Shown: positions 1 through 64,000 of the stretch, in pieces
Position numbering within the stretch: position 1 is the stretch's first letter
Layout: every line of letters starts with the position of its first letter
From: Chelativorans petroleitrophicus
GTDB lineage: Bacteria; Pseudomonadota; Alphaproteobacteria; Rhizobiales; Rhizobiaceae
Assembly: GCF_025398195.1 (NCBI RefSeq)
Contig: NZ_JAODNV010000010.1
Span: 62,001-126,000, forward strand
Reading direction: 5' to 3'
Length of the DNA: 64,000 nt
Made by a program: the position numbers and the translations under genes
Notes under the pieces: model-generated
Databases searched by the model: none
What the model was told of the DNA's origin: nothing
What the model saw: only the letters and a program-made list of their open reading frames with translations

Positions 1-647
1 CTGCGCGCGCGGTCGAGCAGGACGCGGTTGCCGACGCCATTCGCGCCGCCGAGCATGATGCCGGGCAGCCCGCCGCATTCCAGCCGCAGAGCAAGCTCTT
101 CCGGCCGGTGCCGGATCCCCAGCCGAGGCAGGTTGCCGTCGGCGGGGGGCTGCGTCCTCAGCCTCAGCCGCAGCTCCAGCAGCAGCCGCAGCCTCAGCTC
201 CAGCAGCAGCCGCAGCCTCAGTTCCAGCAGCAGCCGCAGCCTCAGTTCCAGCAGCCGCAACAGCCGGTTCAGCAGGCGCCTGTTGAGCCTGCTCCTGCGC
301 CTGCGCCGCGCATGCCGAAGGTGGAGGATTTTCCGCCGATCGTTCAGGCGGAGATTCAGGCCGGGGTAGCCGGGAAGTCCAGCGCCGAGCAGGAGGACCG
401 TGGGCCGATGGGGCTTCTGAAGCGGCTTACGCATGGCCTTTCGCGCCGTGACGAGGAAAGCCATTCACAGCCGCCGGAACCGCGCCTGCGCCAGGCTGAA
501 CCGCGCCGTCTGGAAAGCGACGGGCAGCTCTACGCGCCGCGCCGCGGCCAGCTCGACGAGCATGGACGGGTGGTACAGCCCCCGCGGCAGATGCAGGAAG
601 ACGACCAACTGGAGATACCCGCCTTCCTGAGGCGGCAGGCGAACTAA
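1..647 (+). CDS. ftsZ: Cell division protein FtsZ, C-terminal part (5' end outside window)
   Basis: This is the 3' end of ftsZ, read in the frame that starts at base 3; about 214 residues are present and the GTPase domain lies upstream of the window. FtsZ is the tubulin-like GTPase that forms the division ring. The visible part is the disordered linker and the conserved C-terminal peptide: the protein ends DDQLEIPAFLRRQAN, the tail that binds FtsA and other Z-ring partners. The linker holds a run of Pro-Gln repeats (162-257) and a second charged segment. The long linker is typical of Rhizobiales FtsZ. lpxC follows after a hairpin. Confidence 0.95.
   Translation, partial: ARAVEQDAVADAIRAAEHDAGQPAAFQPQSKLFRPVPDPQPRQVAVGGGLRPQPQPQLQQQPQPQLQQQPQPQFQQQPQPQFQQPQQPVQQAPVEPAPAPAPRMPKVEDFPPIVQAEIQAGVAGKSSAEQEDRGPMGLLKRLTHGLSRRDEESHSQPPEPRLRQAEPRRLESDGQLYAPRRGQLDEHGRVVQPPRQMQEDDQLEIPAFLRRQAN
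162..257 (+). repeat. 24-bp tandem repeat in the FtsZ linker
   Basis: Four tandem copies of a 24-bp unit encode the octapeptide PQPQLQQQ or PQPQFQQQ; the last copy is degenerate. The repeat is in frame, so copy-number change would lengthen or shorten the FtsZ linker by eight residues at a time without breaking the tail. Confidence 0.85.
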
Positions 648-675
648 CCGTAACGCTTTGTAACGACTTGTTAAT

Positions 676-699
676 AAACGGGTGCTGCGGCACCCGTTT
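676..699 (+). terminator. Hairpin after ftsZ
   Basis: A perfect 10-bp stem (AAACGGGTGC with GCACCCGTTT) and a 4-base loop lie 28 bases after the ftsZ stop. The T-tract that follows is weak, so this may be an intrinsic terminator or a 3'-end-stabilising hairpin. Confidence 0.6.
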
Positions 700-876
700 G
701 TCATTCCGAAAAAACGCGTTAAAACAAGGCATTAATGTTTGGAGCTGAAATCGTTTATCGCGTAATGAGAGGTAAAAAAGCGTGATTTGGCGAGGGGCGG
801 CTGGATCACTATCTTCGCTGGAGTTCGGGGGGAGTTATGGCGGGATTATCCCGCGCCGGTATCCAGAGCCGTCCGA

Positions 877-1863
877 ATGAAACAGATGACACATGCCGAG
901 CGGGCGGGCTTGTCGGGGGTTAAATTGTTCGAATATCAGTCGACGCTGAGGTCGCGCTGTTCGCTTGAAGGCGTGGGTGTGCACACGGGTGCTGCAGTTT
1001 CCATTCATTTCATGCCCGCCGAGCCCGATACGGGCATCGTGTTCCGGCGGGTGGATGAACAAGCGTCCGGCAAGGCGATCCGCGCTCTGGCGACCGAAGT
1101 CGGCGCCACAGACCTGTGCACCGGCCTTGGGAATCCCGCGGGCGATCATGTGGCGACCGTCGAGCATCTCATGGCCGCGCTCATGGCGATGGGCATCGAC
1201 AATGTGGCGATCGAAATCGACGGGCCGGAAGTCCCAATCATGGACGGCAGCGCCAACGCTTTCGTGGAGGCGTTCAGGAATGCGGGCATCCGGCAGCTTT
1301 CCGAGAAGCGCCGCTATATCCGGATCGTCAAGCCCGTGCGCATCGACATCGGCAGTTCCTGGGCCGAGTTCCGCCCCTATGACGGCACGCGGTTTGAGAT
1401 CGAGATCGATTTCGACAGCCCTGCGATCGGCCACCAGTTCCTCGCTGTTGACGTGACCCCCGAAAGCTTTGCGCGGGAGATCGGGCCTGCCCGCACATTC
1501 GGCTTCATCCGGGATGTGGAGCGGCTGTGGGCGGCCGGCTATGCGCTTGGCTCGTCGCTCGAGAATTCCGTGGTCATTGGTGACGATCACCGGGTCATCA
1601 ATGCGGGCGGTTTACGTTTCGAAAACGAGTTCGTGCGTCACAAGATGCTCGACGCCGTGGGCGATCTGGCCTTGGCAGGTGCCCGCTTCATCGGCTGCTT
1701 CCGCTCGTATCGCGGCGGCCACAGGGTCAACGCCGCCGCCCTGCGCCATCTGCTTTCCGACCGTTCGGCCTTCGAGGTTGTCGAGACGACCCGGCGCGGT
1801 CCCGGCCGTGCGGCGGAGATGGTTGCCGTCAGTTCGGCGGTTCATGCCCCTTGGGTGATCTGA
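877..1863 (+). CDS. lpxC: UDP-3-O-acyl-N-acetylglucosamine deacetylase LpxC
   Basis: LpxC is the zinc amidase of the committed step of lipid A synthesis, removing acetate from UDP-3-O-acyl-GlcNAc in the cytoplasm. With the ATG at 877 the protein has 328 residues. Zinc and catalytic motifs are visible: EHLMAAL at 96-102 with the first His ligand, HKMLD at 255-259 with the second His and Asp ligands, and the catalytic-region His at 282 (RGGHRVN). An in-frame TTG at 787 would add 30 residues unlike the family and was not chosen; the ribosome site before 877 is weak, so the exact start is uncertain. It lies between ftsZ and bamD, the usual rhizobial order. Confidence 0.93.
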   Translation: MKQMTHAERAGLSGVKLFEYQSTLRSRCSLEGVGVHTGAAVSIHFMPAEPDTGIVFRRVDEQASGKAIRALATEVGATDLCTGLGNPAGDHVATVEHLMAALMAMGIDNVAIEIDGPEVPIMDGSANAFVEAFRNAGIRQLSEKRRYIRIVKPVRIDIGSSWAEFRPYDGTRFEIEIDFDSPAIGHQFLAVDVTPESFAREIGPARTFGFIRDVERLWAAGYALGSSLENSVVIGDDHRVINAGGLRFENEFVRHKMLDAVGDLALAGARFIGCFRSYRGGHRVNAAALRHLLSDRSAFEVVETTRRGPGRAAEMVAVSSAVHAPWVI

Positions 1864-2000
1864 GGGCGGCGCATCGGCTGTCCTCCTGTTTGCCACAAAA
1901 TTGCGCTAATAAGCCCGGATAGCGTTGCCGCGCGTTCGGTTTATAGATTATGACTGCCTGCGCATCTTCGTTTCGTCTTGCCAGGGGAAGCTTTCGCGAA

Positions 2001-2876
2001 ATGCCTTTTTCCAGCGTTGCCAGCAATCCTCGCCGGGCACGGCCCCTGTTATTGGCGCTTACGGCTGTGGCCGTTTCCCTGCTGCTTGCCGGCTGCAATG
2101 CGGAGAAGGACATGGACCTGTCCGCGTTGACGGTGGAGGATCCGGAGCCGGCCGACGTTCTCTACAATCAGGGGTTGGCCAACCTGAACGCGGGCCGCAT
2201 GAAGGAAGCAGTGGCGAAGTTCGAGGCCGTCGATCGGCAGCATCCCTATACGGAGTTTGCTCGCAAGGCGCTGCTGATGAAGACGTTCGCCCATTACCGG
2301 CGCGGCGAATACACCGAGGCGATCAGCGCTGGCCAGCGCTACCTGACGCTCTATCCTACGAGCGAGGACGCCGCCTATGCTCAGTATCTGATCGGGCTCA
2401 GCCACTTCAGGCAGATCAAGAACGTCACGCAGGACCAGAGGGACGCCCGGCTCACCATCGAGGCTATGCAGCAGCTGGTGGACCGATGGCCGGATTCGGA
2501 ATATGTGGCCGACGCGGAAGCCAAGATACTCTTTGCCCGCGATCAGCTTGCCGGCAAGGAGATGCAGATCGGGCGCTATTATCTGGAGCGGCGTGAATAT
2601 ATCGCGGCGATTCGGCGCTTCCGCGGCGTGGTGGAGAATTACTCCGATACCCGGCATGTGGAGGAAGCTCTGGCGCGCCTCGTTGAGGCCTATTATGCCA
2701 TGGGAATCGCATCGGAGGCGCAGACGGCGGCCGCCGTGCTGGGGCACAACTATCCCGATAGCCAGTGGTACAAGGATTCCTATGCGCTTCTGCAGTCGGG
2801 CGGGCTTGAACCGCGCGAGGACCGGGGCTCATGGATTTCCAAGGCCGCGAGCCTAATTACAGGGGCTGGCAGCTAG
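2001..2876 (+). CDS. bamD: Outer membrane assembly lipoprotein BamD
   Basis: BamD (ComL) is the essential lipoprotein of the BAM complex that inserts beta-barrel proteins into the outer membrane. From the ATG at 2001 it has 291 residues: a signal peptide with a clear lipobox (LLAGC, Cys at about 32), then tetratricopeptide-type helices over most of the length (for example [15 protein letters not shown] and [11 protein letters not shown]). An upstream ATG at 1950 would add 17 residues before the signal peptide; 2001 is preferred because AGGGG lies upstream, though its spacing is long. recN starts 6 bases after the stop, so the two are probably cotranscribed. Confidence 0.93.
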
Positions 2877-2882
2877 GCACCC

Positions 2883-4556
2883 ATGCTGTCGCACCTTTCG
2901 ATCCGCGATATCGTCCTGATCGAACGGCTCGACATCGACTTTTCCGCCGGGCTTTCCGTGCTGACGGGTGAGACCGGTGCGGGCAAGTCCATCCTGCTCG
3001 ACGCGCTGTCGCTGGCGCTGGGCGCCAGGGGCGATGCGGCTCTGGTTCGCCACGGCGCTGCTCAGGGGCAGGTTACAGCCGTTTTCGATGTTCCCGCCGT
3101 GCATCCCGCACGGCGGATTCTGCGCGAAAACGCGCTGGATGACGACGGCGACATCATCCTGCGCCGCATACAGGCGGCCGACGGGCGAACCCGCGTGTTC
3201 ATCAACGACCAGCCGGCCAGTGTCGCCCTGATGCGCGAGGTCGGCCGTGCGCTGGTGGAAATCCATGGGCAGCATGACGAGCGGGCGCTGGTGGACGTTG
3301 CCACGCACCGGAGCCTGCTCGATGCCTTTGGCGGGCTCAACGAACGGGTGGCCGGGGTGCGGCAGGCGTGGCGCGCCTGGCGCGACGCGGAGCTGGCGCT
3401 TTCCCGCCACAGGGCAAAGGTGGAGGCGGCTGCACGGGAGGCGGATTTCCTGCGCGCTTCCGTGGAGGAGCTCACAAAGCTCGATCCGCAGCCGGGCGAG
3501 GAAACGGCCCTTGCCGAGGAGCGCGCCGGGATGATGCGCGCCGAGAAGATCGCCGCGGACATCGCCGACGCGCAGGAAGTTCTTTCCGGTCATGCGTCGC
3601 CCGTGCCGCAGCTTGCGAGCCTTCTGCGGCGGTTGCAGCGCAAGGCGCAGGAGGCGCCGGGCCTTCTGGACGAGATCGTGACTTCGCTCGATGAGGCACT
3701 GATTTCCCTCGATGCAGCCCAGAGCGCCGTGGAGGCGGCGATGCGCGCGAGCGAATTCGACCCTGAGCGCCTGGAACAGACCGAGGAGCGGCTGTTTGCG
3801 CTGCGTGCGGCGGCACGCAAGCACAATGTCGCCGTCGATGATCTTGCCGCGCTGCGCGACAGGATGGATGCCGACCTTGCCGATCTCGATGCGGGCGAGG
3901 AAAGATTGGCCGCTTTGGAAAAGGAGGCTGCGGCGCTCCGCGCGGCCTATGACAGGGCGGCCAGCCTCTTGTCCGAAGAGCGGCGCCATGCCGCCGAGGC
4001 GCTGGTGAGCGCGGTGATGGCCGAACTTCCGGCGCTGAAGTTGGAGCGCGCCCAGTTCATCGTGAATGTGGACAGCGAGTCGGCGGACCGGTCCGAAGAC
4101 GGGATCGACCGGGTGGAGTTCTGGGTCCAGACCAATCCGGGCACGCGGCCCGGGCCGATGATGAAGGTGGCTTCAGGCGGCGAGCTTTCCCGCTTTCTGC
4201 TGGCGCTCAAGGTGGCGCTTGCCGACCGGGGCTCGGCACCCACGCTTGTCTTTGACGAAATTGACACGGGTGTGGGCGGCGCGGTGGCCGATGCCATTGG
4301 CCATCGGCTGGCGCGGCTCGCGGAGCATATCCAGGTTCTGGCGGTCACCCACGCGCCTCAGGTGGCCGCGCGCGCGCATACCCATTACCTTATTGCCAAG
4401 AGCGGCCATGACCGGGTCACCACCGGCGTGACGGTGATGGATGCCGCGGCCCGTCAGGAGGAGATCGCAAGGATGCTTGCGGGCGCGACGATCACCGACG
4501 AGGCGCGCGCCGCCGCCCAGCGGCTTCTGAGCGGCAGCACGGTTATGGCGGGGTAG
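2883..4556 (+). CDS. recN: DNA repair protein RecN
   Basis: RecN is an SMC-like ATPase that helps repair double-strand breaks. The 557-residue protein has the Walker A motif GETGAGKS at 29-36, a long central coiled coil rich in Glu, Ala and Arg (about 150-370), a signature region near SGGELSRFLLALK, and Walker B in LVFDEIDTGVGG, followed by the HAPQVAARAH switch. Length matches the family. It follows bamD closely and is convergent with the aminotransferase gene, 15 bases separating the stops. No GAAC-N7-GAAC box was seen immediately upstream, so expression probably comes from the bamD promoter. Confidence 0.95.
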   Translation: MLSHLSIRDIVLIERLDIDFSAGLSVLTGETGAGKSILLDALSLALGARGDAALVRHGAAQGQVTAVFDVPAVHPARRILRENALDDDGDIILRRIQAADGRTRVFINDQPASVALMREVGRALVEIHGQHDERALVDVATHRSLLDAFGGLNERVAGVRQAWRAWRDAELALSRHRAKVEAAAREADFLRASVEELTKLDPQPGEETALAEERAGMMRAEKIAADIADAQEVLSGHASPVPQLASLLRRLQRKAQEAPGLLDEIVTSLDEALISLDAAQSAVEAAMRASEFDPERLEQTEERLFALRAAARKHNVAVDDLAALRDRMDADLADLDAGEERLAALEKEAAALRAAYDRAASLLSEERRHAAEALVSAVMAELPALKLERAQFIVNVDSESADRSEDGIDRVEFWVQTNPGTRPGPMMKVASGGELSRFLLALKVALADRGSAPTLVFDEIDTGVGGAVADAIGHRLARLAEHIQVLAVTHAPQVAARAHTHYLIAKSGHDRVTTGVTVMDAAARQEEIARMLAGATITDEARAAAQRLLSGSTVMAG

Positions 4557-4571
4557 GGCGGCCGGCAGCCC

Positions 4572-5948
4572 TCAGGCGCCGAACACCTTTTGAACCGCCT
4601 TTACCGTCGCATCCACGATGCGGTCGGCTTCTTCACGTGTGAGGCAGAGCGGCGGAGCAAAGCCCAATATGTCGCCCTGCGGCATCGCGCGACCGATCAC
4701 GCCTTCTTCGAGCAGGGCGGCAGCGATCTGCGGCCCGATTTTCTTGCCCGCGTCGAAGGCGCGGCGGCTTTCCTTGTCCTCCACGAATTCCAAGGCGCAC
4801 AGCAGGCCTTCGCCGCGCACCTCGCCGACATGCCGGTGGCCGCCGACGGCTTCCTTCATAGCGTTCAGGAAGTGGCGTCCCGTCTCGGCGGCGTTCTTGA
4901 CGAGCCCCAGACTGTCAACCAGCTTCAGATTGGCAACGCCCGCCGCCGCCCCGATGGGATGCGCCGAATAGGTCCAGCCATGGCCGATGGGGCCGTTCTC
5001 GTCCGTGCCGCGCTCCAGCACCTCCCAGACCTTCTTCGAGACGATCGATCCCGAAAGCGGCGCGTAGGCTGACGTCAGCCCCTTGGCGATGGTGATGATG
5101 TCCGGCTCGATCCCGTAATGGTCCGAACCGAACATGGAACCCAGCCGGCCGAAGCCGGTCACGACCTCGTCAGCGATCAGAAGGATGTCGTGCTTTTTCA
5201 GCACCTTCTGGATGGCATCCCAGTAGCCTGCCGGCGGCGGCACGATGCCGCCGGTTCCCAGTACCGGCTCGCCGATGAAGGCAGCGATGGTGTCGGCGCC
5301 CTCGCGCTCGATCAGCGCCTCCAGCTCTGCGGCGAGATAGGCGGTGAGATCCTCCTCGCTCATGGCTGAATCGGGCCGGCGGTAATAATAGGGCGCTTCG
5401 GTGTGCAGGATCGGCGCCAGCGGCAGGTCGAACTTGTTGTGGAACGTGGCGAGGCCGGTGAGCGACCCGGTCATCAGGCCCGAGCCGTGATAGCCGCGCC
5501 AGCGCGAGATGATCTTCTTCTTTTCGGGGCGGCCCAGGATGTTGTTGTAGTACCAGACGAGCTTGATGTTGGTTTCGTTGGCGTCAGAGCCGCCGAGGCC
5601 GAAATAGACCTTCGACATGTTTTTCGGCGCGCGCTCCAGGATCATCTTTGCGAGCGTGATGGACGCCTCGGTGCCGTGGCCGACATAGGCGTGGTAATAG
5701 GCGAGCTCCTTCGCCTGCGCGGCGATGGCCTCGGCAATCTCGGTGCGGCCGTAGCCGACATTGACGCAGTAGAGCCCGGCAAAGGCGTCGAGCAGCCGCC
5801 GCCCGTTGCGGTCCTCAATGTAGACGCCCGAGCCGCCGGTCACGATGCGATTGGGGCTTTCCCCGCGCGCATGCTGGGCGAGGTGGGTCGAGGGGTGGAA
5901 GAAGTATTCCCGGTCCCACTGGTCAAGCTGGTCGTTCTTCAAAAACAT
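4572..5948 (-). CDS. Class III aminotransferase of the ectoine island, probable diaminobutyrate transaminase
   Basis: A PLP-dependent class III (omega) aminotransferase of 458 residues. The PLP lysine is in IITIAKGLTSAY, the cofactor Asp in LLIADEVVTGFGRLG, and substrate/cofactor residues in YHGSG. It is the last gene of the minus-strand ectoine block, 9 bases after the M24 gene. In Ruegeria-type ectoine clusters an aminotransferase called Atf follows asnC and ssd in the same way; it is proposed to convert L-2,4-diaminobutyrate to aspartate 4-semialdehyde. That assignment here rests on context; by sequence alone it could be another omega-amino-acid:pyruvate transaminase. Confidence 0.8.
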   Translation of the reverse strand: MFLKNDQLDQWDREYFFHPSTHLAQHARGESPNRIVTGGSGVYIEDRNGRRLLDAFAGLYCVNVGYGRTEIAEAIAAQAKELAYYHAYVGHGTEASITLAKMILERAPKNMSKVYFGLGGSDANETNIKLVWYYNNILGRPEKKKIISRWRGYHGSGLMTGSLTGLATFHNKFDLPLAPILHTEAPYYYRRPDSAMSEEDLTAYLAAELEALIEREGADTIAAFIGEPVLGTGGIVPPPAGYWDAIQKVLKKHDILLIADEVVTGFGRLGSMFGSDHYGIEPDIITIAKGLTSAYAPLSGSIVSKKVWEVLERGTDENGPIGHGWTYSAHPIGAAAGVANLKLVDSLGLVKNAAETGRHFLNAMKEAVGGHRHVGEVRGEGLLCALEFVEDKESRRAFDAGKKIGPQIAAALLEEGVIGRAMPQGDILGFAPPLCLTREEADRIVDATVKAVQKVFGA

Positions 5949-5957
5949 GGCAGTCTC

Positions 5958-7172
5958 CTATTTGATTGTGGGGCCGAGCGGCGTCTTCGTCAGCACTTCC
6001 GGGCCGTTAGGGCCGAGCAGAACCGCGTTGGAGACGAAGTAGTCGCCCTTGCCGGTGCCCATGAGCCAGGACAGGATGTGGAAGCTCATGCCCTCGCGGA
6101 TTTCCATGTCGGAATCGTGCCGAAGGCCCGTGACGCGGTTGCCGCCCGTCCATGAGGGCGGGAAGCCGATGCCGACACAGTAGCCGCAATGATGGCGGCG
6201 GTAATGAGAAAGCCCCGCCTCATCCACGACGCCCTGCCAGGCGGCATAGACGTCCCGGGCGCGCGCGCCGCGCTTCAAGGCGCCAAGCACGGCGCGGAAG
6301 GCATTGGTGGCGACTTCGGCCATGCGCGCATCCTCGTCGCGGATCGAGCCGACATGGATGAGCCGCCCCAAGGGCGCATGATAGCGGCTCACGCAGCCCG
6401 AAAGCTCGATGAACACCGGCTCGCCGGCCCGGTAGGTGCCGTTTCCCCAGGTGGCATGCTCCTCGCCGAGCCGCTCGCCCGGGCGGATGAACGGGCCAAA
6501 ACCGGGGGCATCGCCACCCGCGCGGATCATGGCGGCATGGCATTCCGCCACCACGTCACGTTCCGCCGCGCCGTCGCGGATGGCCTTGATGGCGGCCGCG
6601 GCCGCTGCGTCGGACACGATCGCCGCCTTGCGCATGAGCTGCTGCTCGGCGGGGGATTTCACGAGCCGCAGATCGTCCACAAGCCCGGTCACGTCCACCC
6701 AGTGGACGTTCGAGAGGCTTTCGCGCAACGCGTGGCCGAAACCGTAGGAATGGCCGGACGACCAGGTTTCCACGCCGATGCGCACGGCGCCTTCGGTGTG
6801 CTCCCCGATTTCGGCCACCACCTCCTTCAGAAGGGCGCGAGAGCGGTCCTTGGCGGCGAAGGAGTCTTTCAGGACGCGCACGGCGAGATCGGCCGCCGTC
6901 TCGTTGTCCTCATGGCCGCGGAAAAGGGCGTTGCGCACCTGCTTCTGGATGGAGACGCGCTCCATCTGGCGCGTGATGAGCAGCATGTCGCCGTCGCCCG
7001 GCACGATCAGCAGGTGGGGCGCGAAGTAGCCCCAGTGGTCGAGGCCGGTGAGATAGAAAATGTTTTCCGGCGTGGACAGGAGGATCATGTCCAGCCCGCG
7101 CGCGCTCATCACCTGCCGGACGGCTTCCAGCCTCCGGCCGAGTTCCTCATCGGTGAACGGGTTGTCGAACAT
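5958..7172 (-). CDS. M24-family hydrolase, second DoeA-like paralogue in the ectoine island
   Basis: A 404-residue creatinase/prolidase-fold (M24) protein: an N-terminal domain (about 1-165; ENIFYLTGLDHWGYF) and a C-terminal pita-bread domain with HHCGYCVGIGFPPSWTGG, EGMSFHI and ELSGCVSRYHAPLGR. It resembles the ectoine hydrolase encoded at 14787 but is clearly a different subgroup. It sits between the semialdehyde dehydrogenase and the aminotransferase genes, where the Ruegeria-type cluster has none. It might hydrolyse a related cyclic amidine such as 5-hydroxyectoine, or an acyl-amino-acid intermediate; this is inference. Some metal ligands of true aminopeptidases appear replaced, as is usual in the creatinase branch. 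Confidence 0.8.
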   Translation of the reverse strand: MFDNPFTDEELGRRLEAVRQVMSARGLDMILLSTPENIFYLTGLDHWGYFAPHLLIVPGDGDMLLITRQMERVSIQKQVRNALFRGHEDNETAADLAVRVLKDSFAAKDRSRALLKEVVAEIGEHTEGAVRIGVETWSSGHSYGFGHALRESLSNVHWVDVTGLVDDLRLVKSPAEQQLMRKAAIVSDAAAAAAIKAIRDGAAERDVVAECHAAMIRAGGDAPGFGPFIRPGERLGEEHATWGNGTYRAGEPVFIELSGCVSRYHAPLGRLIHVGSIRDEDARMAEVATNAFRAVLGALKRGARARDVYAAWQGVVDEAGLSHYRRHHCGYCVGIGFPPSWTGGNRVTGLRHDSDMEIREGMSFHILSWLMGTGKGDYFVSNAVLLGPNGPEVLTKTPLGPTIK

Positions 7173-7197
7173 TCGAGACTATCTTCAGCCCAGATTT

Positions 7198-8682
7198 TCA
7201 ACGGGTATCGGCGCACACATATTTGACATTGGTGAATTCCTCCATGCCCATTCGCGATCCCTCGCGGCCAAGCCCCGCCTGCTTCGTGCCGCCGAAGGGG
7301 ATGGGGGCACCGGTGATCTTGGTGCGGTTGACGGCCACCATGCCGAACTCCAGCAAACGAGTGAAACGGGCAATGCGCGCCGGGCTTTGCGTGTGCAGAT
7401 AGGCGACCAGCCCGGTCTCGGTGTCGTTGGCCTGCTGCAGCACGTCGTCCTCACTGTCGAAGGGCGTGAAAGCCGCGATCGGCCCGAACGTCTCCTCGCG
7501 GAAAATCAGCGCATCCGGAGGCACGTCGGCGAGAACCGTGGGCAGGAAGAAATTGGGCCCGATGTTCGAGCGCTTGCCGCCGGTAAGGAGCCGCGCACCC
7601 CTCTTCAGCGCATCGGCCACATGCGCCTCCTGTTTCGCGACGGCGCGCGCATTGATGAGCGGGCCGATGTCGGGGTCTTCGAGACCCGGTCCGATCGAAA
7701 GCGCGCGCACCTTTTCGGCAAAGGCCTCCACAAAGGCGTCGTAGATCGGCTGCTCGATATAGAAGCGGTTTGCCGCGAGGCAGTCCTGGCCCGATGTGGC
7801 GAACTTCGCCGAAACTGCGCTTTCCACCGCGCGCTCAAAGTCGCAGTCGGCGAAGGCGATGAAGGGCGCATGCCCGCCGAGCTCCATGACCAGCTTTTTC
7901 ACCGTCGGCGCGCACTGGCCATAGAGCAGCCGGCCGATCTCGGTCGAGCCCGTGAAGGAGAGCACGCGGACGTGAAGCGAAGCGGTCATGGCGCCGACCA
8001 CCTCGGCTGCCTTGCCCGTCAGCACGTTAAGGACGCCGGCGGGGAAACCGGCGCGCTCGGCAAGCTCCGCCAGCGCGAGTGCGGAGAAGGGCGTTTCCGA
8101 AGAAGGGTGGGCCACGACTGTGCAGCCGGCGGCAAGCGCGGCCGCGGCCTTGCGCGTGAGCATGGCGGAGGGAAAATTCCACGGCGTGACAAGTCCCGCT
8201 ACGCCTGCCGGTTCACGCGAGATCCGCATCTGCGCGTCGGGCAGGTGCGAGGTCACGCTTTCGATATTCAGCCGTTTTGCTTCCTCGGCATAGAATTCCA
8301 CGAAGGAGGCGGCATAGTCGATCTCGCCGCACGCTTCCGAAAGCGGCTTGCCCTGTTCGATGACCATCAGCCGGGCGAGGTCTTCGCGCGCATTGACGAT
8401 CAGGCCGTGCCAGCGGAGCAGGATCTGCGAGCGCTCCTGCGGCAGAAGCATGGACCATTCGCGAAAGGCGCGGTGGGCGGCGGAAATGGTCTCGTCCACC
8501 TGTGCGGCGCTCAGCGCGGGTACCGCGCCGACGCGCGTTCCGTCAGCCGGGTTTGTCACGTCGATCTCCGCTCCGTCGGGAGCAGCGATCCAGCGCCCGT
8601 CCGCATAGGCGTATTCGCGGAAGAGGCGCGGATCATGAAGGGCGGAAAGAGCGGTCTTTTCAAGTGCAGCAAGGGCTGACAT
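7198..8682 (-). CDS. NAD(P)-dependent semialdehyde dehydrogenase (DoeC/Ssd-like)
   Basis: A 494-residue aldehyde dehydrogenase related to succinate-semialdehyde dehydrogenases. Visible motifs are TPWNFPSAMLTRKAAAA (cofactor binding), FTGSTEIGRLL, MELGGHAPFIAF with the general-base Glu, the catalytic Cys in ATSGQDCLAANRFY, and EETFGPIAAF. In the ectoine pathway the DoeC/Ssd enzyme oxidises aspartate semialdehyde to aspartate, which fits its place. The start at 8682 (MSALAAL) has GGGAG about 8 bases upstream; a longer reading from 8781 adds an unsupported leader. A 130-base gap separates it from the regulator gene, so it may have its own promoter. Confidence 0.88.
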   Translation of the reverse strand: MSALAALEKTALSALHDPRLFREYAYADGRWIAAPDGAEIDVTNPADGTRVGAVPALSAAQVDETISAAHRAFREWSMLLPQERSQILLRWHGLIVNAREDLARLMVIEQGKPLSEACGEIDYAASFVEFYAEEAKRLNIESVTSHLPDAQMRISREPAGVAGLVTPWNFPSAMLTRKAAAALAAGCTVVAHPSSETPFSALALAELAERAGFPAGVLNVLTGKAAEVVGAMTASLHVRVLSFTGSTEIGRLLYGQCAPTVKKLVMELGGHAPFIAFADCDFERAVESAVSAKFATSGQDCLAANRFYIEQPIYDAFVEAFAEKVRALSIGPGLEDPDIGPLINARAVAKQEAHVADALKRGARLLTGGKRSNIGPNFFLPTVLADVPPDALIFREETFGPIAAFTPFDSEDDVLQQANDTETGLVAYLHTQSPARIARFTRLLEFGMVAVNRTKITGAPIPFGGTKQAGLGREGSRMGMEEFTNVKYVCADTR

Positions 8683-8812
8683 CGGCTCACTCCCGGACTC
8701 GGATTTGCTCTTTGGGAACCTTGTGTCCGTTATGCTATGCGGGCAGCCAAAATTTCGTTGGGAAGCGCGCCGCGACCCCAAAGATTCTTCCGATTTTACG
8801 GGGGCTTGCCGC

Positions 8813-9313
8813 CTATTTTTTCTGCGTTCCGGCAGGTTCGGAAAGCAGGAGCTCGAGCGGCATGCCGCGCGGCTGCTTCACGGGTTTGGTGACGATGTAG
8901 GTGAAGTAGCGCTGCAGGCCGAGCCGCGCTTCAAGCAGGCCGTCCACGAGCCGCTGATAAGCATCGATGTCGCGGGTCACCACCTGCAGGATATAGTCGA
9001 AGCCGCCGCCGACGGCCCAGCAGCCGACGACCTCATCGATTTTCTGCACCGCACGCTCGAAGAGCTGGAAGTTCTCCGCCCGGTGCCCCTCGAGCTCGAC
9101 GGCCATGAAGATGACCACATGCGGAGCGATGCGTGACAGCGCCACCTCCGCGCGGTAGCCGGTGATGACACCGGCTTCCTCGAGGCGCTTGAGGCGTTCC
9201 CAGCACGGCGCGGGCGTAAGGTTCACGCGCTCGGCCAGTGCCGTCTTGGAGATGCGGCCTTCCTTCTGCAGGATGGAGAGGATCCTCAGATCCCTGTCGT
9301 CGAGCTTGAGCAT
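8813..9313 (-). CDS. Lrp/AsnC-family regulator of the ectoine genes (DoeX/AsnC-like)
   Basis: A 166-residue Lrp/AsnC regulator: winged helix-turn-helix at about 18-55 (RISKTALAERVNLTPAP), then the RAM effector-binding domain (VVIFMAVELEGH to the end). In Halomonas (doeX) and Ruegeria (asnC) an AsnC-type protein lies in the ectoine-degradation cluster and responds to pathway intermediates such as diaminobutyrate; by position this is the same gene. It lies between eutC and the dehydrogenase gene. The AT-rich core CCAAAATTTCG at 8747-8757, ahead of the dehydrogenase gene, is a possible but unproven binding site. Confidence 0.88.
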   Translation of the reverse strand: MLKLDDRDLRILSILQKEGRISKTALAERVNLTPAPCWERLKRLEEAGVITGYRAEVALSRIAPHVVIFMAVELEGHRAENFQLFERAVQKIDEVVGCWAVGGGFDYILQVVTRDIDAYQRLVDGLLEARLGLQRYFTYIVTKPVKQPRGMPLELLLSEPAGTQKK

Positions 9314-9409
9314 TCAGACATGTCCCTGCCGGGCAATCCACTTGCTTGCGGCTTCCGCCACCCGTATCGCAAATGCCGCGGGCCAAAGTGTCGAGACCGC
9401 TGCCTTTCC

Positions 9410-9457
9410 GCAAGAGGGAGACAAGCACTACCTTGGCGGAGGCTGCTTCCCTCTTGC
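9410..9457 (-). repeat. 10-bp inverted repeat between eutC and the AsnC-type gene
   Basis: GCAAGAGGGA (9410-9419) and TCCCTCTTGC (9448-9457) are perfect inverted repeats with a 28-base loop. It follows the eutC stop by 17 bases and precedes the regulator gene. There is no T-tract, so it may be an RNA stem that separates expression of the two genes or a protein site. Confidence 0.5.
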
Positions 9458-9474
9458 TGGTAGGGTGCGCCCGC

Positions 9475-10464
9475 TTAGCTTTGGATGACCTTTCCTGCGC
9501 CCGCCTTCTTCGCTTCGCCCAGCGCAAAGGTGGCGATCGCTGTATCCTGCGCGCCGGTGCCCGTCAGATCGCAGATGGTTATCTGCTCCTCGCTCGTGCG
9601 GCCGGGCCTGCCATTCACGATCTCGCCGAGTTCCGGGGGTGTTCCGCCTTTCCACAGGCCGGCCGCTATGGCCGCGCGCAGCTCGCCCAGCCGCTCGCAC
9701 TGGCTCACCCGGTCGGCCACATAGAGATCGGCCTTAATGAGAGCGCCTGGGGCGACCTCGTTCTTCTTCTCCTGGTCGGACCCCATAGCCGTGATGTGCA
9801 GGCCGGGATGCAGCCATTCGGCCTTGAGAACGGGCTCTTCGGCCGGCGTGGTCGTCACGACGAGCTGGCTTTCGGCCACGAGCCTAGCGGGATCGGCCTC
9901 CGCGCGCGCTTCGATCCCGAGCCTTTCGGCGATGTCCCGCGCACAGGCTTCGGCCTTGCTCGTGTCGCGGCCCCAGACGAGCACGCGGCGGAAGGGGCGA
10001 ACCAGATGCGCCGCCTCGATCTGCAGGCGTGCCTGCACGCCGGTGCCCATGACGCCGGCCGTCCCCACTTCTCGCGGCGCAAGATGCTTCGCCGCCACCG
10101 CGCCGGCCGCGGCCGTGCGCACATCAGTCAGGTAACCGTTGTCGAGTAGCAGCGCCTCGACCAAACCGGTCTTCGCGGAAAACAGAATCATCAGGCCGTT
10201 GAGACTCGGCAGGCCCAGCTTCGGATTGTCGAAGAAGCCGGGGCTGACCTTGATGGCAAAGCCCTCGAAGCCCGGAATATAGGCCGTCTTCACGTCCACC
10301 TCGCCATGGGCCTCGGGAATGGCCATGGAGAGGATCGGTGGCATGATCACCTTGCCCGTGCCGAGCGCGGCGAAAGCCTGCTCGACCACGCGGACGGCGT
10401 TCATGTCGAGGCGGACCGATTTGCGCAGTTCCGCCTCGGTGAGGATGAAGATGTCATGCGGCAT
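9475..10464 (-). CDS. eutC: Ornithine cyclodeaminase-family protein EutC
   Basis: A 329-residue member of the ornithine cyclodeaminase/mu-crystallin family. The NAD-binding fold is visible as GTAGVMGTGVQARLQIEAAHLV, followed by VLVWGRDTSKAEACARDIAERLG. Start at 10464 (MPHDIF) overlaps the end of eutB by 11 bases, which indicates translational coupling. In ectoine clusters EutB and EutC are proposed to convert 5-hydroxyectoine, or its opened form, into ectoine-pathway intermediates together with EutA; the exact chemistry is a proposal in the literature. No EutA homologue is in this window. Confidence 0.87.
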   Translation of the reverse strand: MPHDIFILTEAELRKSVRLDMNAVRVVEQAFAALGTGKVIMPPILSMAIPEAHGEVDVKTAYIPGFEGFAIKVSPGFFDNPKLGLPSLNGLMILFSAKTGLVEALLLDNGYLTDVRTAAAGAVAAKHLAPREVGTAGVMGTGVQARLQIEAAHLVRPFRRVLVWGRDTSKAEACARDIAERLGIEARAEADPARLVAESQLVVTTTPAEEPVLKAEWLHPGLHITAMGSDQEKKNEVAPGALIKADLYVADRVSQCERLGELRAAIAAGLWKGGTPPELGEIVNGRPGRTSEEQITICDLTGTGAQDTAIATFALGEAKKAGAGKVIQS

Positions 10465-11467
10465 AGGGCGTCCCTTTGACGACAAGATCGCCGAGCTGCA
10501 CATCCCGGCCGTTCACGATGTCGGTGAAGACCTTCATGTCCACGTTGCGGCCCGTCACGATGCTGGCAACGGGTCCTCTGACCCTGCCGAGCTTGCCTGC
10601 CATGAGCGCGGCCGCGCCCACGGCGCTCGCGCCCTCGCAGACGATGCGGTCCTCGAAATAATGAGCCTGCATGGCGCGGTAGATTTCCTCCTCCGAGACC
10701 AGCACCACATCGTCCAGGCAGTCCCGGCAGAGTGCGAAAGTGTGGCGGTTTTCGAGCCCGATGCCGCCGCCCAGGGAATCGGCAAGGCTCGGTACCTCCG
10801 TGATTCCCACCGGCCTGCCGGCCCGGAGTGCGGCGTGCATGGCCGCGCCGCGCTCCATGGTGATGCCGACGATGCGGATCGACGGCTTCAGCCTTTTGAG
10901 CGCAAAGGCGATGCCGCCGGCGAGCCCGCCGCCCGAGAGCGGGATGAGTAGGGTTTCGAGGTCTGGCCGCTGCTCGACGAGCTCAAGGCCGATGGTGCCC
11001 TGTCCGGCGATGACCGGCAGCGCGTCGAAGGGCGGGATTTCGGCGAGGCCTTCCTCGCGCGCCAGCCTTTCGCTTTCGGCCTGCGCCTCGTCCTGGCTGT
11101 TTCCGACGATGCGGACCTCGGCGCCGAGCGCTCGGATGCCCTCCACCTTGGCCTGCGGAACGAGGCTCGACATGCAGATGACGGCGCGCATTCCGCGTCC
11201 GGCGGCGGCGTAGGCTATGGCCCGGCCATGATTGCCGGTGGAGCAGCAGGTGACGCCGGCGTTGCCCTCCGGCAGGAGCGCGACCGCGTTAGCCGCGCCG
11301 CGCAGCTTGAAAGCCCCGGTCGGCTGGGCAAACTCCAGCTTCAGAAGCACCTCGCTGTCCGCAATGCGGCTCAGGAAAGGGGAGGGGACGAGCGGCGTAT
11401 CAAGGGCGGCTATGCCTGCAATCCTCCGGCGCGCGGCGAGGATGTCGGCCAGCGAAAGCGCATTCAC
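10454..11467 (-). CDS. eutB: Threonine dehydratase-like PLP enzyme EutB
   Basis: A 337-residue fold-type II PLP enzyme related to threonine/serine dehydratases. The PLP lysine is in GAFKLRGAANA, the glycine-rich phosphate loop in SGGGLAGG, and the substrate loop in STGNHGRA. The start is GTG at 11467, overlapping the ehuA stop codon, so the importer and catabolic genes form one operon. It pairs with eutC, as in Sinorhizobium and Ruegeria ectoine clusters, where it is proposed to act on hydroxylated intermediates. A simple threonine dehydratase role is possible by sequence but unlikely in this setting. Confidence 0.87.
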   Translation of the reverse strand: MNALSLADILAARRRIAGIAALDTPLVPSPFLSRIADSEVLLKLEFAQPTGAFKLRGAANAVALLPEGNAGVTCCSTGNHGRAIAYAAAGRGMRAVICMSSLVPQAKVEGIRALGAEVRIVGNSQDEAQAESERLAREEGLAEIPPFDALPVIAGQGTIGLELVEQRPDLETLLIPLSGGGLAGGIAFALKRLKPSIRIVGITMERGAAMHAALRAGRPVGITEVPSLADSLGGGIGLENRHTFALCRDCLDDVVLVSEEEIYRAMQAHYFEDRIVCEGASAVGAAALMAGKLGRVRGPVASIVTGRNVDMKVFTDIVNGRDVQLGDLVVKGTPYAA

Positions 11468-12243
11468 TAGCCAGCCTCCAGAACCGCGCTCAGGAACTGC
11501 CTGGTCCGCTCCTCCTTGGGATTGTTGAAGATTTCCTCGGGCGTGCCCTGTTCGGCAATCTTGCCGCCATAGAAGAAGCAGACGCGATCGGCGAATTCCT
11601 TCGCAAAACCCATCTGATGCGTGACCATCAGCATGGTCAGGTTATGCTCCTTGCCGAGCTTGCGGATGACGTTCAGCACCTCGCCGACCAGTTCCGGATC
11701 GAGCGCCGAGGTAACCTCGTCGAAGAGCATCACTTTGGGCCGCATCGCAAGCGCCCGGGCGATGGCCACGCGTTGCTGCTGGCCGCCCGAAAGCTGGTTC
11801 GGATAGTGATTCTTCTTGTCTGCGAGTCCCACCATGTCGAGCAGTTCGGCGGCGCGCTCCTCCGCCTCTTTCTTCGACAAGCCAAGCACATGGACCGGCG
11901 CCTCCATGCAGTTCTTCAGCGCCGTCATGTGCGGGAACAGGTTGAAGTGCTGGAATACCATGCCGATATTGCCGCGCACGCGGCGCAGGTGCTTCTCGTC
12001 CGCGGGCACCAGTTCGCCGTTCTTATGCATGTGGGTCAGCGGCTCACCGTCCACATAGATGACGCCGTCATTGATGCGCTCCAGCGTCATCAGCATGCGC
12101 AGCACTGTGGTTTTGCCGGAGCCGGAAGGCCCGATGATCGCGACCTTCTCGTTCGGCGCGATTTCCAGATTGAGAGAATCCAGAACGGTCAATGCGCCGT
12201 AACGCTTCGTCACGTTGTCGAATTTGACCATGGGCGTTGTCAT
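11467..12243 (-). CDS. ehuA: Ectoine ABC transporter ATP-binding protein EhuA
   Basis: A 258-residue polar-amino-acid-type ABC ATPase on the cytoplasmic face of the importer. Walker A is GPSGSGKT at 38-45, the signature [15 protein letters not shown] follows, and Walker B is [13 protein letters not shown]. The ATG at 12243 overlaps the ehuD stop (ATGA), giving the start; a second ATG at 12231 is possible. Longer readings upstream are shadows of ehuD. EhuABCD imports ectoine and 5-hydroxyectoine as nutrients in Sinorhizobium meliloti. Confidence 0.92.
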
Positions 12244-12917
12244 CGGTCGCCTCCGGGGTTGCGCAGACTGCGGTTCAGCCATGTCTCCACCTGCCGGATC
12301 AGGGCCGCGGCGACGAGGCTCATGACGAGGAAGAAGGCGCCCACGAGCGTGATCGGCTCGATATAGCGGAAGCTCTGGGACCCCAGGATCTTTGCCGTCT
12401 GCATCAGTTCCAGGACGGCGATGGCCGAAAGGAGAGGGGTCTCCTTGAACAGCGCGACGAGATAGTTGCCGAGGGCGGGCACGATCGGCGGGATCGCCTG
12501 CGGAATGATGATGTCCCGGAAGGTGATGTAGGGGCTGAGGTTGAGCGCGGTCGAAGCCTCCCACTGGCCGCGCGGGACGTTTTCCAGTCCGGCCCTGTAA
12601 ACCTCTGAACAGTAGGCTCCGTAGTGAAGGCCGAGCGCGATGACACCGGCCACCATGGCGGGCAGAACGATGCCGAACTCCGGAAAAACGAAGTAGATGA
12701 AGAAGATCTGGATCAGCACCGGCGTGGAGCGGATGAACTCGACGACGGCCGCGGTGGGCACCGAAATCCAACTCGTCTTCGACATGCGCAGGATGGCGAG
12801 CACCAGACCCAGAACGGCCGCCAGCAGGAAGCCCAGAAGCGTGGCCTCTATCGTGACCACCGAGGCCCGCAGAAGCTGGGGCATGATTTCCCAGACATAG
12901 TTCCAGTCCCAGAACAT
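12240..12917 (-). CDS. ehuD: Ectoine ABC transporter permease EhuD
   Basis: A 225-residue inner-membrane permease of the HisM/polar-amino-acid type, with about five hydrophobic segments and the EAA loop ([23 protein letters not shown]) that docks to the ATPase. It lies 3 bases after ehuC and overlaps ehuA by 4 bases. With EhuC it forms the channel of the ectoine importer; which of the two is C or D follows gene order only. Confidence 0.88.
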
Positions 12918-12920
12918 GGC

Positions 12921-13643
12921 CTATCTCCCCCTCGCCATGCCGCGCGCGGCCACCGTTTCAAGCGCCCGCATGCCGACGGTGATCAGGATGGAGATGGCCA
13001 GATACATGATCAGCACAATGGTGAAGATCTCGACGGTCCGGAACGTCGTCTGGTTCATCTGCTGGGCCTTGAAGGTCAGATCGGAGATGGTGATCAGCGA
13101 CACCAGCGCCGTCGCCTTCAGAAGCTCAATGAAAAGATTGCCCCAGGGCGGGATCATCGCGATGAAGGCCTGCGGAAGGATGATGCGGCGCAGCGCGAGA
13201 TTGCGCGGCATGTTGAGCGCCACCGAGGCTTCCCATTGGCCGCGCGGAACGGCGGCGACTGCGCCGCGCACCACCTCAGCGCCATAGGCACCCACATTGA
13301 GCCCGAGTGCAGCGATCGCCACCGTGAGCGGCTCGAGCAGGATGCCGAAATGCGGCAGCACGAAGAAAAGCCAGAAGAGCTGGACAAGCGCGGAGGTGCC
13401 TCGGAACACCTCGATATAGGCGATGGCCAGCCATCGCAGCGGCCAGGGGCCATACATCTTGGCTATCGCCGCCACCAGCGCCATGATCACGGCGAGGATG
13501 CAGCCGCCGATCGTGATCTGGATGGTGATCAGAGCGCCTTGCAGAAGGCCGGGGATGAATTCGCGGAAGCCTGCAAAGCTCGCAACCGCAAGGCCGGCCG
13601 TGAAGAACACGATCGCGCAGATCGTGAGCGACCGCAACTGCAT
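12921..13643 (-). CDS. ehuC: Ectoine ABC transporter permease EhuC
   Basis: A 240-residue polar-amino-acid-type permease with an EAA loop ([22 protein letters not shown]) and about five membrane segments. The start at 13643 (MQLRSL) is set by GGAGG 7 bases upstream; a longer open frame reaching into ehuB was rejected. An 82-base gap with a GC-rich hairpin separates it from ehuB, a common arrangement that keeps binding-protein message in excess over permease message. Confidence 0.88.
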
Positions 13644-13693
13644 CTCACCCCTCCGGCTGAATCGTGGTCCGGTAATTATTGTATAGCTGGGAA

Positions 13694-13712
13694 GCCGGCC
13701 GGAAAGGCCGGC
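13694..13712 (-). promoter_or_regulatory. Intercistronic hairpin between ehuB and ehuC
   Basis: A perfect 7-bp GC-only stem (GCCGGCC with GGCCGGC) and a 5-base loop lie 13 bases after the ehuB stop on the minus strand. Such stems behind binding-protein genes commonly stabilise the upstream message or cause partial termination. Confidence 0.55.
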
Positions 13713-13725
13713 ATCCTTCGGCCGG

Positions 13726-14574
13726 TTACTGCCCGGCGGAGCAGAGCTCCTTGGTAGTGGCGGTGGGCAGGTAACCCTCGCCAAAGCCGAACTGGGAAAC
13801 CAGTTCGATGTGCTCCGGCGTGCCGATAAACTCCTTCAGATGCTTGTTGAACTCGGCCAGAAGGTCCTCGTCCTCGGGGCGGAAGGCGAAACCGCCATGG
13901 CCCATGACGGACTCTCCGGCCACCTCGGCGAAGGGCGGAGTGGATTCGACACCCTCGTTGTTTTCGGCCATGCGCGCGATGGAAAGGGCCGTCAGCGCCG
14001 CGGCGTCCGCGCGGCCGGACTTCACGGCGCTCACAAGGCTTGCCTGGTCGGGCAGAACGACAAGCTGATCCTGCGGAATGCCGGCCTTGTCCGCATATTC
14101 GGCCTCGATGGCGCCGGCCATGACGGCAAGGGTGAGATCGCTGTTGTCGGCAATGCTGGAGTAGTCGACGATGTTCTTGGGATTGCCCTCGGCAACCAGC
14201 AGAGCCTGGCCGATGCCGTATGAGGGTTCGGAGAAGGCAACCTGCTGGCAGCGCTCCGGCGTGATGAACATGCCCGCCGCGATGATGTCGAAACGGCCGG
14301 CCTTCAGGCCCGGAATGAGGGAGCCGAATTCGGTGAGAACGCCGTCAACCTCCGGAATGCCCATGCGCGAGAGAATTTCCTTCGCGACCTCGGGGGATTC
14401 GCCGGTGAGCTCGCCGGCGGGCGTGGCGAAGCCGTAGGGAGCCTCATTGGCGAAGCCGACGCGGATGTAACCCTGCTCGCGCGCGCGTTCCAGCGTGCTC
14501 TGGGCAGCGGCTGCGCCGAGCGAGGCGGCGATGGCGACGAGCGCCACCATTCCCTTCAGAAAGCTTCGTCTCAT
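13726..14574 (-). CDS. ehuB: Ectoine-binding periplasmic protein EhuB
   Basis: A 282-residue periplasmic solute-binding protein of the polar-amino-acid family. Residues 1 to about 25 are a signal peptide ending AAAAQS. The mature part has the family signatures GYIRVGFANEAPYGFATP and EFGSLIPGLKAGRFDIIAAGM, close to what I recall of Sinorhizobium EhuB, whose aromatic residues cage ectoine. It is the first gene of the minus-strand operon; an AGGGGAG ribosome site precedes the ATG. A 212-base region with two similar palindromes separates it from the divergent doeA gene, the likely control point for the island. Confidence 0.9.
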   Translation of the reverse strand: MRRSFLKGMVALVAIAASLGAAAAQSTLERAREQGYIRVGFANEAPYGFATPAGELTGESPEVAKEILSRMGIPEVDGVLTEFGSLIPGLKAGRFDIIAAGMFITPERCQQVAFSEPSYGIGQALLVAEGNPKNIVDYSSIADNSDLTLAVMAGAIEAEYADKAGIPQDQLVVLPDQASLVSAVKSGRADAAALTALSIARMAENNEGVESTPPFAEVAGESVMGHGGFAFRPEDEDLLAEFNKHLKEFIGTPEHIELVSQFGFGEGYLPTATTKELCSAGQ

Positions 14575-14617
14575 GGTGTCTCCCCTTTAATAATTCAGAT
14601 TGCCGGCTGATGAAGCC

Positions 14618-14631
14618 TGATGTACACATCA
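14618..14631. promoter_or_regulatory. Palindromic operator candidate 1 in the ehuB-doeA divergent region
   Basis: TGATGTACACATCA is an inverted repeat with 6-base arms around AC. Its core, ATGTACACA, recurs 95 bases away with one change. GntR-family FCD regulators usually bind short palindromes with GT...AC cores, and such a regulator is encoded at 17144, so this is a plausible operator for it. Confidence 0.55.
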
Positions 14632-14715
14632 TCACGTCGATCAAGCCCTTGTCAACGGTTTTGATCGCGAATCTCGGCCTTCCGAGGTTTCTGAGCATTT
14701 CAGTTCGTGATGAAA

Positions 14716-14723
14716 TGTGCACA
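14716..14723. promoter_or_regulatory. Palindromic operator candidate 2 in the ehuB-doeA divergent region
   Basis: TGTGCACA is a perfect 8-base palindrome; with flanks it reads ATGTGCACA, matching candidate 1 (ATGTACACA) at 8 of 9 bases. It lies about 70 bases before the doeA start, suitable for repression of doeA, while candidate 1 is closer to ehuB. Confidence 0.45.
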
Positions 14724-14786
14724 ACTCGGGCCCATGCCGGAGAAACGCGTTGGGCAGCGAGGTTTGGCACGGCACCGGAGGTAGAA

Positions 14787-15983
14787 TTGCCTGCGTCACA
14801 CCTGCCCTTCAGTTTACAGGAATACGCCGATCGTCTTGAAAAGACCCGCCGTGCGATGGCGGAAAAGGGGATCGATGTTCTCTTTGTCGAGGACCCGTCC
14901 AACATGGCGTGGCTGACCGGTTACGACGGCTGGTCCTTCTACGTGCATCAGGGCGTGCTCGTGTTTCTCGACGAGGACCCCGTCTGGTGGGGCCGGCATC
15001 AGGACGGCAACGGCGCTCTGCGCACCTGCTACATGGCGGAGGATCGCGTGCTGCGCTATCCCGAGCACTACGTGCAGTCCACCGTCCGCCATCCCATGCA
15101 GCATCTGGCCGAAGTGCTCCGCAACCGCGGGTATGGCGGCAAGCGCATCGGAGTAGAGCTCGAGAACTACTATTTCTCCGCCAAAGCCTATCTGGTGCTG
15201 AAGGAGGAACTACCCAACGCCACCTTCGTGGATGCCACGGGCCTCGTGAACTGGCAGCGCGCCGTCAAATCCGCCGAGGAAATTGCATTCATGCGGCGCG
15301 CGGCGCGGATCACCGAAAAGATCATCGACGGCATCATCGAGCGCGTCGAGCCGGGCCTGAAGAAGAACGAGCTGGTGGCTGAGATTTATGCGGACGCCGT
15401 ACGCGGCGTGGAGGAGGACTGGGGTGACTATCCGGCCATCGTGCCGCTTCTGCCTTCGGGCAAGGATGCCTCGGCGCCGCATCTGACCTGGGACGGCCGC
15501 CGCTTCGAGGAGGGCGAGGCGACCTTCTTCGAGATCGCCGGCTGCTATCGCCGCTATCACGTGCCGCTCTGCCGGACGGTTTTCCTCGGCACGCCGCCGC
15601 AATACATGCTCGACGCGGAGAAGGCGCTGGTCGAGGGGCTTGAGGCCGGCATGGAGGCCGCGCGGCCCGGCAACCGGGCAGGGGACGTGGCGGATGCGCT
15701 CTTCCGCTCCCTCGAAAAGGCCGGCATCAAGAAGGACGGGCGCTGCGGCTATCCGATCGGACTCTCCTATCCGCCGGACTGGGGCGAGCGCACCATCTCG
15801 TTCCGCCGCGAAGACGATACCATCCTGCAGCCGGGCATGACCTTCCATTTCATGCCGGGGCTGTGGATGGCCGACTGGGGGCTGGAAATAACGGAAAGCA
15901 TCCTCATCAAGGAAAGCGGGCCTGCCGAGGCGCTGTGCAACCGCCCGCGCGAGCTGATCGTGAAGAACGGCCGCCATGCCTGA
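14787..15983 (+). CDS. doeA: Ectoine hydrolase DoeA/EutD
   Basis: A 398-residue M24-family enzyme that opens the ectoine ring to N-acetyl-L-2,4-diaminobutyrate in the cytoplasm. Family signatures are DPSNMAWLTGYDGWSFYVHQ, YYFSAKAYLVL, GDYPAIVPLLPSGKDASAPH, EIAGCYRRYHVPLCRTV, CGYPIGLSYPPDWGERT and GMTFHFMPGLW, all in the order known from Halomonas DoeA, with nearly the same length. The start is a TTG at 14787 because GGAGG lies 5 bases upstream and the protein then begins just before the conserved LPFSLQEYADRL; an ATG at 14610 would add 59 unrelated residues. It overlaps the next gene by 8 bases. Confidence 0.93.
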   Translation: MPASHLPFSLQEYADRLEKTRRAMAEKGIDVLFVEDPSNMAWLTGYDGWSFYVHQGVLVFLDEDPVWWGRHQDGNGALRTCYMAEDRVLRYPEHYVQSTVRHPMQHLAEVLRNRGYGGKRIGVELENYYFSAKAYLVLKEELPNATFVDATGLVNWQRAVKSAEEIAFMRRAARITEKIIDGIIERVEPGLKKNELVAEIYADAVRGVEEDWGDYPAIVPLLPSGKDASAPHLTWDGRRFEEGEATFFEIAGCYRRYHVPLCRTVFLGTPPQYMLDAEKALVEGLEAGMEAARPGNRAGDVADALFRSLEKAGIKKDGRCGYPIGLSYPPDWGERTISFRREDDTILQPGMTFHFMPGLWMADWGLEITESILIKESGPAEALCNRPRELIVKNGRHA

Positions 15984-17133
15984 CACTGCACGAACGCGGC
16001 AGATCCTCGCTCAGCTCGTCGCATTTCCCACCGTCTCAGCCGACTCCAATCTGGAGCTGATCGCCTATGCGGGCGAGCTCCTGAGCGAGGCGGGAGCGCG
16101 GCTGATGGTGAGCCGGGACGAAACCGGCACCAAGGCCAATCTTTTCGCCACGCTGGGGCCGGAAGGAGACGGCGGCATCGTGCTTTCCGGCCACACCGAC
16201 GTTGTGCCGGTGGACGGGCAGGACTGGACGGGCGATCCCTTCACCCTGCGCGAGGCGGACGGGCGGCTTTACGGCCGCGGCACCTGCGACATGAAAGGCT
16301 TTATCGCCTGCTGCCTCGCCATGGCGCCGGTCTTCGCCGCCCGCGATCTGAAGCGGCCCTTGCACTTCGCCTTCACCTATGACGAAGAGGTGGGCTGTTT
16401 CGGCGCACGCGCGCTGATGGAGGAACTGAAGCGGGCGGATGTCCGCCCCTCCGCCGCCATCATCGGCGAGCCGACCATGATGCGGATCATCGAGGGGCAT
16501 AAGGGCTGCTATGAATACACCACCGAGTTTCGCGGGCTGGAAGGGCACGGCTCGGAGCCGGAGAGGGGCGTCAACGCGGTCCACTATGCCGTGCGTTATG
16601 TGAGCCGGCTTCTGGAACTGGGCGAGGCGCTCAAGGCGCGGGCGCCGGAGGGAAGCCGCTTCCGGCCGCCGTGGACCACCCTTCAGGTCGGCCGCATCGA
16701 AGGCGGGGCCGCGCGGAACGTCATCGCCGGCCACTGCGCCGTGGAGTGGGAAATGCGGCCAGTGCAGACGGCGGACGCCGATTTCGTGAAGGAGCGCCTT
16801 GCGGCCTATGTGGACGAGGAACTGAAGCCCGCGATGCGCGCCCTCTCGCCCGACGCCGACATCGTGACCCATGTCGTCGGCGAGGTGGAGGGGCTGGAGC
16901 CGGTTGCAGAATCGGAAGCGCGGCGTATCGTGAGCGCTCTCACGGGGCTTGCGGAGGCGGAGGTGGTAGCTTTCGGCACGGAGGCGGGGCTGTTCCAGCG
17001 CGCGGGCATTTCCGCTGTCATTTGCGGGCCCGGTTCGATCGAACAGGCGCACAAGTCAGACGAGTTCGTTTCCATTGAGCAGCTTTCGGCATGTCTGGAC
17101 ATGCTGGACCGGCTTGCGGAGAAGCTCGAATGA
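15976..17133 (+). CDS. ArgE-like M20 deacetylase, candidate N-acetyl-diaminobutyrate deacetylase
   Basis: A 385-residue zinc amidohydrolase of the M20 family, closest to acetylornithine deacetylase ArgE. Metal and catalytic motifs are LSGHTDVVPVDG, GRGTCDMKGF, TYDEEVGCFGAR, IIGEPT and, near the end, IEQAHKSDEF. Its start overlaps doeA by 8 bases, so the two are made together. ArgE removes acetate from N-alpha-acetylornithine; the product of DoeA is the same molecule with one fewer methylene, so this enzyme is a natural candidate to do the job normally done by EutE/DoeB (an AstE/AspA-type deacetylase, absent here). An ordinary ArgE role cannot be excluded. Confidence 0.88.
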   Translation: MPDTARTRQILAQLVAFPTVSADSNLELIAYAGELLSEAGARLMVSRDETGTKANLFATLGPEGDGGIVLSGHTDVVPVDGQDWTGDPFTLREADGRLYGRGTCDMKGFIACCLAMAPVFAARDLKRPLHFAFTYDEEVGCFGARALMEELKRADVRPSAAIIGEPTMMRIIEGHKGCYEYTTEFRGLEGHGSEPERGVNAVHYAVRYVSRLLELGEALKARAPEGSRFRPPWTTLQVGRIEGGAARNVIAGHCAVEWEMRPVQTADADFVKERLAAYVDEELKPAMRALSPDADIVTHVVGEVEGLEPVAESEARRIVSALTGLAEAEVVAFGTEAGLFQRAGISAVICGPGSIEQAHKSDEFVSIEQLSACLDMLDRLAEKLE

Positions 17134-17143
17134 AAGTGACGAG

Positions 17144-17857
17144 ATGAGGGCAGGGGAGACTGCCGGCAGCGAGGCGCGCGCCCGCTACGAACGGATCTAC
17201 CATACGCTGCGCGATCGCATCTGCCTGCTCGACTATCCGCCCGGGATGCGTTTGCGGGAGGAGGATCTGGCGGCCGAGTTCGCCACCAGCCGCACGCCCG
17301 TGCGCCGCGTGCTGGCGCGGCTGGAGGACGAGGGCCTGCTGCGCTCCGTGCATGGGGTGGGCACGATCGTCACCGACATCGAAATCGACGATCTGCAGCA
17401 AGTCTATCAGCTTCGCGTCGAGCTTGCCGAGCTGTTCGGAAGGGTTGCGCCGAACGTGCCGGGTCCGGAGGAGATGAGGCAGTACCGCAGCCTGCTTGCG
17501 CGCTGCGAGGAACTGGTGCGCAAGCCTGACGCGCGCGAGTTCGCCCGCCTCAACATGGAGTTCTTCCACCTCTTCACACAGCTCACCGCGAACGAGCCGC
17601 TACGGGCGATTTCCGAGCGGCTTTACTACCAGACCACGCGCATCTGGCTGAAGACCGCCTCGCGACTGGCCGCCTATGAGGACATGCTGCTGAACGAAAT
17701 TCATGTCTTCCAGCGTGAGATGACGGACATCGTGGCGGCGATCGAGTGCGGCAATCTTCTGGCCGCCGGCCACATTCGTCGCGCGCACATCGCCATGAGC
17801 TTTGCACGGCTCTACGCGGCAGCACACCCCGAAGGGGCCTCTGCCGCTCCGATCTGA
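17144..17857 (+). CDS. GntR-family transcriptional regulator, FCD type
   Basis: A 237-residue regulator with an N-terminal winged helix-turn-helix (about 15-80: LREEDLAAEFATSRTPVRRVLARLEDEGLL split over the recognition helix) and an all-helical FCD effector domain to the C-terminus (Asp/His residues in EFARLNMEFFHLF). The ATG at 17144 lies 10 bases after the deacetylase gene, so it is the last gene of the doeA operon. Known ectoine clusters use EnuR, a GntR protein of the MocR type with an aminotransferase domain; this protein has no such domain. It probably controls the divergent ehuB and doeA promoters. Confidence 0.87.
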   Translation: MRAGETAGSEARARYERIYHTLRDRICLLDYPPGMRLREEDLAAEFATSRTPVRRVLARLEDEGLLRSVHGVGTIVTDIEIDDLQQVYQLRVELAELFGRVAPNVPGPEEMRQYRSLLARCEELVRKPDAREFARLNMEFFHLFTQLTANEPLRAISERLYYQTTRIWLKTASRLAAYEDMLLNEIHVFQREMTDIVAAIECGNLLAAGHIRRAHIAMSFARLYAAAHPEGASAAPI

Positions 17858-17862
17858 CTTTC

Positions 17863-20232
17863 TCAGTCCCCGTACGGCACCCAGACGTTCTTGATCTCGA
17901 CCGCACGGCGGAAGAAATCGTCCAGCAGGGCTGCATCGCCCGCCCAGTCCGGGGCAAGGCCGCCACTGGTCCACACCCGCTTGAGATTGGCGGCGGATTC
18001 ACGCTCGACCGTTGCGCAGAGCTGGGTCTCGCCCACGCACCAGAGAGCGTCCACATCGTCGTGTTTCGCAAGCACCGCGGCGAGTTCCACGCTATCGCCC
18101 GTGACGATGTTGACGCTGCCTGCCGGCAGGTCCGAGGTTTCGATCACCTGATAGAGATCCGTGGCAACCAAGGGAAAGCGCGCCGAGGGCACGGCGACCA
18201 CCGGATTACCCATGGCAAGGGCTGGGGCCATCATCGTCACCAGCGCAAGGAGCGGCGCATCGTCGGGCGACACGATCCCGAGCACGCCGACGGGCTCGTT
18301 GAGCGCAAGGGTGACCACGCGCGCGGGGGGCTGATGCACCCGGCCCTCATATTTGTCCGCGAGGCTGGCCGCCGCAAAAATCCGCTCGATGGACAGATCC
18401 ACCTCGGCCGCGGCCTCCTTCGGCCTGATGCCCGTCAGGCTTGCAATGCGGCCGGTGAACTCCGCCGCGCGCACGGCCAGGTTCTCGGCCAGGAAATAGA
18501 GCACCTGCGCGCGGTTATAGGCTGTCGCCTGATGCCATTTGCTGGCGCGGGCGGTACTCACTGCGTCGCGGATGTCCTTGCGGTTGCCGGCGCCCACTTC
18601 GCCCATGATCCGGCCTTTGGGATCGGTGACGGGAAGGGCATAGTTGCCATCCGGTCGTACCTGTTTGCCGCCGATGAAGAGCTTGGGCGTGCGGTCGATG
18701 AGAGGCGTATTGCTGCCGGTATCGGGCTGCGGCTCTGGCCTCGGAGCGGGCTTGTAGACGGCCTTGCCGGCCGGCCGCTTCAGATATTCGTAGAGGCCTT
18801 CATGACCGCCCTCGCGCCCGAAGCCGCTCTCGCGATAGCCGCCAAAACCGGACGAGGCGTCGAATATGTTGGTGCCGTTGATCCAGACGACGCCCGCCTT
18901 GAGCTGCGGCGCCACATGGAGAGCGCGGCTGATGTTCTCGCTCCAGACGGAGGCCGCGAGCCCGTAGCGCGTGTTGTTGGCGAGCGCCACGCCTTCCTCC
19001 TGCGTGCGGAAGGTCATGGCGGCGAGCACTGGGCCGAAGACCTCCTCCTGAGCAAGAATGTTCGATGGCGCCACGGAGGTGGCCAGCGTCGGCAGATGGT
19101 AATAGCCCGTCTGCGGCAGGTCCGAGGCGGGCTGCCAGCATTCGGCACCCTGGCGCGCGCCCTCGGCGACCATGCTTTTCACGCGCTCGAGCTGAACCGG
19201 GGCGATCAGCGGGCCGATGTCCGTGTTCTTGTCGAGCGGGTCGCCGAGGCGCAGGTGTCCCATACGCGCCTTCACCTTGGCGAGCATGCGTTCGGCCACG
19301 CTTTCCTGAACGAGCAGGCGCGAGCCGGCGCAGCAGACCTGGCCCTGGTTGAACCAGATGCCGTCCACCAGGCCTTCCACGGCGCTGTCGAGGTCAGCAT
19401 CCTCGAACACCATGAAAGCGGACTTTCCGCCGAGTTCCAGCGAAAGCTTCTTGCCGGTCCCGGCGGTTGCGCGGCGGATGATCTTGCCCACCTCCGAGGA
19501 GCCGGTGAAGGCGATCTTGTCGATGTCCGGATGCTCGACGATGGCAGCGCCCGTTTCGCCGCCACCCTGCACGATGTTGACCACACCCTTGGGTACGCCG
19601 GCGCGCGCGCAGATTTCGGCAAAGAGGATGGAGGTGAGCGGTGTGAATTCCGCCGGCTTCAGGACCACGGTGCAGCCTGCCGCGAGCGCCGGAGCGATCT
19701 TCCAGGCAAGCATCAGGAGCGGGAAGTTCCATGGGATGATCTGTCCGCAAACGCCCACGGGCTGGTGACCGGGATAGGCCTTCTCCAGCGTCTGCGCCCA
19801 TCCCGCGTGATGGATGAAGTGGCGCACGGCGAGCGGCACGTCGATGTCGCGGCTTTCGCGGATCGGCTTGCCGTTGTCGATCGACTCCAGAACGGCAAAG
19901 AGGCGCCCATGCCGCTGCATCGCCCGCCCGATCGCGTAGAGGATGCGCGCGCGCTCATAGCCGCTGGTTTTCGACCAGGCGGGCAGGGCGCGGCGGGCGG
20001 CCCTCACGGCCGCGTTTACATCCTCGGGGCCAGCCTCCGACACCTCCGCCAGCGTCTCGCCGGTGGCGGGTTCGAGGACGGTGAAGGTCTTTCCCGACGC
20101 CGCCGCCTGCCACGTGCCGCCGATGAAAAGCGCTTTGGAGAAATCATGCGCGTTGAGCCACGCGTCGGCCTCCGTGCGCGATTCGGGCGCCGGGCCGTAG
20201 TCCATGGCCGCATAGCGTTCAAGGATAGTCAC
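17863..20232 (-). CDS. Two-domain aldehyde dehydrogenase, second domain degenerate
   Basis: A 789-residue protein with a complete aldehyde dehydrogenase domain (about 20-500: IPWNFPLLMLAWKIAPALAA, FTGSSEVGKII, LELGGKSAFMVF, catalytic Cys in WFNQGQVCCAGSRL, EEVFGPVLAAM) and a second, shorter one (about 515-789: LFIGGKQVRPDGNYALP, VSPDDAPLLALVTMMAPALA) that lacks a recognisable catalytic cysteine loop. The upstream gene on the same strand is deoC, whose product acetaldehyde (or another short aldehyde) is a reasonable substrate. Its stop is 6 bases from the convergent gntR stop. It probably does not belong to the ectoine path, although it touches the island. Confidence 0.87.
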   Translation of the reverse strand: MTILERYAAMDYGPAPESRTEADAWLNAHDFSKALFIGGTWQAAASGKTFTVLEPATGETLAEVSEAGPEDVNAAVRAARRALPAWSKTSGYERARILYAIGRAMQRHGRLFAVLESIDNGKPIRESRDIDVPLAVRHFIHHAGWAQTLEKAYPGHQPVGVCGQIIPWNFPLLMLAWKIAPALAAGCTVVLKPAEFTPLTSILFAEICARAGVPKGVVNIVQGGGETGAAIVEHPDIDKIAFTGSSEVGKIIRRATAGTGKKLSLELGGKSAFMVFEDADLDSAVEGLVDGIWFNQGQVCCAGSRLLVQESVAERMLAKVKARMGHLRLGDPLDKNTDIGPLIAPVQLERVKSMVAEGARQGAECWQPASDLPQTGYYHLPTLATSVAPSNILAQEEVFGPVLAAMTFRTQEEGVALANNTRYGLAASVWSENISRALHVAPQLKAGVVWINGTNIFDASSGFGGYRESGFGREGGHEGLYEYLKRPAGKAVYKPAPRPEPQPDTGSNTPLIDRTPKLFIGGKQVRPDGNYALPVTDPKGRIMGEVGAGNRKDIRDAVSTARASKWHQATAYNRAQVLYFLAENLAVRAAEFTGRIASLTGIRPKEAAAEVDLSIERIFAAASLADKYEGRVHQPPARVVTLALNEPVGVLGIVSPDDAPLLALVTMMAPALAMGNPVVAVPSARFPLVATDLYQVIETSDLPAGSVNIVTGDSVELAAVLAKHDDVDALWCVGETQLCATVERESAANLKRVWTSGGLAPDWAGDAALLDDFFRRAVEIKNVWVPYGD

Positions 20233-20277
20233 TAGGTTTCTCCGAAAATTACGGCGCGTTCATCTTCCATTGGAGCG

Positions 20278-20503
20278 CCCCCTCTCTTGTTCACTTGGCC
20301 TCCGTTTCACTGCGGCTGAGATGTTGAAATCGCGTTCTCCCCCACCAGGGGGAAGATGGGCGCTTATGCCGGCGTCTCTGCCAGCCACTAACCGGCGTGA
20401 TTGACGACAAGGCCTATGCCGGTATCTCCCTCCTGGCGGGGGAGAAAGCAAATTCCTGGGTTTGGGCGGGAGCCCAAGTTCTTGGAATTTGCAAGAGAGG
20501 GGG
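20278..20503. repeat. 226-bp element with 12-bp terminal inverted repeats (MITE/RIME-like)
   Basis: CCCCCTCTCTTG at 20278-20289 and CAAGAGAGGGGG at 20492-20503 are perfect terminal inverted repeats. Inside are two hairpins of the CTCCCCC...GGGGGAG kind at about 20336-20356 and 20425-20445, and nearly mirror-image flanks (CTTGG near each end). It fills the whole gap between deoC and the aldehyde dehydrogenase gene and has no reading frame of its own. Rhizobial genomes carry families of such palindromic intergenic elements; this is one by its structure. Confidence 0.7.
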
Positions 20504-20531
20504 TAGGAAATCCTGTCTGGCAAAACACTAC

Positions 20532-21590
20532 CTAGGCCATGGCGTGATGATAGGCGGCGGAATAGCGCCCGGTCACGTGGTGCTCGAGCTGCCGCTCGAT
20601 ATCGGTGAGCAGACTCGACGCGCCGAAGCGGAAGAGGTCGGGCTCGAGCCAACGGCGTCCGAGTTCCTCGCGTATCAGGATCAGCCACTCAAGCGCCGCC
20701 TTGGCGGTGGAAATGCCTCCGGCGGGCTTGAAGCCGATGCGCACGCCCGTGCGTTCATGGTAGGCGCGGATGGCGCGTACCATGGCAAGGCCGACGGGCA
20801 GGGTGGCGTTGACGCTTTCCTTTCCCGTCGAGGTCTTGATGAAGTCGGCGCCGGCCATCATCGCCACCATGGAGGCGAGCGTGACGTTGCGCAGCGTGGA
20901 GAGGTCCCCCGTGCCGAGGATGACCTTTAGATGCGCATCGCCGCAGGCCTCGCGGAAACGAGCGATTTCGTCGTAAAGCTCCTCCCAGCGGGCGCCGAGC
21001 ACCAGTCCGCGCGGGATCACGACGTCGATCTCGTCCGCGCCATCTTCGACCGAGGCATGGATTTCGCAGATGCGGGTCTCCAGCGGTGCAAGCCCATGCG
21101 GGAAGGCCGTCGAGACGGCGGCCACATGGATGCCCGTGCCCTTGAGCGCGTTCACGGCGGTCGAGACGAAGGGGTGGTAGACGCACACGGCAGCGGGGCG
21201 GATATCCGCGTCCTCGATGCCAAGCCCCTTCACCAGCTGAGGCGAGAGCGGGTTGCGCGCCTTGGCGCACAGCCGCCGCACCCTTTCATGCGTGTCGTCG
21301 CTCGAAAGGGTGGTAAGGTCCATGAGCGAGATGGCGCGCAGAAGCCATGCCGCCTGATTGTCCTTCTTGATGGAGCGGCGCTTCGTGAGCGTTGCCACGC
21401 GGCGCTCGATCGCGCTGCGGTTGACGTGGCGCATCGCCTCGAGCCAGCCGATGTCAAGCGGCATACCGGGATTGCGCGAAGCTGCAGCGGTTGCGGCCGA
21501 ATCCGCCGGCCGCTGCCGGGCGAACGTGCCGGGCAGCGGATACACGCTGGCGCCGCCAGGAGAAAGGGTATCGCTGCTGTTGCTGGTCAT
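20532..21590 (-). CDS. deoC: Deoxyribose-phosphate aldolase
   Basis: DeoC splits 2-deoxyribose 5-phosphate into glyceraldehyde 3-phosphate and acetaldehyde in the cytoplasm. The 352-residue protein has a non-conserved leader (about 1-60) and then the TIM-barrel aldolase: LMDLTTLSSDDT, EIDVVIPRGLVLG, KVILGTGDLSTL and the Schiff-base lysine in FIKTSTGKESVNAT, followed by FKPAGGI. It is longer at the N-terminus than E. coli DeoC; an in-frame ATG at 21464 (MPLDIGW) is an alternative start. It shares strand and probably function with the downstream dehydrogenase. Confidence 0.9.
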   Translation of the reverse strand: MTSNSSDTLSPGGASVYPLPGTFARQRPADSAATAAASRNPGMPLDIGWLEAMRHVNRSAIERRVATLTKRRSIKKDNQAAWLLRAISLMDLTTLSSDDTHERVRRLCAKARNPLSPQLVKGLGIEDADIRPAAVCVYHPFVSTAVNALKGTGIHVAAVSTAFPHGLAPLETRICEIHASVEDGADEIDVVIPRGLVLGARWEELYDEIARFREACGDAHLKVILGTGDLSTLRNVTLASMVAMMAGADFIKTSTGKESVNATLPVGLAMVRAIRAYHERTGVRIGFKPAGGISTAKAALEWLILIREELGRRWLEPDLFRFGASSLLTDIERQLEHHVTGRYSAAYHHAMA

Positions 21591-21880
21591 CCGTATCGCT
21601 CAAAAGTGCCGCCACGGAGGGAGTAGCCGCGGAAAGGTCATCTGCGGCGTGCGCAGGGAACCGACCTTCGTTCTCCCCGTCGCCGAGCATATTCCATCAG
21701 ATGGCGAGGCAAGACAAGCGGCCTGTGCACTCCGATGCCTTTCCGGCGCTTGCAGCCGCTTGGGAACTCCCTGAGCCATCGCGCATTAACCCGGCGAACC
21801 ATCATTGGCGGACCGGCCTTACGAGCGGCGGCCGCCAATTCCCGACATGGGCTCAATACGGCAAAGGAAGGGATATCGGC

Positions 21881-22459
21881 ATGGCACGATCCCAACGTCC
21901 GAAAGGCAGCGCCCCGCCGTCGCCCGGCTCCGAAATCGTCGAGCTCATTCCTGCGCTGCGCGCCTTTGCGAGGACCTTCTACCGTGACCCCAACGACGCC
22001 GACGATCTTGTGCAGGAGACGCTGACCAAGGGCCTCTCCCACCTGCATCAGTTCGAAGCAGGGACCAGCATGAAATCCTGGCTTTTCACCATCATGCGCA
22101 ACACCTTCTACACCAAGATCAAGGTGTCGAAGCGCGAGGCGCCGGGCTCCGCCGATTGCGTGTCGGCCCGTCCGATGGTGGGGGCCACGCAGGAATGGTC
22201 CGCGCGCGGCCTGGAGATTCACAACGCCATCCAGCGCCTGCCCGAGCAGCAGCGCGAGGTGATGATGCTTATCGGCGTGCTGGGCATGAGCTACGAGGAG
22301 GCCGCGACGATCTGCAACTGCGCGATCGGAACGATCAAGAGCCGCCTCAACAGGGCGCGCCTGCGGCTTCTGGCCGAGCTCGGCGAAAAGTCCGGGGTCT
22401 CTGCGGTCGAGCGGGCGGATGCGAGTCCCGGCAACGACAACGGCATTTTCTACGCCTGA
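21881..22459 (+). CDS. ECF-family RNA polymerase sigma factor
   Basis: A 192-residue extracytoplasmic-function sigma factor: region 2 (about 20-85: ALRAFARTFYRDPNDADDLV, then GLSHLHQFEAGTSMKSWLFT) and region 4 (about 105-170: AIQRLPEQQREVMMLIGVLG, SYEEAATICNCAIGTIKSRL). The start at 21881 has AGGAAGGG about 9 bases upstream; longer readings were rejected. No anti-sigma gene (NepR, ChrR or zinc type) or PhyR lies next to it, so it is an orphan here. Tyr-Thr-Lys-rich linker and Cys residues in ATICNCAIG are notable but not diagnostic. The regulon is unknown. Confidence 0.9.
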   Translation: MARSQRPKGSAPPSPGSEIVELIPALRAFARTFYRDPNDADDLVQETLTKGLSHLHQFEAGTSMKSWLFTIMRNTFYTKIKVSKREAPGSADCVSARPMVGATQEWSARGLEIHNAIQRLPEQQREVMMLIGVLGMSYEEAATICNCAIGTIKSRLNRARLRLLAELGEKSGVSAVERADASPGNDNGIFYA

Positions 22460-22564
22460 TTGGGGTAGGCGACGCCGATTCTGCAGATGGCTGGCAGAGG
22501 CCATGCCGCCTGGTAACGATCGCATCGGCTTGCCCGGCGAGCATGAAAATTCTAGCCAGTCAGC

Positions 22565-23077
22565 ATGATCTATTTCACCAGTGACACCCATTTCGGAGAT
22601 CCGCGTGTCCTGCGGGTGGACCGGCGCCCCTTCCGTTCCGTGGCCGAGCATGACGAGGCGCTGATCCGTGCATGGAACGAGGTCGTCCTGCCTGAAGATA
22701 CCGTCTGGCACCTTGGCGATTTCGCGCGCGGCGATGCGGAACGGGTAGAAGAACTGCTGTCCGCCCTGAACGGCGTCAAGCACCTCATCATCGGCAACAA
22801 TGACGGCCCGGCGACGCTCGCAGCCGGCGGCTGGTCGAGCGTGCAGCACTATGCGGAGCTCGTTATCGCGGACCGGCTCCTGATCCTCTGCCACTTTCCG
22901 TTCCGGACCTGGAACCAGATGGGCAGGAAATCGATCAACCTGCACGGCCACTCCCACGGTCGCCTCACGCCCGCGCCGCGCCAGTTCGATGTCGGCGTGG
23001 ATGCGCAAGAGCTGCGCCCGGTGACGCTGGAGCAAATCCTTGCCCGCAGGAGGCGAAGGGCAAGGAAAAGTGTGTGA
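22565..23077 (+). CDS. Metallophosphoesterase, small calcineurin-like
   Basis: A 170-residue metallophosphoesterase with the metal motifs in order: FTSDTHFGDPRV, HLGDFARGDAE, IGNND, CHFPFRTW and LHGHSHGRL. These five blocks ligate two divalent metals. The family includes phage-like phosphoesterases and nucleotide hydrolases, and the substrate cannot be told from sequence. It is a single gene between the sigma factor and sfsA. Confidence 0.85.
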   Translation: MIYFTSDTHFGDPRVLRVDRRPFRSVAEHDEALIRAWNEVVLPEDTVWHLGDFARGDAERVEELLSALNGVKHLIIGNNDGPATLAAGGWSSVQHYAELVIADRLLILCHFPFRTWNQMGRKSINLHGHSHGRLTPAPRQFDVGVDAQELRPVTLEQILARRRRRARKSV

Positions 23078-23232
23078 CAGGCCGAAGGAGCACGGACAAC
23101 GGGCTGAACATGCGCTGACTGCGGGCAATTTGACGCAGGAGGGATTTCAGCGGTAAGCAGCCTTGTTGCCGGGCGATCGTTTCGCGCGGCGTTCCACCCC
23201 TTAGACGGCAGTTCCGAAGAACATTTCTCCGC

Positions 23233-23934
23233 ATGAGATTTCCCGCTCCGCTGATCGAGGCGCGGCTAGTCCGCCGCTACAAGCGCTTCTTGGCCGATGT
23301 GGTGCTTGGCGACGGCACGGAGACCACCGTTTCGGTGCCGAACACTGGCTCAATGCTGGGGCTTACGGCGCCGGGATCACGCGTGCTGCTTTCGAGATGG
23401 GACGACGGCAAACGCAAATACCCTTACCGGCTCGAAATCGTGGAGGCGGACGGCACGCTGGTAGGGATCAACACCGGCCTGCCCAACCGGCTGGCCATCG
23501 AGGCGATCCGCGCCGGGCTGGTCGGCGACCTCGATACCTATCCCGTCATCAGGCCGGAGCAGCGCTATGGCGAACGCTCCCGCATAGATTTTCTTCTAGA
23601 ACACCCCGAGCGCCCGCCCGCCTATGTGGAGGTGAAGAACGTCCACTTCATGCGCGAAAGCGGGGTGGCGGAGTTTCCCGATACGGCTACGGCGCGCGGC
23701 GCCCGGCATCTCGACGAGCTTGCCGCCATGTGCGCAGCCGGCGCGCGCGCCATCATGATCTATGTGGTGCAGCGGGGCGACTGCTCGCGCTTCCGGCTCT
23801 GCGCCGATCTCGACCCGGCCTATGTCACGGCCTTCGCCCGCGCCAGGCGTGCAGGGGTTGAAGCTTTTGTGATAGGGTGCCAAATCTCTGCCGATGCGAT
23901 CGTTCCCGATCGCCTGATCGCGATGGATTTCTGA
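23233..23934 (+). CDS. sfsA: Sugar fermentation stimulation protein homologue SfsA (nuclease-like)
   Basis: A 233-residue SfsA protein: an OB-like N-terminal part ([25 protein letters not shown]) and a restriction-endonuclease-like core with RIDFLLEH and YVEVKNVHF, whose Asp-Glu-X-Lys set is the nuclease signature. E. coli SfsA was named for maltose metabolism and binds DNA; its cellular role is unsettled. Its stop touches the start of map, so sfsA-map are translationally linked, as is common in rhizobia. Confidence 0.92.
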
Positions 23935-24762
23935 ATGGTCACCTATCTCGACGCGGACACCGCTCCGCTCCGCAACACCGGGCAGATCCGCCTTTACGGT
24001 CCCGAGGCCTTCGAGGGCATGCGCAGGGCCTGCCGCCTCACGGCGCAGTGCCTCGATGAACTCGTCTCGATCGTGAAACCGGGGGTGACCACGAACGAGA
24101 TCGACCGTTTCGTCTTCGAGTTCGGCATGGATCACGGTGCGATCCCCGCAACGCTCAACTATCGCGGCTACACCAAATCCACCTGCACTTCGATCAATCA
24201 TGTGGTCTGCCACGGCGTTCCCGACGACAAACCGCTGCGGGAAGGGGACATCGTCAATATCGACGTGACCTATGTGCTGGACGGCTGGCACGGCGATTCG
24301 AGCCGCATGTATCCCGTCGGCCGGATCAAGCGCGCCGCCGAGCGGCTTCTCGAGGTCACGCATGAGTGCCTGATGCGCGGCGTGGCGGCGGTGAAGCCCG
24401 GGGCGCGCACCGGGGCCATCGGGGCGGCCATCCAGGCCCATGCGGAAAGCCAGCGCTGCTCCGTCGTGCGCGACTTCTGCGGCCACGGCGTCGGCCTTCT
24501 GTTCCACGATGCGCCGAACATCCTGCATTACGGCAGCCCTAACGAGGGGGTGGAGATGCGGCCGGGGATGATTTTCACCATCGAGCCGATGATCAATCTC
24601 GGGCGCCCCCATGTGAAGGTTCTGTCGGACGGCTGGACGGCGGTGACCCGCGACCGCTCGCTTTCGGCGCAGTACGAGCATTCCGTCGGAGTCACGGAGG
24701 ACGGCTGCGAAATCTTCACCCTATCTCCCGCGGGACTCGACCGGCCGGGCCTTTCTTCATAA
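23935..24762 (+). CDS. map: Methionine aminopeptidase type I
   Basis: This cytoplasmic M24 enzyme removes the initiator methionine from new proteins. The 275-residue protein carries the five metal-ligand sites: Asp in [20 protein letters not shown] (two), His in [12 protein letters not shown], Glu in [10 protein letters not shown] and Glu in [10 protein letters not shown], plus the substrate His in [10 protein letters not shown]. The ATG directly follows the sfsA stop codon. radC lies 29 bases downstream. Confidence 0.94.
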
Positions 24763-24791
24763 GATTCCGGCCTTGGGGGATTGGCGGGCCG

Positions 24792-25553
24792 ATGATGAAG
24801 GAAGATCAGGGGGGCTTTTTCGCTGAGGGGCCGTTGCGGCCTGCGCCGGAACCGGCGGGCAAGGCCGCAAAGTCCCGGGTGAAGAAGCACTATGAGGGAC
24901 ACCGCGAGCGGCTGCGCGCGCGTTTCGACGAGGCCGGCGCCGACGCGCTCGCCGACTACGAGCTTCTCGAAATGCTGCTTTTCCGTTCCATTCCGCGGGC
25001 CGATACAAAGGGGCCTGCCAAGGAACTGCTCAGCCGTTTCGGCTCCATCGGCGAGGTTCTGGGCGCGCCTGAACACCGGCTGCGTGAGGTGCCGGGGATT
25101 GGAGAGACGGCCGCGCGCGACATCAAACTGGTCGCGGCGCTAACTCAGCGCATGCTGCGCGCGCAGGTGCAGGGCCGGCATGTCCTGTCGTCATGGACGC
25201 GGGTTCTCGACTATTGCCGCGCCGTCATGGCCTATGAGGATCGCGAACAGTTCCGCATTCTCTTCCTCGACAAGAAGAATGCGCTGATCCGCGACGAATG
25301 CCAGCAGGTGGGCACGGTGGACCACACGCCGGTCTATCCGCGCGAGGTGGTGCGCCGGGCGCTTGAACTTTCAGCCTGCGCCATCATCTTGGTGCACAAC
25401 CACCCTTCCGGCGACCCTGCGCCTTCGCGCGCCGATATCGAGATGACCAAGACGATCATCGCCACGGCCGAGCCACTCGGGATCGTGGTCCATGATCACA
25501 TCATCATCGGCAAGAACGGCCATGTCAGCATGAAGGGCATGCGGCTGATCTGA
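24792..25553 (+). CDS. radC: RadC/JAMM-domain protein
   Basis: A 253-residue RadC-family protein: a helix-hairpin-helix-like N-terminal region ([15 protein letters not shown]) and a JAB1/MPN metalloprotease-like domain with the JAMM motif [18 protein letters not shown]. RadC proteins were linked to DNA repair by an old E. coli allele, but that link is doubtful and the substrate is unknown. It is the third gene of the sfsA-map-radC group. Confidence 0.92.
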
Positions 25554-25633
25554 GCCAATGTACCTGCATGCGCAGAAACCTTGACGATGGCTCGTCAAAC
25601 CTTCCGAAGGGTCAGCGAAGCTTTTGATCTTGA

Positions 25634-25709
25634 TGGTACGCCCAAGGGGACTCGAACCCCTGTTTCCGCCGTGAAAGGGCGGCGTCCTAGACCGCTAGAC
25701 GATGGGCGC
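25634..25709 (-). tRNA. tRNA-Glu (anticodon TTC)
   Basis: The 76-base minus-strand sequence folds as a tRNA: acceptor stem GCGCCCA with TGGGCGT (one G-U pair), D-arm with CTAGCGGTCTAG, anticodon arm GCCGCC-CTTTCAC-GGCGG with TTC in the loop, and T-arm AGGGGTTCGAGTCCCCT. CCA is encoded at the 3' end. Confidence 0.95.
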
Positions 25710-25844
25710 GGAAGACGAGGGGCCTTATAGTGGCCTTCATCACAGGCGGCAAGCCGTCTTCGCAGGTGCGGCAAAAGATTTTTTCAGTGCCTGGGGATGA
25801 TTGCAGAACCGGGAGCTCTGCAATCCGCAAATCAGGGCGACAAG

Positions 25845-27098
25845 CTAGCGCCGGCAGCGCCAATTCCAGTCGCGCTCCGGCCCGACGTCCACATGCACCG
25901 ATTTCGTATGGCAGTAGGTGCCCACGCCGCCGCGGCCGGGGAGGGAGCGGACGAAGTTGGCCAGCTCCCACTTGCTCACGCCTTCCACCTGTATGTCGGC
26001 TGCCGCGCAGGCCATGTGCATGGATTTGGGCGCGCCATTCACGCGGCGGTTATGGGCGGGGCTGCGGTAGCCGGAGGTGACCAATATCCGCTTGCCGTAT
26101 TTCCGTTCGATGACCTTCAGAAGTCGCACGAGCTGCGGCTTAAAGCAGGAAACGTTGACATCCTCGCGCTGCAACATCAGCCCGTGAGGCGCCAGGCGGG
26201 CGAGGCCGGCGGCGGAGGCGACCTGATAGCTGCCGTCCACCGATTCGTAGAGGTCGAGGCTCTCTTCGTCGATTTCAGTCCGACTCCTGATTTCGAAAAG
26301 CTGGTCGCGCTCGCGCACGCCCGGCAGAGCATCGGTGAACATCGCCGCCTGAGGCGCCGTGGCAGCGACCTTGATGACGGGCTTTTCGGGCTCGGTGGCG
26401 GCATCGTCGGCCGCTTCTTCTTCCGCGTCCGGCTCGCGGTCGGGGAAGGGTACCTTGGTCTGGGCGGGAGCAAAGAAGGCCGTAAGCAGGCCGCGCTTCT
26501 GCAAAGCGCCGGAGGCCTCGGGCGTGGCCGGCTGTGCTTCACTGGATGCGGCAGGAGATTGTCCGTCTGTCGTATCCGCGGCCGCTTTCTCCGCTGCCGG
26601 GGAAGCGGGCGTATCATGGGCTGACAGGCCCAAATCCGGAGCTGCCGCGGCCGCTTCCTCTTGGGCTTCTTTTGCAGGCGCTGAGGCTTGAGCCTCAGCC
26701 GGAGCGGCCGCAAAGAGGCCAGACAGGAGTGTGCGCTTTGGCTTGGCAGGTGCCGCGTCGCCTTCCGGCGCCGATTCGGTGGTCTCTGCCTGCTCGTCGC
26801 TGTCCTTGCGCGCCAGTATTTCCGTTTCGGCGGAACCGGATTCTGCCGTGGGAGCGGATTTCTCGGGAGGCTGCGGGGTGCCGCCCGATTCCGCCAAAAA
26901 GGCCTCATTGTCTCCTTGGGGGCGCAGAGCAGGCTCGGCGACTGGACCGCTTTCTTCCGTCAAGGCGGCTGATGCAACCGTGCTTTGCGTAACGGCAGGG
27001 CCGTCCGTCATGCCGGGGGCAAGGCTCAGCGAAGGTTCCGTTGCGGAGCAGGAAACCGCCAGGCCACATGCGAGCGAGACGCCGAGAAGCCGCCGCAT
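25845..27098 (-). CDS. Exported lipoprotein-like protein with C-terminal DUF882/M15 peptidase-like domain
   Basis: A 417-residue protein: signal sequence with a weak lipobox (GLAVSC, Cys at about 17), about 230 residues rich in Ala, Glu, Pro and Ser, and a C-terminal domain (about 290-417) of the M15A/DUF882 type with TSGYRSPAHNRRVNG, SMHMACAAADIQVEG and VGTYCHTKSVHVDVG; the His/Asp/His set matches zinc D-alanyl-D-alanine carboxypeptidase-like enzymes. The linker holds a duplicated motif, KRTLLSGLFAAAPAE and KRGLLTAFFAPAQT. It probably acts in the periplasm on the cell wall. The start at 27098 begins the signal sequence. Confidence 0.8.
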   Translation of the reverse strand: MRRLLGVSLACGLAVSCSATEPSLSLAPGMTDGPAVTQSTVASAALTEESGPVAEPALRPQGDNEAFLAESGGTPQPPEKSAPTAESGSAETEILARKDSDEQAETTESAPEGDAAPAKPKRTLLSGLFAAAPAEAQASAPAKEAQEEAAAAAPDLGLSAHDTPASPAAEKAAADTTDGQSPAASSEAQPATPEASGALQKRGLLTAFFAPAQTKVPFPDREPDAEEEAADDAATEPEKPVIKVAATAPQAAMFTDALPGVRERDQLFEIRSRTEIDEESLDLYESVDGSYQVASAAGLARLAPHGLMLQREDVNVSCFKPQLVRLLKVIERKYGKRILVTSGYRSPAHNRRVNGAPKSMHMACAAADIQVEGVSKWELANFVRSLPGRGGVGTYCHTKSVHVDVGPERDWNWRCRR

Positions 27099-27244
27099 CA
27101 AAGCATGATCAAATTCGGGTCTTCCGGCCGAGGCCGGGCCGCTGCGAGCCAACGAACGTCCTCTTCAGCAATCGTCGTGGAAATGTCCCCACGTGTGCGG
27201 CGCTCCTCGCTCCCCCGAGCAAGAAGCCTCATTCTCTGGTAACG

Positions 27245-27283
27245 AAAAAAAACCCATGTTACAAATGGATTATAGGTCCATTA
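27245..27283 (-). terminator. Terminator-like structure after phaC
   Basis: On the minus strand an AATGGA/TCCATT stem and a small CCAT/ATGG stem precede a run of eight T (27245-27252 as A on the plus strand). It lies 44 bases past the phaC stop and before the next minus-strand gene. A second stem (ACAGAC/GTCTGT, 27286-27306) is nearer the stop. Confidence 0.4.
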
Positions 27284-27326
27284 CAACAGACAATGTTTCA
27301 GTCTGTAAGAATTGTTGGGCGGGGTC

Positions 27327-29156
27327 TCAGGCCTGAATCAGCACATAGGTGCCCGGCGCATCACCGAGCATTTTTCTTCGCCGGTCGATCCTCCGCGCCG
27401 GCACCCGCGCGCTGTCCTGCCGCTCGATCCAGGCCTGCCAGTGCGGCCACCAGGAACCCGGGAAAATCTCTGCTTTGGCGAGCCACGCCTCCACGGTGTC
27501 GGCAAGGCCCTTTCCCGTCCAGTAGCGGTATTTGCCTGCCGAAGGCGGATTGATGACGCCCGCGATGTGACCGGAGCCCGCCAGCACAAATTCGACCGGA
27601 CCGCCGAAGAGATGGCTGCCGAACAGAACGGATTGTGCCGGAGCGATGTGATCGTCCGCAGCGGCGAGATTATAGACCGGAATGCGGATGTCCGAGAGGC
27701 GGACGCGCTGCCCATGGATGATGGCGCACCCGCGCGCCAGATTGTTCTCCAGATAGCAGTTGCGCAGGTAGTAGGCGTGATTGGCCGCCGCCATGCGCGT
27801 GGAATCGGCGTTCCAGTAGAGCAGGTCGAAGGGCGGCGGCTCGCGGCCCAGAAGATAGTTGTTGACGACATAGGGCCACAGGAGATCGCGCGCCCGCAGC
27901 ATGTTGAAGGCGGTCGCCATGCGGTTGCCTTCCAGAAAGCCCTTCTCGCGCATGGCTTTTTCCAGGGCGGCCACCTGCTCCTCGTCGGCGAAGACCTTCA
28001 GGTCGCCCGCATGGGTGAAGTCCACCTGCGTTGCGAGAAAGGTGGCCGAGGCCACCCGGTCGTCTCCATCCCGTGCCATTGCCGCAAGTGCGGCGGCAAG
28101 AAGCGTGCCGCCCACGCAATAGCCCACGGCGTTCACCTGCTTTTCGCCCGTGCGCCGGGCGGCAGTGTCGAGCGCAAGTTCGATGCCGTCACGGATGTAG
28201 TCGTCCCAACCCATCGCTGCGTGCCGCTCGTCGGGATTGACCCAGGAGATCACGAACACCGTATGCCCCTGTTCCACCGCCCAGCGGATGAAGGAGCGTT
28301 CGGGATTGAGGTCGAGCACGTAGAACTTGTTGATCCAGGGCGGCACGATGACGAGCGGTCTGCGCAGCACGGTTCTGGTCGTGGCCTGATACTGGATGAT
28401 TTCGGCCAGATCGCTGCGCGCCACCACCTTGCCGGGCGTGGTGGCGATATTGCGGCCGAGTTCGAATCCGGACCGGTCGGTCTGGCGCAGGCGCAGCTCC
28501 CCGCCGCCGGCGGCGATGTCCTCGGCCAGCATGCGCATCCCGCGCATGAGATTCTCGCCATCCGAGCTGAAGGTTTCGCGCAGCGCCTGCGGATTGGTCA
28601 TGAGGAAATTTGTCGGCGAAAGGGCTTCGCTGATCTGCCGGACGTAGAAGACCGCCTTGCGGCGCGTCTGTTCGTCTAGGCCTTCCGTATTCTCCACGAG
28701 CTCATTGGCCCAGCGGGCGGTGACGAGGAAGGCCTGCTTGAGGAAGTCAAAGAACGGGTTCTGCGACCATTCGGGATCGCTGAAGCGCTTGTCGCCCGGC
28801 TCCGGTGCGATCGGCTCGCTCTCGGGCTTTTCGCCCGTCATCCGGCGAATCGACCCGGCCCAGACCTCGATCAGGCCGGAGAGAAGCCGGGTCTGCGCTT
28901 CGAGCGAGCGGCCCGGATCAGAGAGCCAGTAGCCCGCGAGCTGCGAAAGCGTTTTGGCCATCTCCGCGTAAGGGGCAGGGATGTCGCGCCATTCGCCCGC
29001 CTCGCGCGGGCGCGCCCAGGCCGCGGCCGCCTTGCCGGCCTCCTCTATCGCGCGGGCGAGGTTGAGCGCGAAGCGCTCCGGATTCCTCACCACATAGGGG
29101 CCGGCCGCGTCGGGTTCGTTCCTCTTCTCTTTGTCGTGCTTGCCGGCGCCGGCCAT
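27327..29156 (-). CDS. phaC: Polyhydroxyalkanoate synthase, class I
   Basis: PhaC polymerises hydroxyacyl-CoA (mainly 3-hydroxybutyryl-CoA) into PHA storage granules. The 609-residue protein is of class I length. The lipase-like box is GYCVGG with the catalytic Cys at 347, with catalytic Asp in AAADDHIAP and His in AGSGHIAGVINPP; PPWINKFYVLDLNP is a family block. The ATG at 29156 has GAGGAGG 12 bases upstream; a TTG at 29177 has none. It is divergent from a small lipoprotein gene, sharing a very short upstream region. No phaA, phaB or phaR is in the window. Confidence 0.93.
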   Translation of the reverse strand: MAGAGKHDKEKRNEPDAAGPYVVRNPERFALNLARAIEEAGKAAAAWARPREAGEWRDIPAPYAEMAKTLSQLAGYWLSDPGRSLEAQTRLLSGLIEVWAGSIRRMTGEKPESEPIAPEPGDKRFSDPEWSQNPFFDFLKQAFLVTARWANELVENTEGLDEQTRRKAVFYVRQISEALSPTNFLMTNPQALRETFSSDGENLMRGMRMLAEDIAAGGGELRLRQTDRSGFELGRNIATTPGKVVARSDLAEIIQYQATTRTVLRRPLVIVPPWINKFYVLDLNPERSFIRWAVEQGHTVFVISWVNPDERHAAMGWDDYIRDGIELALDTAARRTGEKQVNAVGYCVGGTLLAAALAAMARDGDDRVASATFLATQVDFTHAGDLKVFADEEQVAALEKAMREKGFLEGNRMATAFNMLRARDLLWPYVVNNYLLGREPPPFDLLYWNADSTRMAAANHAYYLRNCYLENNLARGCAIIHGQRVRLSDIRIPVYNLAAADDHIAPAQSVLFGSHLFGGPVEFVLAGSGHIAGVINPPSAGKYRYWTGKGLADTVEAWLAKAEIFPGSWWPHWQAWIERQDSARVPARRIDRRRKMLGDAPGTYVLIQA

Positions 29157-29228
29157 CTTTCGCGCTGGCCTCCTCAAGATGCTGAATTATAATGGCGGGC
29201 ATCGTAATATGATGTTTGAGCACTGCAT

Positions 29229-29558
29229 ATGAAAATCCCGGGCCGCTTACGACCGTTTTCGCCTGTTTTTCTTGCGGCCGCTTGTCTCACGCCGTGGCTT
29301 CTTGCGGCCTGCGCGAGCTCTTCGGAGCGGGCACCGGGCACGCAGCCTGACGGCTACCCTAATCTCAATATTTCGCCGGCGGCCGCCGCTCCTCAGCTGA
29401 CCAATGAGGAGCGGCGCGCGCTCGTGCAGGAGCTTGCCAAGGGAAGGGAGTTGCCGAGCCAGGCTTCTCAGCCTTCCGCGGCTGAACTGGAGCGGCTGCG
29501 CCGGCTCGGCGAACTTCACGCCGAGGAGCGCCTGCGGGCGATCGAGGCAGGGGAGTAG
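29229..29558 (+). CDS. Small lipoprotein of unknown function
   Basis: A 109-residue protein with a signal peptide and a good lipobox (WLLAACAS, Cys at about 28), then a Pro/Ala-rich stretch and a charged helical C-terminal half (NEERRALVQELAKG, ELERLRRLGELHAEERL). It is probably anchored in the inner or outer membrane facing the periplasm. Divergent from phaC, 72 bases away. I do not recognise a functional family. Confidence 0.75.
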   Translation: MKIPGRLRPFSPVFLAAACLTPWLLAACASSSERAPGTQPDGYPNLNISPAAAAPQLTNEERRALVQELAKGRELPSQASQPSAAELERLRRLGELHAEERLRAIEAGE

Positions 29559-29640
29559 GTCGATCCTCCGGCAATACTATCGACCCGCCCCGCGAACAGG
29601 TGTATGAGGGCGGCAGCCACCTCCTTCCCGGAAGATTGCC

Positions 29641-30858
29641 ATGGAAGAATTTCACAAGGTCCGCCGGCTTCCGCCATATGTGTTCGAGCAGGTCAACAGG
29701 CTGAAGGCTTCGGCCCGAGCGCGCGGCGCGGATATCATCGATCTCGGCATGGGCAATCCGGACCTGCCGACGCCCAAGGCCATCGTGGACAAGCTGTGCG
29801 ACGTGGTGCGTGATCCGCGAACCCATCGCTATTCGTCCTCGCGCGGCATTCCCGGGCTGCGCCGGGCGCAGGCCGCCTATTATGCGCGCCGCTTCGGCGT
29901 CAAGCTCGACCCTGAGACGCAGGTGATCGCCACGCTGGGCTCCAAAGAAGGCTTTGCCAATATGGCGCAGGCCATCACAGCGCCGGGCGACGTGGTGCTG
30001 TGTCCCAACCCGACATACCCGATCCACGCCTTCGGCTTCATCATGTCAGGCGGCGTGGTCCGCTCCATCCAGGCCGAGCCGGACGACAGGTTCATTCCGG
30101 CCCTGGAGCGGGCGGTGCGCCATTCGATCCCGAAGCCGCTGGCGCTGATTCTCAACTATCCGTCCAATCCGACGGCCTGCCTGGCCACGCTTGACTTCTA
30201 CAAGGACGTGGTGGCGTTCGCCCGCAAGCACGAGATCATCATTCTGTCCGACCTGGCCTATGCGGAGATCTATTTCGACGGCAATCCGCCGCCCTCCGTG
30301 TTGCAGGTGCCGGGCGCGATGGATGTGACGGTGGAGTTCACATCCATGTCCAAGACGTTCTCCATGCCCGGCTGGCGCATGGGCTTCGCCGTCGGCAACG
30401 AGCGGCTGATCGCCGCCCTTTCCAGGGTGAAGTCCTATCTCGATTACGGCGCCTTCACACCCATCCAGGTGGCCGCCGCCGCCGCGCTCAATTCGGACGG
30501 CGCGGAGATCGAGGAGGTGCGCAGCGTCTATCGCCGCCGGCGCGACGTGCTGGTGGAGGCGTTCGGGCGTGCCGGCTGGGATGTGCCGCCGCCGCCTGCC
30601 ACCATGTTCGCCTGGGCGCCCATTCCCGAGCCGTTCCGCAGCCTCGGTTCGCTGGAATTTTCCAAGCTGCTGGTCGAGAAGGCGGAGGTGGCGGTGGCGC
30701 CCGGCGTCGGCTTCGGCGAGCATGGCGACGATTATGTGCGCATCGCGCTGGTGGAGAACGAGCACCGCATCCGGCAAGCCGCGCGCAACATCAAGCGTTT
30801 CCTTTCGACGGCGCCGCAGATGCTCGACAACGTCATTCCGATGACCGCGCGGCGCTGA
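29641..30858 (+). CDS. Class I aminotransferase, alanine/glutamate-pyruvate type (AlaC-like)
   Basis: A 405-residue PLP-dependent aminotransferase of fold type I. Motifs: DLGMGNPDLPTPKAIVDKL, LGSKEGFANMAQAI, LNYPSNPTACLATLDFYKDV, the PLP lysine in TSMSKTFSMPGWRMGFAVGN and the carboxylate Arg in DYVRIALVENEHRIRQA. It is closest in pattern to AlaC and LL-diaminopimelate aminotransferase-like enzymes that make alanine from pyruvate. The homoserine dehydrogenase gene follows after 108 bases, an order common in rhizobia. Confidence 0.88.
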   Translation: MEEFHKVRRLPPYVFEQVNRLKASARARGADIIDLGMGNPDLPTPKAIVDKLCDVVRDPRTHRYSSSRGIPGLRRAQAAYYARRFGVKLDPETQVIATLGSKEGFANMAQAITAPGDVVLCPNPTYPIHAFGFIMSGGVVRSIQAEPDDRFIPALERAVRHSIPKPLALILNYPSNPTACLATLDFYKDVVAFARKHEIIILSDLAYAEIYFDGNPPPSVLQVPGAMDVTVEFTSMSKTFSMPGWRMGFAVGNERLIAALSRVKSYLDYGAFTPIQVAAAAALNSDGAEIEEVRSVYRRRRDVLVEAFGRAGWDVPPPPATMFAWAPIPEPFRSLGSLEFSKLLVEKAEVAVAPGVGFGEHGDDYVRIALVENEHRIRQAARNIKRFLSTAPQMLDNVIPMTARR

Positions 30859-30966
30859 CCGGAAGACGAGGGGCTGGGCGGAAATCGCGCCGCCCGGCGC
30901 TGTTCCGCCTCTCGTCGCTTCAGTAACAGTCGTCCGAATCTGATCAATTCTGGAGATGGCATAGTC

Positions 30967-32277
30967 ATGGCCGAACCCTTGCGCATTGGAATTGCCGGTC
31001 TTGGAACCGTGGGAGCGAGCGTCGTCAGGATGCTCGGCCAGAAGGGGACGGAGCTGACTCGCCAGTGCGGCCGCGAGATCGTGCCGGTGGCCGTCTGCGC
31101 GCGCGATCGCAACCGGGATCGGGGCATCGATCTCGGCAATGCGCACTGGTTCGATGATCCGGTGGAGCTTGCGCGGTCTCCGGGGATCGACGTGTTCGTG
31201 GAGCTCATGGGCGGGGAGGGGGATCCGGCCTTGAGCTCCGTTCGTGCCGCTCTCGAATCGGGCCGCCATGTCGTGACGGCCAACAAGGCGCTGCTTTCGA
31301 GGCACGGCGTCGAGCTTGCCGCGATCGCGGAGAAGAAGGGCGTGCTGCTCAATTACGAGGCGGCAGTGGCCGGCGGCATCCCCGTCATTAAGACCCTGCG
31401 CGAGGCGCTGGTGGGGAACACGGTTTCCCGCGTCTTCGGCATCATGAACGGCACGGCCAACTATATCCTGACGCGCATGGAAGCCGAGGGCCTCAGCTTC
31501 GAGGAATGCCTGAAGGAGGCGCAGCGGCTCGGCTATGCCGAGGCAGACCCCACCTTCGACATCGAGGGCCATGACACGGCGCACAAGCTGTCGATCCTGA
31601 CAAGCCTCGCCTTTGGGTGCCGCATCTCGGCGGACGACATCTATATGGAGGGAATCTCCAACATCACCCAAGCGGATATCCGCGCGGCCGCGGAGCTTGG
31701 CTATCGCATCAAGCTTCTCGGCGTGGCTCAGAAGACGGAAAGCGGCATCGAGCAGCGCGTGCATCCGACCATGGTGCCCACCAGCTCCGTGATCGCGCAG
31801 GTGCACGGGGTGACCAATGCCGTCGCCATCGAAACCGATATGCTGGGCGAGCTTCTGCTTTCCGGCCCCGGCGCCGGGGGCAACGCGACCGCATCGGCCG
31901 TCATCGGCGACATCGCGGACATTGCCAAGAGCAGGCCTGGCTTTCAGCACGGCCCCGTTTTCGGCCGGCCGGCGAAGGAGCTGCAGCCCTACAGGCGCGC
32001 GCGCATGCGGGCGCACGCAGGCGGCTACTTCATCCGCTTCACGGTGCACGACCGCATCGGCGTCTTCGCGGCAATCGCCAAGCGCATGGCCGACAACGAC
32101 ATTTCTCTGGAATCCATCGTCCAGCACGGTGAGGCGACGGATGACGCGCAAAAGACCGTGATCCTCGTCACCCACGAGACGACGGAGGCCGCCGTGCACA
32201 AGGCCGTGGAAGGGGTCACCCGGGACGGGCATCTGACCTCGCGGCCGCAGGTGATCCGCATCGAGCGCGCCGCATGA
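30967..32277 (+). CDS. hom: Homoserine dehydrogenase
   Basis: Hom reduces aspartate semialdehyde to homoserine on the way to threonine and methionine. The 436-residue protein has the NAD(P)-binding loop GIAGLGTVGASVVRML, the catalytic block (VAGGIPVIKTLREAL, FGIMNGTANYILTRM, KEAQRLGYAEADPTFDIEGH) and a C-terminal ACT domain (about 350-436: RFTVHDRIGVFAAIAKRMAD) that usually gives feedback inhibition by threonine. It uses the same intermediate that the ectoine island would make. Confidence 0.94.
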   Translation: MAEPLRIGIAGLGTVGASVVRMLGQKGTELTRQCGREIVPVAVCARDRNRDRGIDLGNAHWFDDPVELARSPGIDVFVELMGGEGDPALSSVRAALESGRHVVTANKALLSRHGVELAAIAEKKGVLLNYEAAVAGGIPVIKTLREALVGNTVSRVFGIMNGTANYILTRMEAEGLSFEECLKEAQRLGYAEADPTFDIEGHDTAHKLSILTSLAFGCRISADDIYMEGISNITQADIRAAAELGYRIKLLGVAQKTESGIEQRVHPTMVPTSSVIAQVHGVTNAVAIETDMLGELLLSGPGAGGNATASAVIGDIADIAKSRPGFQHGPVFGRPAKELQPYRRARMRAHAGGYFIRFTVHDRIGVFAAIAKRMADNDISLESIVQHGEATDDAQKTVILVTHETTEAAVHKAVEGVTRDGHLTSRPQVIRIERAA

Positions 32278-32315
32278 AGACAGGCTGTGGCAGCAGCCGC
32301 TCAGTCCGGTCTTGA

Positions 32316-34484
<2,169 letters not shown>

Positions 34485-34542
34485 CCGCATGGGCGGATTC
34501 ATCATCTCCGTTCAAGCCAGGCTTCAGCCGAATTGATATGAC

Positions 34543-34561
34543 AGGTCAGCGTTGCTGACCT
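34543..34561. promoter_or_regulatory. Hairpin or operator between ligA and azlC
   Basis: AGGTCAGC and GCTGACCT form a perfect 8-bp stem with a 3-base loop (34543-34561), 28 bases before azlC and 58 after ligA. A short T-rich stretch follows. It may end the ligA message or be a protein-binding palindrome for azlCD. Confidence 0.45.
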
Positions 34562-34589
34562 ATTCTTCCCATTTGTTGTCGGAGGTTTC

Positions 34590-35315
34590 ATGACGGCTGA
34601 CACCTATGCTGAGGCGCATCCGGCCAGCGAATTCTTGTCCGGGGTGCGCGCAAGCATCCCTGTCATTGTCGCTGCCGCGCCCTTTGGCGTTCTGTTCGGT
34701 GCGCTTGCCGTGGAGAACGGCTTTTCCGCATCCGAAGCGATGCTGATGAGCGCTGCGATCTTCGGCGGGGCTAGCCAGATGGTGGGCATCGACCTGTTTG
34801 GCGCCCGTGTGGCGCCGTGGCTCATCGTCTTTTCCATATTCGCGGTGAATTTCCGCCACGTGCTCTATTCGGCCACCATCGGCCGCTACATAGCCCACTG
34901 GACGCCGCTTCAGCGCTTCGTCGGCTTCTTCTTTCTCGTGGACCCGCAATTCGCGGAGGCAGAGCAGCGGGTGGAAAAGGGCCGGTCCCTCGGGTTTGCC
35001 TGGTATATGGGCGTGGCGCTGCCGCTCTATGTCTTCTGGATTGCCGAATCGGGATTAGGCGCGGTGTTCGGCCGCCTGATTCCCAACACGCAGGCGCTGG
35101 GCCTCGATTTTCTTCTGCCCATCTACTTCCTGGGCCTGGTGATGAGCTTTCGCAAGCGCGCCATGTGGCTGCCGGTCGTTGGTGTGAGCGCATTCGTCTC
35201 CGTGGTGGCCTATCACACGATCGGTTCGCCCTGGCATGTCTCCATCGGCGCCGTGGCCGGCGTCCTCGTCGGCGCGCTGTTTGCGCCCAAAGCTTTCAGG
35301 GAGAAGAGGCCGTGA
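34590..35315 (+). CDS. azlC: AzlC-family branched-chain amino acid exporter, large subunit
   Basis: A 241-residue inner-membrane protein with about six to seven hydrophobic segments and the family block AAPFGVLFGALAVENGFSASEA and GGASQMVGIDLFG. AzlC with AzlD exports branched-chain amino acids or analogues. An ATG at 34590 lies 8 bases after GGAGG. The stop overlaps the GTG start of azlD (GTGA). Confidence 0.9.
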   Translation: MTADTYAEAHPASEFLSGVRASIPVIVAAAPFGVLFGALAVENGFSASEAMLMSAAIFGGASQMVGIDLFGARVAPWLIVFSIFAVNFRHVLYSATIGRYIAHWTPLQRFVGFFFLVDPQFAEAEQRVEKGRSLGFAWYMGVALPLYVFWIAESGLGAVFGRLIPNTQALGLDFLLPIYFLGLVMSFRKRAMWLPVVGVSAFVSVVAYHTIGSPWHVSIGAVAGVLVGALFAPKAFREKRP

Positions 35316-35608
35316 GCACAATCTTCTGGATCACCCTCGCCGGTGCGGTGCTCACCTATCTGACCCGGATCGGCGGACATCTGGTGCTGTCGCGCTTCGA
35401 GCGCATCCACCCGCGTGTGGAAGCGGGCCTCGACGCGGTGCCTGCGGCGGTGCTCACCACGCTGGTCGCTCCCGCGGCGATGGAGGGTGGGCCGGCGGAG
35501 GTCGCAGCCCTTGTAACCGGCGTTCTCATCGCGCTTGCGGGCGGAGGAATGATGCCGCTGTTCCTTTCCTCCGCCGCGGTGCTCATTCTCCTGCGCAACA
35601 TCCTATAG
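35312..35608 (+). CDS. azlD: AzlD-family branched-chain amino acid exporter, small subunit
   Basis: A 98-residue membrane protein with three hydrophobic segments and the family signature TYLTRIGGHLVLSRFERIHP, followed by VPAAVLTTLVAPAAMEG. The GTG start overlaps the azlC stop, so the two subunits are translationally coupled. Its last six bases, CTATAG, are also the last six of the convergent gene at 35603. Confidence 0.9.
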   Translation: MSTIFWITLAGAVLTYLTRIGGHLVLSRFERIHPRVEAGLDAVPAAVLTTLVAPAAMEGGPAEVAALVTGVLIALAGGGMMPLFLSSAAVLILLRNIL

Positions 35609-37426
35609 CGGAGCGGTGACCTCACGCAGCCAGGCCGCGACGTCGTCTTCGACCAGCGGAGATATCTCCTCGAACACCCGCCGGTGATAGGCGTTCAGCC
35701 ATTCGCGTTCTTCGGGCGACAGAAGGGCGGGGTCGATCAGCCTGCGGTCGATGGGCGCCAGCGTCAGCGTCTCGAAGGCGTGCATGTCAACCTCGCCGCC
35801 CGGTACCGGCTCGGGCGCCGTCACCGCGACCAGGTTCTCGATCCGGATGCCGTAGTGGCCCTGCCGGTAATAGCCCGGCTCGTTGGAAAGGATCATGCCG
35901 GTGCGCAGCTCTTCCTTTCCCGTCTTGGCGATGCGCTGCGGCCCTTCATGCACCGAAAGATAGGAGCCGACGCCGTGACCGGTGCCGTGATTGTAGTTGA
36001 GGCCGTTCTTCCAGAGGGCGACGCGGGCGAGCGCGTCTATGTCCATGCCACGCGTGCCGGCCGGAAAGCGCAGCGTGGAAATCGCGATCATGCCCTTCAG
36101 CACCAGCGTGAAGCGGGTGCGCATTTCCTCTGTCGGCTCTCCGAGAGCGACGGTGCGTGTCACGTCGGTCGTGCCGTCGTCGAACTGGGCGCCTGAATCG
36201 ACCAGGAGAAGCTCTCCCGGCGCGAGTTTCCTGTTGGTCCGTTGCGTGACGCGATAGTGCACGATCGCGCCGTTTGGCCCGGCTCCGCAGATCGTGTCGA
36301 AGGAGATGTCACGCATCGGCATCTGCAATTCCTCGCCCGTGCGGCGGCGGAATTCCTCAAGCCGCGTAACGACGGTGATTTCGTCCAGCGTGTCGGGCCG
36401 CTGACGGTCCAGCCAGGCGAGAAAGCGCGCGAGGGCGGCTCCGTCCCGCACATGCGCCGCGCGGGCGCCCTTCAGCTCCGTCTCGTTCTTCATGGCGCGC
36501 GGGACGGCGGCGGGGTCGGAAAAGTCCACCACCGTACCCCCGGCCTCCTCGACGGCAAGGCGCAGCCTTTCGGCTGCAAGTGACGGGTCGAGGCCGATCT
36601 TCGCGTCCCTCGCGGCCGATGAGAGCTCCGGCAGGAGGTCGCCCGGCGCGTGGATGTCCGCCAGCGCGCGCAGATGCGTTTCGGCCTCGCCGCTGATCTT
36701 CCACGAGTCCATGAAGAGGCGCGGCCGGCCCTCCGCCGAAATAATCGCGAAGCCCAGTGCCAGCGGCGTGTGCGGCACGTCGTTGCCGCGGATGTTGAAG
36801 GTCCAGGCAAGGGAGGCCGGATCAGTCAGCACCGTGTGATCGATGCCCTCGGCGGCAAGCTTTTCCGAAAGCTTCGCAAGCTTGGCCTCGGCCGGTTCCC
36901 CAGCAAGCGACAGGGGATGGACGCGCACCGGCTCTGCCGGCGGGGCAGGGCGGTCGTCCCAGATGGCATCGACAAGGTTGCGATCCAGCGCCACCGCCTC
37001 CGCTCCGGGCTTTTTCAGCGCCTTGCGCAGGGCGCGGATTTCGCCCACCGTGTGCAGCCAGGGGTCGAAGCCGATCTGCGCTCCCTGGCTCAGATTGGCT
37101 TTCATCCAGTCGCGCGGCGGGTTGTCGACAAGGCTCTCGATCTCGAAGAGGCCAGGGTCCGTCTGCTCCCGCGCCTGAAGCGTATAGCGCCCGTCGACGA
37201 ACAGAATCGCCTTGCTGCGCAGGATGAGCGCGACCCCGGCGGACCCTGTGAAGCCCGTCAGCCACGCCAGCCGCTCGGCACAGGCCGGCACATATTCGCC
37301 CTGATGCTCGTCCGCCCGAGGGACCAGCACCCCGTCGAGCCCGCTTTCCTCCATCAGCAGGCGCAGACGCTCCAGCCTTGGTCTTGCCTGAGCGGGATCG
37401 GCGGTCGTTTCGAACGATTGAAACAT
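35603..37426 (-). CDS. pepP: Aminopeptidase P (Xaa-Pro aminopeptidase), M24B
   Basis: A 607-residue three-domain M24B peptidase: two creatinase-like N-terminal domains (about 1-310; FTGSAGVALILRSKAILFVDG) and a catalytic pita-bread domain with Asp ligands in LLVDSGAQFDDGTTDVTRTV, His in GTGHGVGSYLSVHEGP, and Glu in LSNEPGYY and RIENLV. It cleaves the bond before proline in the cytoplasm; the length matches the eukaryote-like class found in rhizobia. The start at 37426 has GGAGAAAG upstream. It converges on azlD, sharing the palindrome CTATAG as Leu-stop for both. Confidence 0.92.
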   Translation of the reverse strand: MFQSFETTADPAQARPRLERLRLLMEESGLDGVLVPRADEHQGEYVPACAERLAWLTGFTGSAGVALILRSKAILFVDGRYTLQAREQTDPGLFEIESLVDNPPRDWMKANLSQGAQIGFDPWLHTVGEIRALRKALKKPGAEAVALDRNLVDAIWDDRPAPPAEPVRVHPLSLAGEPAEAKLAKLSEKLAAEGIDHTVLTDPASLAWTFNIRGNDVPHTPLALGFAIISAEGRPRLFMDSWKISGEAETHLRALADIHAPGDLLPELSSAARDAKIGLDPSLAAERLRLAVEEAGGTVVDFSDPAAVPRAMKNETELKGARAAHVRDGAALARFLAWLDRQRPDTLDEITVVTRLEEFRRRTGEELQMPMRDISFDTICGAGPNGAIVHYRVTQRTNRKLAPGELLLVDSGAQFDDGTTDVTRTVALGEPTEEMRTRFTLVLKGMIAISTLRFPAGTRGMDIDALARVALWKNGLNYNHGTGHGVGSYLSVHEGPQRIAKTGKEELRTGMILSNEPGYYRQGHYGIRIENLVAVTAPEPVPGGEVDMHAFETLTLAPIDRRLIDPALLSPEEREWLNAYHRRVFEEISPLVEDDVAAWLREVTAPL

Positions 37427-37654
37427 GAGCTTTCTCCGGATGCGCGGCCACGCGGCCACAAGGATGGACTCTGACCGTAGTTGGGTGCGCTGAGCCCTGC
37501 AACGGGGATTGAAGATGCACGAAGTGTGCACTGCATCATTTTCCTTCGCATATGCAAAAAAGCATGGCAGACGTGCATGAATTGCGCTGGTAAATGGGTC
37601 AGCCCTGCTTACCTTTATGGTGCGGGAGGAAGAGGTGGTGCAAGGAGACTTGAT

Positions 37655-37819
37655 ATGGCTCGGGTTAGGCGCAGCTTCTTTCGCAATGCTCTGGACGCGA
37701 TCATCACAGCGCGTCAGCGGCAGGCGGACCGTTATGTCCGCGAGGCGCTTCTGACGTTCGATGACGAGACGCTGAGGACCTATGGCTACAACCCCGACGA
37801 ACTGCGGGGCAGGCGGTGA
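37655..37819 (+). CDS. DUF1127 small protein
   Basis: A 54-residue Arg-rich protein of the DUF1127 type: an amphipathic N-terminal helix (RRSFFRNALDAIITARQR) and the C-terminal signature LTFDDETLRTYGYNPDEL. AAGGAG lies 7 bases before the ATG. Small Arg-rich proteins of this group act in sRNA decay and phosphate or nutrient responses in some alphaproteobacteria; the role of this copy is unknown. Single gene, 228 bases after the start of the divergent peptidase gene. Confidence 0.85.
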   Translation: MARVRRSFFRNALDAIITARQRQADRYVREALLTFDDETLRTYGYNPDELRGRR

Positions 37820-37935
37820 GGCGGTAAGTACAGCCGCTGGAAGAGAACAGCCGCGGCGAATGGAATAGATCAGAGGGCGAAGGAGGAAGGATGGAGTTTC
37901 CGTCCTCCTCCGCTCGAGGCGCTTACGCGGCGTCC

Positions 37936-38244
37936 TTACTGGATGATGTGCACGATCCGGCGGGTTTGCGGCTCCACTAGAACGGTGCGGTCATCGACTA
38001 TCACATACTGGTAGGTGACTTCGGCTTCGGGCACCTCCAGAGCGTAAAGCTCAACGGTCTCGGGAAGCGTTGAGCCCACCTCAATCGTCACGTCTGAAGG
38101 TATCTCGACCGGATGGACCTCCTGCGTGACGACGTATTCTCGAATGACCGTCTCCTGCTCGGGCGTGATTACCACCGATTGCGCGCTCGCCGCACCGGCA
38201 ATGAAGAGGAGCCCCGACACGGCAGCGGAAAGTTGAATTTTCAT
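37936..38244 (-). CDS. DUF1236 periplasmic protein
   Basis: A 102-residue exported protein: signal peptide 1 to about 21 (LLFIAGAASAQS), then one DUF1236 unit with VITPEQETVIREYV, STLPETVELYALEVPE and the closing YVIVDDRTVLVEPQTRRIV. The start at 38244 has GGAG 6 bases upstream; an ATG two codons earlier is possible. Abundant in rhizobia, function unknown. It converges on the DUF1127 gene; a GGAGGA...TCCTCC hairpin at about 37880-37910 may end both messages. Confidence 0.88.
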   Translation of the reverse strand: MKIQLSAAVSGLLFIAGAASAQSVVITPEQETVIREYVVTQEVHPVEIPSDVTIEVGSTLPETVELYALEVPEAEVTYQYVIVDDRTVLVEPQTRRIVHIIQ

Positions 38245-38348
38245 AGCCATCTCCAGAAAGGTTGGGATGGCACCCGAACCTGCAAGCGGCGGACCTGTTC
38301 CAATCGGGTTCGCGGGCGGCATTCGCCCCATGTCGGCAAAGTCAGGGT

Positions 38349-39632
38349 TCAAGCCTCGTCCATGGAAAAGCGCTCCGCGGCCTGAACGGCCGCGGCGGGC
38401 TGTACCGGCCTTGTCCTCCCGGCAGCGGCCAGCGCGGCGGCGAGATCGCCCGCTTCGGCGACTTCCACCTCTCCAAGCCCAAGCCACAGCGCCATTTCCT
38501 CAAGCGCCTGCCAGAGCTCGCTCGCCGTTTCCGCCGGTGCGTGAGGCTCGCCATAGGCGGCCTGGACCCTGAGGACGCCCCTCAGCCGGTCGGCCTTCAG
38601 ATCGACGCGCGCGACGATTCTTTCCCCAAGGAGGAAAGGGAAGACGTAGTAGCCGTAGACCCTCTTGCTCGCCGGCGTGTAGATCTCGATCCGGTAGCGG
38701 AAATCGAACAGGCGCTCGGCGCGCGAGCGCTCCCACACCAGCGGATCGAAGGGTGCAAGCAACGCCCGCGCGCGCACCTTTCGCGGCAAGCGCGCCTCGG
38801 CGTGCATATAGGCCTTCTTCTGCCAGCCCTTCACCGTGACGGGAATGAGCGTGCCCTGCTCGACAAGTTCCTCAATCCGCGGATAGGCCTCCTGCGGCGA
38901 AAGCCGGAAATAGTCGCGCAGATCCCCCGCGGTCGCCACGCCGAGCGCCCTTGCCGAAATCTCCACGAGCGCTCGCTGCGCATCTTCGGTGCTCGGCGTC
39001 GGCGCGTTGAGGATTGCGGACGGCAGAACGCGCTCCGGCAGGTCATACAGGCGCTCGAAGCTCGGCCTGCGCGAATGGGTGGTGACCAGCCCGGCCCAGA
39101 AAAGCCACTCCAGTGCGTGCTTAGCGTCACTCCACCCCCACCAGCTGGAGGTGCCTTTGTGACCTTCGATGTCGGAAGCAGCGATGGGCCCGCGTGCGCG
39201 GACTTCCGCAAGCATGTCTTGGATAAAGCCCGCCTGCTCCGCGCCAAAGCGCATCAGCCGACGGTAGATGCCCTTGCCCTCTCTGGCCTCAGCCATGCGC
39301 CAGCGCAGAAGCGGCTGCGTTTCGACCGGCAGGAGAGAGGCCTCGTGCGCCCAGTATTCGAAGACGGCGCGCGGCTTTTTCGATGCGACGCGTTCGAGAA
39401 GGCCGGCGGGGTAGGGGCCGACGCGTGAGAAGAGCGGCATCGTATGGGCGCGCGTGACCACATTGACCGAGTCGATTTGGAAAAGCCCCGTGCGTGCCAG
39501 CACCCGGTTCAGATGCCGCCGTTCGACCGCCCCTTCCGGGCGCCGGTCCGTGAAACCCTGTGCGGCAAGCGCGATTCGCCGCACCTGTCCGATTGTCAGT
39601 TTCTCTCTTTCGCGCAAATCGAGCTCCCTCAT
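38349..39632 (-). CDS. YcaQ-like winged-helix DNA glycosylase family protein
   Basis: A 427-residue protein of the HTH_42/YcaQ family: N-terminal block ALAAQGFTDRRPEG, LGRIQIDSVNVV-like segment (LFQIDSVNVVTRAHTMPLFS), the family motif EYWAHEASLLPVE and C-terminal LAPFDPLVWERSRAERLFDF and EIYTPASKRVYGYYVFPFL. E. coli YcaQ (AlkX) unhooks interstrand DNA crosslinks; the QxD-type catalytic motif corresponds to QID here. It converges with nothing; its start faces the long leader upstream of nuoA. Confidence 0.87.
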   Translation of the reverse strand: MRELDLREREKLTIGQVRRIALAAQGFTDRRPEGAVERRHLNRVLARTGLFQIDSVNVVTRAHTMPLFSRVGPYPAGLLERVASKKPRAVFEYWAHEASLLPVETQPLLRWRMAEAREGKGIYRRLMRFGAEQAGFIQDMLAEVRARGPIAASDIEGHKGTSSWWGWSDAKHALEWLFWAGLVTTHSRRPSFERLYDLPERVLPSAILNAPTPSTEDAQRALVEISARALGVATAGDLRDYFRLSPQEAYPRIEELVEQGTLIPVTVKGWQKKAYMHAEARLPRKVRARALLAPFDPLVWERSRAERLFDFRYRIEIYTPASKRVYGYYVFPFLLGERIVARVDLKADRLRGVLRVQAAYGEPHAPAETASELWQALEEMALWLGLGEVEVAEAGDLAAALAAAGRTRPVQPAAAVQAAERFSMDEA

Positions 39633-39830
39633 GCAGACCGGAAATTATCCGTTCGCATGCAGTGAGGCCACCCGTTCCGGCGTCTGGCCGCATGACTCCT
39701 GACATTTCGCCGGGATTTGCGGGCGGCCACTTAAAATCCTCAGCATTTATTCCTAGGTATGGGCCAAGGCTATTGGCAGCCGGAGAACTGCGTCTTCGAA
39801 ATGAGCTTGCCGATAAGGCAACCTCAAGCT

Positions 39831-39859
39831 TTGACTTGCTTCCCCCGAACGGCTGCGCT
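39831..39859 (+). promoter_or_regulatory. Possible promoter of the nuo operon in the 342-base gap before nuoA
   Basis: The gap 39633-39974 holds no gene. The best promoter-like sequence is TTGACT (39831-39836) followed after 17 bases by TGCGCT; the -35 is good and the -10 poor. The message would have a leader of about 110 bases. Confidence 0.35.
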
Positions 39860-39974
39860 AACCCTCGCCGCGTCGCAACAAGGGCTTTGCCGCGCGGCCG
39901 ATCCTCAAAGCCGTCAGCGCATCGCAGCTCGCACGTACGAAGCCCCGCTTCGGCAGGCAACGGAAAGTCGGACT

Positions 39975-40340
39975 ATGGACGCTCTCTTGAGTTCGTATCT
40001 GCCCATCGTCATCTTCATCGGGGTGGCCCTGGGCCTGTGTCTTGTGCTGGTGATCGCGCCCTTCATCGTGGCGTTCCGCAATCCGGACCCCGAAAAGCTG
40101 TCGGCCTACGAGTGCGGCTTCAACGCTTTCGATGACGCCAGGATGAAGTTCGATGTGCGTTTCTATCTGGTGGCCATCCTCTTCATCATCTTCGACCTGG
40201 AAGTGGCCTTCCTCTTCCCCTGGGCCGTTTCCTTCAGCGACCTCGGCTGGTTCGGGTTCTGGTCGATGATGGTCTTCCTGGGCGTGCTGACCATCGGCTT
40301 CATCTATGAATGGAAGAAGGGAGCGCTGGAATGGGATTGA
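39975..40340 (+). CDS. nuoA: NADH-quinone oxidoreductase subunit A
   Basis: NuoA is a small membrane subunit of complex I with three transmembrane helices. The 121-residue protein has the conserved loop [20 protein letters not shown] that reaches the quinone site, then [26 protein letters not shown] lies 8 bases before the ATG. It overlaps nuoB by 10 bases. First gene of the operon. Confidence 0.96.
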
Positions 40341-40903
40341 ACAACACCCTGGTGGCGCCGGAACCGCGTGGCATCATCGACCCCAAGACGGGAAAGCCGG
40401 TCGGGTCGGACGATCCGTTCTTCACTTCGATCAATGACGAGCTGACCGACAAGGGATTTCTGGTCACTTCGTCGGAGGCCCTGATCACCTGGGCACGGAC
40501 CGGCTCGCTGATGTTCATGACCTTCGGTCTTGCCTGCTGCGCGGTGGAGATGATCCACACCTCCATGCCGCGCTACGACAGCGAGCGCTTCGGCGTGGCG
40601 CCGCGTGCAAGCCCGCGCCAATCCGACATCATGATCGTGGCGGGCACGCTCACCAACAAGATGGCGCCTGCGCTGCGCAAGGTCTACGACCAGATGCCGG
40701 AGCCGCGCTACGTCATCTCAATGGGCTCGTGCGCCAATGGCGGCGGCTACTATCACTATTCCTATTCGGTAGTGCGCGGCTGCGACCGCATCGTGCCGGT
40801 GGACATCTACATTCCCGGCTGTCCGCCCACGGCCGAAGCGCTGCTCTACGGCATTCTCCTTCTTCAGAAGAAGATCCGCCGCACCGGTACGATCGAGCGA
40901 TAG
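40331..40903 (+). CDS. nuoB: NADH-quinone oxidoreductase subunit B
   Basis: NuoB carries the terminal [4Fe-4S] cluster N2 that passes electrons to quinone. The 190-residue protein has the cluster cysteines in [23 protein letters not shown] and [12 protein letters not shown]. The start at 40331 is inside the end of nuoA (overlap of 10 bases), giving translational coupling. Confidence 0.96.
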
Positions 40904-40913
40904 GAACGACGAC

Positions 40914-41516
40914 ATGACCGAAGCGCTGAAGGACCTTGCGGCCTATATCGGCGAGAAGCTCGGCGGGCGGATCAAGGATACGATCATCGCCTATGGTGAG
41001 CTGACGTTGGTCGTGGAGCCGGACGACATTGTCGAGGTGCTGTCGTTCCTGAAGACGGACGTGCAGTGCCAGTTCTTCGCTTTCATCGACATCTCGGGGG
41101 CCGACTATCCGGCACGCGAAAAGCGCTTCGAGGTCGTCTACCACCTGCTGTCGCCGCGCCAGAACCAGCGCATCCGCGTGAAGATCTCGACGGACGAGGA
41201 CACGCCGGTGCCCTCCGTGGTGGACGTCTTCCCGGGGGCGAACTGGTATGAGCGCGAGGTCTACGACCTTTACGGTGTGCTCTTTTCCGGTCACCCGGAT
41301 TTGCGGCGCATCCTGACGGATTACGGCTTCGAGGGGCACCCGCTCAGGAAGGACTTCCCGCTCACCGGTTTCGTGGAGGTGCGCTATGACGACGAGGCCA
41401 AGCGCGTGGTCTACGAGCCGGTCAATCTCAGGCAGGAGTTCAGGAATTTCGACTTCCTCTCGCCGTGGGAAGGGACGGATTATGTGTTGCCGGGGGATGA
41501 GAAGGCGAAACAGTGA
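40914..41516 (+). CDS. nuoC: NADH-quinone oxidoreductase subunit C
   Basis: NuoC is a hydrophilic subunit of the connecting module of complex I. The 200-residue protein has the signature [12 protein letters not shown]-like block and [20 protein letters not shown] followed by [20 protein letters not shown]. Its tail, [18 protein letters not shown], appears complete, so the element next to it did not truncate the protein. The stop codon TGA is already part of the left inverted repeat of that element. Confidence 0.96.
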
Positions 41517-41954
41517 ATGGTGAATAGTGAATGGATGAGGCGGGGGCAGAACGCGCAGAGATTCGCGATTACCGCGGCCTGACCGTTTGGAAGGATTCGA
41601 TGGATATGGCAGCCGACATTTACACCATGACGCGCGCATTTCCGCGCGAAGAGATGTTTGGATTGTCGGCACAGATGCGGCGTGAAGCCAGCTCGATTCC
41701 AGCGAATATTGCCGAGGGTTTCGGTCGCGCACAGAGAAAGTCGTTCATCCAATTTCTGCGTTTTGCACAGGGCTCGTTGAAGGAACTGGAGACGCACACC
41801 ATGCTGTCGGTCGGTCTGCTGGATAAGGAGCAGGCCAGCACGTTGAAACGAGGTTCGTCAGACTGGGTAAGATGCTTGTCTCCTTTATCCGGTCGTTGGA
41901 GCGGGGCGGAGACGAAAGAAAATGACCATTCACCATTCACTATTCACCATTCAC
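41513..41954. mobile_element. Inverted-repeat cassette carrying a four-helix-bundle gene, between nuoC and nuoD
   Basis: A 22-bp perfect inverted repeat bounds this segment: 41513-41534 on the left, 41933-41954 on the right. Each arm is made of 7-base units of the form GTGAATR; the right arm has one more unit (41926-41932). The left arm starts in the nuoC stop codon and contains the cassette gene's ATG (41531); on the right the ancestral stop of that gene (TGA at 41923-41925) abuts the repeat. No transposase gene is present. The segment interrupts a spacing that is only a few bases in most nuo operons. Its mobility is inferred from structure. Confidence 0.65.
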
Positions 41955-41977
41955 CCCCGCACGCCGCTGCCGTGTAG
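41531..41977 (+). CDS. Four-helix bundle protein (S23/IVS/Avd-like), C-terminal helix frameshifted
   Basis: The first ~104 residues match the four-helix-bundle family found as 23S rRNA intervening-sequence proteins: [69 protein letters not shown]. After about 41845 the open frame gives unrelated residues and reads through the right repeat to 41977. In the frame one base back the expected last helix is present ([20 protein letters not shown]) and stops at 41925, giving about 131 residues. So a one-base deletion (or +2 change) has altered the end; the gene may be decaying, or the sequence may have an error. Function is unknown; relatives bind nucleic acid or a reverse transcriptase. Confidence 0.75.
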
Positions 41978-41985
41978 AGTGTGAC

Positions 41986-43176
41986 ATGACCGAACATTCT
42001 GTCCGCAACTTCAACATCAATTTCGGCCCGCAGCATCCTGCCGCGCACGGCGTTTTGCGCCTTGTGCTGGAGCTGGACGGCGAGGTGGTCGAGCGTGTCG
42101 ATCCTCATATCGGGCTTCTGCACCGCGGCACCGAGAAGCTGATCGAGTACAAGACCTACCTGCAGGCGATCCCCTATTTCGACCGGCTCGATTACGCCGC
42201 GCCGATGTGCCAGGAGCATGCCTTCGCGCTGGCCGTGGAGCGGCTGCTCGGGATCGACGTGCCGATCCGCGGCCAGCTCATCCGCGTGCTCTATGCGGAG
42301 CTCACCCGCATCATGAACCACCTGCTCAACGTCACGACGCAGGCGATGGACGTCGGTGCGCTCACGCCGCCGCTCTGGGGTTTCGAGGAACGCGAGAAGC
42401 TCATGGTCTTCTACGAGCGCGCTTCCGGCGCGCGCATGCATGCGGCCTATTTCCGGCCGGGCGGCGTGCACCAGGACCTGCCAGAGAAGCTGGTCGAGGA
42501 CATCGGCAAGTGGATCGATCCGTTCCTGAAGGCGCTCGACGATCTCGACGAACTTCTGACGGACAACCGCATCTTCAAGCAGCGCAACGTCGATATCGGC
42601 GTGGTCAAGCTCGAGGACGCCTGGGCCTGGGGCTTTTCCGGCGTGATGGTACGCGGCTCCGGTGCGCCTTGGGACCTGCGCAAGGCACAGCCGTACGAAT
42701 GCTATCCGGAGATGGAGTTCGACATCCCGGTGGGCAAGAACGGCGACTGTTACGACCGCTACTTGATCCGTATGGAAGAGATGCGCCAGTCGGCCAGGAT
42801 CATGCGCCAGTGCGTGGAGCGGCTGCTCGGCAAGGAGCGCGTCGGGCCCGTTTCCAACACCGACGGCAAGATCGTGCCGCCCAAGCGGGCGGCGATGAAG
42901 CGCTCGATGGAAGCGCTCATCCATCACTTCAAGCTCTACACGGAAGGCTATCACGTGCCGGCCGGCGAGGTTTACGCCGCCGTGGAGGCGCCGAAGGGCG
43001 AGTTCGGCGTCTATCTCGTGGCCGACGGCACCAACAAGCCGTACCGCTGCAAGCTGCGCGCGCCGGGCTTCGCCCACCTTCAGGCGATGGACTTCCTTTG
43101 CCGCGGCCACCTTCTGGCCGACGTTGCCGCCGTGCTTGGCTCCCTCGATATCGTGTTCGGTGAGGTGGATCGATAA
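41986..43176 (+). CDS. nuoD: NADH-quinone oxidoreductase subunit D
   Basis: NuoD (49-kDa subunit) forms the quinone cavity with NuoB. The 396-residue protein has [58 protein letters not shown] and the C-terminal [20 protein letters not shown] and [13 protein letters not shown]. Its ribosome site is weak (GAGTG). The stop codon TAA shares its last base with the nuoE ATG. Confidence 0.96.
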
Positions 43177-44459
43177 TGGCAGTACGCCGTCTCGCAGACG
43201 AAGCCGTCCAGCCTCAGGGCTTTGCCTTTACGCCCGAGAATGAAGCCTGGGCGAGGCAGACCATCAAGAAATACCCCGAGGGCCGTCAGTATTCGGCGGT
43301 GATCCCGCTGCTCATGCGCGCTCAGGAGCAGGAAGGCTGGGTCACGCGCGCAGCGATCGAATATGTGGCTGAGATGCTCAGCATGCCGCTGATCCGCGTG
43401 CTCGAGGTAGCGACCTTCTACACCCAGTTCCAGCTTGCCCCGGTGGGCACGCGTGCGCATGTGCAGGTGTGCGGCACCACGCCCTGCATGCTGCGCGGGG
43501 CGGGCGACCTGATCGAGGTCTGCAAGCGGAAGATTCACCCGGAGCCGTTCAAGACCAACGAGGCGGGCACACTCTCCTGGGAGGAGGTGGAGTGCCAGGG
43601 CGCCTGCGTAAACGCGCCGATGGTCATGATCTTCAAGGACACCTATGAGGATCTGACGCCACAGCGGCTGGAAGAGATCATCGATGCTTTCGAGGCAGGC
43701 AGGGGACATGAGATCAAGCCCGGCCCGCAGATCGACCGGTTCAATTCCGCTCCCGCTTCGGGCTTTACGACGCTCACCGACGAGGCGGCGATTCTGAAAT
43801 TCCCGCCGTCCGGCGGCGGGAAGAGCAGGCGGAAGCCGGGCGAAGCCGAGGCTGCCAGCGTGCCGCCTTCGCGGGCCGGCCGGCCGCGCACCGGGGCGAT
43901 GGAGACCGACGAGGCGATCAGGTCGCCCTCTCCGGTCAAGGTGAGCAGCAATGGTGAGAAACGCGCCAGCGTAAAGCCGCCGAAGGAGAATGAGGCTGAG
44001 GCCGATCGCGTTGCCGAGGAGGTGGAGGGCTCCTCGCGTACGCGTCGGCACAGCGAGGCGCCCGACACGCAGAACGCTGCCCTGCGTTCGCCGGAGTTGA
44101 AGAAAGCCAAGGCGCCGCGCAAGCAGACGCTCGGCCCCGAATCACCGGAGCGGGAGGCTGCCGCTGCCGCGCCTGCTGGCAACGAGGCAAGGCCGAAGGG
44201 GATAGAGCGCCCGGAACGGCCGGACGACCTGAAGATGATCTCCGGCGTGGGCCCGAGGATCGAGGGCATCCTCAACGATCTCGGCATCTACACCTACGCC
44301 CAGATCGCATCCTGGACCAAGGTCGAGCGGGAATGGGTGGATTCCTATCTGCGCTTTAAGGGACGGATCGAGCGCGAGGACTGGGTGAAGCAGGCCGAGG
44401 CGCTGGCCAAGGGCGGTGTCGCCGAATATGAGCGCGTCTTCGGCAAGAAGCCGCGCTGA
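43176..44459 (+). CDS. nuoE: NADH-quinone oxidoreductase subunit E with long C-terminal extension
   Basis: NuoE binds a [2Fe-2S] cluster in the NADH module. Residues 1 to about 170 are the usual subunit, with cluster cysteines in [13 protein letters not shown] and [11 protein letters not shown]. The rest of the 427 residues is extra: about 170-345 is charged, low-complexity and probably disordered, and about 350-427 forms a helix-hairpin-helix-like domain ([38 protein letters not shown]). Similar tails occur in rhizobial NuoE. nuoF starts 10 bases later. Confidence 0.94.
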
Positions 44460-44469
44460 GGAGAGAAAG

Positions 44470-45774
<1,305 letters not shown>

Positions 45775-45818
45775 ACAAGAAAATGCTGGTTGGGGCGGAT
45801 ACTTAGCGGACGGCGATA

Positions 45819-47906
45819 ATGGCAAGGTTGAAAGTCGACGGCATAGAGGTCGAGGTTCCCGATCACTACACGCTGCTGCAGGCGGCGGAGGAGGCGGGTG
45901 CCGAGATCCCGCGCTTCTGCTTCCACGAGCGTCTTTCCATCGCCGGCAACTGCCGCATGTGCCTGGTCGAGGTGAAGGGCGGCCCGCCCAAGCCCCAGGC
46001 TTCCTGCGCCATGGGCGTGCGCGATCTGCGTCCCGGCCCGAACGGCGAAGTGCCGGAAATCTTCACCAAGTCGCCCATGGTGAAGAAGGCGCGCGAGGGG
46101 GTGATGGAGTTCCTGCTCATCAACCACCCGCTCGACTGCCCCATCTGCGACCAGGGCGGCGAGTGCGATCTGCAGGACCAGGCCATGGCCTATGGCGTGG
46201 ACTCCTCGCGTTTCCACGAGAACAAGCGCGCCGTGGAGGACAAGTATATCGGCCCGCTGGTGAAGACGATCATGACGCGCTGCATCCACTGCACGCGCTG
46301 CATCCGCTTCACCACGGAGGTGGCCGGCATTTCCGAGCTTGGCGCCACGGGCCGCGGCGAGGACATGGAGATCACCACCTATCTGGAGCGGGCGATGACG
46401 TCCGAGCTCCAGGGCAATGTGATCGACCTCTGTCCGGTCGGGGCCCTGACCTCGAAGCCCTATGCCTTCCAGGCGCGCCCCTGGGAGCTCACCAAGACCC
46501 AATCCATCGACGTGATGGATGCGGTGGGCTCCGCGATCCGCGTCGATACGCGCGGGCGCGAGGTGATGCGCATCCTGCCGATCGTCAACGAGGCGGTGAA
46601 CGAGGAGTGGATCTCTGACAAGACCCGCTTCGTGTGGGACGGCCTCAGGACCCAGCGTCTCGACCGGCCCTATGTGCGCAAGGGCAAGCGCCTGCAGCAG
46701 GCAAGCTGGGGCGAGGCCTTCCACGCCATCGCGAAGGCGGTGAAGAAGGCCGCGCCCGAGAAAATCGGCGCCATCGCGGGCGATCTTGCGGGCGTCGAGG
46801 AGATGTATGCACTCAAGCTGCTGATGCAGTCCCTGGGCTCGGGCAATATCGATTGCCGGCAGGACGGCACCGTGCTCGATCCCGCGTTGGGTCGCGCAAG
46901 CTACATCTTCAACCCCACCATCGAAGGCATCGAGCAGGCCGACGCGCTGCTCATCGTCGGCTCGAACCCGCGTTTCGAGGCGTCCGTGCTCAACGCGCGC
47001 ATCCGCAAGCGCTGGCGCATGGGCGAGTTCCCCATTGGCGTCATCGGCGAGGCGGCGGACCTGCGCTACGACTACCAGCATCTTGGCGCGGGGCCGGAGA
47101 CCTTGAAACAGCTTGCCGACGGCAGGGGCGACTTCCTCGCCGTCCTGAAGCAGGCGCAGCGCCCCATGATTCTGATCGGGCAGGGAGCGCTCGCGCGTCC
47201 GGACGGCCTGTCCGTGCTTGGCACCGCGGCCCGCCTTGCGGATGCGGTGGGCACCGTCACGCCCGACTGGAACGGCTTTGCCGTGCTTCACACGGCGGCC
47301 GCGCGCGTGGGCGGGCTCGACCTTGGCTTCGTGCCGGGCAAGGGCGGCAAGGATGTGGCCGGCATGATGGGCGGCGCGATGGACGTGCTCTTCCTTCTGG
47401 GCGCTGACGAGATCGACATGAGCGCCATCGGCGATGCCACCTTCACGGTCTATATCGGCACGCATGGCGATGCGGGCGCCCACCGCGCCGATGTCATCCT
47501 GCCCGGCGCGGCCTATACGGAAAAGTCCGCGACCTATGTGAACACGGAAGGCCGGGTGCAGATGACGAACCGCGCCGGTTTCGCCCCGGGCGACGCCCGC
47601 GAGGACTGGGCGATCCTGCGCGCTCTTTCCGAGGTGCTGGGGCACAGACTGCCCTTCGACTCGCTTGCGCAGCTCCGCTCCCGGCTTTATGCGGATCATC
47701 CGCATTTCGCCGCGCTGGATGCGATAGAGGAGGGCGCGCCGGCGGACGTTCTGCAGCTTGCGAAACTGGCTGGATCTTTGGAGAGCGCCCCATTCGTGTC
47801 GCCCATCAGGGATTTCTATCTGACCAACCCGGTTGCGCGCGCGTCCGCGGTGATGGCGGAGTGCTCCGCGCTTGCCCAGGGCGATCTCAGGCAGGCGGCT
47901 GAATAG
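45819..47906 (+). CDS. nuoG: NADH-quinone oxidoreductase subunit G
   Basis: NuoG is the large iron-sulfur subunit of the NADH module. The 695-residue protein has an N-terminal [2Fe-2S] ferredoxin domain ([18 protein letters not shown]), a His/Cys cluster block ([17 protein letters not shown]), a [4Fe-4S] site ([11 protein letters not shown] with [12 protein letters not shown]) and a molybdopterin-oxidoreductase-like domain (about 220-600) that binds no cofactor in complex I. The 44-base gap after nuoF holds no gene. Confidence 0.96.
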
Positions 47907-47915
47907 GACGGGATC

Positions 47916-48959
47916 ATGGACGCATTCATCTCCACCTACGTTCTTCCGGGCCTGCTGATCCTCGCCCAGTCGCTGGCGCTGATCGTCATCCTGTTGATCG
48001 GCGTGGCCTATATTCTTTATGCAGACCGCAAGATCTGGGCCGCTGTGCAGCTTCGCCGCGGGCCGAACGTCGTCGGCCCGTGGGGACTGCTGCAGGCCTT
48101 CGCGGACCTGCTGAAGTTCGTCTTCAAGGAGCCGGTGATCCCCTCCGGCGCCAACAAGGGCATCTTCCTCCTGGCGCCTCTGGTCGCCGCCACGCTGGCG
48201 ATCGCCGCCTGGGCGGTAATCCCGGTCAACGAAGGCTGGGCCATTGCCGACATCAATGTCGGCATCCTCTATGTCTTCGCCATCGCCTCGCTCGAGGTCT
48301 ATGGCGTGATCATGGGCGGCTGGGCCTCGAACTCGAAATATCCCTTCCTCGGCGCGCTGCGCTCGGCCGCGCAGATGGTCTCCTACGAGGTTTCCATCGG
48401 CTTCGTGATCGTGACGGTGCTGCTTGCCGTGGGCTCGCTCAACCTGACCGACATCGTGCTGTCGCAGCGCGACGGGCTCGGAACGATGCTGGGGCTGCCG
48501 AACTCCTTCCTCGACTGGCACTGGCTGGCGCTGTTCCCGATGTTCATCATCTTCTTCATCTCCGCGCTTGCGGAGACGAACAGGCCGCCATTCGACCTGG
48601 TGGAGGCCGAATCGGAGCTCGTCGCCGGCCACATGATCGAGTACTCCTCGACGCCGTTCCTGCTCTTCTTCCTGGGCGAATATGTCGCCATCGTGCTGAT
48701 GTGCTCGCTCACCACCATCCTGTTCCTGGGCGGATGGCTGCCGCCGTTCGACTTCGCGCCGTTCACCTGGGTGCCGGGCGTGATCTGGTTCGTGCTGAAG
48801 GTGGTGGCGGTCTTCTTCATGTTCGCCCTGGTGAAGGCCTTCGTGCCGCGCTACCGCTACGACCAGCTCATGCGGCTCGGCTGGAAGGTCTTCCTGCCGA
48901 TCTCGCTCTTCATGGTCGTGGCGACGGCGGCATTTCTGAAATTCACGGGGCTTGCCTGA
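47916..48959 (+). CDS. nuoH: NADH-quinone oxidoreductase subunit H
   Basis: NuoH is the eight-helix membrane subunit beside the quinone site. The 347-residue protein has the conserved loops [64 protein letters not shown] and [15 protein letters not shown], whose acidic residues are part of the quinone-to-pump link. It is 9 bases after nuoG. Confidence 0.96.
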
Positions 48960-49002
48960 GACATCCCATGACAGGCCCTTCCACCCTTACCGGAGAATGA
49001 CG

Positions 49003-49494
49003 ATGTCCGTTCTCGCACAAGCCGCAAAGTCGCTGCTTCTGAAGGAGTTCGTGGCCGCGGTGATTCTGTCCATGCGGCAGTTCTTTGCGCCCAAGGCGAC
49101 GCTGAACTACCCGCATGAGAAGGGGCCGCTCAGCCCACGCTTCCGCGGCGAGCACGCGCTGCGCCGCTATCCCAATGGCGAGGAGCGCTGCATCGCCTGC
49201 AAGCTCTGCGAGGCGATCTGCCCGGCGCAGGCGATCACCATCGAGGCGGGACCCCGCCGCAATGACGGAACGCGGCGCACGGTGCGCTACGACATCGATA
49301 TGGTGAAGTGCATCTATTGCGGTTTCTGCCAGGAGGCGTGCCCGGTGGATGCGATCGTCGAGGGGCCGAATTTCGAGTTCGCGACCGAAACGCGCGAGGA
49401 GCTTTACTACGACAAGGCAAAGCTGCTTGAGAACGGCGATCGCTGGGAGCGGGAGCTGGCGCGCAACATAGCGTTGGATGCGCCGTATCGCTGA
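49003..49494 (+). CDS. nuoI: NADH-quinone oxidoreductase subunit I
   Basis: NuoI carries two [4Fe-4S] clusters (N6a, N6b). The 163-residue protein has two ferredoxin motifs, [15 protein letters not shown] and [15 protein letters not shown], and the tail [14 protein letters not shown]. The ATG at 49003 has GGAG 7 bases upstream; an ATG at 48997 is possible. A 111-base gap without a gene follows before nuoJ. Confidence 0.96.
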
Positions 49495-49605
49495 CGCCGG
49501 CGGGAGTGGACGCGGGCGGGGCGCTCGTTTAAGAGGGCCGGCAATCGGACAGGGAAAAGTCATGGGTTCGCGCGTCTGTGCGGACTGGAACAACCGAGGG
49601 AAACG

Positions 49606-50226
49606 ATGCTGACAGGGCTCGAGGCGATCTTCTTTTATCTTTTCGCCTTTGTCGGGGTGGCGGCGGCCTTCATGGTCATTTCCGCCCGCAATCCCGTACA
49701 CTCGGTTCTCTACCTGATCGTCGTCTTCTTCAACGCGGCGGCTCTGTTCCTGCTTACCGGGGCTGAGTTCCTGGCGATGATCCTGCTCATCGTCTATGTG
49801 GGCGCGGTCGCCGTCCTGTTCCTTTTCGTGGTGATGATGCTCGACGTCGATTTCGCCGAATTGAAGCAGGGCGCGCTGCAATACGCGCCGATTGGCGCGC
49901 TTGTGGGCATCATCCTGGCGGTGGAGCTGATCGTTGTGCTGGGCGGCTACGCATTCTCGCCGGAGATCGCGGCGCAGACGGCCAAGCCCGCGCCCGATGT
50001 CGCCGTGCGGCACAACACGGCGGCCCTCGGCGACATCATCTACACGGATTACTTTTTCTTTTTTCAGGTGGCTGGCCTGATCCTGCTGGTGGCCATGGTG
50101 GGCGCGATCGTGCTGACGCTGCGTCACAAGCCTAATGTGAAGCGCCAGAGCATTGCCGCGCAGGTGGCGCGCACGCCTGCCACCGCCATCGAGATCCGCA
50201 AGGTGGAAACGGGCGAGGGAATCTGA
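49606..50226 (+). CDS. nuoJ: NADH-quinone oxidoreductase subunit J
   Basis: A 206-residue membrane subunit with five predicted helices; conserved parts are [20 protein letters not shown] and [20 protein letters not shown], which holds the pi-bulge-type helix of complex I. GAGGGA lies 5 bases before the ATG. nuoK starts 2 bases after its stop. Confidence 0.95.
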
Positions 50227-50228
50227 GA

Positions 50229-50537
50229 ATGGAAGTCGGCATCGCACATTATCTCACCGTCTCCGCCATCCTTTTCACGCTCGGCGTCTTCGGCATTTTC
50301 CTCAATCGCAAGAACGTCATCATCATTCTGATGTCGATCGAACTCATCCTGCTTTCCGTGAACCTGAACCTCATCGCCTTCTCCTCGGTGCTGGGCGATC
50401 TGGTCGGCCAGGTCTTCGCGCTTTTCGTGCTCACCGTCGCGGCGGCCGAAGCGGCGATCGGCCTTGCCATCCTGGTAGCCTTCTTCCGCAACCGCGGCTC
50501 CATCGCGGTGGAAGACATCAACATGATGAAGGGCTGA
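50229..50537 (+). CDS. nuoK: NADH-quinone oxidoreductase subunit K
   Basis: A 102-residue membrane subunit with three helices and the two buried acidic residues used in proton transfer, in [20 protein letters not shown] and [14 protein letters not shown]. It has the usual length and lies between nuoJ and nuoL. Confidence 0.96.
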
Positions 50538-50549
50538 GGAGGCATCGTC

Positions 50550-52535
50550 ATGTATCAGGCAATCGTCTTCCTTCCGCTCGCGGGCTTCCTCATTGCCGGG
50601 CTTTTCGGCCGCTCCATCGGCGCGCGCGGCGCGGAGCTGATCACCTCCGGCCTCCTCGTCATCTCGGCCTTCCTGTCCTGGATCGCCTTTTTCTCGGTGG
50701 CGCTCGGGGATAGCGGGGCCTTCACGGTTCCCGTCCTGCGCTTCATTTCGTCCGGCGCGCTGGACGTGGCCTGGGCGCTGCGGATCGACACGCTCACCGC
50801 CGTCATGCTGGTGGTGGTCACCAGTGTGTCCGCGCTGGTGCACATCTATTCGATCGGCTACATGCACCACGACCCGCACCGACCCCGCTTCTTTGCCTAT
50901 CTGTCGCTGTTCACCTTCGCCATGCTGATGCTGGTCACCAGCGACAATCTGGTCCAGATGTTCTTCGGTTGGGAGGGCGTCGGCCTCGCTTCCTACCTGC
51001 TGATCGGCTTCTGGTACAAGAAGCCCTCGGCAAACGCCGCCGCCATGAAGGCCTTCATCGTCAACCGGGTCGGCGATTTCGGCTTCATCCTCGGCATCTT
51101 CGGCGTGTTCATGCTTTTCGGCTCGGTCAATTTCGACACCATCTTTGCCAATACGGCGAGCTTCATGCCGGGGGCGGGCGGTGAGGCCGCCGAGCCGATG
51201 CTCGTCTTCCTCGGCCGCGCGCTTGATCCGCAGGCGGCTCTCACCGTGGTCTGCCTGCTTCTCTTCCTGGGCGCCATGGGCAAGTCGGCGCAGGTGCCGC
51301 TGCACACCTGGCTGCCGGACGCAATGGAAGGTCCCACGCCGGTTTCCGCCCTCATTCACGCTGCAACGATGGTGACGGCGGGTGTCTTCATGGTGGCGCG
51401 TCTATCGCCGATCTTCGAGCTCTCCTCGACCGCGCTCACGGTCGTGACCGCGGTTGGCGCCTTCACCGCGTTCTTCGCCGCGACCGTCGGCCTCGTGCAG
51501 AACGACATCAAGCGCGTGATCGCCTATTCCACCTGTTCGCAGCTTGGCTACATGTTCGTCGCGCTTGGCACGGGCTTCTATGGCGCAGCCATCTTTCACC
51601 TGTTCACGCACGCCTTCTTCAAGGCACTTCTGTTCCTGGGTTCCGGCTCGGTTATCCACGCCGTCTCGGACGAGCAGGACATGCGCAAGATGGGTGGGCT
51701 GCGCAAGCTGATCCCGCAGACCTACTGGATGATGATCATCGGCACGCTGGCGCTTACCGGCGTGGGCATACCGGGCACGATCCTGGGCACGGCGGGCTTC
51801 TTCTCCAAGGATGCCATCATTGAAGGCGCCTTCGTCGCGCACAACCCGGCTGCGCCCTTCGCCTTCATCCTACTGGTCGTGGCGGCCGTCTTCACCAGCT
51901 TCTATTCCTGGAGGCTGATCTTCATGACCTTCCACGGCAAGCCGCGGGCCTCCGCCGACGTCATGCACCACGTGCACGAGTCGCCCTATGTCATGCTCGT
52001 GCCGCTCTTTCTGCTCGCCATTGGCGCGGTTTTCGCCGGCGTCGTCTTCAACGAGTTCTTCGTCGGTCACGAATACGATCCGTTCTGGAAGGGCGCGTTG
52101 TTCACCCTTCCCGACAACGCCATCCTCGAGGAGTTCCACCACGTTCCGCTGTGGGTGAAACTCTCGCCCTTCGTGGCGATGTTGATCGGCCTCCTGGTGG
52201 CGTGGCAGTTCTACATCCGCTCGCCGGAAAGCCCGAAGGAACTGGCGAGCAGGCACCGCGTGCTTTACGCCTTCCTGCTCAACAAGTGGTACTTCGACGA
52301 GCTATATGACTTCCTCTTCGTGAGGCCAGCCCAGAGGCTTGGGCGGTTCCTCTGGAAGAAGGGCGACGGCTGGCTGATTGACGGCTTCGGCCCCGATGGA
52401 ATATCGGCGCGTGTCATCGACGTGACCAGCCGCGTCGTCAAGCTGCAGAGCGGTTATCTCTACCATTACGCCTTCGCTATGCTGATCGGCGTGGCGGCCT
52501 TCGTGACCTGGATGATGCTCGGGAGTTCGTTCTAG
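50550..52535 (+). CDS. nuoL: NADH-quinone oxidoreductase subunit L
   Basis: NuoL is the distal antiporter-like proton pump of complex I. The 661-residue protein has about 16 membrane helices, the conserved [15 protein letters not shown] with the key Glu, lysines in [20 protein letters not shown], and [20 protein letters not shown]; the C-terminal part has the long lateral helix. It is 3 bases from nuoM. Confidence 0.96.
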
Positions 52536-52538
52536 ACC

Positions 52539-54044
52539 ATGACCGATTGGCCCATTCTTTCCACGGTCACCTTCCTGCCGCTGGTCGGCGCCTTCCTCAT
52601 CCTGCTGATCAGGGACGAGGGAGCGGCCGCACGCCGCAATATCCGCAATGTCGCGCTGCTGACGACGGTCTTCACCTTCGTCCTGTCGCTCTTCATCTGG
52701 ATCGGCTTCGATTATTCGGTGCCCGGCTTCCAGATGGTTGAGAAGCGGGAGTGGCTGGATTCCGGCATCTCCTACCACATGGGGGTGGACGGCATTTCGA
52801 TGCTGTTCGTCATCCTTACCACCTTCCTGATGCCGTTCTGCATCCTAGCGAGCTGGGAGACGATCGACAGCCGCGTGAAGGAGTACATGATCGCGTTTCT
52901 GATCCTGGAAACGCTGATGATTGGCGTCTTCTGCGCGCTCGACATCGTGCTCTTCTACGTCTTCTTCGAGGGCGGCCTCATTCCGATGTTCATCATTATC
53001 GGTGTCTGGGGCGGCCCGCGGCGCGTCTATGCGAGCTTCAAGTTCTTCCTCTATACGCTCGCAGGCTCCGTCCTGATGCTGCTCGCCATGATGGCGATCT
53101 TCTGGGAGGCGGGCACCACGGATATTCCGACGCTGCTCACCCATTCTTTCCCGCTTCACATGCAGTACTGGCTGTGGCTGGCTTTCTTCGCCTCCTTCGC
53201 AGTGAAGATGCCCATGTGGCCGGTGCATACCTGGCTGCCCGACGCCCATGTGGAGGCGCCGACGGCGGGCTCCGTCATCCTGGCGGGAATTCTCCTAAAG
53301 ATGGGCGGCTACGGCTTCCTGCGCTTCTCCGTGCCGATGTTCCCGGCCGCTTCCATGGACCTCGCGCCCCTCGTTTTCACGCTTTCGGTCGTGGCCATCA
53401 TCTACACCTCGCTGGTGGCGATGATGCAGGAGGACATGAAGAAGCTCATCGCCTACTCGTCGGTGGCGCATATGGGCTTCGTCACCATGGGCATCTTCGC
53501 GCTGAACGAGCAGGGGATTCAGGGCGCCATCTTCCAGATGCTCAGCCATGGTCTGGTCTCGTCCGCGCTGTTCCTGTGCGTCGGCGTGATCTATGACCGC
53601 ATGCACACGCGTGAGATCGCGGCCTATGGCGGCCTGGTCAACAACATGCCGAAATATGCCGTGGCCTTCATGGTCTTCACCATGGCCAATGTGGGCCTGC
53701 CGGGCACCAGCGGTTTCGTGGGCGAGTTCCTGACGCTGCTTTCGGTCTTCCGGGTCAACACCTGGGTGGCACTCTTCGCCGCGACGGGTGTAATCCTTTC
53801 GGCGGCCTATGCGCTGTGGCTCTACCGGCGCGTCATCTTCGGCGCGCTCACCAAGGAGAGCCTGAAGGCCCTATCGGACCTTTCGGGTCGCGAGAAGGCC
53901 ATCCTCTATCCGCTTGTCGTGCTTGTCATTTTCTTCGGTATCTATCCGGCACCGCTGCTCGACGCGACCACGGCTTCGGTCGGCGCGCTTCTGGATCAGT
54001 TGAGCGCGTCGATCGAACTGGCGCAGACTGGGGTTGGGAATTGA
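52539..54044 (+). CDS. nuoM: NADH-quinone oxidoreductase subunit M
   Basis: A 501-residue antiporter-like proton-pumping subunit with about 14 helices: [19 protein letters not shown], the key Glu in [20 protein letters not shown], Lys in [20 protein letters not shown] and [20 protein letters not shown]. It has the usual length. Confidence 0.96.
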
Positions 54045-54059
54045 ACGGGAACGCATCGC

Positions 54060-55496
54060 ATGACGTTTGATCTGACATCCAGCCTGGTCCTTGCCGTTCC
54101 CGAGCTGGCGCTCGCTCTGGGCGCCATGGCGCTCTTGATGGTCGGCGTTTTCTCCGGCGAGCGTGCAAGCAGCACGGTGAACGGGCTTGCCATGGCGCTG
54201 TTCCTGGCCGTCATCGCGTGGATCATCCTTTTCCCGGCCGATGGGTCCGCCTTCGGCGGAGCTTTCGTCAGCGATCCATTTTCGCGGCTGATGAAGATCC
54301 TCACCCTCGTAGGCGCCGCCGTCACGCTCGTCATGTCGGTGGGCTTCGCGAAGGCGGAGAAGTTCGACAAGTTCGAATATCCCGTCCTCATCATGCTCTC
54401 CACGCTCGGCATGATGCTGATGGTGTCGGCCAACGACATGATCTCGCTCTATCTCGGGCTCGAACTGCAGTCGCTGGCCCTTTATGTGGTCGCCGCTATC
54501 AACCGGGACAGCGTGCGCGCCACCGAGGCAGGGCTGAAGTACTTCGTGCTTGGCGCGCTTTCCTCCGGCATGCTGCTTTACGGCGTGTCGCTGGTCTACG
54601 GCTTTACCGGCAACACCGGCTTCGAGGCGATCGCGGCCACTCTTGCGGATGGTGAGCGCCAGCTTGGCCTCGTCTTCGGGCTTGTCTTCGTGCTCGCGGG
54701 ACTTGCCTTCAAAATCTCCGCCGTGCCGTTCCACATGTGGACGCCCGATGTTTACGAGGGCGCGCCAACGCCGGTGACGGCATTCTTCGCTGCAGCCCCC
54801 AAAATGGCGGCGATGGCTCTGTTCGTGCGGGTGACCATGGAGGCGTTCGCGCCGATTGCGGCCGACTGGCAGCAGATCATCGTCTTCATCTCCGTAGCCT
54901 CGATGCTGCTCGGCTCCTTCGGTGCGATCGGCCAGCGCAACATCAAGCGGCTGATGGCCTATTCGTCCATCGGCCATATGGGCTTCGCGCTGGTGGGTCT
55001 TGCCGCCAATTCGCCGACGGGCGTGCGCGGCGTGATCCTCTACATGCTGATCTATCTCGCCATGACGCTCGGCACCTTTGCCGTCATCCTGGCCATGCGG
55101 CGAAACGACACCAATGTCGAGCAGATCGACGATCTGGCCGGCATTTCGGCGACCAACCCCACGATGGCGACCATCATGACCATCATGATGTTCTCGCTGG
55201 CGGGCATTCCACCGCTCGCCGGCTTCTGGGCCAAGTGGTATGTCTTCCTCGCCGCGATCGACGCGCAGCTCTACTGGCTGGCCGTCATAGGTGTTCTCAC
55301 CTCGGTGGTCGGCGCCTTCTACTATCTGCGGATCATCAAGGTGATGTGGTTCGACGAGGCCGTGGGCGCCTTCCAGCCCATGGCGGGCGAGCTGCGCTTC
55401 GTGCTGTGGGCCTCCGGCGCCTTCGTTCTCTTCTACGTCTTCATCGGCGGCCCGGTCGGTCAGCTGGCGGAAGCCGCGGCCAGGACGTTCTTCTGA
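54060..55496 (+). CDS. nuoN: NADH-quinone oxidoreductase subunit N
   Basis: A 478-residue antiporter-like subunit, last of the nuo genes, with [40 protein letters not shown] and [20 protein letters not shown]. birA follows after 4 bases, so the operon runs on into biotin ligase and RNase J genes, a common rhizobial order. Confidence 0.96.
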
Positions 55497-55500
55497 GGCG

Positions 55501-56319
55501 ATGTTTGTTCTGGCGCCTCCTGCCGTTGCGGCAGGCTACCGGCTGGAGGCGCATCAGAGCGTCACGTCCACCAACGCGCTGGCGCTGGAGCGCGCGCGCG
55601 AGGGCGATCCGGGCAGGCTCTGGGTGGTAGCCACCGAGCAGCGGGGCGGGCGAGGCAGGCGAGGGCGGCCCTGGGCCACGCCGCGCGGCAATCTGGCCGC
55701 TACACTTCTTCTGGTGGATGCCTTCGACCCGGCGACCGCTGCGACGCTCGGCTTCGTGGCAGGGCTCGCGCTTGGCGACGCCCTTGCCGGGGTGGTGCCC
55801 GAGGCGACGGTCTCGCTGGGCGTGGATGGCGCCGGGTCGCACCGCAACCGGTTTGAGCTCAAATGGCCGAACGACGTGCTGGCCGACGGGGAGAAGCTTG
55901 CCGGCATTCTCCTGGAATCCTCCACGCTCGAGGGCAACCGTCTCGCCCTTGCCGTCGGCATTGGCGTGAATGTGGTCGCCCATCCCGAGGACGTGCCCTA
56001 TCCGGCCACCTCCCTTGTGCGGCTGGGCTCGCGCGCGGACGCCGAGACCCTGTTTCTTGCCCTGTCGGATGCCTGGATGGACAATATCCGCCTGTGGAAC
56101 GGCGGGCGCGGGATCGCGACCATTCGCGAGCGCTGGCTTGCGCGCGCGGCGGGCCTGGGCAGCCGCGTTGCCGTGCAGGTCGACGGCAGGATCGTGCGGG
56201 GTATGTTCGAAACGATCGACGAATCATGCCGTTTCGTCATTCGCGAGGATGACGGATCGCGCCTGAGGATCGCGGCGGGCGACGTGCATTTCGGAGCGGT
56301 CGCTTCCGTACGCGACTAA
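55501..56319 (+). CDS. birA: Biotin-[acetyl-CoA-carboxylase] ligase BirA
   Basis: BirA attaches biotin to carboxylase carrier proteins. The 272-residue protein is of the monofunctional class without a DNA-binding domain: it opens directly with the catalytic domain (HQSVTSTNALALERAREG), then the biotinyl-AMP loop GGRGRRGRPWATPRGNLAAT, LKWPNDVLADGEKLAGIL and a small C-terminal SH3-like domain. So it probably does not repress biotin genes. Confidence 0.93.
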   Translation: MFVLAPPAVAAGYRLEAHQSVTSTNALALERAREGDPGRLWVVATEQRGGRGRRGRPWATPRGNLAATLLLVDAFDPATAATLGFVAGLALGDALAGVVPEATVSLGVDGAGSHRNRFELKWPNDVLADGEKLAGILLESSTLEGNRLALAVGIGVNVVAHPEDVPYPATSLVRLGSRADAETLFLALSDAWMDNIRLWNGGRGIATIRERWLARAAGLGSRVAVQVDGRIVRGMFETIDESCRFVIREDDGSRLRIAAGDVHFGAVASVRD

Positions 56320-56334
56320 GAAAGAGGAGAAAGC

Positions 56335-58002
56335 GTGGCATCGAGTCAGGCGGAGCTGGTCTTTTGCCCCTTGGGGGGCGTCGGCGAAATCGGCATGAAT
56401 CTGGCGCTTTACGGTTATGGACCGCCGGACCGGCGCACCTGGATCATGGTGGATTGCGGCGTCACCTTTCCTGGCCTGGAGTTGCCCGGGGTTGATCTCG
56501 TTCTGCCCGACATCCGCTTCATCGAGGAACAGGCGGGCGATCTGGCCGGTATCGTGATCACCCATGCCCACGAGGACCATTACGGCGCACTGCTGGAGCT
56601 GTGGCCGCGGCTTAAATGTCCGGTATGGATGACGCCCTTTACCGCGGGCCTTCTGGAGGCGAAGCGGGCGGGCGAGGCCACCGCACCGGAGGTGCCGGTT
56701 ACGATCTTCCGCGCGGGCGATGTCTTCACCGTAGGGCCGTTTTCGATCGAGGCGGTTGCCGTCAGCCACTCCATTCCCGAGCCGGTATCGCTCGCCATCA
56801 CCACGCCCCTGGGGACGGTGGTCCATACGGGCGACTGGAAGATCGACGCCGCGCCCGTGCTCGGTCCGCAGACCAACGAGGAGCGTTTCCGGGAACTCGG
56901 CAAAAAGGGCGTTCTGGCGCTCATCTGCGATTCCACCAACGCCCTGCGCGAAGGAATTTCCCCATCCGAGCAGGCGGTGGGGGAGGGCCTCAGGGAGATC
57001 ATCGAAAAGGCGCCTGCCCGGGTTGCCGTCACCACCTTCTCCTCGCATGTGGGCCGCATCCGTGCGGTCGCCGAGGCCGCGCGGAACGCAGGCCGGCAGG
57101 TGCTGGTGCTCGGCCGTTCGCTGCAGCGCGTGATCGAGGTAGCCGAGGAACTCGGCTATCTCGAGGGCCTGCCGCCCTTTTTGTCGGAAGAGGATTTCGG
57201 CTACATCCCGCGTGAAAACGCCGTCATCCTCTGCACGGGCAGCCAGGGCGAGCCGCGCGCGGCCCTTGCCAAGCTGGCGCGTGACGAGATGCGCAATGTG
57301 GCGCTTTCGCCGGGTGATACGGTCGTCTATTCCTCGCGGGTCATTCCCGGCAATGAGAAGGCGATTCTGGCCACCAAGAACCTGCTCATCGAGAAGGGTA
57401 TCCGGGTGGTCGAGGATGGCGATGCGCTCGTCCATGTGTCGGGCCATCCGCGCCGGAACGAACTGAAGCAGATGTATGACTGGGTGAAGCCACAGATTCT
57501 GGTGCCCGTGCATGGAGAGGCCGCCCATCTCGTCGCCCAGGGCTCGCTTGCGGCCATGGCCGGCATTCCAGAAGTGCCCCACGTCAGAAACGGTGACCTG
57601 CTGCGGCTTGCCCCGGGACCGGCCGAGATCATCGATCAGGTTCCTTTCGGGCGCATTTACAAGGACGGCAAGGTGATCGGAACGGACGAGGAGGTGGGCG
57701 TGCGCGACCGGCGCCGGCTCTCCTTCGCCGGCCATGTGGCGGTCAATGTTGTGCTCGATGAACGGTTCGAGCTCGCGGGCGAGCCGGATATGGTCGCCAT
57801 CGGCCTGCCGAAGACGGATGGCGCGGGCGAACTCTTCGAGGACATCATGATGGAGGCTGCCCTGAGCGCGGTGCACAGCATACCCCGAGCCAACCGCCGC
57901 GATCTCGATCTGGTCGGCGAGGCCGTACGCCGCGCCGTCCGCTCGGCCGCGGCCGAGGCCTGGGGCAAGAAGCCGATCGTCACCGTCTTCGTAACGCGGT
58001 AG
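56335..58002 (+). CDS. rnj: Ribonuclease J
   Basis: RNase J is a metallo-beta-lactamase-fold enzyme with 5'-exonuclease and endonuclease activity that matures rRNA and degrades mRNA in alphaproteobacteria. The 555-residue protein has VTHAHEDHYGALLELWPRL (metal ligands), HTGDWKIDAAP, the beta-CASP blocks CDSTNALREG and TGSQGEPRAALAKLA, and VHVSGHPRRNELKQMYDWVK with PVHGEAAHL. The start is GTG at 56335 with GAGGAGA 5 bases upstream. Confidence 0.94.
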   Translation: MASSQAELVFCPLGGVGEIGMNLALYGYGPPDRRTWIMVDCGVTFPGLELPGVDLVLPDIRFIEEQAGDLAGIVITHAHEDHYGALLELWPRLKCPVWMTPFTAGLLEAKRAGEATAPEVPVTIFRAGDVFTVGPFSIEAVAVSHSIPEPVSLAITTPLGTVVHTGDWKIDAAPVLGPQTNEERFRELGKKGVLALICDSTNALREGISPSEQAVGEGLREIIEKAPARVAVTTFSSHVGRIRAVAEAARNAGRQVLVLGRSLQRVIEVAEELGYLEGLPPFLSEEDFGYIPRENAVILCTGSQGEPRAALAKLARDEMRNVALSPGDTVVYSSRVIPGNEKAILATKNLLIEKGIRVVEDGDALVHVSGHPRRNELKQMYDWVKPQILVPVHGEAAHLVAQGSLAAMAGIPEVPHVRNGDLLRLAPGPAEIIDQVPFGRIYKDGKVIGTDEEVGVRDRRRLSFAGHVAVNVVLDERFELAGEPDMVAIGLPKTDGAGELFEDIMMEAALSAVHSIPRANRRDLDLVGEAVRRAVRSAAAEAWGKKPIVTVFVTR

Positions 58003-58007
58003 CGGCT

Positions 58008-58412
58008 ATGCTGGGCAAGCTCAACCATGTGGCGATCGCGGTGCCGGATCTGGCGGCGGCTGCCGCAACCTATGGTGACGTGCTCGGCGCAAAGGTTTCC
58101 GAGCCTCAGCCGCTGCCCGATCATGGCGTCACCGTGGTCTTCATCGACTTGGGCAACAGCAAGGTTGAACTGCTGGAGCCCCTGGGGGAGGATTCTCCGA
58201 TCGCCGCCTTTCTGGAAAAGAACCCGGCCGGCGGCATGCATCATGTCTGTTACGAAGTGGCCGACATTCTGGCCGCGCGTGACCGGCTCGTGGCGGCGGG
58301 TGCCCGCGTGCTCGGCGACGGACAGCCGAAGACGGGCGCTCACGGCAAACCGGTGCTCTTCCTTCATCCCAAGGACTTTTTCGGCACACTCATCGAGCTT
58401 GAGCAGGTGTGA
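58008..58412 (+). CDS. mce: Methylmalonyl-CoA epimerase
   Basis: This VOC-fold enzyme interconverts the epimers of methylmalonyl-CoA in propionate breakdown. The 134-residue protein has HVAIAVPDLAAAAATYGDVL, VELLEPLGEDSPIAAFLEKN, GGMHHVCYEVADI and LHPKDFFGTLIELEQV, which together hold the metal-binding His and Glu residues. It is 5 bases after rnj. Confidence 0.92.
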   Translation: MLGKLNHVAIAVPDLAAAAATYGDVLGAKVSEPQPLPDHGVTVVFIDLGNSKVELLEPLGEDSPIAAFLEKNPAGGMHHVCYEVADILAARDRLVAAGARVLGDGQPKTGAHGKPVLFLHPKDFFGTLIELEQV

Positions 58413-58490
58413 CGGCGCGTCGCGCCGCGGGCGTTTCAAAAGTTTCCGAGCAACGGCTATCTTGCGGGCGCAGCAGGAACGGGCTTTCCC

Positions 58491-58760
58491 ATGGAATGGA
58501 TCTCGCTGTCGGCGGTTTTCTTCATCATCTGGTGGCTGGTGCTGTTCGTATCGCTGCCTATCGGCTTGCGCACCCAGGACGATGAGAACGACGTGGTGCT
58601 CGGCACACCCGCAAGCGCACCGCGCGGGCCGCACATGCTGCGAGCCTTTATTCGCACGACCGTACTGACGGCCATAATCTTTGCTGGCTATTATGTGGTG
58701 ACGCGGGTCTTGGGCTACTCGTTTGACGATATTCCGCGCCTGGTGCCCAACTTCTACTAA
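58491..58760 (+). CDS. DUF1467 membrane protein
   Basis: An 89-residue protein with two membrane segments (about 6-22 and 60-78), a PIGLRTQDDEN-like linker and the closing VLGYSFDDIPRLVPNFY. The family is widespread beside mce and proS in rhizobia; its function is unknown. Confidence 0.85.
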   Translation: MEWISLSAVFFIIWWLVLFVSLPIGLRTQDDENDVVLGTPASAPRGPHMLRAFIRTTVLTAIIFAGYYVVTRVLGYSFDDIPRLVPNFY

Positions 58761-58774
58761 AGTCCTGACCGTCC

Positions 58775-58803
58775 AAAAAAAAAGCAAGGCAGGTACGCCT
58801 TGC
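58775..58803 (-). terminator. Intrinsic terminator, minus strand
   Basis: Stem GCAAGGC with GCCTTGC (7 bp, 6-base loop at 58791-58796) followed on the minus strand by nine T. It points away from proS, so it ends a minus-strand transcript and not the DUF1467 operon. Confidence 0.75.
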
Positions 58804-58921
58804 AACTAAACGCGTCCGACCCGTTTCCGTTTTTCAAACGGCGGCAGCGAACATGCGCGCCAGGATCGTATCCTCCCAAGACTTTGACCGCGTAAGTGAG
58901 AGCGGATTTAAGGTTCCACCC
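58775..58921 (-). ncRNA. Putative small RNA on the minus strand upstream of proS
   Basis: The 384-base gap between the DUF1467 gene and proS has signals for a minus-strand transcript of about 147 bases: an extended -10 (TGC-TATAAA, at 58928-58933 reading leftward) and a strong terminator at 58775-58803. No minus-strand gene lies there. A GGAGG and a short frame ending in ARMFAAAV occur inside, but no standard start codon sits in place, so a tiny peptide is possible but not shown. No known RNA family was recognised. Confidence 0.4.
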
Positions 58922-59144
58922 TCTTATTTTATAGCAGCTACCTTAGACCAACTTTTATCTCAATGTCACGAAAAATTTTGGCCCAGGGCGGGCCGTTATC
59001 CGGCCGATTTGAGAAGCGTTTTGCGCGCCCGGCCTGCCGCCTGGCGCGCTTGGGTTTGCAACCTGCCACGAAATGGCTAAGAAGCCTGTCGATACAGGCT
59101 GGCGGCGTGATTCCGCCTCTTTCCACTGCATAACGGGTAGCTTC

Positions 59145-60473
59145 ATGCGACTGTCGCGTTACTTCCTGCCCATCCTGAAGGAAAACCCCCGGGAGGCCGA
59201 GATCGTCTCGCACCGGCTCATGCTGCGGGCGGGCATGATCCGCCAGCAGGCTGCCGGCAGCTTTTCCTGGCTGCCGCTCGGCAAGCGGGTGCTCGACAAG
59301 GTCTGCCAGATCATCCGCGAGGAGCAGGACCGCGCCGGCGCGCTGGAGATCCTGATGCCGACCATCCAGTCGGCGGACTTGTGGATCGAGAGCGGGCGCT
59401 ACAACGATTACGGCAAAGAAATGCTGCGCATCCGCGACCGGCAGGATCGCCCGATGCTCTATGGCCCCACCAATGAGGAAATGGTGACGGACATTTTCCG
59501 CGCCTATGTGAAGTCCTACAAGGATCTGCCGCTCAACCTCTATCACATCCAGTGGAAGTTCCGCGACGAGGTGAGGCCGCGCTTCGGGGTGATGCGGTCG
59601 CGCGAATTTCTGATGAAGGACGCCTATTCCTTCGATCTGGACTATGAAGGCGCGAAGGCGGCTTACAACCGTATGTTCGTTGCCTACCTGAGGACCTTCT
59701 CCCGCCTAGGGCTCAAGGCAATTCCCATGCGGGCGGATACCGGGCCGATCGGCGGCGATTTGAGCCATGAGTTCATCATTCTGGCCTCGACGGGTGAAAG
59801 CGCCGTCTTCTGCCACAAGGACTTTCTGGATCTGCCCGTGCCTTCGGCCGACGTGGATTTTTCCAACGACGAGGAGATTGCCGGCATTGTCGAGCAGTGG
59901 ACCAAGCCTTACGCGGCCACCGACGAAATGCACGACGAGGCCGCCTGGGCACAGGTGCCGGAAGACAAGCGCCTTGCCGCGCGCGGCATCGAAGTCGGCC
60001 ACATTTTCCACTTCGGCACCAAATATTCCAAGCCCATGAAGGCCACGGTGATGGGACCGGACGGGAAGGAACACTTCGTTTCGATGGGCTCCTACGGCAT
60101 CGGCCCGACGCGCCTGGCGGCGGCGATCATCGAGGCGAGCCACGACGAAGCCGGCATCATCTGGCCCGAGGCGGTCACCCCATTCGAGATCGCGCTGATC
60201 AATATGAAGGCGGGTGACGCGGAGTGCGACCGCGTCTGCGAGCAGATCTATGCCGCGCTTTCGGCTTCTGGTCGCGAGGTGCTTTATGATGACACCGATC
60301 AGCGGCCCGGCGCCAAATTCGCCACCGCCGACCTCATCGGCCTGCCGTGGCAGGTGATTGTCGGTCCGCGCGGTGTGGCTGCGGGCGAGGTGGAGGTGAA
60401 GAGCCGGGCCACTGGCGAAAGAGAGACCCTTCCCATAGAGGCGGTCGCAAACCGGTTCAGCGTGCGCCGATGA
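59145..60473 (+). CDS. proS: Prolyl-tRNA synthetase, short bacterial type
   Basis: ProS charges tRNA-Pro. The 442-residue protein is the short alphaproteobacterial form without the editing insertion: [40 protein letters not shown], class II motif 2 in [20 protein letters not shown], motif 3 in [16 protein letters not shown] and a C-terminal anticodon-binding domain. The ATG at 59145 matches the family start. Its stop overlaps the lolC start (ATGA). Confidence 0.94.
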
Positions 60474-61753
60474 CCGAAACCACGGGGGGCAACGGAGGAG
60501 CTCCGCCCTTCTCCCATTTCGAGCGTCTTGTCGCTTGGCGCTATCTGCGCTCGCGGCGCAAGGAGGCCGTGGTCTCTGTCATCGCCAGCATCTCCTTTCT
60601 CGGCATCATGCTTGGCGTGGCGACCCTCATCATCGTCATGGCGGTGATGAACGGGTTCCGCGCCGAGCTGCTCACGCGCATTCTGGGCGTCAACGGGCAT
60701 ATCGTCGTGCAGCCCGTGGATATGCCCATGAACGATTACGAGGATGTCAGCACCCGCGTCGCCAGGATACCGGGCGTGCGGCTCGCAGCCCCGCTTGTGG
60801 AGGGGCAGGTGCTTGCCTCCGGTCGCGAGGGTAGGGGGACCGGCGCGCTCATCCGCGGCGTCCGTACCGACGATCTTGCGGAAATGAGGCTCGTTGCGCA
60901 GAACATCCGCCAAGGCTCGCTCGTAGGCTTCGCCACGGGCGGAGGTGTGGCCGTGGGCGCGCGCATGGCGCAGGCGCTGGGACTTGCGCTTGGCGACCAG
61001 GTAACCCTTTTCTCGCCGGAAGGCGACGTCACGCCCTTCGGCACTACTCCGCGCGTGAAGGCCTATCCCGTAAGCGCGATCTTCGAGATCGGCATGTCGG
61101 AATACGACTCCTCGATCATCTACATGCCGCTTGAGGAGGCGCAGCTTTTCCTGAATGCCGAAGGGCTGGCGCAATATATCGAGGTCTTTGTGGACGACCC
61201 CGACAATGTCGACAGCTTCCGTCCGCTGGTCGAAGAGGCGGCTCAGCGCCCCGTCATCATCACCGATTGGCGCCAGCGCAACCAGACCTTCTTTTCCGCG
61301 CTCGAGGTCGAGCGGAACGTCATGTTCATGATCCTCACCATGATCGTGCTGGTGGCCGCGCTCAACATCATCTCCGGCATGATCATGCTGGTGAAGGACA
61401 AGGGGCACGATATCGCCATTCTCCGCACCATGGGGGCCACTAGCGGCGCCATTATGCGGATCTTCATGATGGCCGGCGCGGCGATCGGCGTGGCCGGCAC
61501 GCTCGCCGGCTTCGTTCTGGGGACGGTCCTGTGCCTCAATGTGGAATCCATCCGCCAGTTCTTCTCCTGGCTTTCGGGTACGACCATCTTCAATCCGGAA
61601 GTCTATTTCCTGAGCCAGCTTCCGGCCGATATGGAGACGGGCGAGACCGTTTCGGTGGTGCTGATGGCGCTGCTGCTCTCCTTCCTCGCAACCCTCTTTC
61701 CTGCCTGGCGCGCCTCGCGCCTCGATCCCGTGGAAGCGTTGAGATACGAATAG
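60470..61753 (+). CDS. lolC: Lipoprotein-releasing ABC transporter permease LolC/E
   Basis: This inner-membrane protein extracts lipoproteins for transport to the outer membrane. The 427-residue protein has four membrane segments (about 40-62, 285-310, 330-350, 390-410) and a large periplasmic domain between the first two. [14 protein letters not shown] and [20 protein letters not shown] are family blocks. The start overlaps proS by 4 bases, and lolD begins right after the stop. Confidence 0.92.
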
Positions 61754-62440
61754 ATGGCCGAAAACGTTCTGGAACTGAGGTCGATCGACCGACGCTTCGT
61801 CCAGGGGACGAAGACGCTGACCATTCTCGAACAGGCCGATTTCGCGCTCCGGCCCGGCGAGATGGTGGCGCTCGTTGCGCCGTCGGGTACCGGAAAGTCG
61901 ACGCTTCTGCACATTGCCGGTCTGCTCGAATATCCCGATGGAGGCGACGTGGTCGTCAACGGCCAGCCCTGCGCGGCGCTGTCCGACGACCGGCGCACGG
62001 CGATCCGCCGCAGCGAGATCGGCTTCGTCTATCAGTTCCATCACCTGCTGCCGGAATTCACCGCACTCGAAAATGTGATGATGCCGCAGCTCATCGCCGG
62101 TCTTGATGCGCGCGAGGCGAAGGAGCGGGCGGCACAGCTTCTGAACTACATGAAGCTTGGTGAGCGGATGGACCACCGCCCGAACGAGCTTTCCGGCGGC
62201 GAGCAGCAGCGTGTGGCGATCGCCCGGGCGGTGGCGAATGCGCCGCTCGTGCTTCTGGCCGACGAGCCGACAGGCAATCTCGATCCCGCGACCGCGGCCT
62301 ATGTCTTCGATGCGCTGGAGGCGCTGGTGCGCCATTCCGGGCTTGCCGCACTCATCGCCACCCACAATGAGGAGCTGGCTGCGCGCATGGACAGGCGCGT
62401 CACCCTCTCGCAGGGCAAGGTGGTGGAACTTCCGGCTTGA
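61754..62440 (+). CDS. lolD: Lipoprotein-releasing ABC transporter ATPase LolD
   Basis: LolD powers LolC/E. The 228-residue protein has Walker A in APSGTGKST (about 42-50), the signature [16 protein letters not shown] and Walker B in [33 protein letters not shown] is the family Q-loop. It ends the proS-lolC-lolD operon. Confidence 0.94.
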
Positions 62441-62470
62441 GCGGAGGGCGGATAGGGCGGCACGGTATCG

Positions 62471-62821
62471 TCATGTGTGCTCGAGGATGTTTATGAGCTT
62501 GCCGAACGGATCACGCACATAGAAACGGCGTACGCCCCAGGGCTCGTCCGCCGGCCCGTACTCGATCGCGATCCCCGCATTCCGCACGCGCTCAAGCGCT
62601 TCCTCAAGATCGTCCACTTCAATGGAAAGGTCGGGCACAGGCGTGCCGGAGCCGCCCTCGGCCGCGAAGCTGACCTGCACGGCCGCTCTCTCCCGCGCGC
62701 CATAGGTGGCGATCCAGCCGTGGTCCATCAGCAATTCGAGACCCAGAACCTCGCCATAGAAGGAGCGCGCGGCCGCCAGCTCGCGCGTCTCCACATTGGC
62801 CACGATACGCTTCACTTGCAT
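62471..62821 (-). CDS. VOC-family (glyoxalase/bleomycin-resistance-like) protein
   Basis: A 116-residue vicinal-oxygen-chelate-fold protein: ARSFYGEVLGLELLMDHGWI at the start of the first half and WGVRRFYVRDPFGKLINILE at the end. Expected metal ligands are partly visible (DHGW, the closing Glu). The substrate is unknown. GGAG precedes the ATG. It converges on lolD and is divergent from the small SOS gene. Confidence 0.8.
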   Translation of the reverse strand: MQVKRIVANVETRELAAARSFYGEVLGLELLMDHGWIATYGARERAAVQVSFAAEGGSGTPVPDLSIEVDDLEEALERVRNAGIAIEYGPADEPWGVRRFYVRDPFGKLINILEHT

Positions 62822-62930
62822 AACTCACTCCTGACCACGCAGCCCGCCGGGCGCCAAATCAGACGGCATGCCTCAGGCCGCCGTCCTCCTCAAACGAACG
62901 TTCCCACCCGCTGGGGCGGTTGCAGTCCTG

Positions 62931-62959
62931 TTGACAGGAACATTTTTAGAACATATAAG
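62931..62959 (+). promoter_or_regulatory. Near-consensus promoter with embedded LexA (SOS) box
   Basis: TTGACA (62931-62936) and TATAAG (62954-62959) are 17 bases apart. Between them lies GAAC-N7-GAAC (62938-62952), exactly the direct-repeat SOS box of rhizobial and other alphaproteobacterial LexA; a third, degenerate unit (AAAC) follows at the same 11-base period. LexA bound here would block the promoter until DNA damage. Confidence 0.75.
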
Positions 62960-63001
62960 AAACATATCAAGATCAATATGACTTTTCCACAGGAGGACCC
63001 C

Positions 63002-63088
63002 ATGTCCGGTCTCGTTCAGGATGTCTTGTCGCTGGTGGCCGTCAGCTCCTTCCTCGTCGTCGCGGCGACGTGGATCGGCGCTCTCTGA
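63002..63088 (+). CDS. 28-residue membrane protein under SOS control (SidA-like in arrangement)
   Basis: A 29-codon frame starting ATG-TCC-GGT with a consensus AGGAGG 5 bases upstream, behind the LexA-box promoter at 62931. The product has a short polar start (MSGLVQD) and one hydrophobic helix from about residue 8 to the end, with Trp at 24. Caulobacter SidA is a 29-residue inner-membrane division inhibitor made in the SOS response; length, topology and control match, but no sequence homology is claimed. The quality of promoter and ribosome site argues that the frame is real. Too short for ordinary gene finders. Confidence 0.7.
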   Translation: MSGLVQDVLSLVAVSSFLVVAATWIGAL

Positions 63089-63467
63089 GCGGCGTGCGCC
63101 TCCGGGCACCACAAGGAGCGGGTTTGCTAACGAACGGGCAGGGCTTTTGCGGGGGTTAGGGCGCCGGCCTCTCCCAAAATTCCGCTCGGATGGAGACTGT
63201 TGTTTTGAGCGAGCCTCAGCGGGGGAGGCTCCAGCAAGATGAGGCATGGAAGGATGGGCTGACAGGCAAACAGGCGGCCGGCCGTAAGCTGTTATCGCTC
63301 CTCGATTGGTGCGGGCGCTGCCGGCGCCCTATCAGGTGCCTCTTGGCAGGCGGGCGCATGTCGTTCCGTCGCGATTGAAATGAGCACGGCGACCAGGGTG
63401 CCCGCCGCACGGCCGGAGCAGGGCGGAAAGATCGCGCCTTCTGCGTCGTCGCGGAGAGATCGCGCCG
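63089..63467. other. Intergenic region, nothing recognised
   Basis: Between the small SOS gene and the alanine dehydrogenase stop I see no supported gene, RNA or repeat. Short frames here lack ribosome sites and family signals. Confidence 0.5.
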
Positions 63468-64000
63468 TCAGGCGGCGAGGGCGGCCGTGGGTTCGGTGAC
63501 CTCGCAGCCAAGCGATTCAGCCACCGCCCGGTTGGTGACCCTGCCCTTATGGACGTTCAGCCCGTTGCGTAGATGCGGATCGTCCAGCAGCGCCTGCAGC
63601 CCCTTGTCCGCAAGCTGCAGGCCGTGGTGCAGAGTGGCGTTGTTGAGCGCGTGGGTGGAGGTGACGGGAAGGGCGCCCGGCATGTTTGCCACGCAGTAAT
63701 GTATGATGCCGTCCACCTCGAAGATCGGGTTGGAGTGGGTGGTGGGACGGGAGGTTTCGAAGCAGCCGCCCTGATCAATCGCCACATCGACGAGCACCGC
63801 TCCCTTCTTCATGCCGGCCAGCATTTCGCGGGTGACGAGCTTGGGGGCCGCCGCGCCAGGAATGAGAACGACGCCGATGATGAGATCCGCCCGAAAGCAC
63901 TCCTCCTCCACCGCCTCGGCCGTCGCGTAGCGGGTACGCGCCCGGCCGGCGAAGATGTCGTCGAGCTGGCGCAGGCGGGGGATCGAACGGTCGAGCACCG
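63468..64000 (-). CDS. ald: Alanine dehydrogenase, C-terminal part (5' end outside window)
   Basis: The last ~177 residues of L-alanine dehydrogenase, which interconverts alanine and pyruvate with NAD. Visible are the end of the NAD domain ([40 protein letters not shown]) and the C-terminal block ([40 protein letters not shown]). The N-terminal half lies beyond base 64000. Confidence 0.94.

What the first reader, a model, noticed from the sequence alone, without database searches (positions are those of the whole stretch)
62931..63088. A 28-residue membrane protein gene with a LexA box inside its promoter: a possible rhizobial SOS division inhibitor
Seen: TTGACA-17-TATAAG, with GAAC-N7-GAAC between the hexamers, a third degenerate unit, AGGAGG 5 bases before an ATG, and a 28-residue product with one hydrophobic helix. 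Known: GAAC-N7-GAAC (GTTC-N7-GTTC) is the alphaproteobacterial LexA site, and Caulobacter SidA is a 29-residue SOS-induced membrane inhibitor of division. Inference: this is a functional counterpart that stops division after DNA damage. Such frames are missed by annotation.
Basis: partly seen in the sequence, partly recalled or inferred. Interest (0 to 1): 0.88.

Follow-up and report, generated by a model that had tools for sequence, protein, structure and literature searches.

The report
SidA-like SOS division inhibitor in rhizobia
A tiny unannotated membrane-protein gene with a built-in DNA-damage switch appears to be a distant relative of the protein that stops Caulobacter from dividing while its DNA is damaged, and similar genes occur in other Alphaproteobacteria and in a few phages integrated in their genomes.

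Summary
The 28-codon frame is under purifying selection in the genus, and 21 of 23 chromosomal Rhizobiaceae homologues kept have an exact GAAC-N7-GAAC upstream. Related peptides lie directly upstream of dnaE, often behind lolD, in other families and orders. In Caulobacteraceae the peptide there is SidA: NCBIfam NF033228 matches 19 of 19 aligned, and dnaE follows. Rhizobial and SidA profiles align without gaps (hhalign 74-86%). In 61 genomes of the order (one region misread), 31 have a box upstream of dnaE against 1 for a reversed-letter control; 29 of the 31 precede a small hydrophobic frame. In the window's genome dnaE lies elsewhere, so the peptide is not a dnaE leader. The curated SidA model does not recognise the rhizobial branch. 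Extras: an operator of 3-4 half-sites in 11-bp phase and phage-borne copies in four genomes. LexA binding, induction and division arrest are inferred.

The parts
62931..62959 (+). sigma70-type promoter, TTGACA-17-TATAAG
   Evidence: sequence; TTGAC invariant in the 15 genus promoters aligned
62938..62952 (+). LexA operator GAAC-N7-GAAC between the two hexamers
   Evidence: exact in 21 of 23 chromosomal-type Rhizobiaceae loci kept; the same motif precedes lexA, two imuA-like genes, ssb and a DNA-repair radical-SAM gene in this genome
62960..62974 (+). third and fourth operator half-units AAAC (62960) and GATC (62971), continuing the 11-bp phase
   Evidence: third unit at most 1 mismatch from GAAC in 14 of 16 genus loci and 13 of 15 other loci of the family; fourth unit in 12 of 16 and 12 of 15 (loci are related, not independent)
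62991..62996 (+). Shine-Dalgarno AGGAGG
63002..63088 (+). 28-aa SidA-like single-helix membrane protein gene (stop included)
   Evidence: highest 19-residue Kyte-Doolittle mean 2.14
61754..62440 (+). lolD-like ABC ATPase, conserved upstream neighbour (after a prolyl-tRNA-synthetase-like frame 59073-60473 and a lolC-like frame 60347-61753)
   Evidence: (LolD models are the best matches, below their curated cut-offs)

Best explanation
This is the rhizobial branch of the SidA family. LexA, bound to a string of GAAC half-sites lying between and just past the -35 and -10 hexamers, keeps the promoter shut. When DNA damage activates RecA and LexA is cleaved, a short transcript is made and translated into a 28-aa single-helix inner-membrane peptide. 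By homology with SidA, the peptide binds the late divisome (FtsW, with FtsN/FtsI) and holds septal wall synthesis off until repair. Shown here: the gene, its coding constraint, the conserved operator, the lolD-x-dnaE place in relatives and the profile match to SidA. Inferred: LexA binding, induction, membrane insertion, the FtsW-type target and division arrest.
For: Purifying selection on the frame. Box upstream in relatives. Order survey of 61 dnaE upstream regions (L319 misread at a contig end): exact GAAC-N7-GAAC within 600 bp in 31, GTTC orientation in 3, reversed-letter control in 1; 29 of the 31 followed within 5-95 nt by a 22-50 aa hydrophobic frame, against 249 of 1220 random positions. 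Class survey of 110 regions (L182, L244 misread, L187 short): box in 15; 14 pass the same frame test (169 of 2200 random positions) and the fifteenth, L257, has a 29-aa peptide. SidA at the homologous place: NF033228 matches 19 of 19 at E<=0.1, L301 at 59.7 bits against a cut-off of 35; dnaE downstream in 29 of 30 loci, and in the thirtieth on rereading; named records L296-L301, five Caulobacter and one Caulobacteraceae, all six with dnaE; sidA is CCNA_02004 (PMC10769358 passage) and dnaE is CC1926 (PMC1839093 passage). Profiles: A7-A8 74.4%, E 2.7e-5; A4-A8 86%, E 5.1e-6; the order-wide HMM A4 scores 19 of 19 SidA sequences at 11-24 bits and 1 of 3800 shuffles reaches its own real score; [DE]7, [AS]10, [LMF]11 and F17 in 20 of 20 and 19 of 19. 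LexA and other SOS genes with the same box exist in this genome.
Against: No experiment. The curated SidA model gives no hit to the window peptide, 0 of 61 relatives reach its cut-off, and only 2 of 12 members of the class-wide set A5 match it. The profile match covers 21 columns of a hydrophobic peptide. The narrower rhizobial profile separates SidA less well from shuffles (109 of 3800), and the reverse search is weaker still (310 of 4000; 595 of 5800). The rhizobial branch lacks the basic residues near the N-terminus of SidA, and its conserved W is at 24 where SidA has W19. Many genomes show no exact box upstream of dnaE: 30 of 61 in the order and 95 of 110 in the class (misread rows included).
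Confidence: 0.8

Rival explanations
1. A TisB/DinQ-like SOS peptide: LexA-controlled and membrane-inserted, but acting by depolarising the membrane rather than by contacting the divisome.
For: Same size class, SOS promoter and single helix; DinQ is an SOS-regulated single-helix peptide that depolarises the membrane, and TisB a small toxic SOS peptide (PMC3567139 passages).
Against: Homology and shared locus with SidA; the window peptide carries one charged residue, D7, and no K or R. No antisense RNA or processing site was sought.
Confidence: 0.1
2. A leader peptide or upstream ORF that tunes dnaE expression after damage.
For: In many genomes it lies directly upstream of dnaE; PMC10117765 suggests that some translated S. 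meliloti sORFs in 5'UTRs, sORF25 before dnaE1 being noted, could act as upstream ORFs (passages, 33, 34).
Against: In the window's genome dnaE is on another contig (G000:C44) while promoter, operator and peptide are kept; the genes that follow in the genus differ (ggt, lipB, ald). Selection is on amino acids.
Confidence: 0.04
3. The SOS-controlled product is a small RNA and the frame is incidental.
For: Very short transcript unit; no terminator-like site was found after the gene (101) and the downstream RNA folds no better than shuffles, so the transcript's end is unknown.
Against: dN below dS and a non-synonymous deficit; peptide motif kept across orders while sequences diverge.
Confidence: 0.02

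Closest known systems
SidA of Caulobacter (NCBIfam NF033228, cell division inhibitor SidA)
   Same: Size (28 against 29 aa), hydrophobic single helix, GAAC-N7-GAAC in the promoter, dnaE-upstream place in relatives, ungapped profile match with [DE]7, L11, F17
   Different: Not detected by the curated model; conserved W24 instead of W19; no basic residues near the N-terminus; 3-4 phased half-sites; in the window's genome not next to dnaE
DidA of Caulobacter (71 aa)
   Same: Small single-helix division inhibitor acting on FtsW/FtsI/FtsN (PMC4211646 passages)
   Different: SOS-independent, longer, binds FtsN; no relation sought here
YneA / SosA (Gram-positive SOS division inhibitors)
   Same: SOS-induced division inhibitors (titles and abstract starts in the listing)
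   Different: Different bacteria; no sequence relation tested
TisB / DinQ of E. coli
   Same: SOS-regulated small inner-membrane peptides (PMC3567139 passages)
   Different: Type I toxins with antisense RNAs; DinQ acts on the membrane potential

Membership tests
SidA (NF033228 equivalog) | Scores above the curated cut-off of 35 bits | tested here: not met
   No hit for the window peptide (E<=1, E<=10); 0 of 61 relatives above cut-off, none reported in G000 at E<=10
SidA-like family in the wider sense | Profile homology to SidA | tested here: met
   hhalign 74.4% (E 2.7e-5) and 86% (E 5.1e-6); HMM A4 on 19 of 19 SidA, 1 of 3800 shuffles; weaker with narrower profiles
SidA-like family in the wider sense | About 28-38 aa with one hydrophobic helix | tested here: met
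   a few relatives are longer by start choice (L019 43, L118 44, L157 47)
SidA-like family in the wider sense | LexA operator in its own promoter | tested here: met
   sequence level only:
SidA-like family in the wider sense | Located between lolD and dnaE | tested here: inconclusive
   lolD side kept in the window; dnaE is on another contig; both neighbours present in relatives such as L041, L051, L099, L116 and in named Caulobacter L297 and L300
SidA | LexA- and RecA-dependent induction by DNA damage | not testable with these tools
   needs RNA-seq or a reporter
SidA | Blocks division through FtsW/FtsN/FtsI | not testable with these tools
   needs expression, suppressors and two-hybrid; known for SidA from PMC4211646 (passages)

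The most novel reading that the evidence does not exclude
SidA is the best-known branch of an Alphaproteobacteria-wide family of SOS division inhibitors seated at the replicative polymerase locus, and temperate phages have captured members and put them in their early operons, where they would stop host division under phage rather than LexA control, as lambda Kil does (recalled).
Probability: 0.5. Interest if true: 0.78.

Novelty: new variant of a known kind. Interest (0 to 1): 0.64.

Why it matters
How Alphaproteobacteria stop division after DNA damage is, to my knowledge (recalled), known mainly from Caulobacter. This gives a defined, testable candidate in rhizobia and in other families, in many of them placed beside the replicative polymerase gene, and missed by the curated SidA model and by the Pfam and NCBIfam scans made here. 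It also shows that a 28-residue gene can be followed across orders by combining operator, synteny and profile.

Tried and rejected
dnaE leader peptide: rejected because the window's genome keeps peptide and operator without dnaE next door. Incidental frame or sRNA only: disfavoured by codon statistics. S. meliloti sORF25 (before dnaE1, PMC10117765): kept as a lead only; whether it is the orthologue was not tested, and in one genome of genus g48 of this family dnaE and the peptide lie on different contigs (G105). Plasmid collection: no match. Phage collection: one weak record (E 7), otherwise none. Viral contigs: one DNA pattern, 0 hits. Judged chance matches and dropped: L024, L025, L030, L098, L104. 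Misread by my fixed offset or a wrong strand sign: L182, L244 (class survey), L319 (order survey), L294 (family survey); found on recheck. L294 does carry the peptide, without an exact box; the others were left in the denominators. Alignment A6 had one row one base out of frame; A8 replaces it. One search read minus-strand loci unturned; one search replaces it. One search had my own error (one letter too many) and found nothing; the corrected scan is. Script 35 stopped on a short locus (the rest done, where L107's peptide was not read), and script 83 failed on option use. The curated SidA model also gives sub-threshold matches in unrelated control genomes, so its low-score hits were not used. 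Literature: searches, judged from their listings, showed no paper on a SidA homologue in rhizobia; open-licence papers only, and Modell et al. 2011 is not held, so SidA is known here through later papers. Papers PMC4117421, PMC13384398 and PMC6120978 were looked at in passages and not used.

Full report
Observation. The described elements are all present at the stated coordinates. The box is one of four exact GTTC-N7-GTTC matches in the window against a shuffle mean of 1.53, so it is not remarkable by count; the value lies in comparison. tblastn of the 28-aa peptide in 61 genomes gave matches at E<=10 in 25, including all 16 genomes of the genus (own included). Thirty loci were fetched; L024, L025 and L030 were judged chance and dropped, and four further weak rows had no locus. 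Of the 27 kept, 23 are chromosomal-type (lolD or dnaE within the 3-kb locus in 21 of 23; L011 has lolD farther off in L038, L016 only lipB) and 4 are phage-borne. An exact GAAC-N7-GAAC lies upstream in 21 of the 23 (L006 and L011 have 7 of 8 letters) and in none of the 4. Codon analysis against 15 relatives shows purifying selection. In the window a VOC-family gene (62471-62821, minus strand) lies before it and an alanine-dehydrogenase frame (63468-63998, minus strand, cut by the window end) after it, so I see no other plus-strand gene of known family that this promoter would serve nearby.

Family. A profile of these peptides searched in 397 genomes of the order gave 29 new loci among the 30 shown, L088-L116. 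Sixteen of them lie outside the window's family. Thirteen of the 16 have an exact GAAC-N7-GAAC upstream within 160 bp (not L098, L102, L104), and 14 of the 16 have dnaE directly downstream (not L098, L104); eight also have lolD upstream. L098 and L104 I judge chance. A class-wide profile search (385 genomes) added L117, L118, L119, L123 and L133, each directly upstream of dnaE; four of these five have an exact box (not L133).

Surveys that start from dnaE. To avoid choosing by the peptide, I took dnaE itself. In the class, 144 genomes were searched, 138 had a dnaE match, and the upstream regions of 110 were taken; on recheck L182 and L244 were misread and L187 is only 189 bp long, and they stay in the denominator. 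An exact GAAC box within 500 bp occurs in 15 regions, in GTTC orientation in 8, reversed-letter controls in 1 and 3. Fourteen of the 15 are followed within 5-95 nt by a 22-50 aa hydrophobic frame, against 169 of 2200 random positions; the fifteenth, L257, carries a 29-aa peptide. In the order, 61 genomes were searched and 61 regions taken, L319 misread at a contig end: GAAC box within 600 bp in 31, GTTC in 3, control in 1, and 29 of the 31 pass the frame test against 249 of 1220 random positions. Against: 30 of 61 and 95 of 110 have no exact box there, and in the window's own genome dnaE (G000:C44) has neither box nor peptide upstream (L317).

SidA. A 29-aa peptide upstream of dnaE in L123 led to its family (80 genomes; 67 with a match at E<=1). 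Of the 30 loci fetched, 29 have dnaE on the same strand just downstream; the thirtieth, L294, is cut at the contig end and on rereading has the peptide before dnaE too. Twenty-four of the 30 have an exact box upstream of the peptide. A scan of named genomes with a promoter pattern hit six records, five titled Caulobacter and one Caulobacteraceae, each with the peptide and dnaE, and in L300 the order proS-lolC-lolD-peptide-dnaE. NCBIfam's curated SidA model matches 19 of 19 aligned peptides of this group at E<=0.1; L301 scores 59.7 bits against a cut-off of 35, the other scores were not shown. Papers agree: sidA is CCNA_02004 (PMC10769358, one passage) and dnaE is CC1926 (PMC1839093, table passage); that sidA is CC1927, next to it, is recalled. 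SidA is a 29-aa SOS-induced inner-membrane inhibitor that interacts with FtsW and FtsN (PMC4211646, passages).

Is the rhizobial peptide a SidA? The curated model does not reach it (0 of 61 relatives over the cut-off), and only 2 of 12 members of a class-wide set match it. Profile comparison does: rhizobial against Caulobacteraceae 74.4% (E 2.7e-5), order-wide against Caulobacteraceae 86% (E 5.1e-6), ungapped over the first 21 residues. An order-wide HMM scores all 19 SidA at 11-24 bits, with 1 of 3800 shuffles reaching its own real score; a family-only HMM is weaker (109 of 3800), and the reverse direction weaker still (310 of 4000 and 595 of 5800). [DE]7, [AS]10, [LMF]11 and F17 are kept in 20 of 20 rhizobial and 19 of 19 Caulobacteraceae sequences, while the conserved W is at 24 in one and 19 in the other. 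With the shared locus and promoter I read this as orthology with divergence, not as membership of the curated equivalog.

Operator. The own genome holds 118 exact boxes (control, letters reversed: 71). From the 100 listed I fetched 14 with mostly A/T-rich spacers, other than the window's. Five stand before SOS-type genes: lexA and ssb and a radical-SAM repair gene, each over a curated cut-off, and two imuA-like frames below theirs; for the other nine I could not name an SOS gene (7 proteins scanned). At lexA, one imuA-like gene, the radical-SAM gene and ssb the box has only its two units, whereas the peptide's promoter continues with a third and fourth unit in 11-bp phase: third within one letter of GAAC in 14 of 16 genus and 13 of 15 other loci, fourth in 12 of 16 and 12 of 15 (related loci, not independent). 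In Caulobacter about 97% of SOS promoters carry a single LexA box (PMC12700426, passage). A longer operator would suit a gene whose leak is costly; this is inference.

Phage-borne copies. Four genomes (G009, G013, G023, G031) hold, besides a chromosomal-type copy, a second copy (L027, L017, L026, L029) without the box, set close between neighbouring frames and near phage genes: S24-type repressor, exonuclease VIII and RecT (L046); exonuclease VIII and RecT (L052); integrase, RusA, Sak4-like and single-strand-binding genes (L045); integrase, repressor-like and methyltransferase genes (L044). No match was found in the phage collection beyond one weak hit, and one pattern scan of viral contigs was empty.

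Mechanism and limits. The most likely working is LexA repression, RecA-dependent release, synthesis of a one-helix peptide and arrest of septal synthesis through the FtsW complex. Everything after the operator is inferred from SidA. Rivals (membrane-depolarising peptide, dnaE leader, small RNA) are weighed in their own sections.

Noticed in passing
L044, L045, L046, L052 (peptides in L026, L017, L027, L029): Second copies of the peptide gene lie among phage genes (repressors, integrases, exonuclease VIII/RecT, Sak4, RusA), without a LexA box, tightly packed with neighbouring frames: possible phage-encoded division inhibitors.
   Followed up: partly
window 62938-62974 and promoters of the relatives: The operator continues as four half-units at exact 11-bp spacing, in most of the genus as GAAC-N7-GAAC-N7-GATC-N7-GATC, beyond the two-unit boxes at lexA, an imuA-like gene, ssb and the radical-SAM gene of the same genome.
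   Followed up: partly
L340 (G000:C44:145300-147400): A DNA-repair radical-SAM gene (TIGR03916, rSAM_link_UDG) has a GAAC-N7-GAAC box just upstream and looks like an SOS gene in this genome.
   Followed up: no
L342 (G000:C54:19200-21300): A cytosine DNA methyltransferase gene has a GAAC-N7-GAAC box just upstream.
   Followed up: no
PMC10117765, S. meliloti: A translated sORF (sORF25) is reported in the 5'UTR of dnaE1; it may or may not belong to this family.
   Followed up: no
window 62441-64000 and downstream of the gene in the genus: Where dnaE sits in other families this genus holds varying genes (ggt, lipB, ald), so dnaE seems to have moved away or a segment was inserted.
   Followed up: partly
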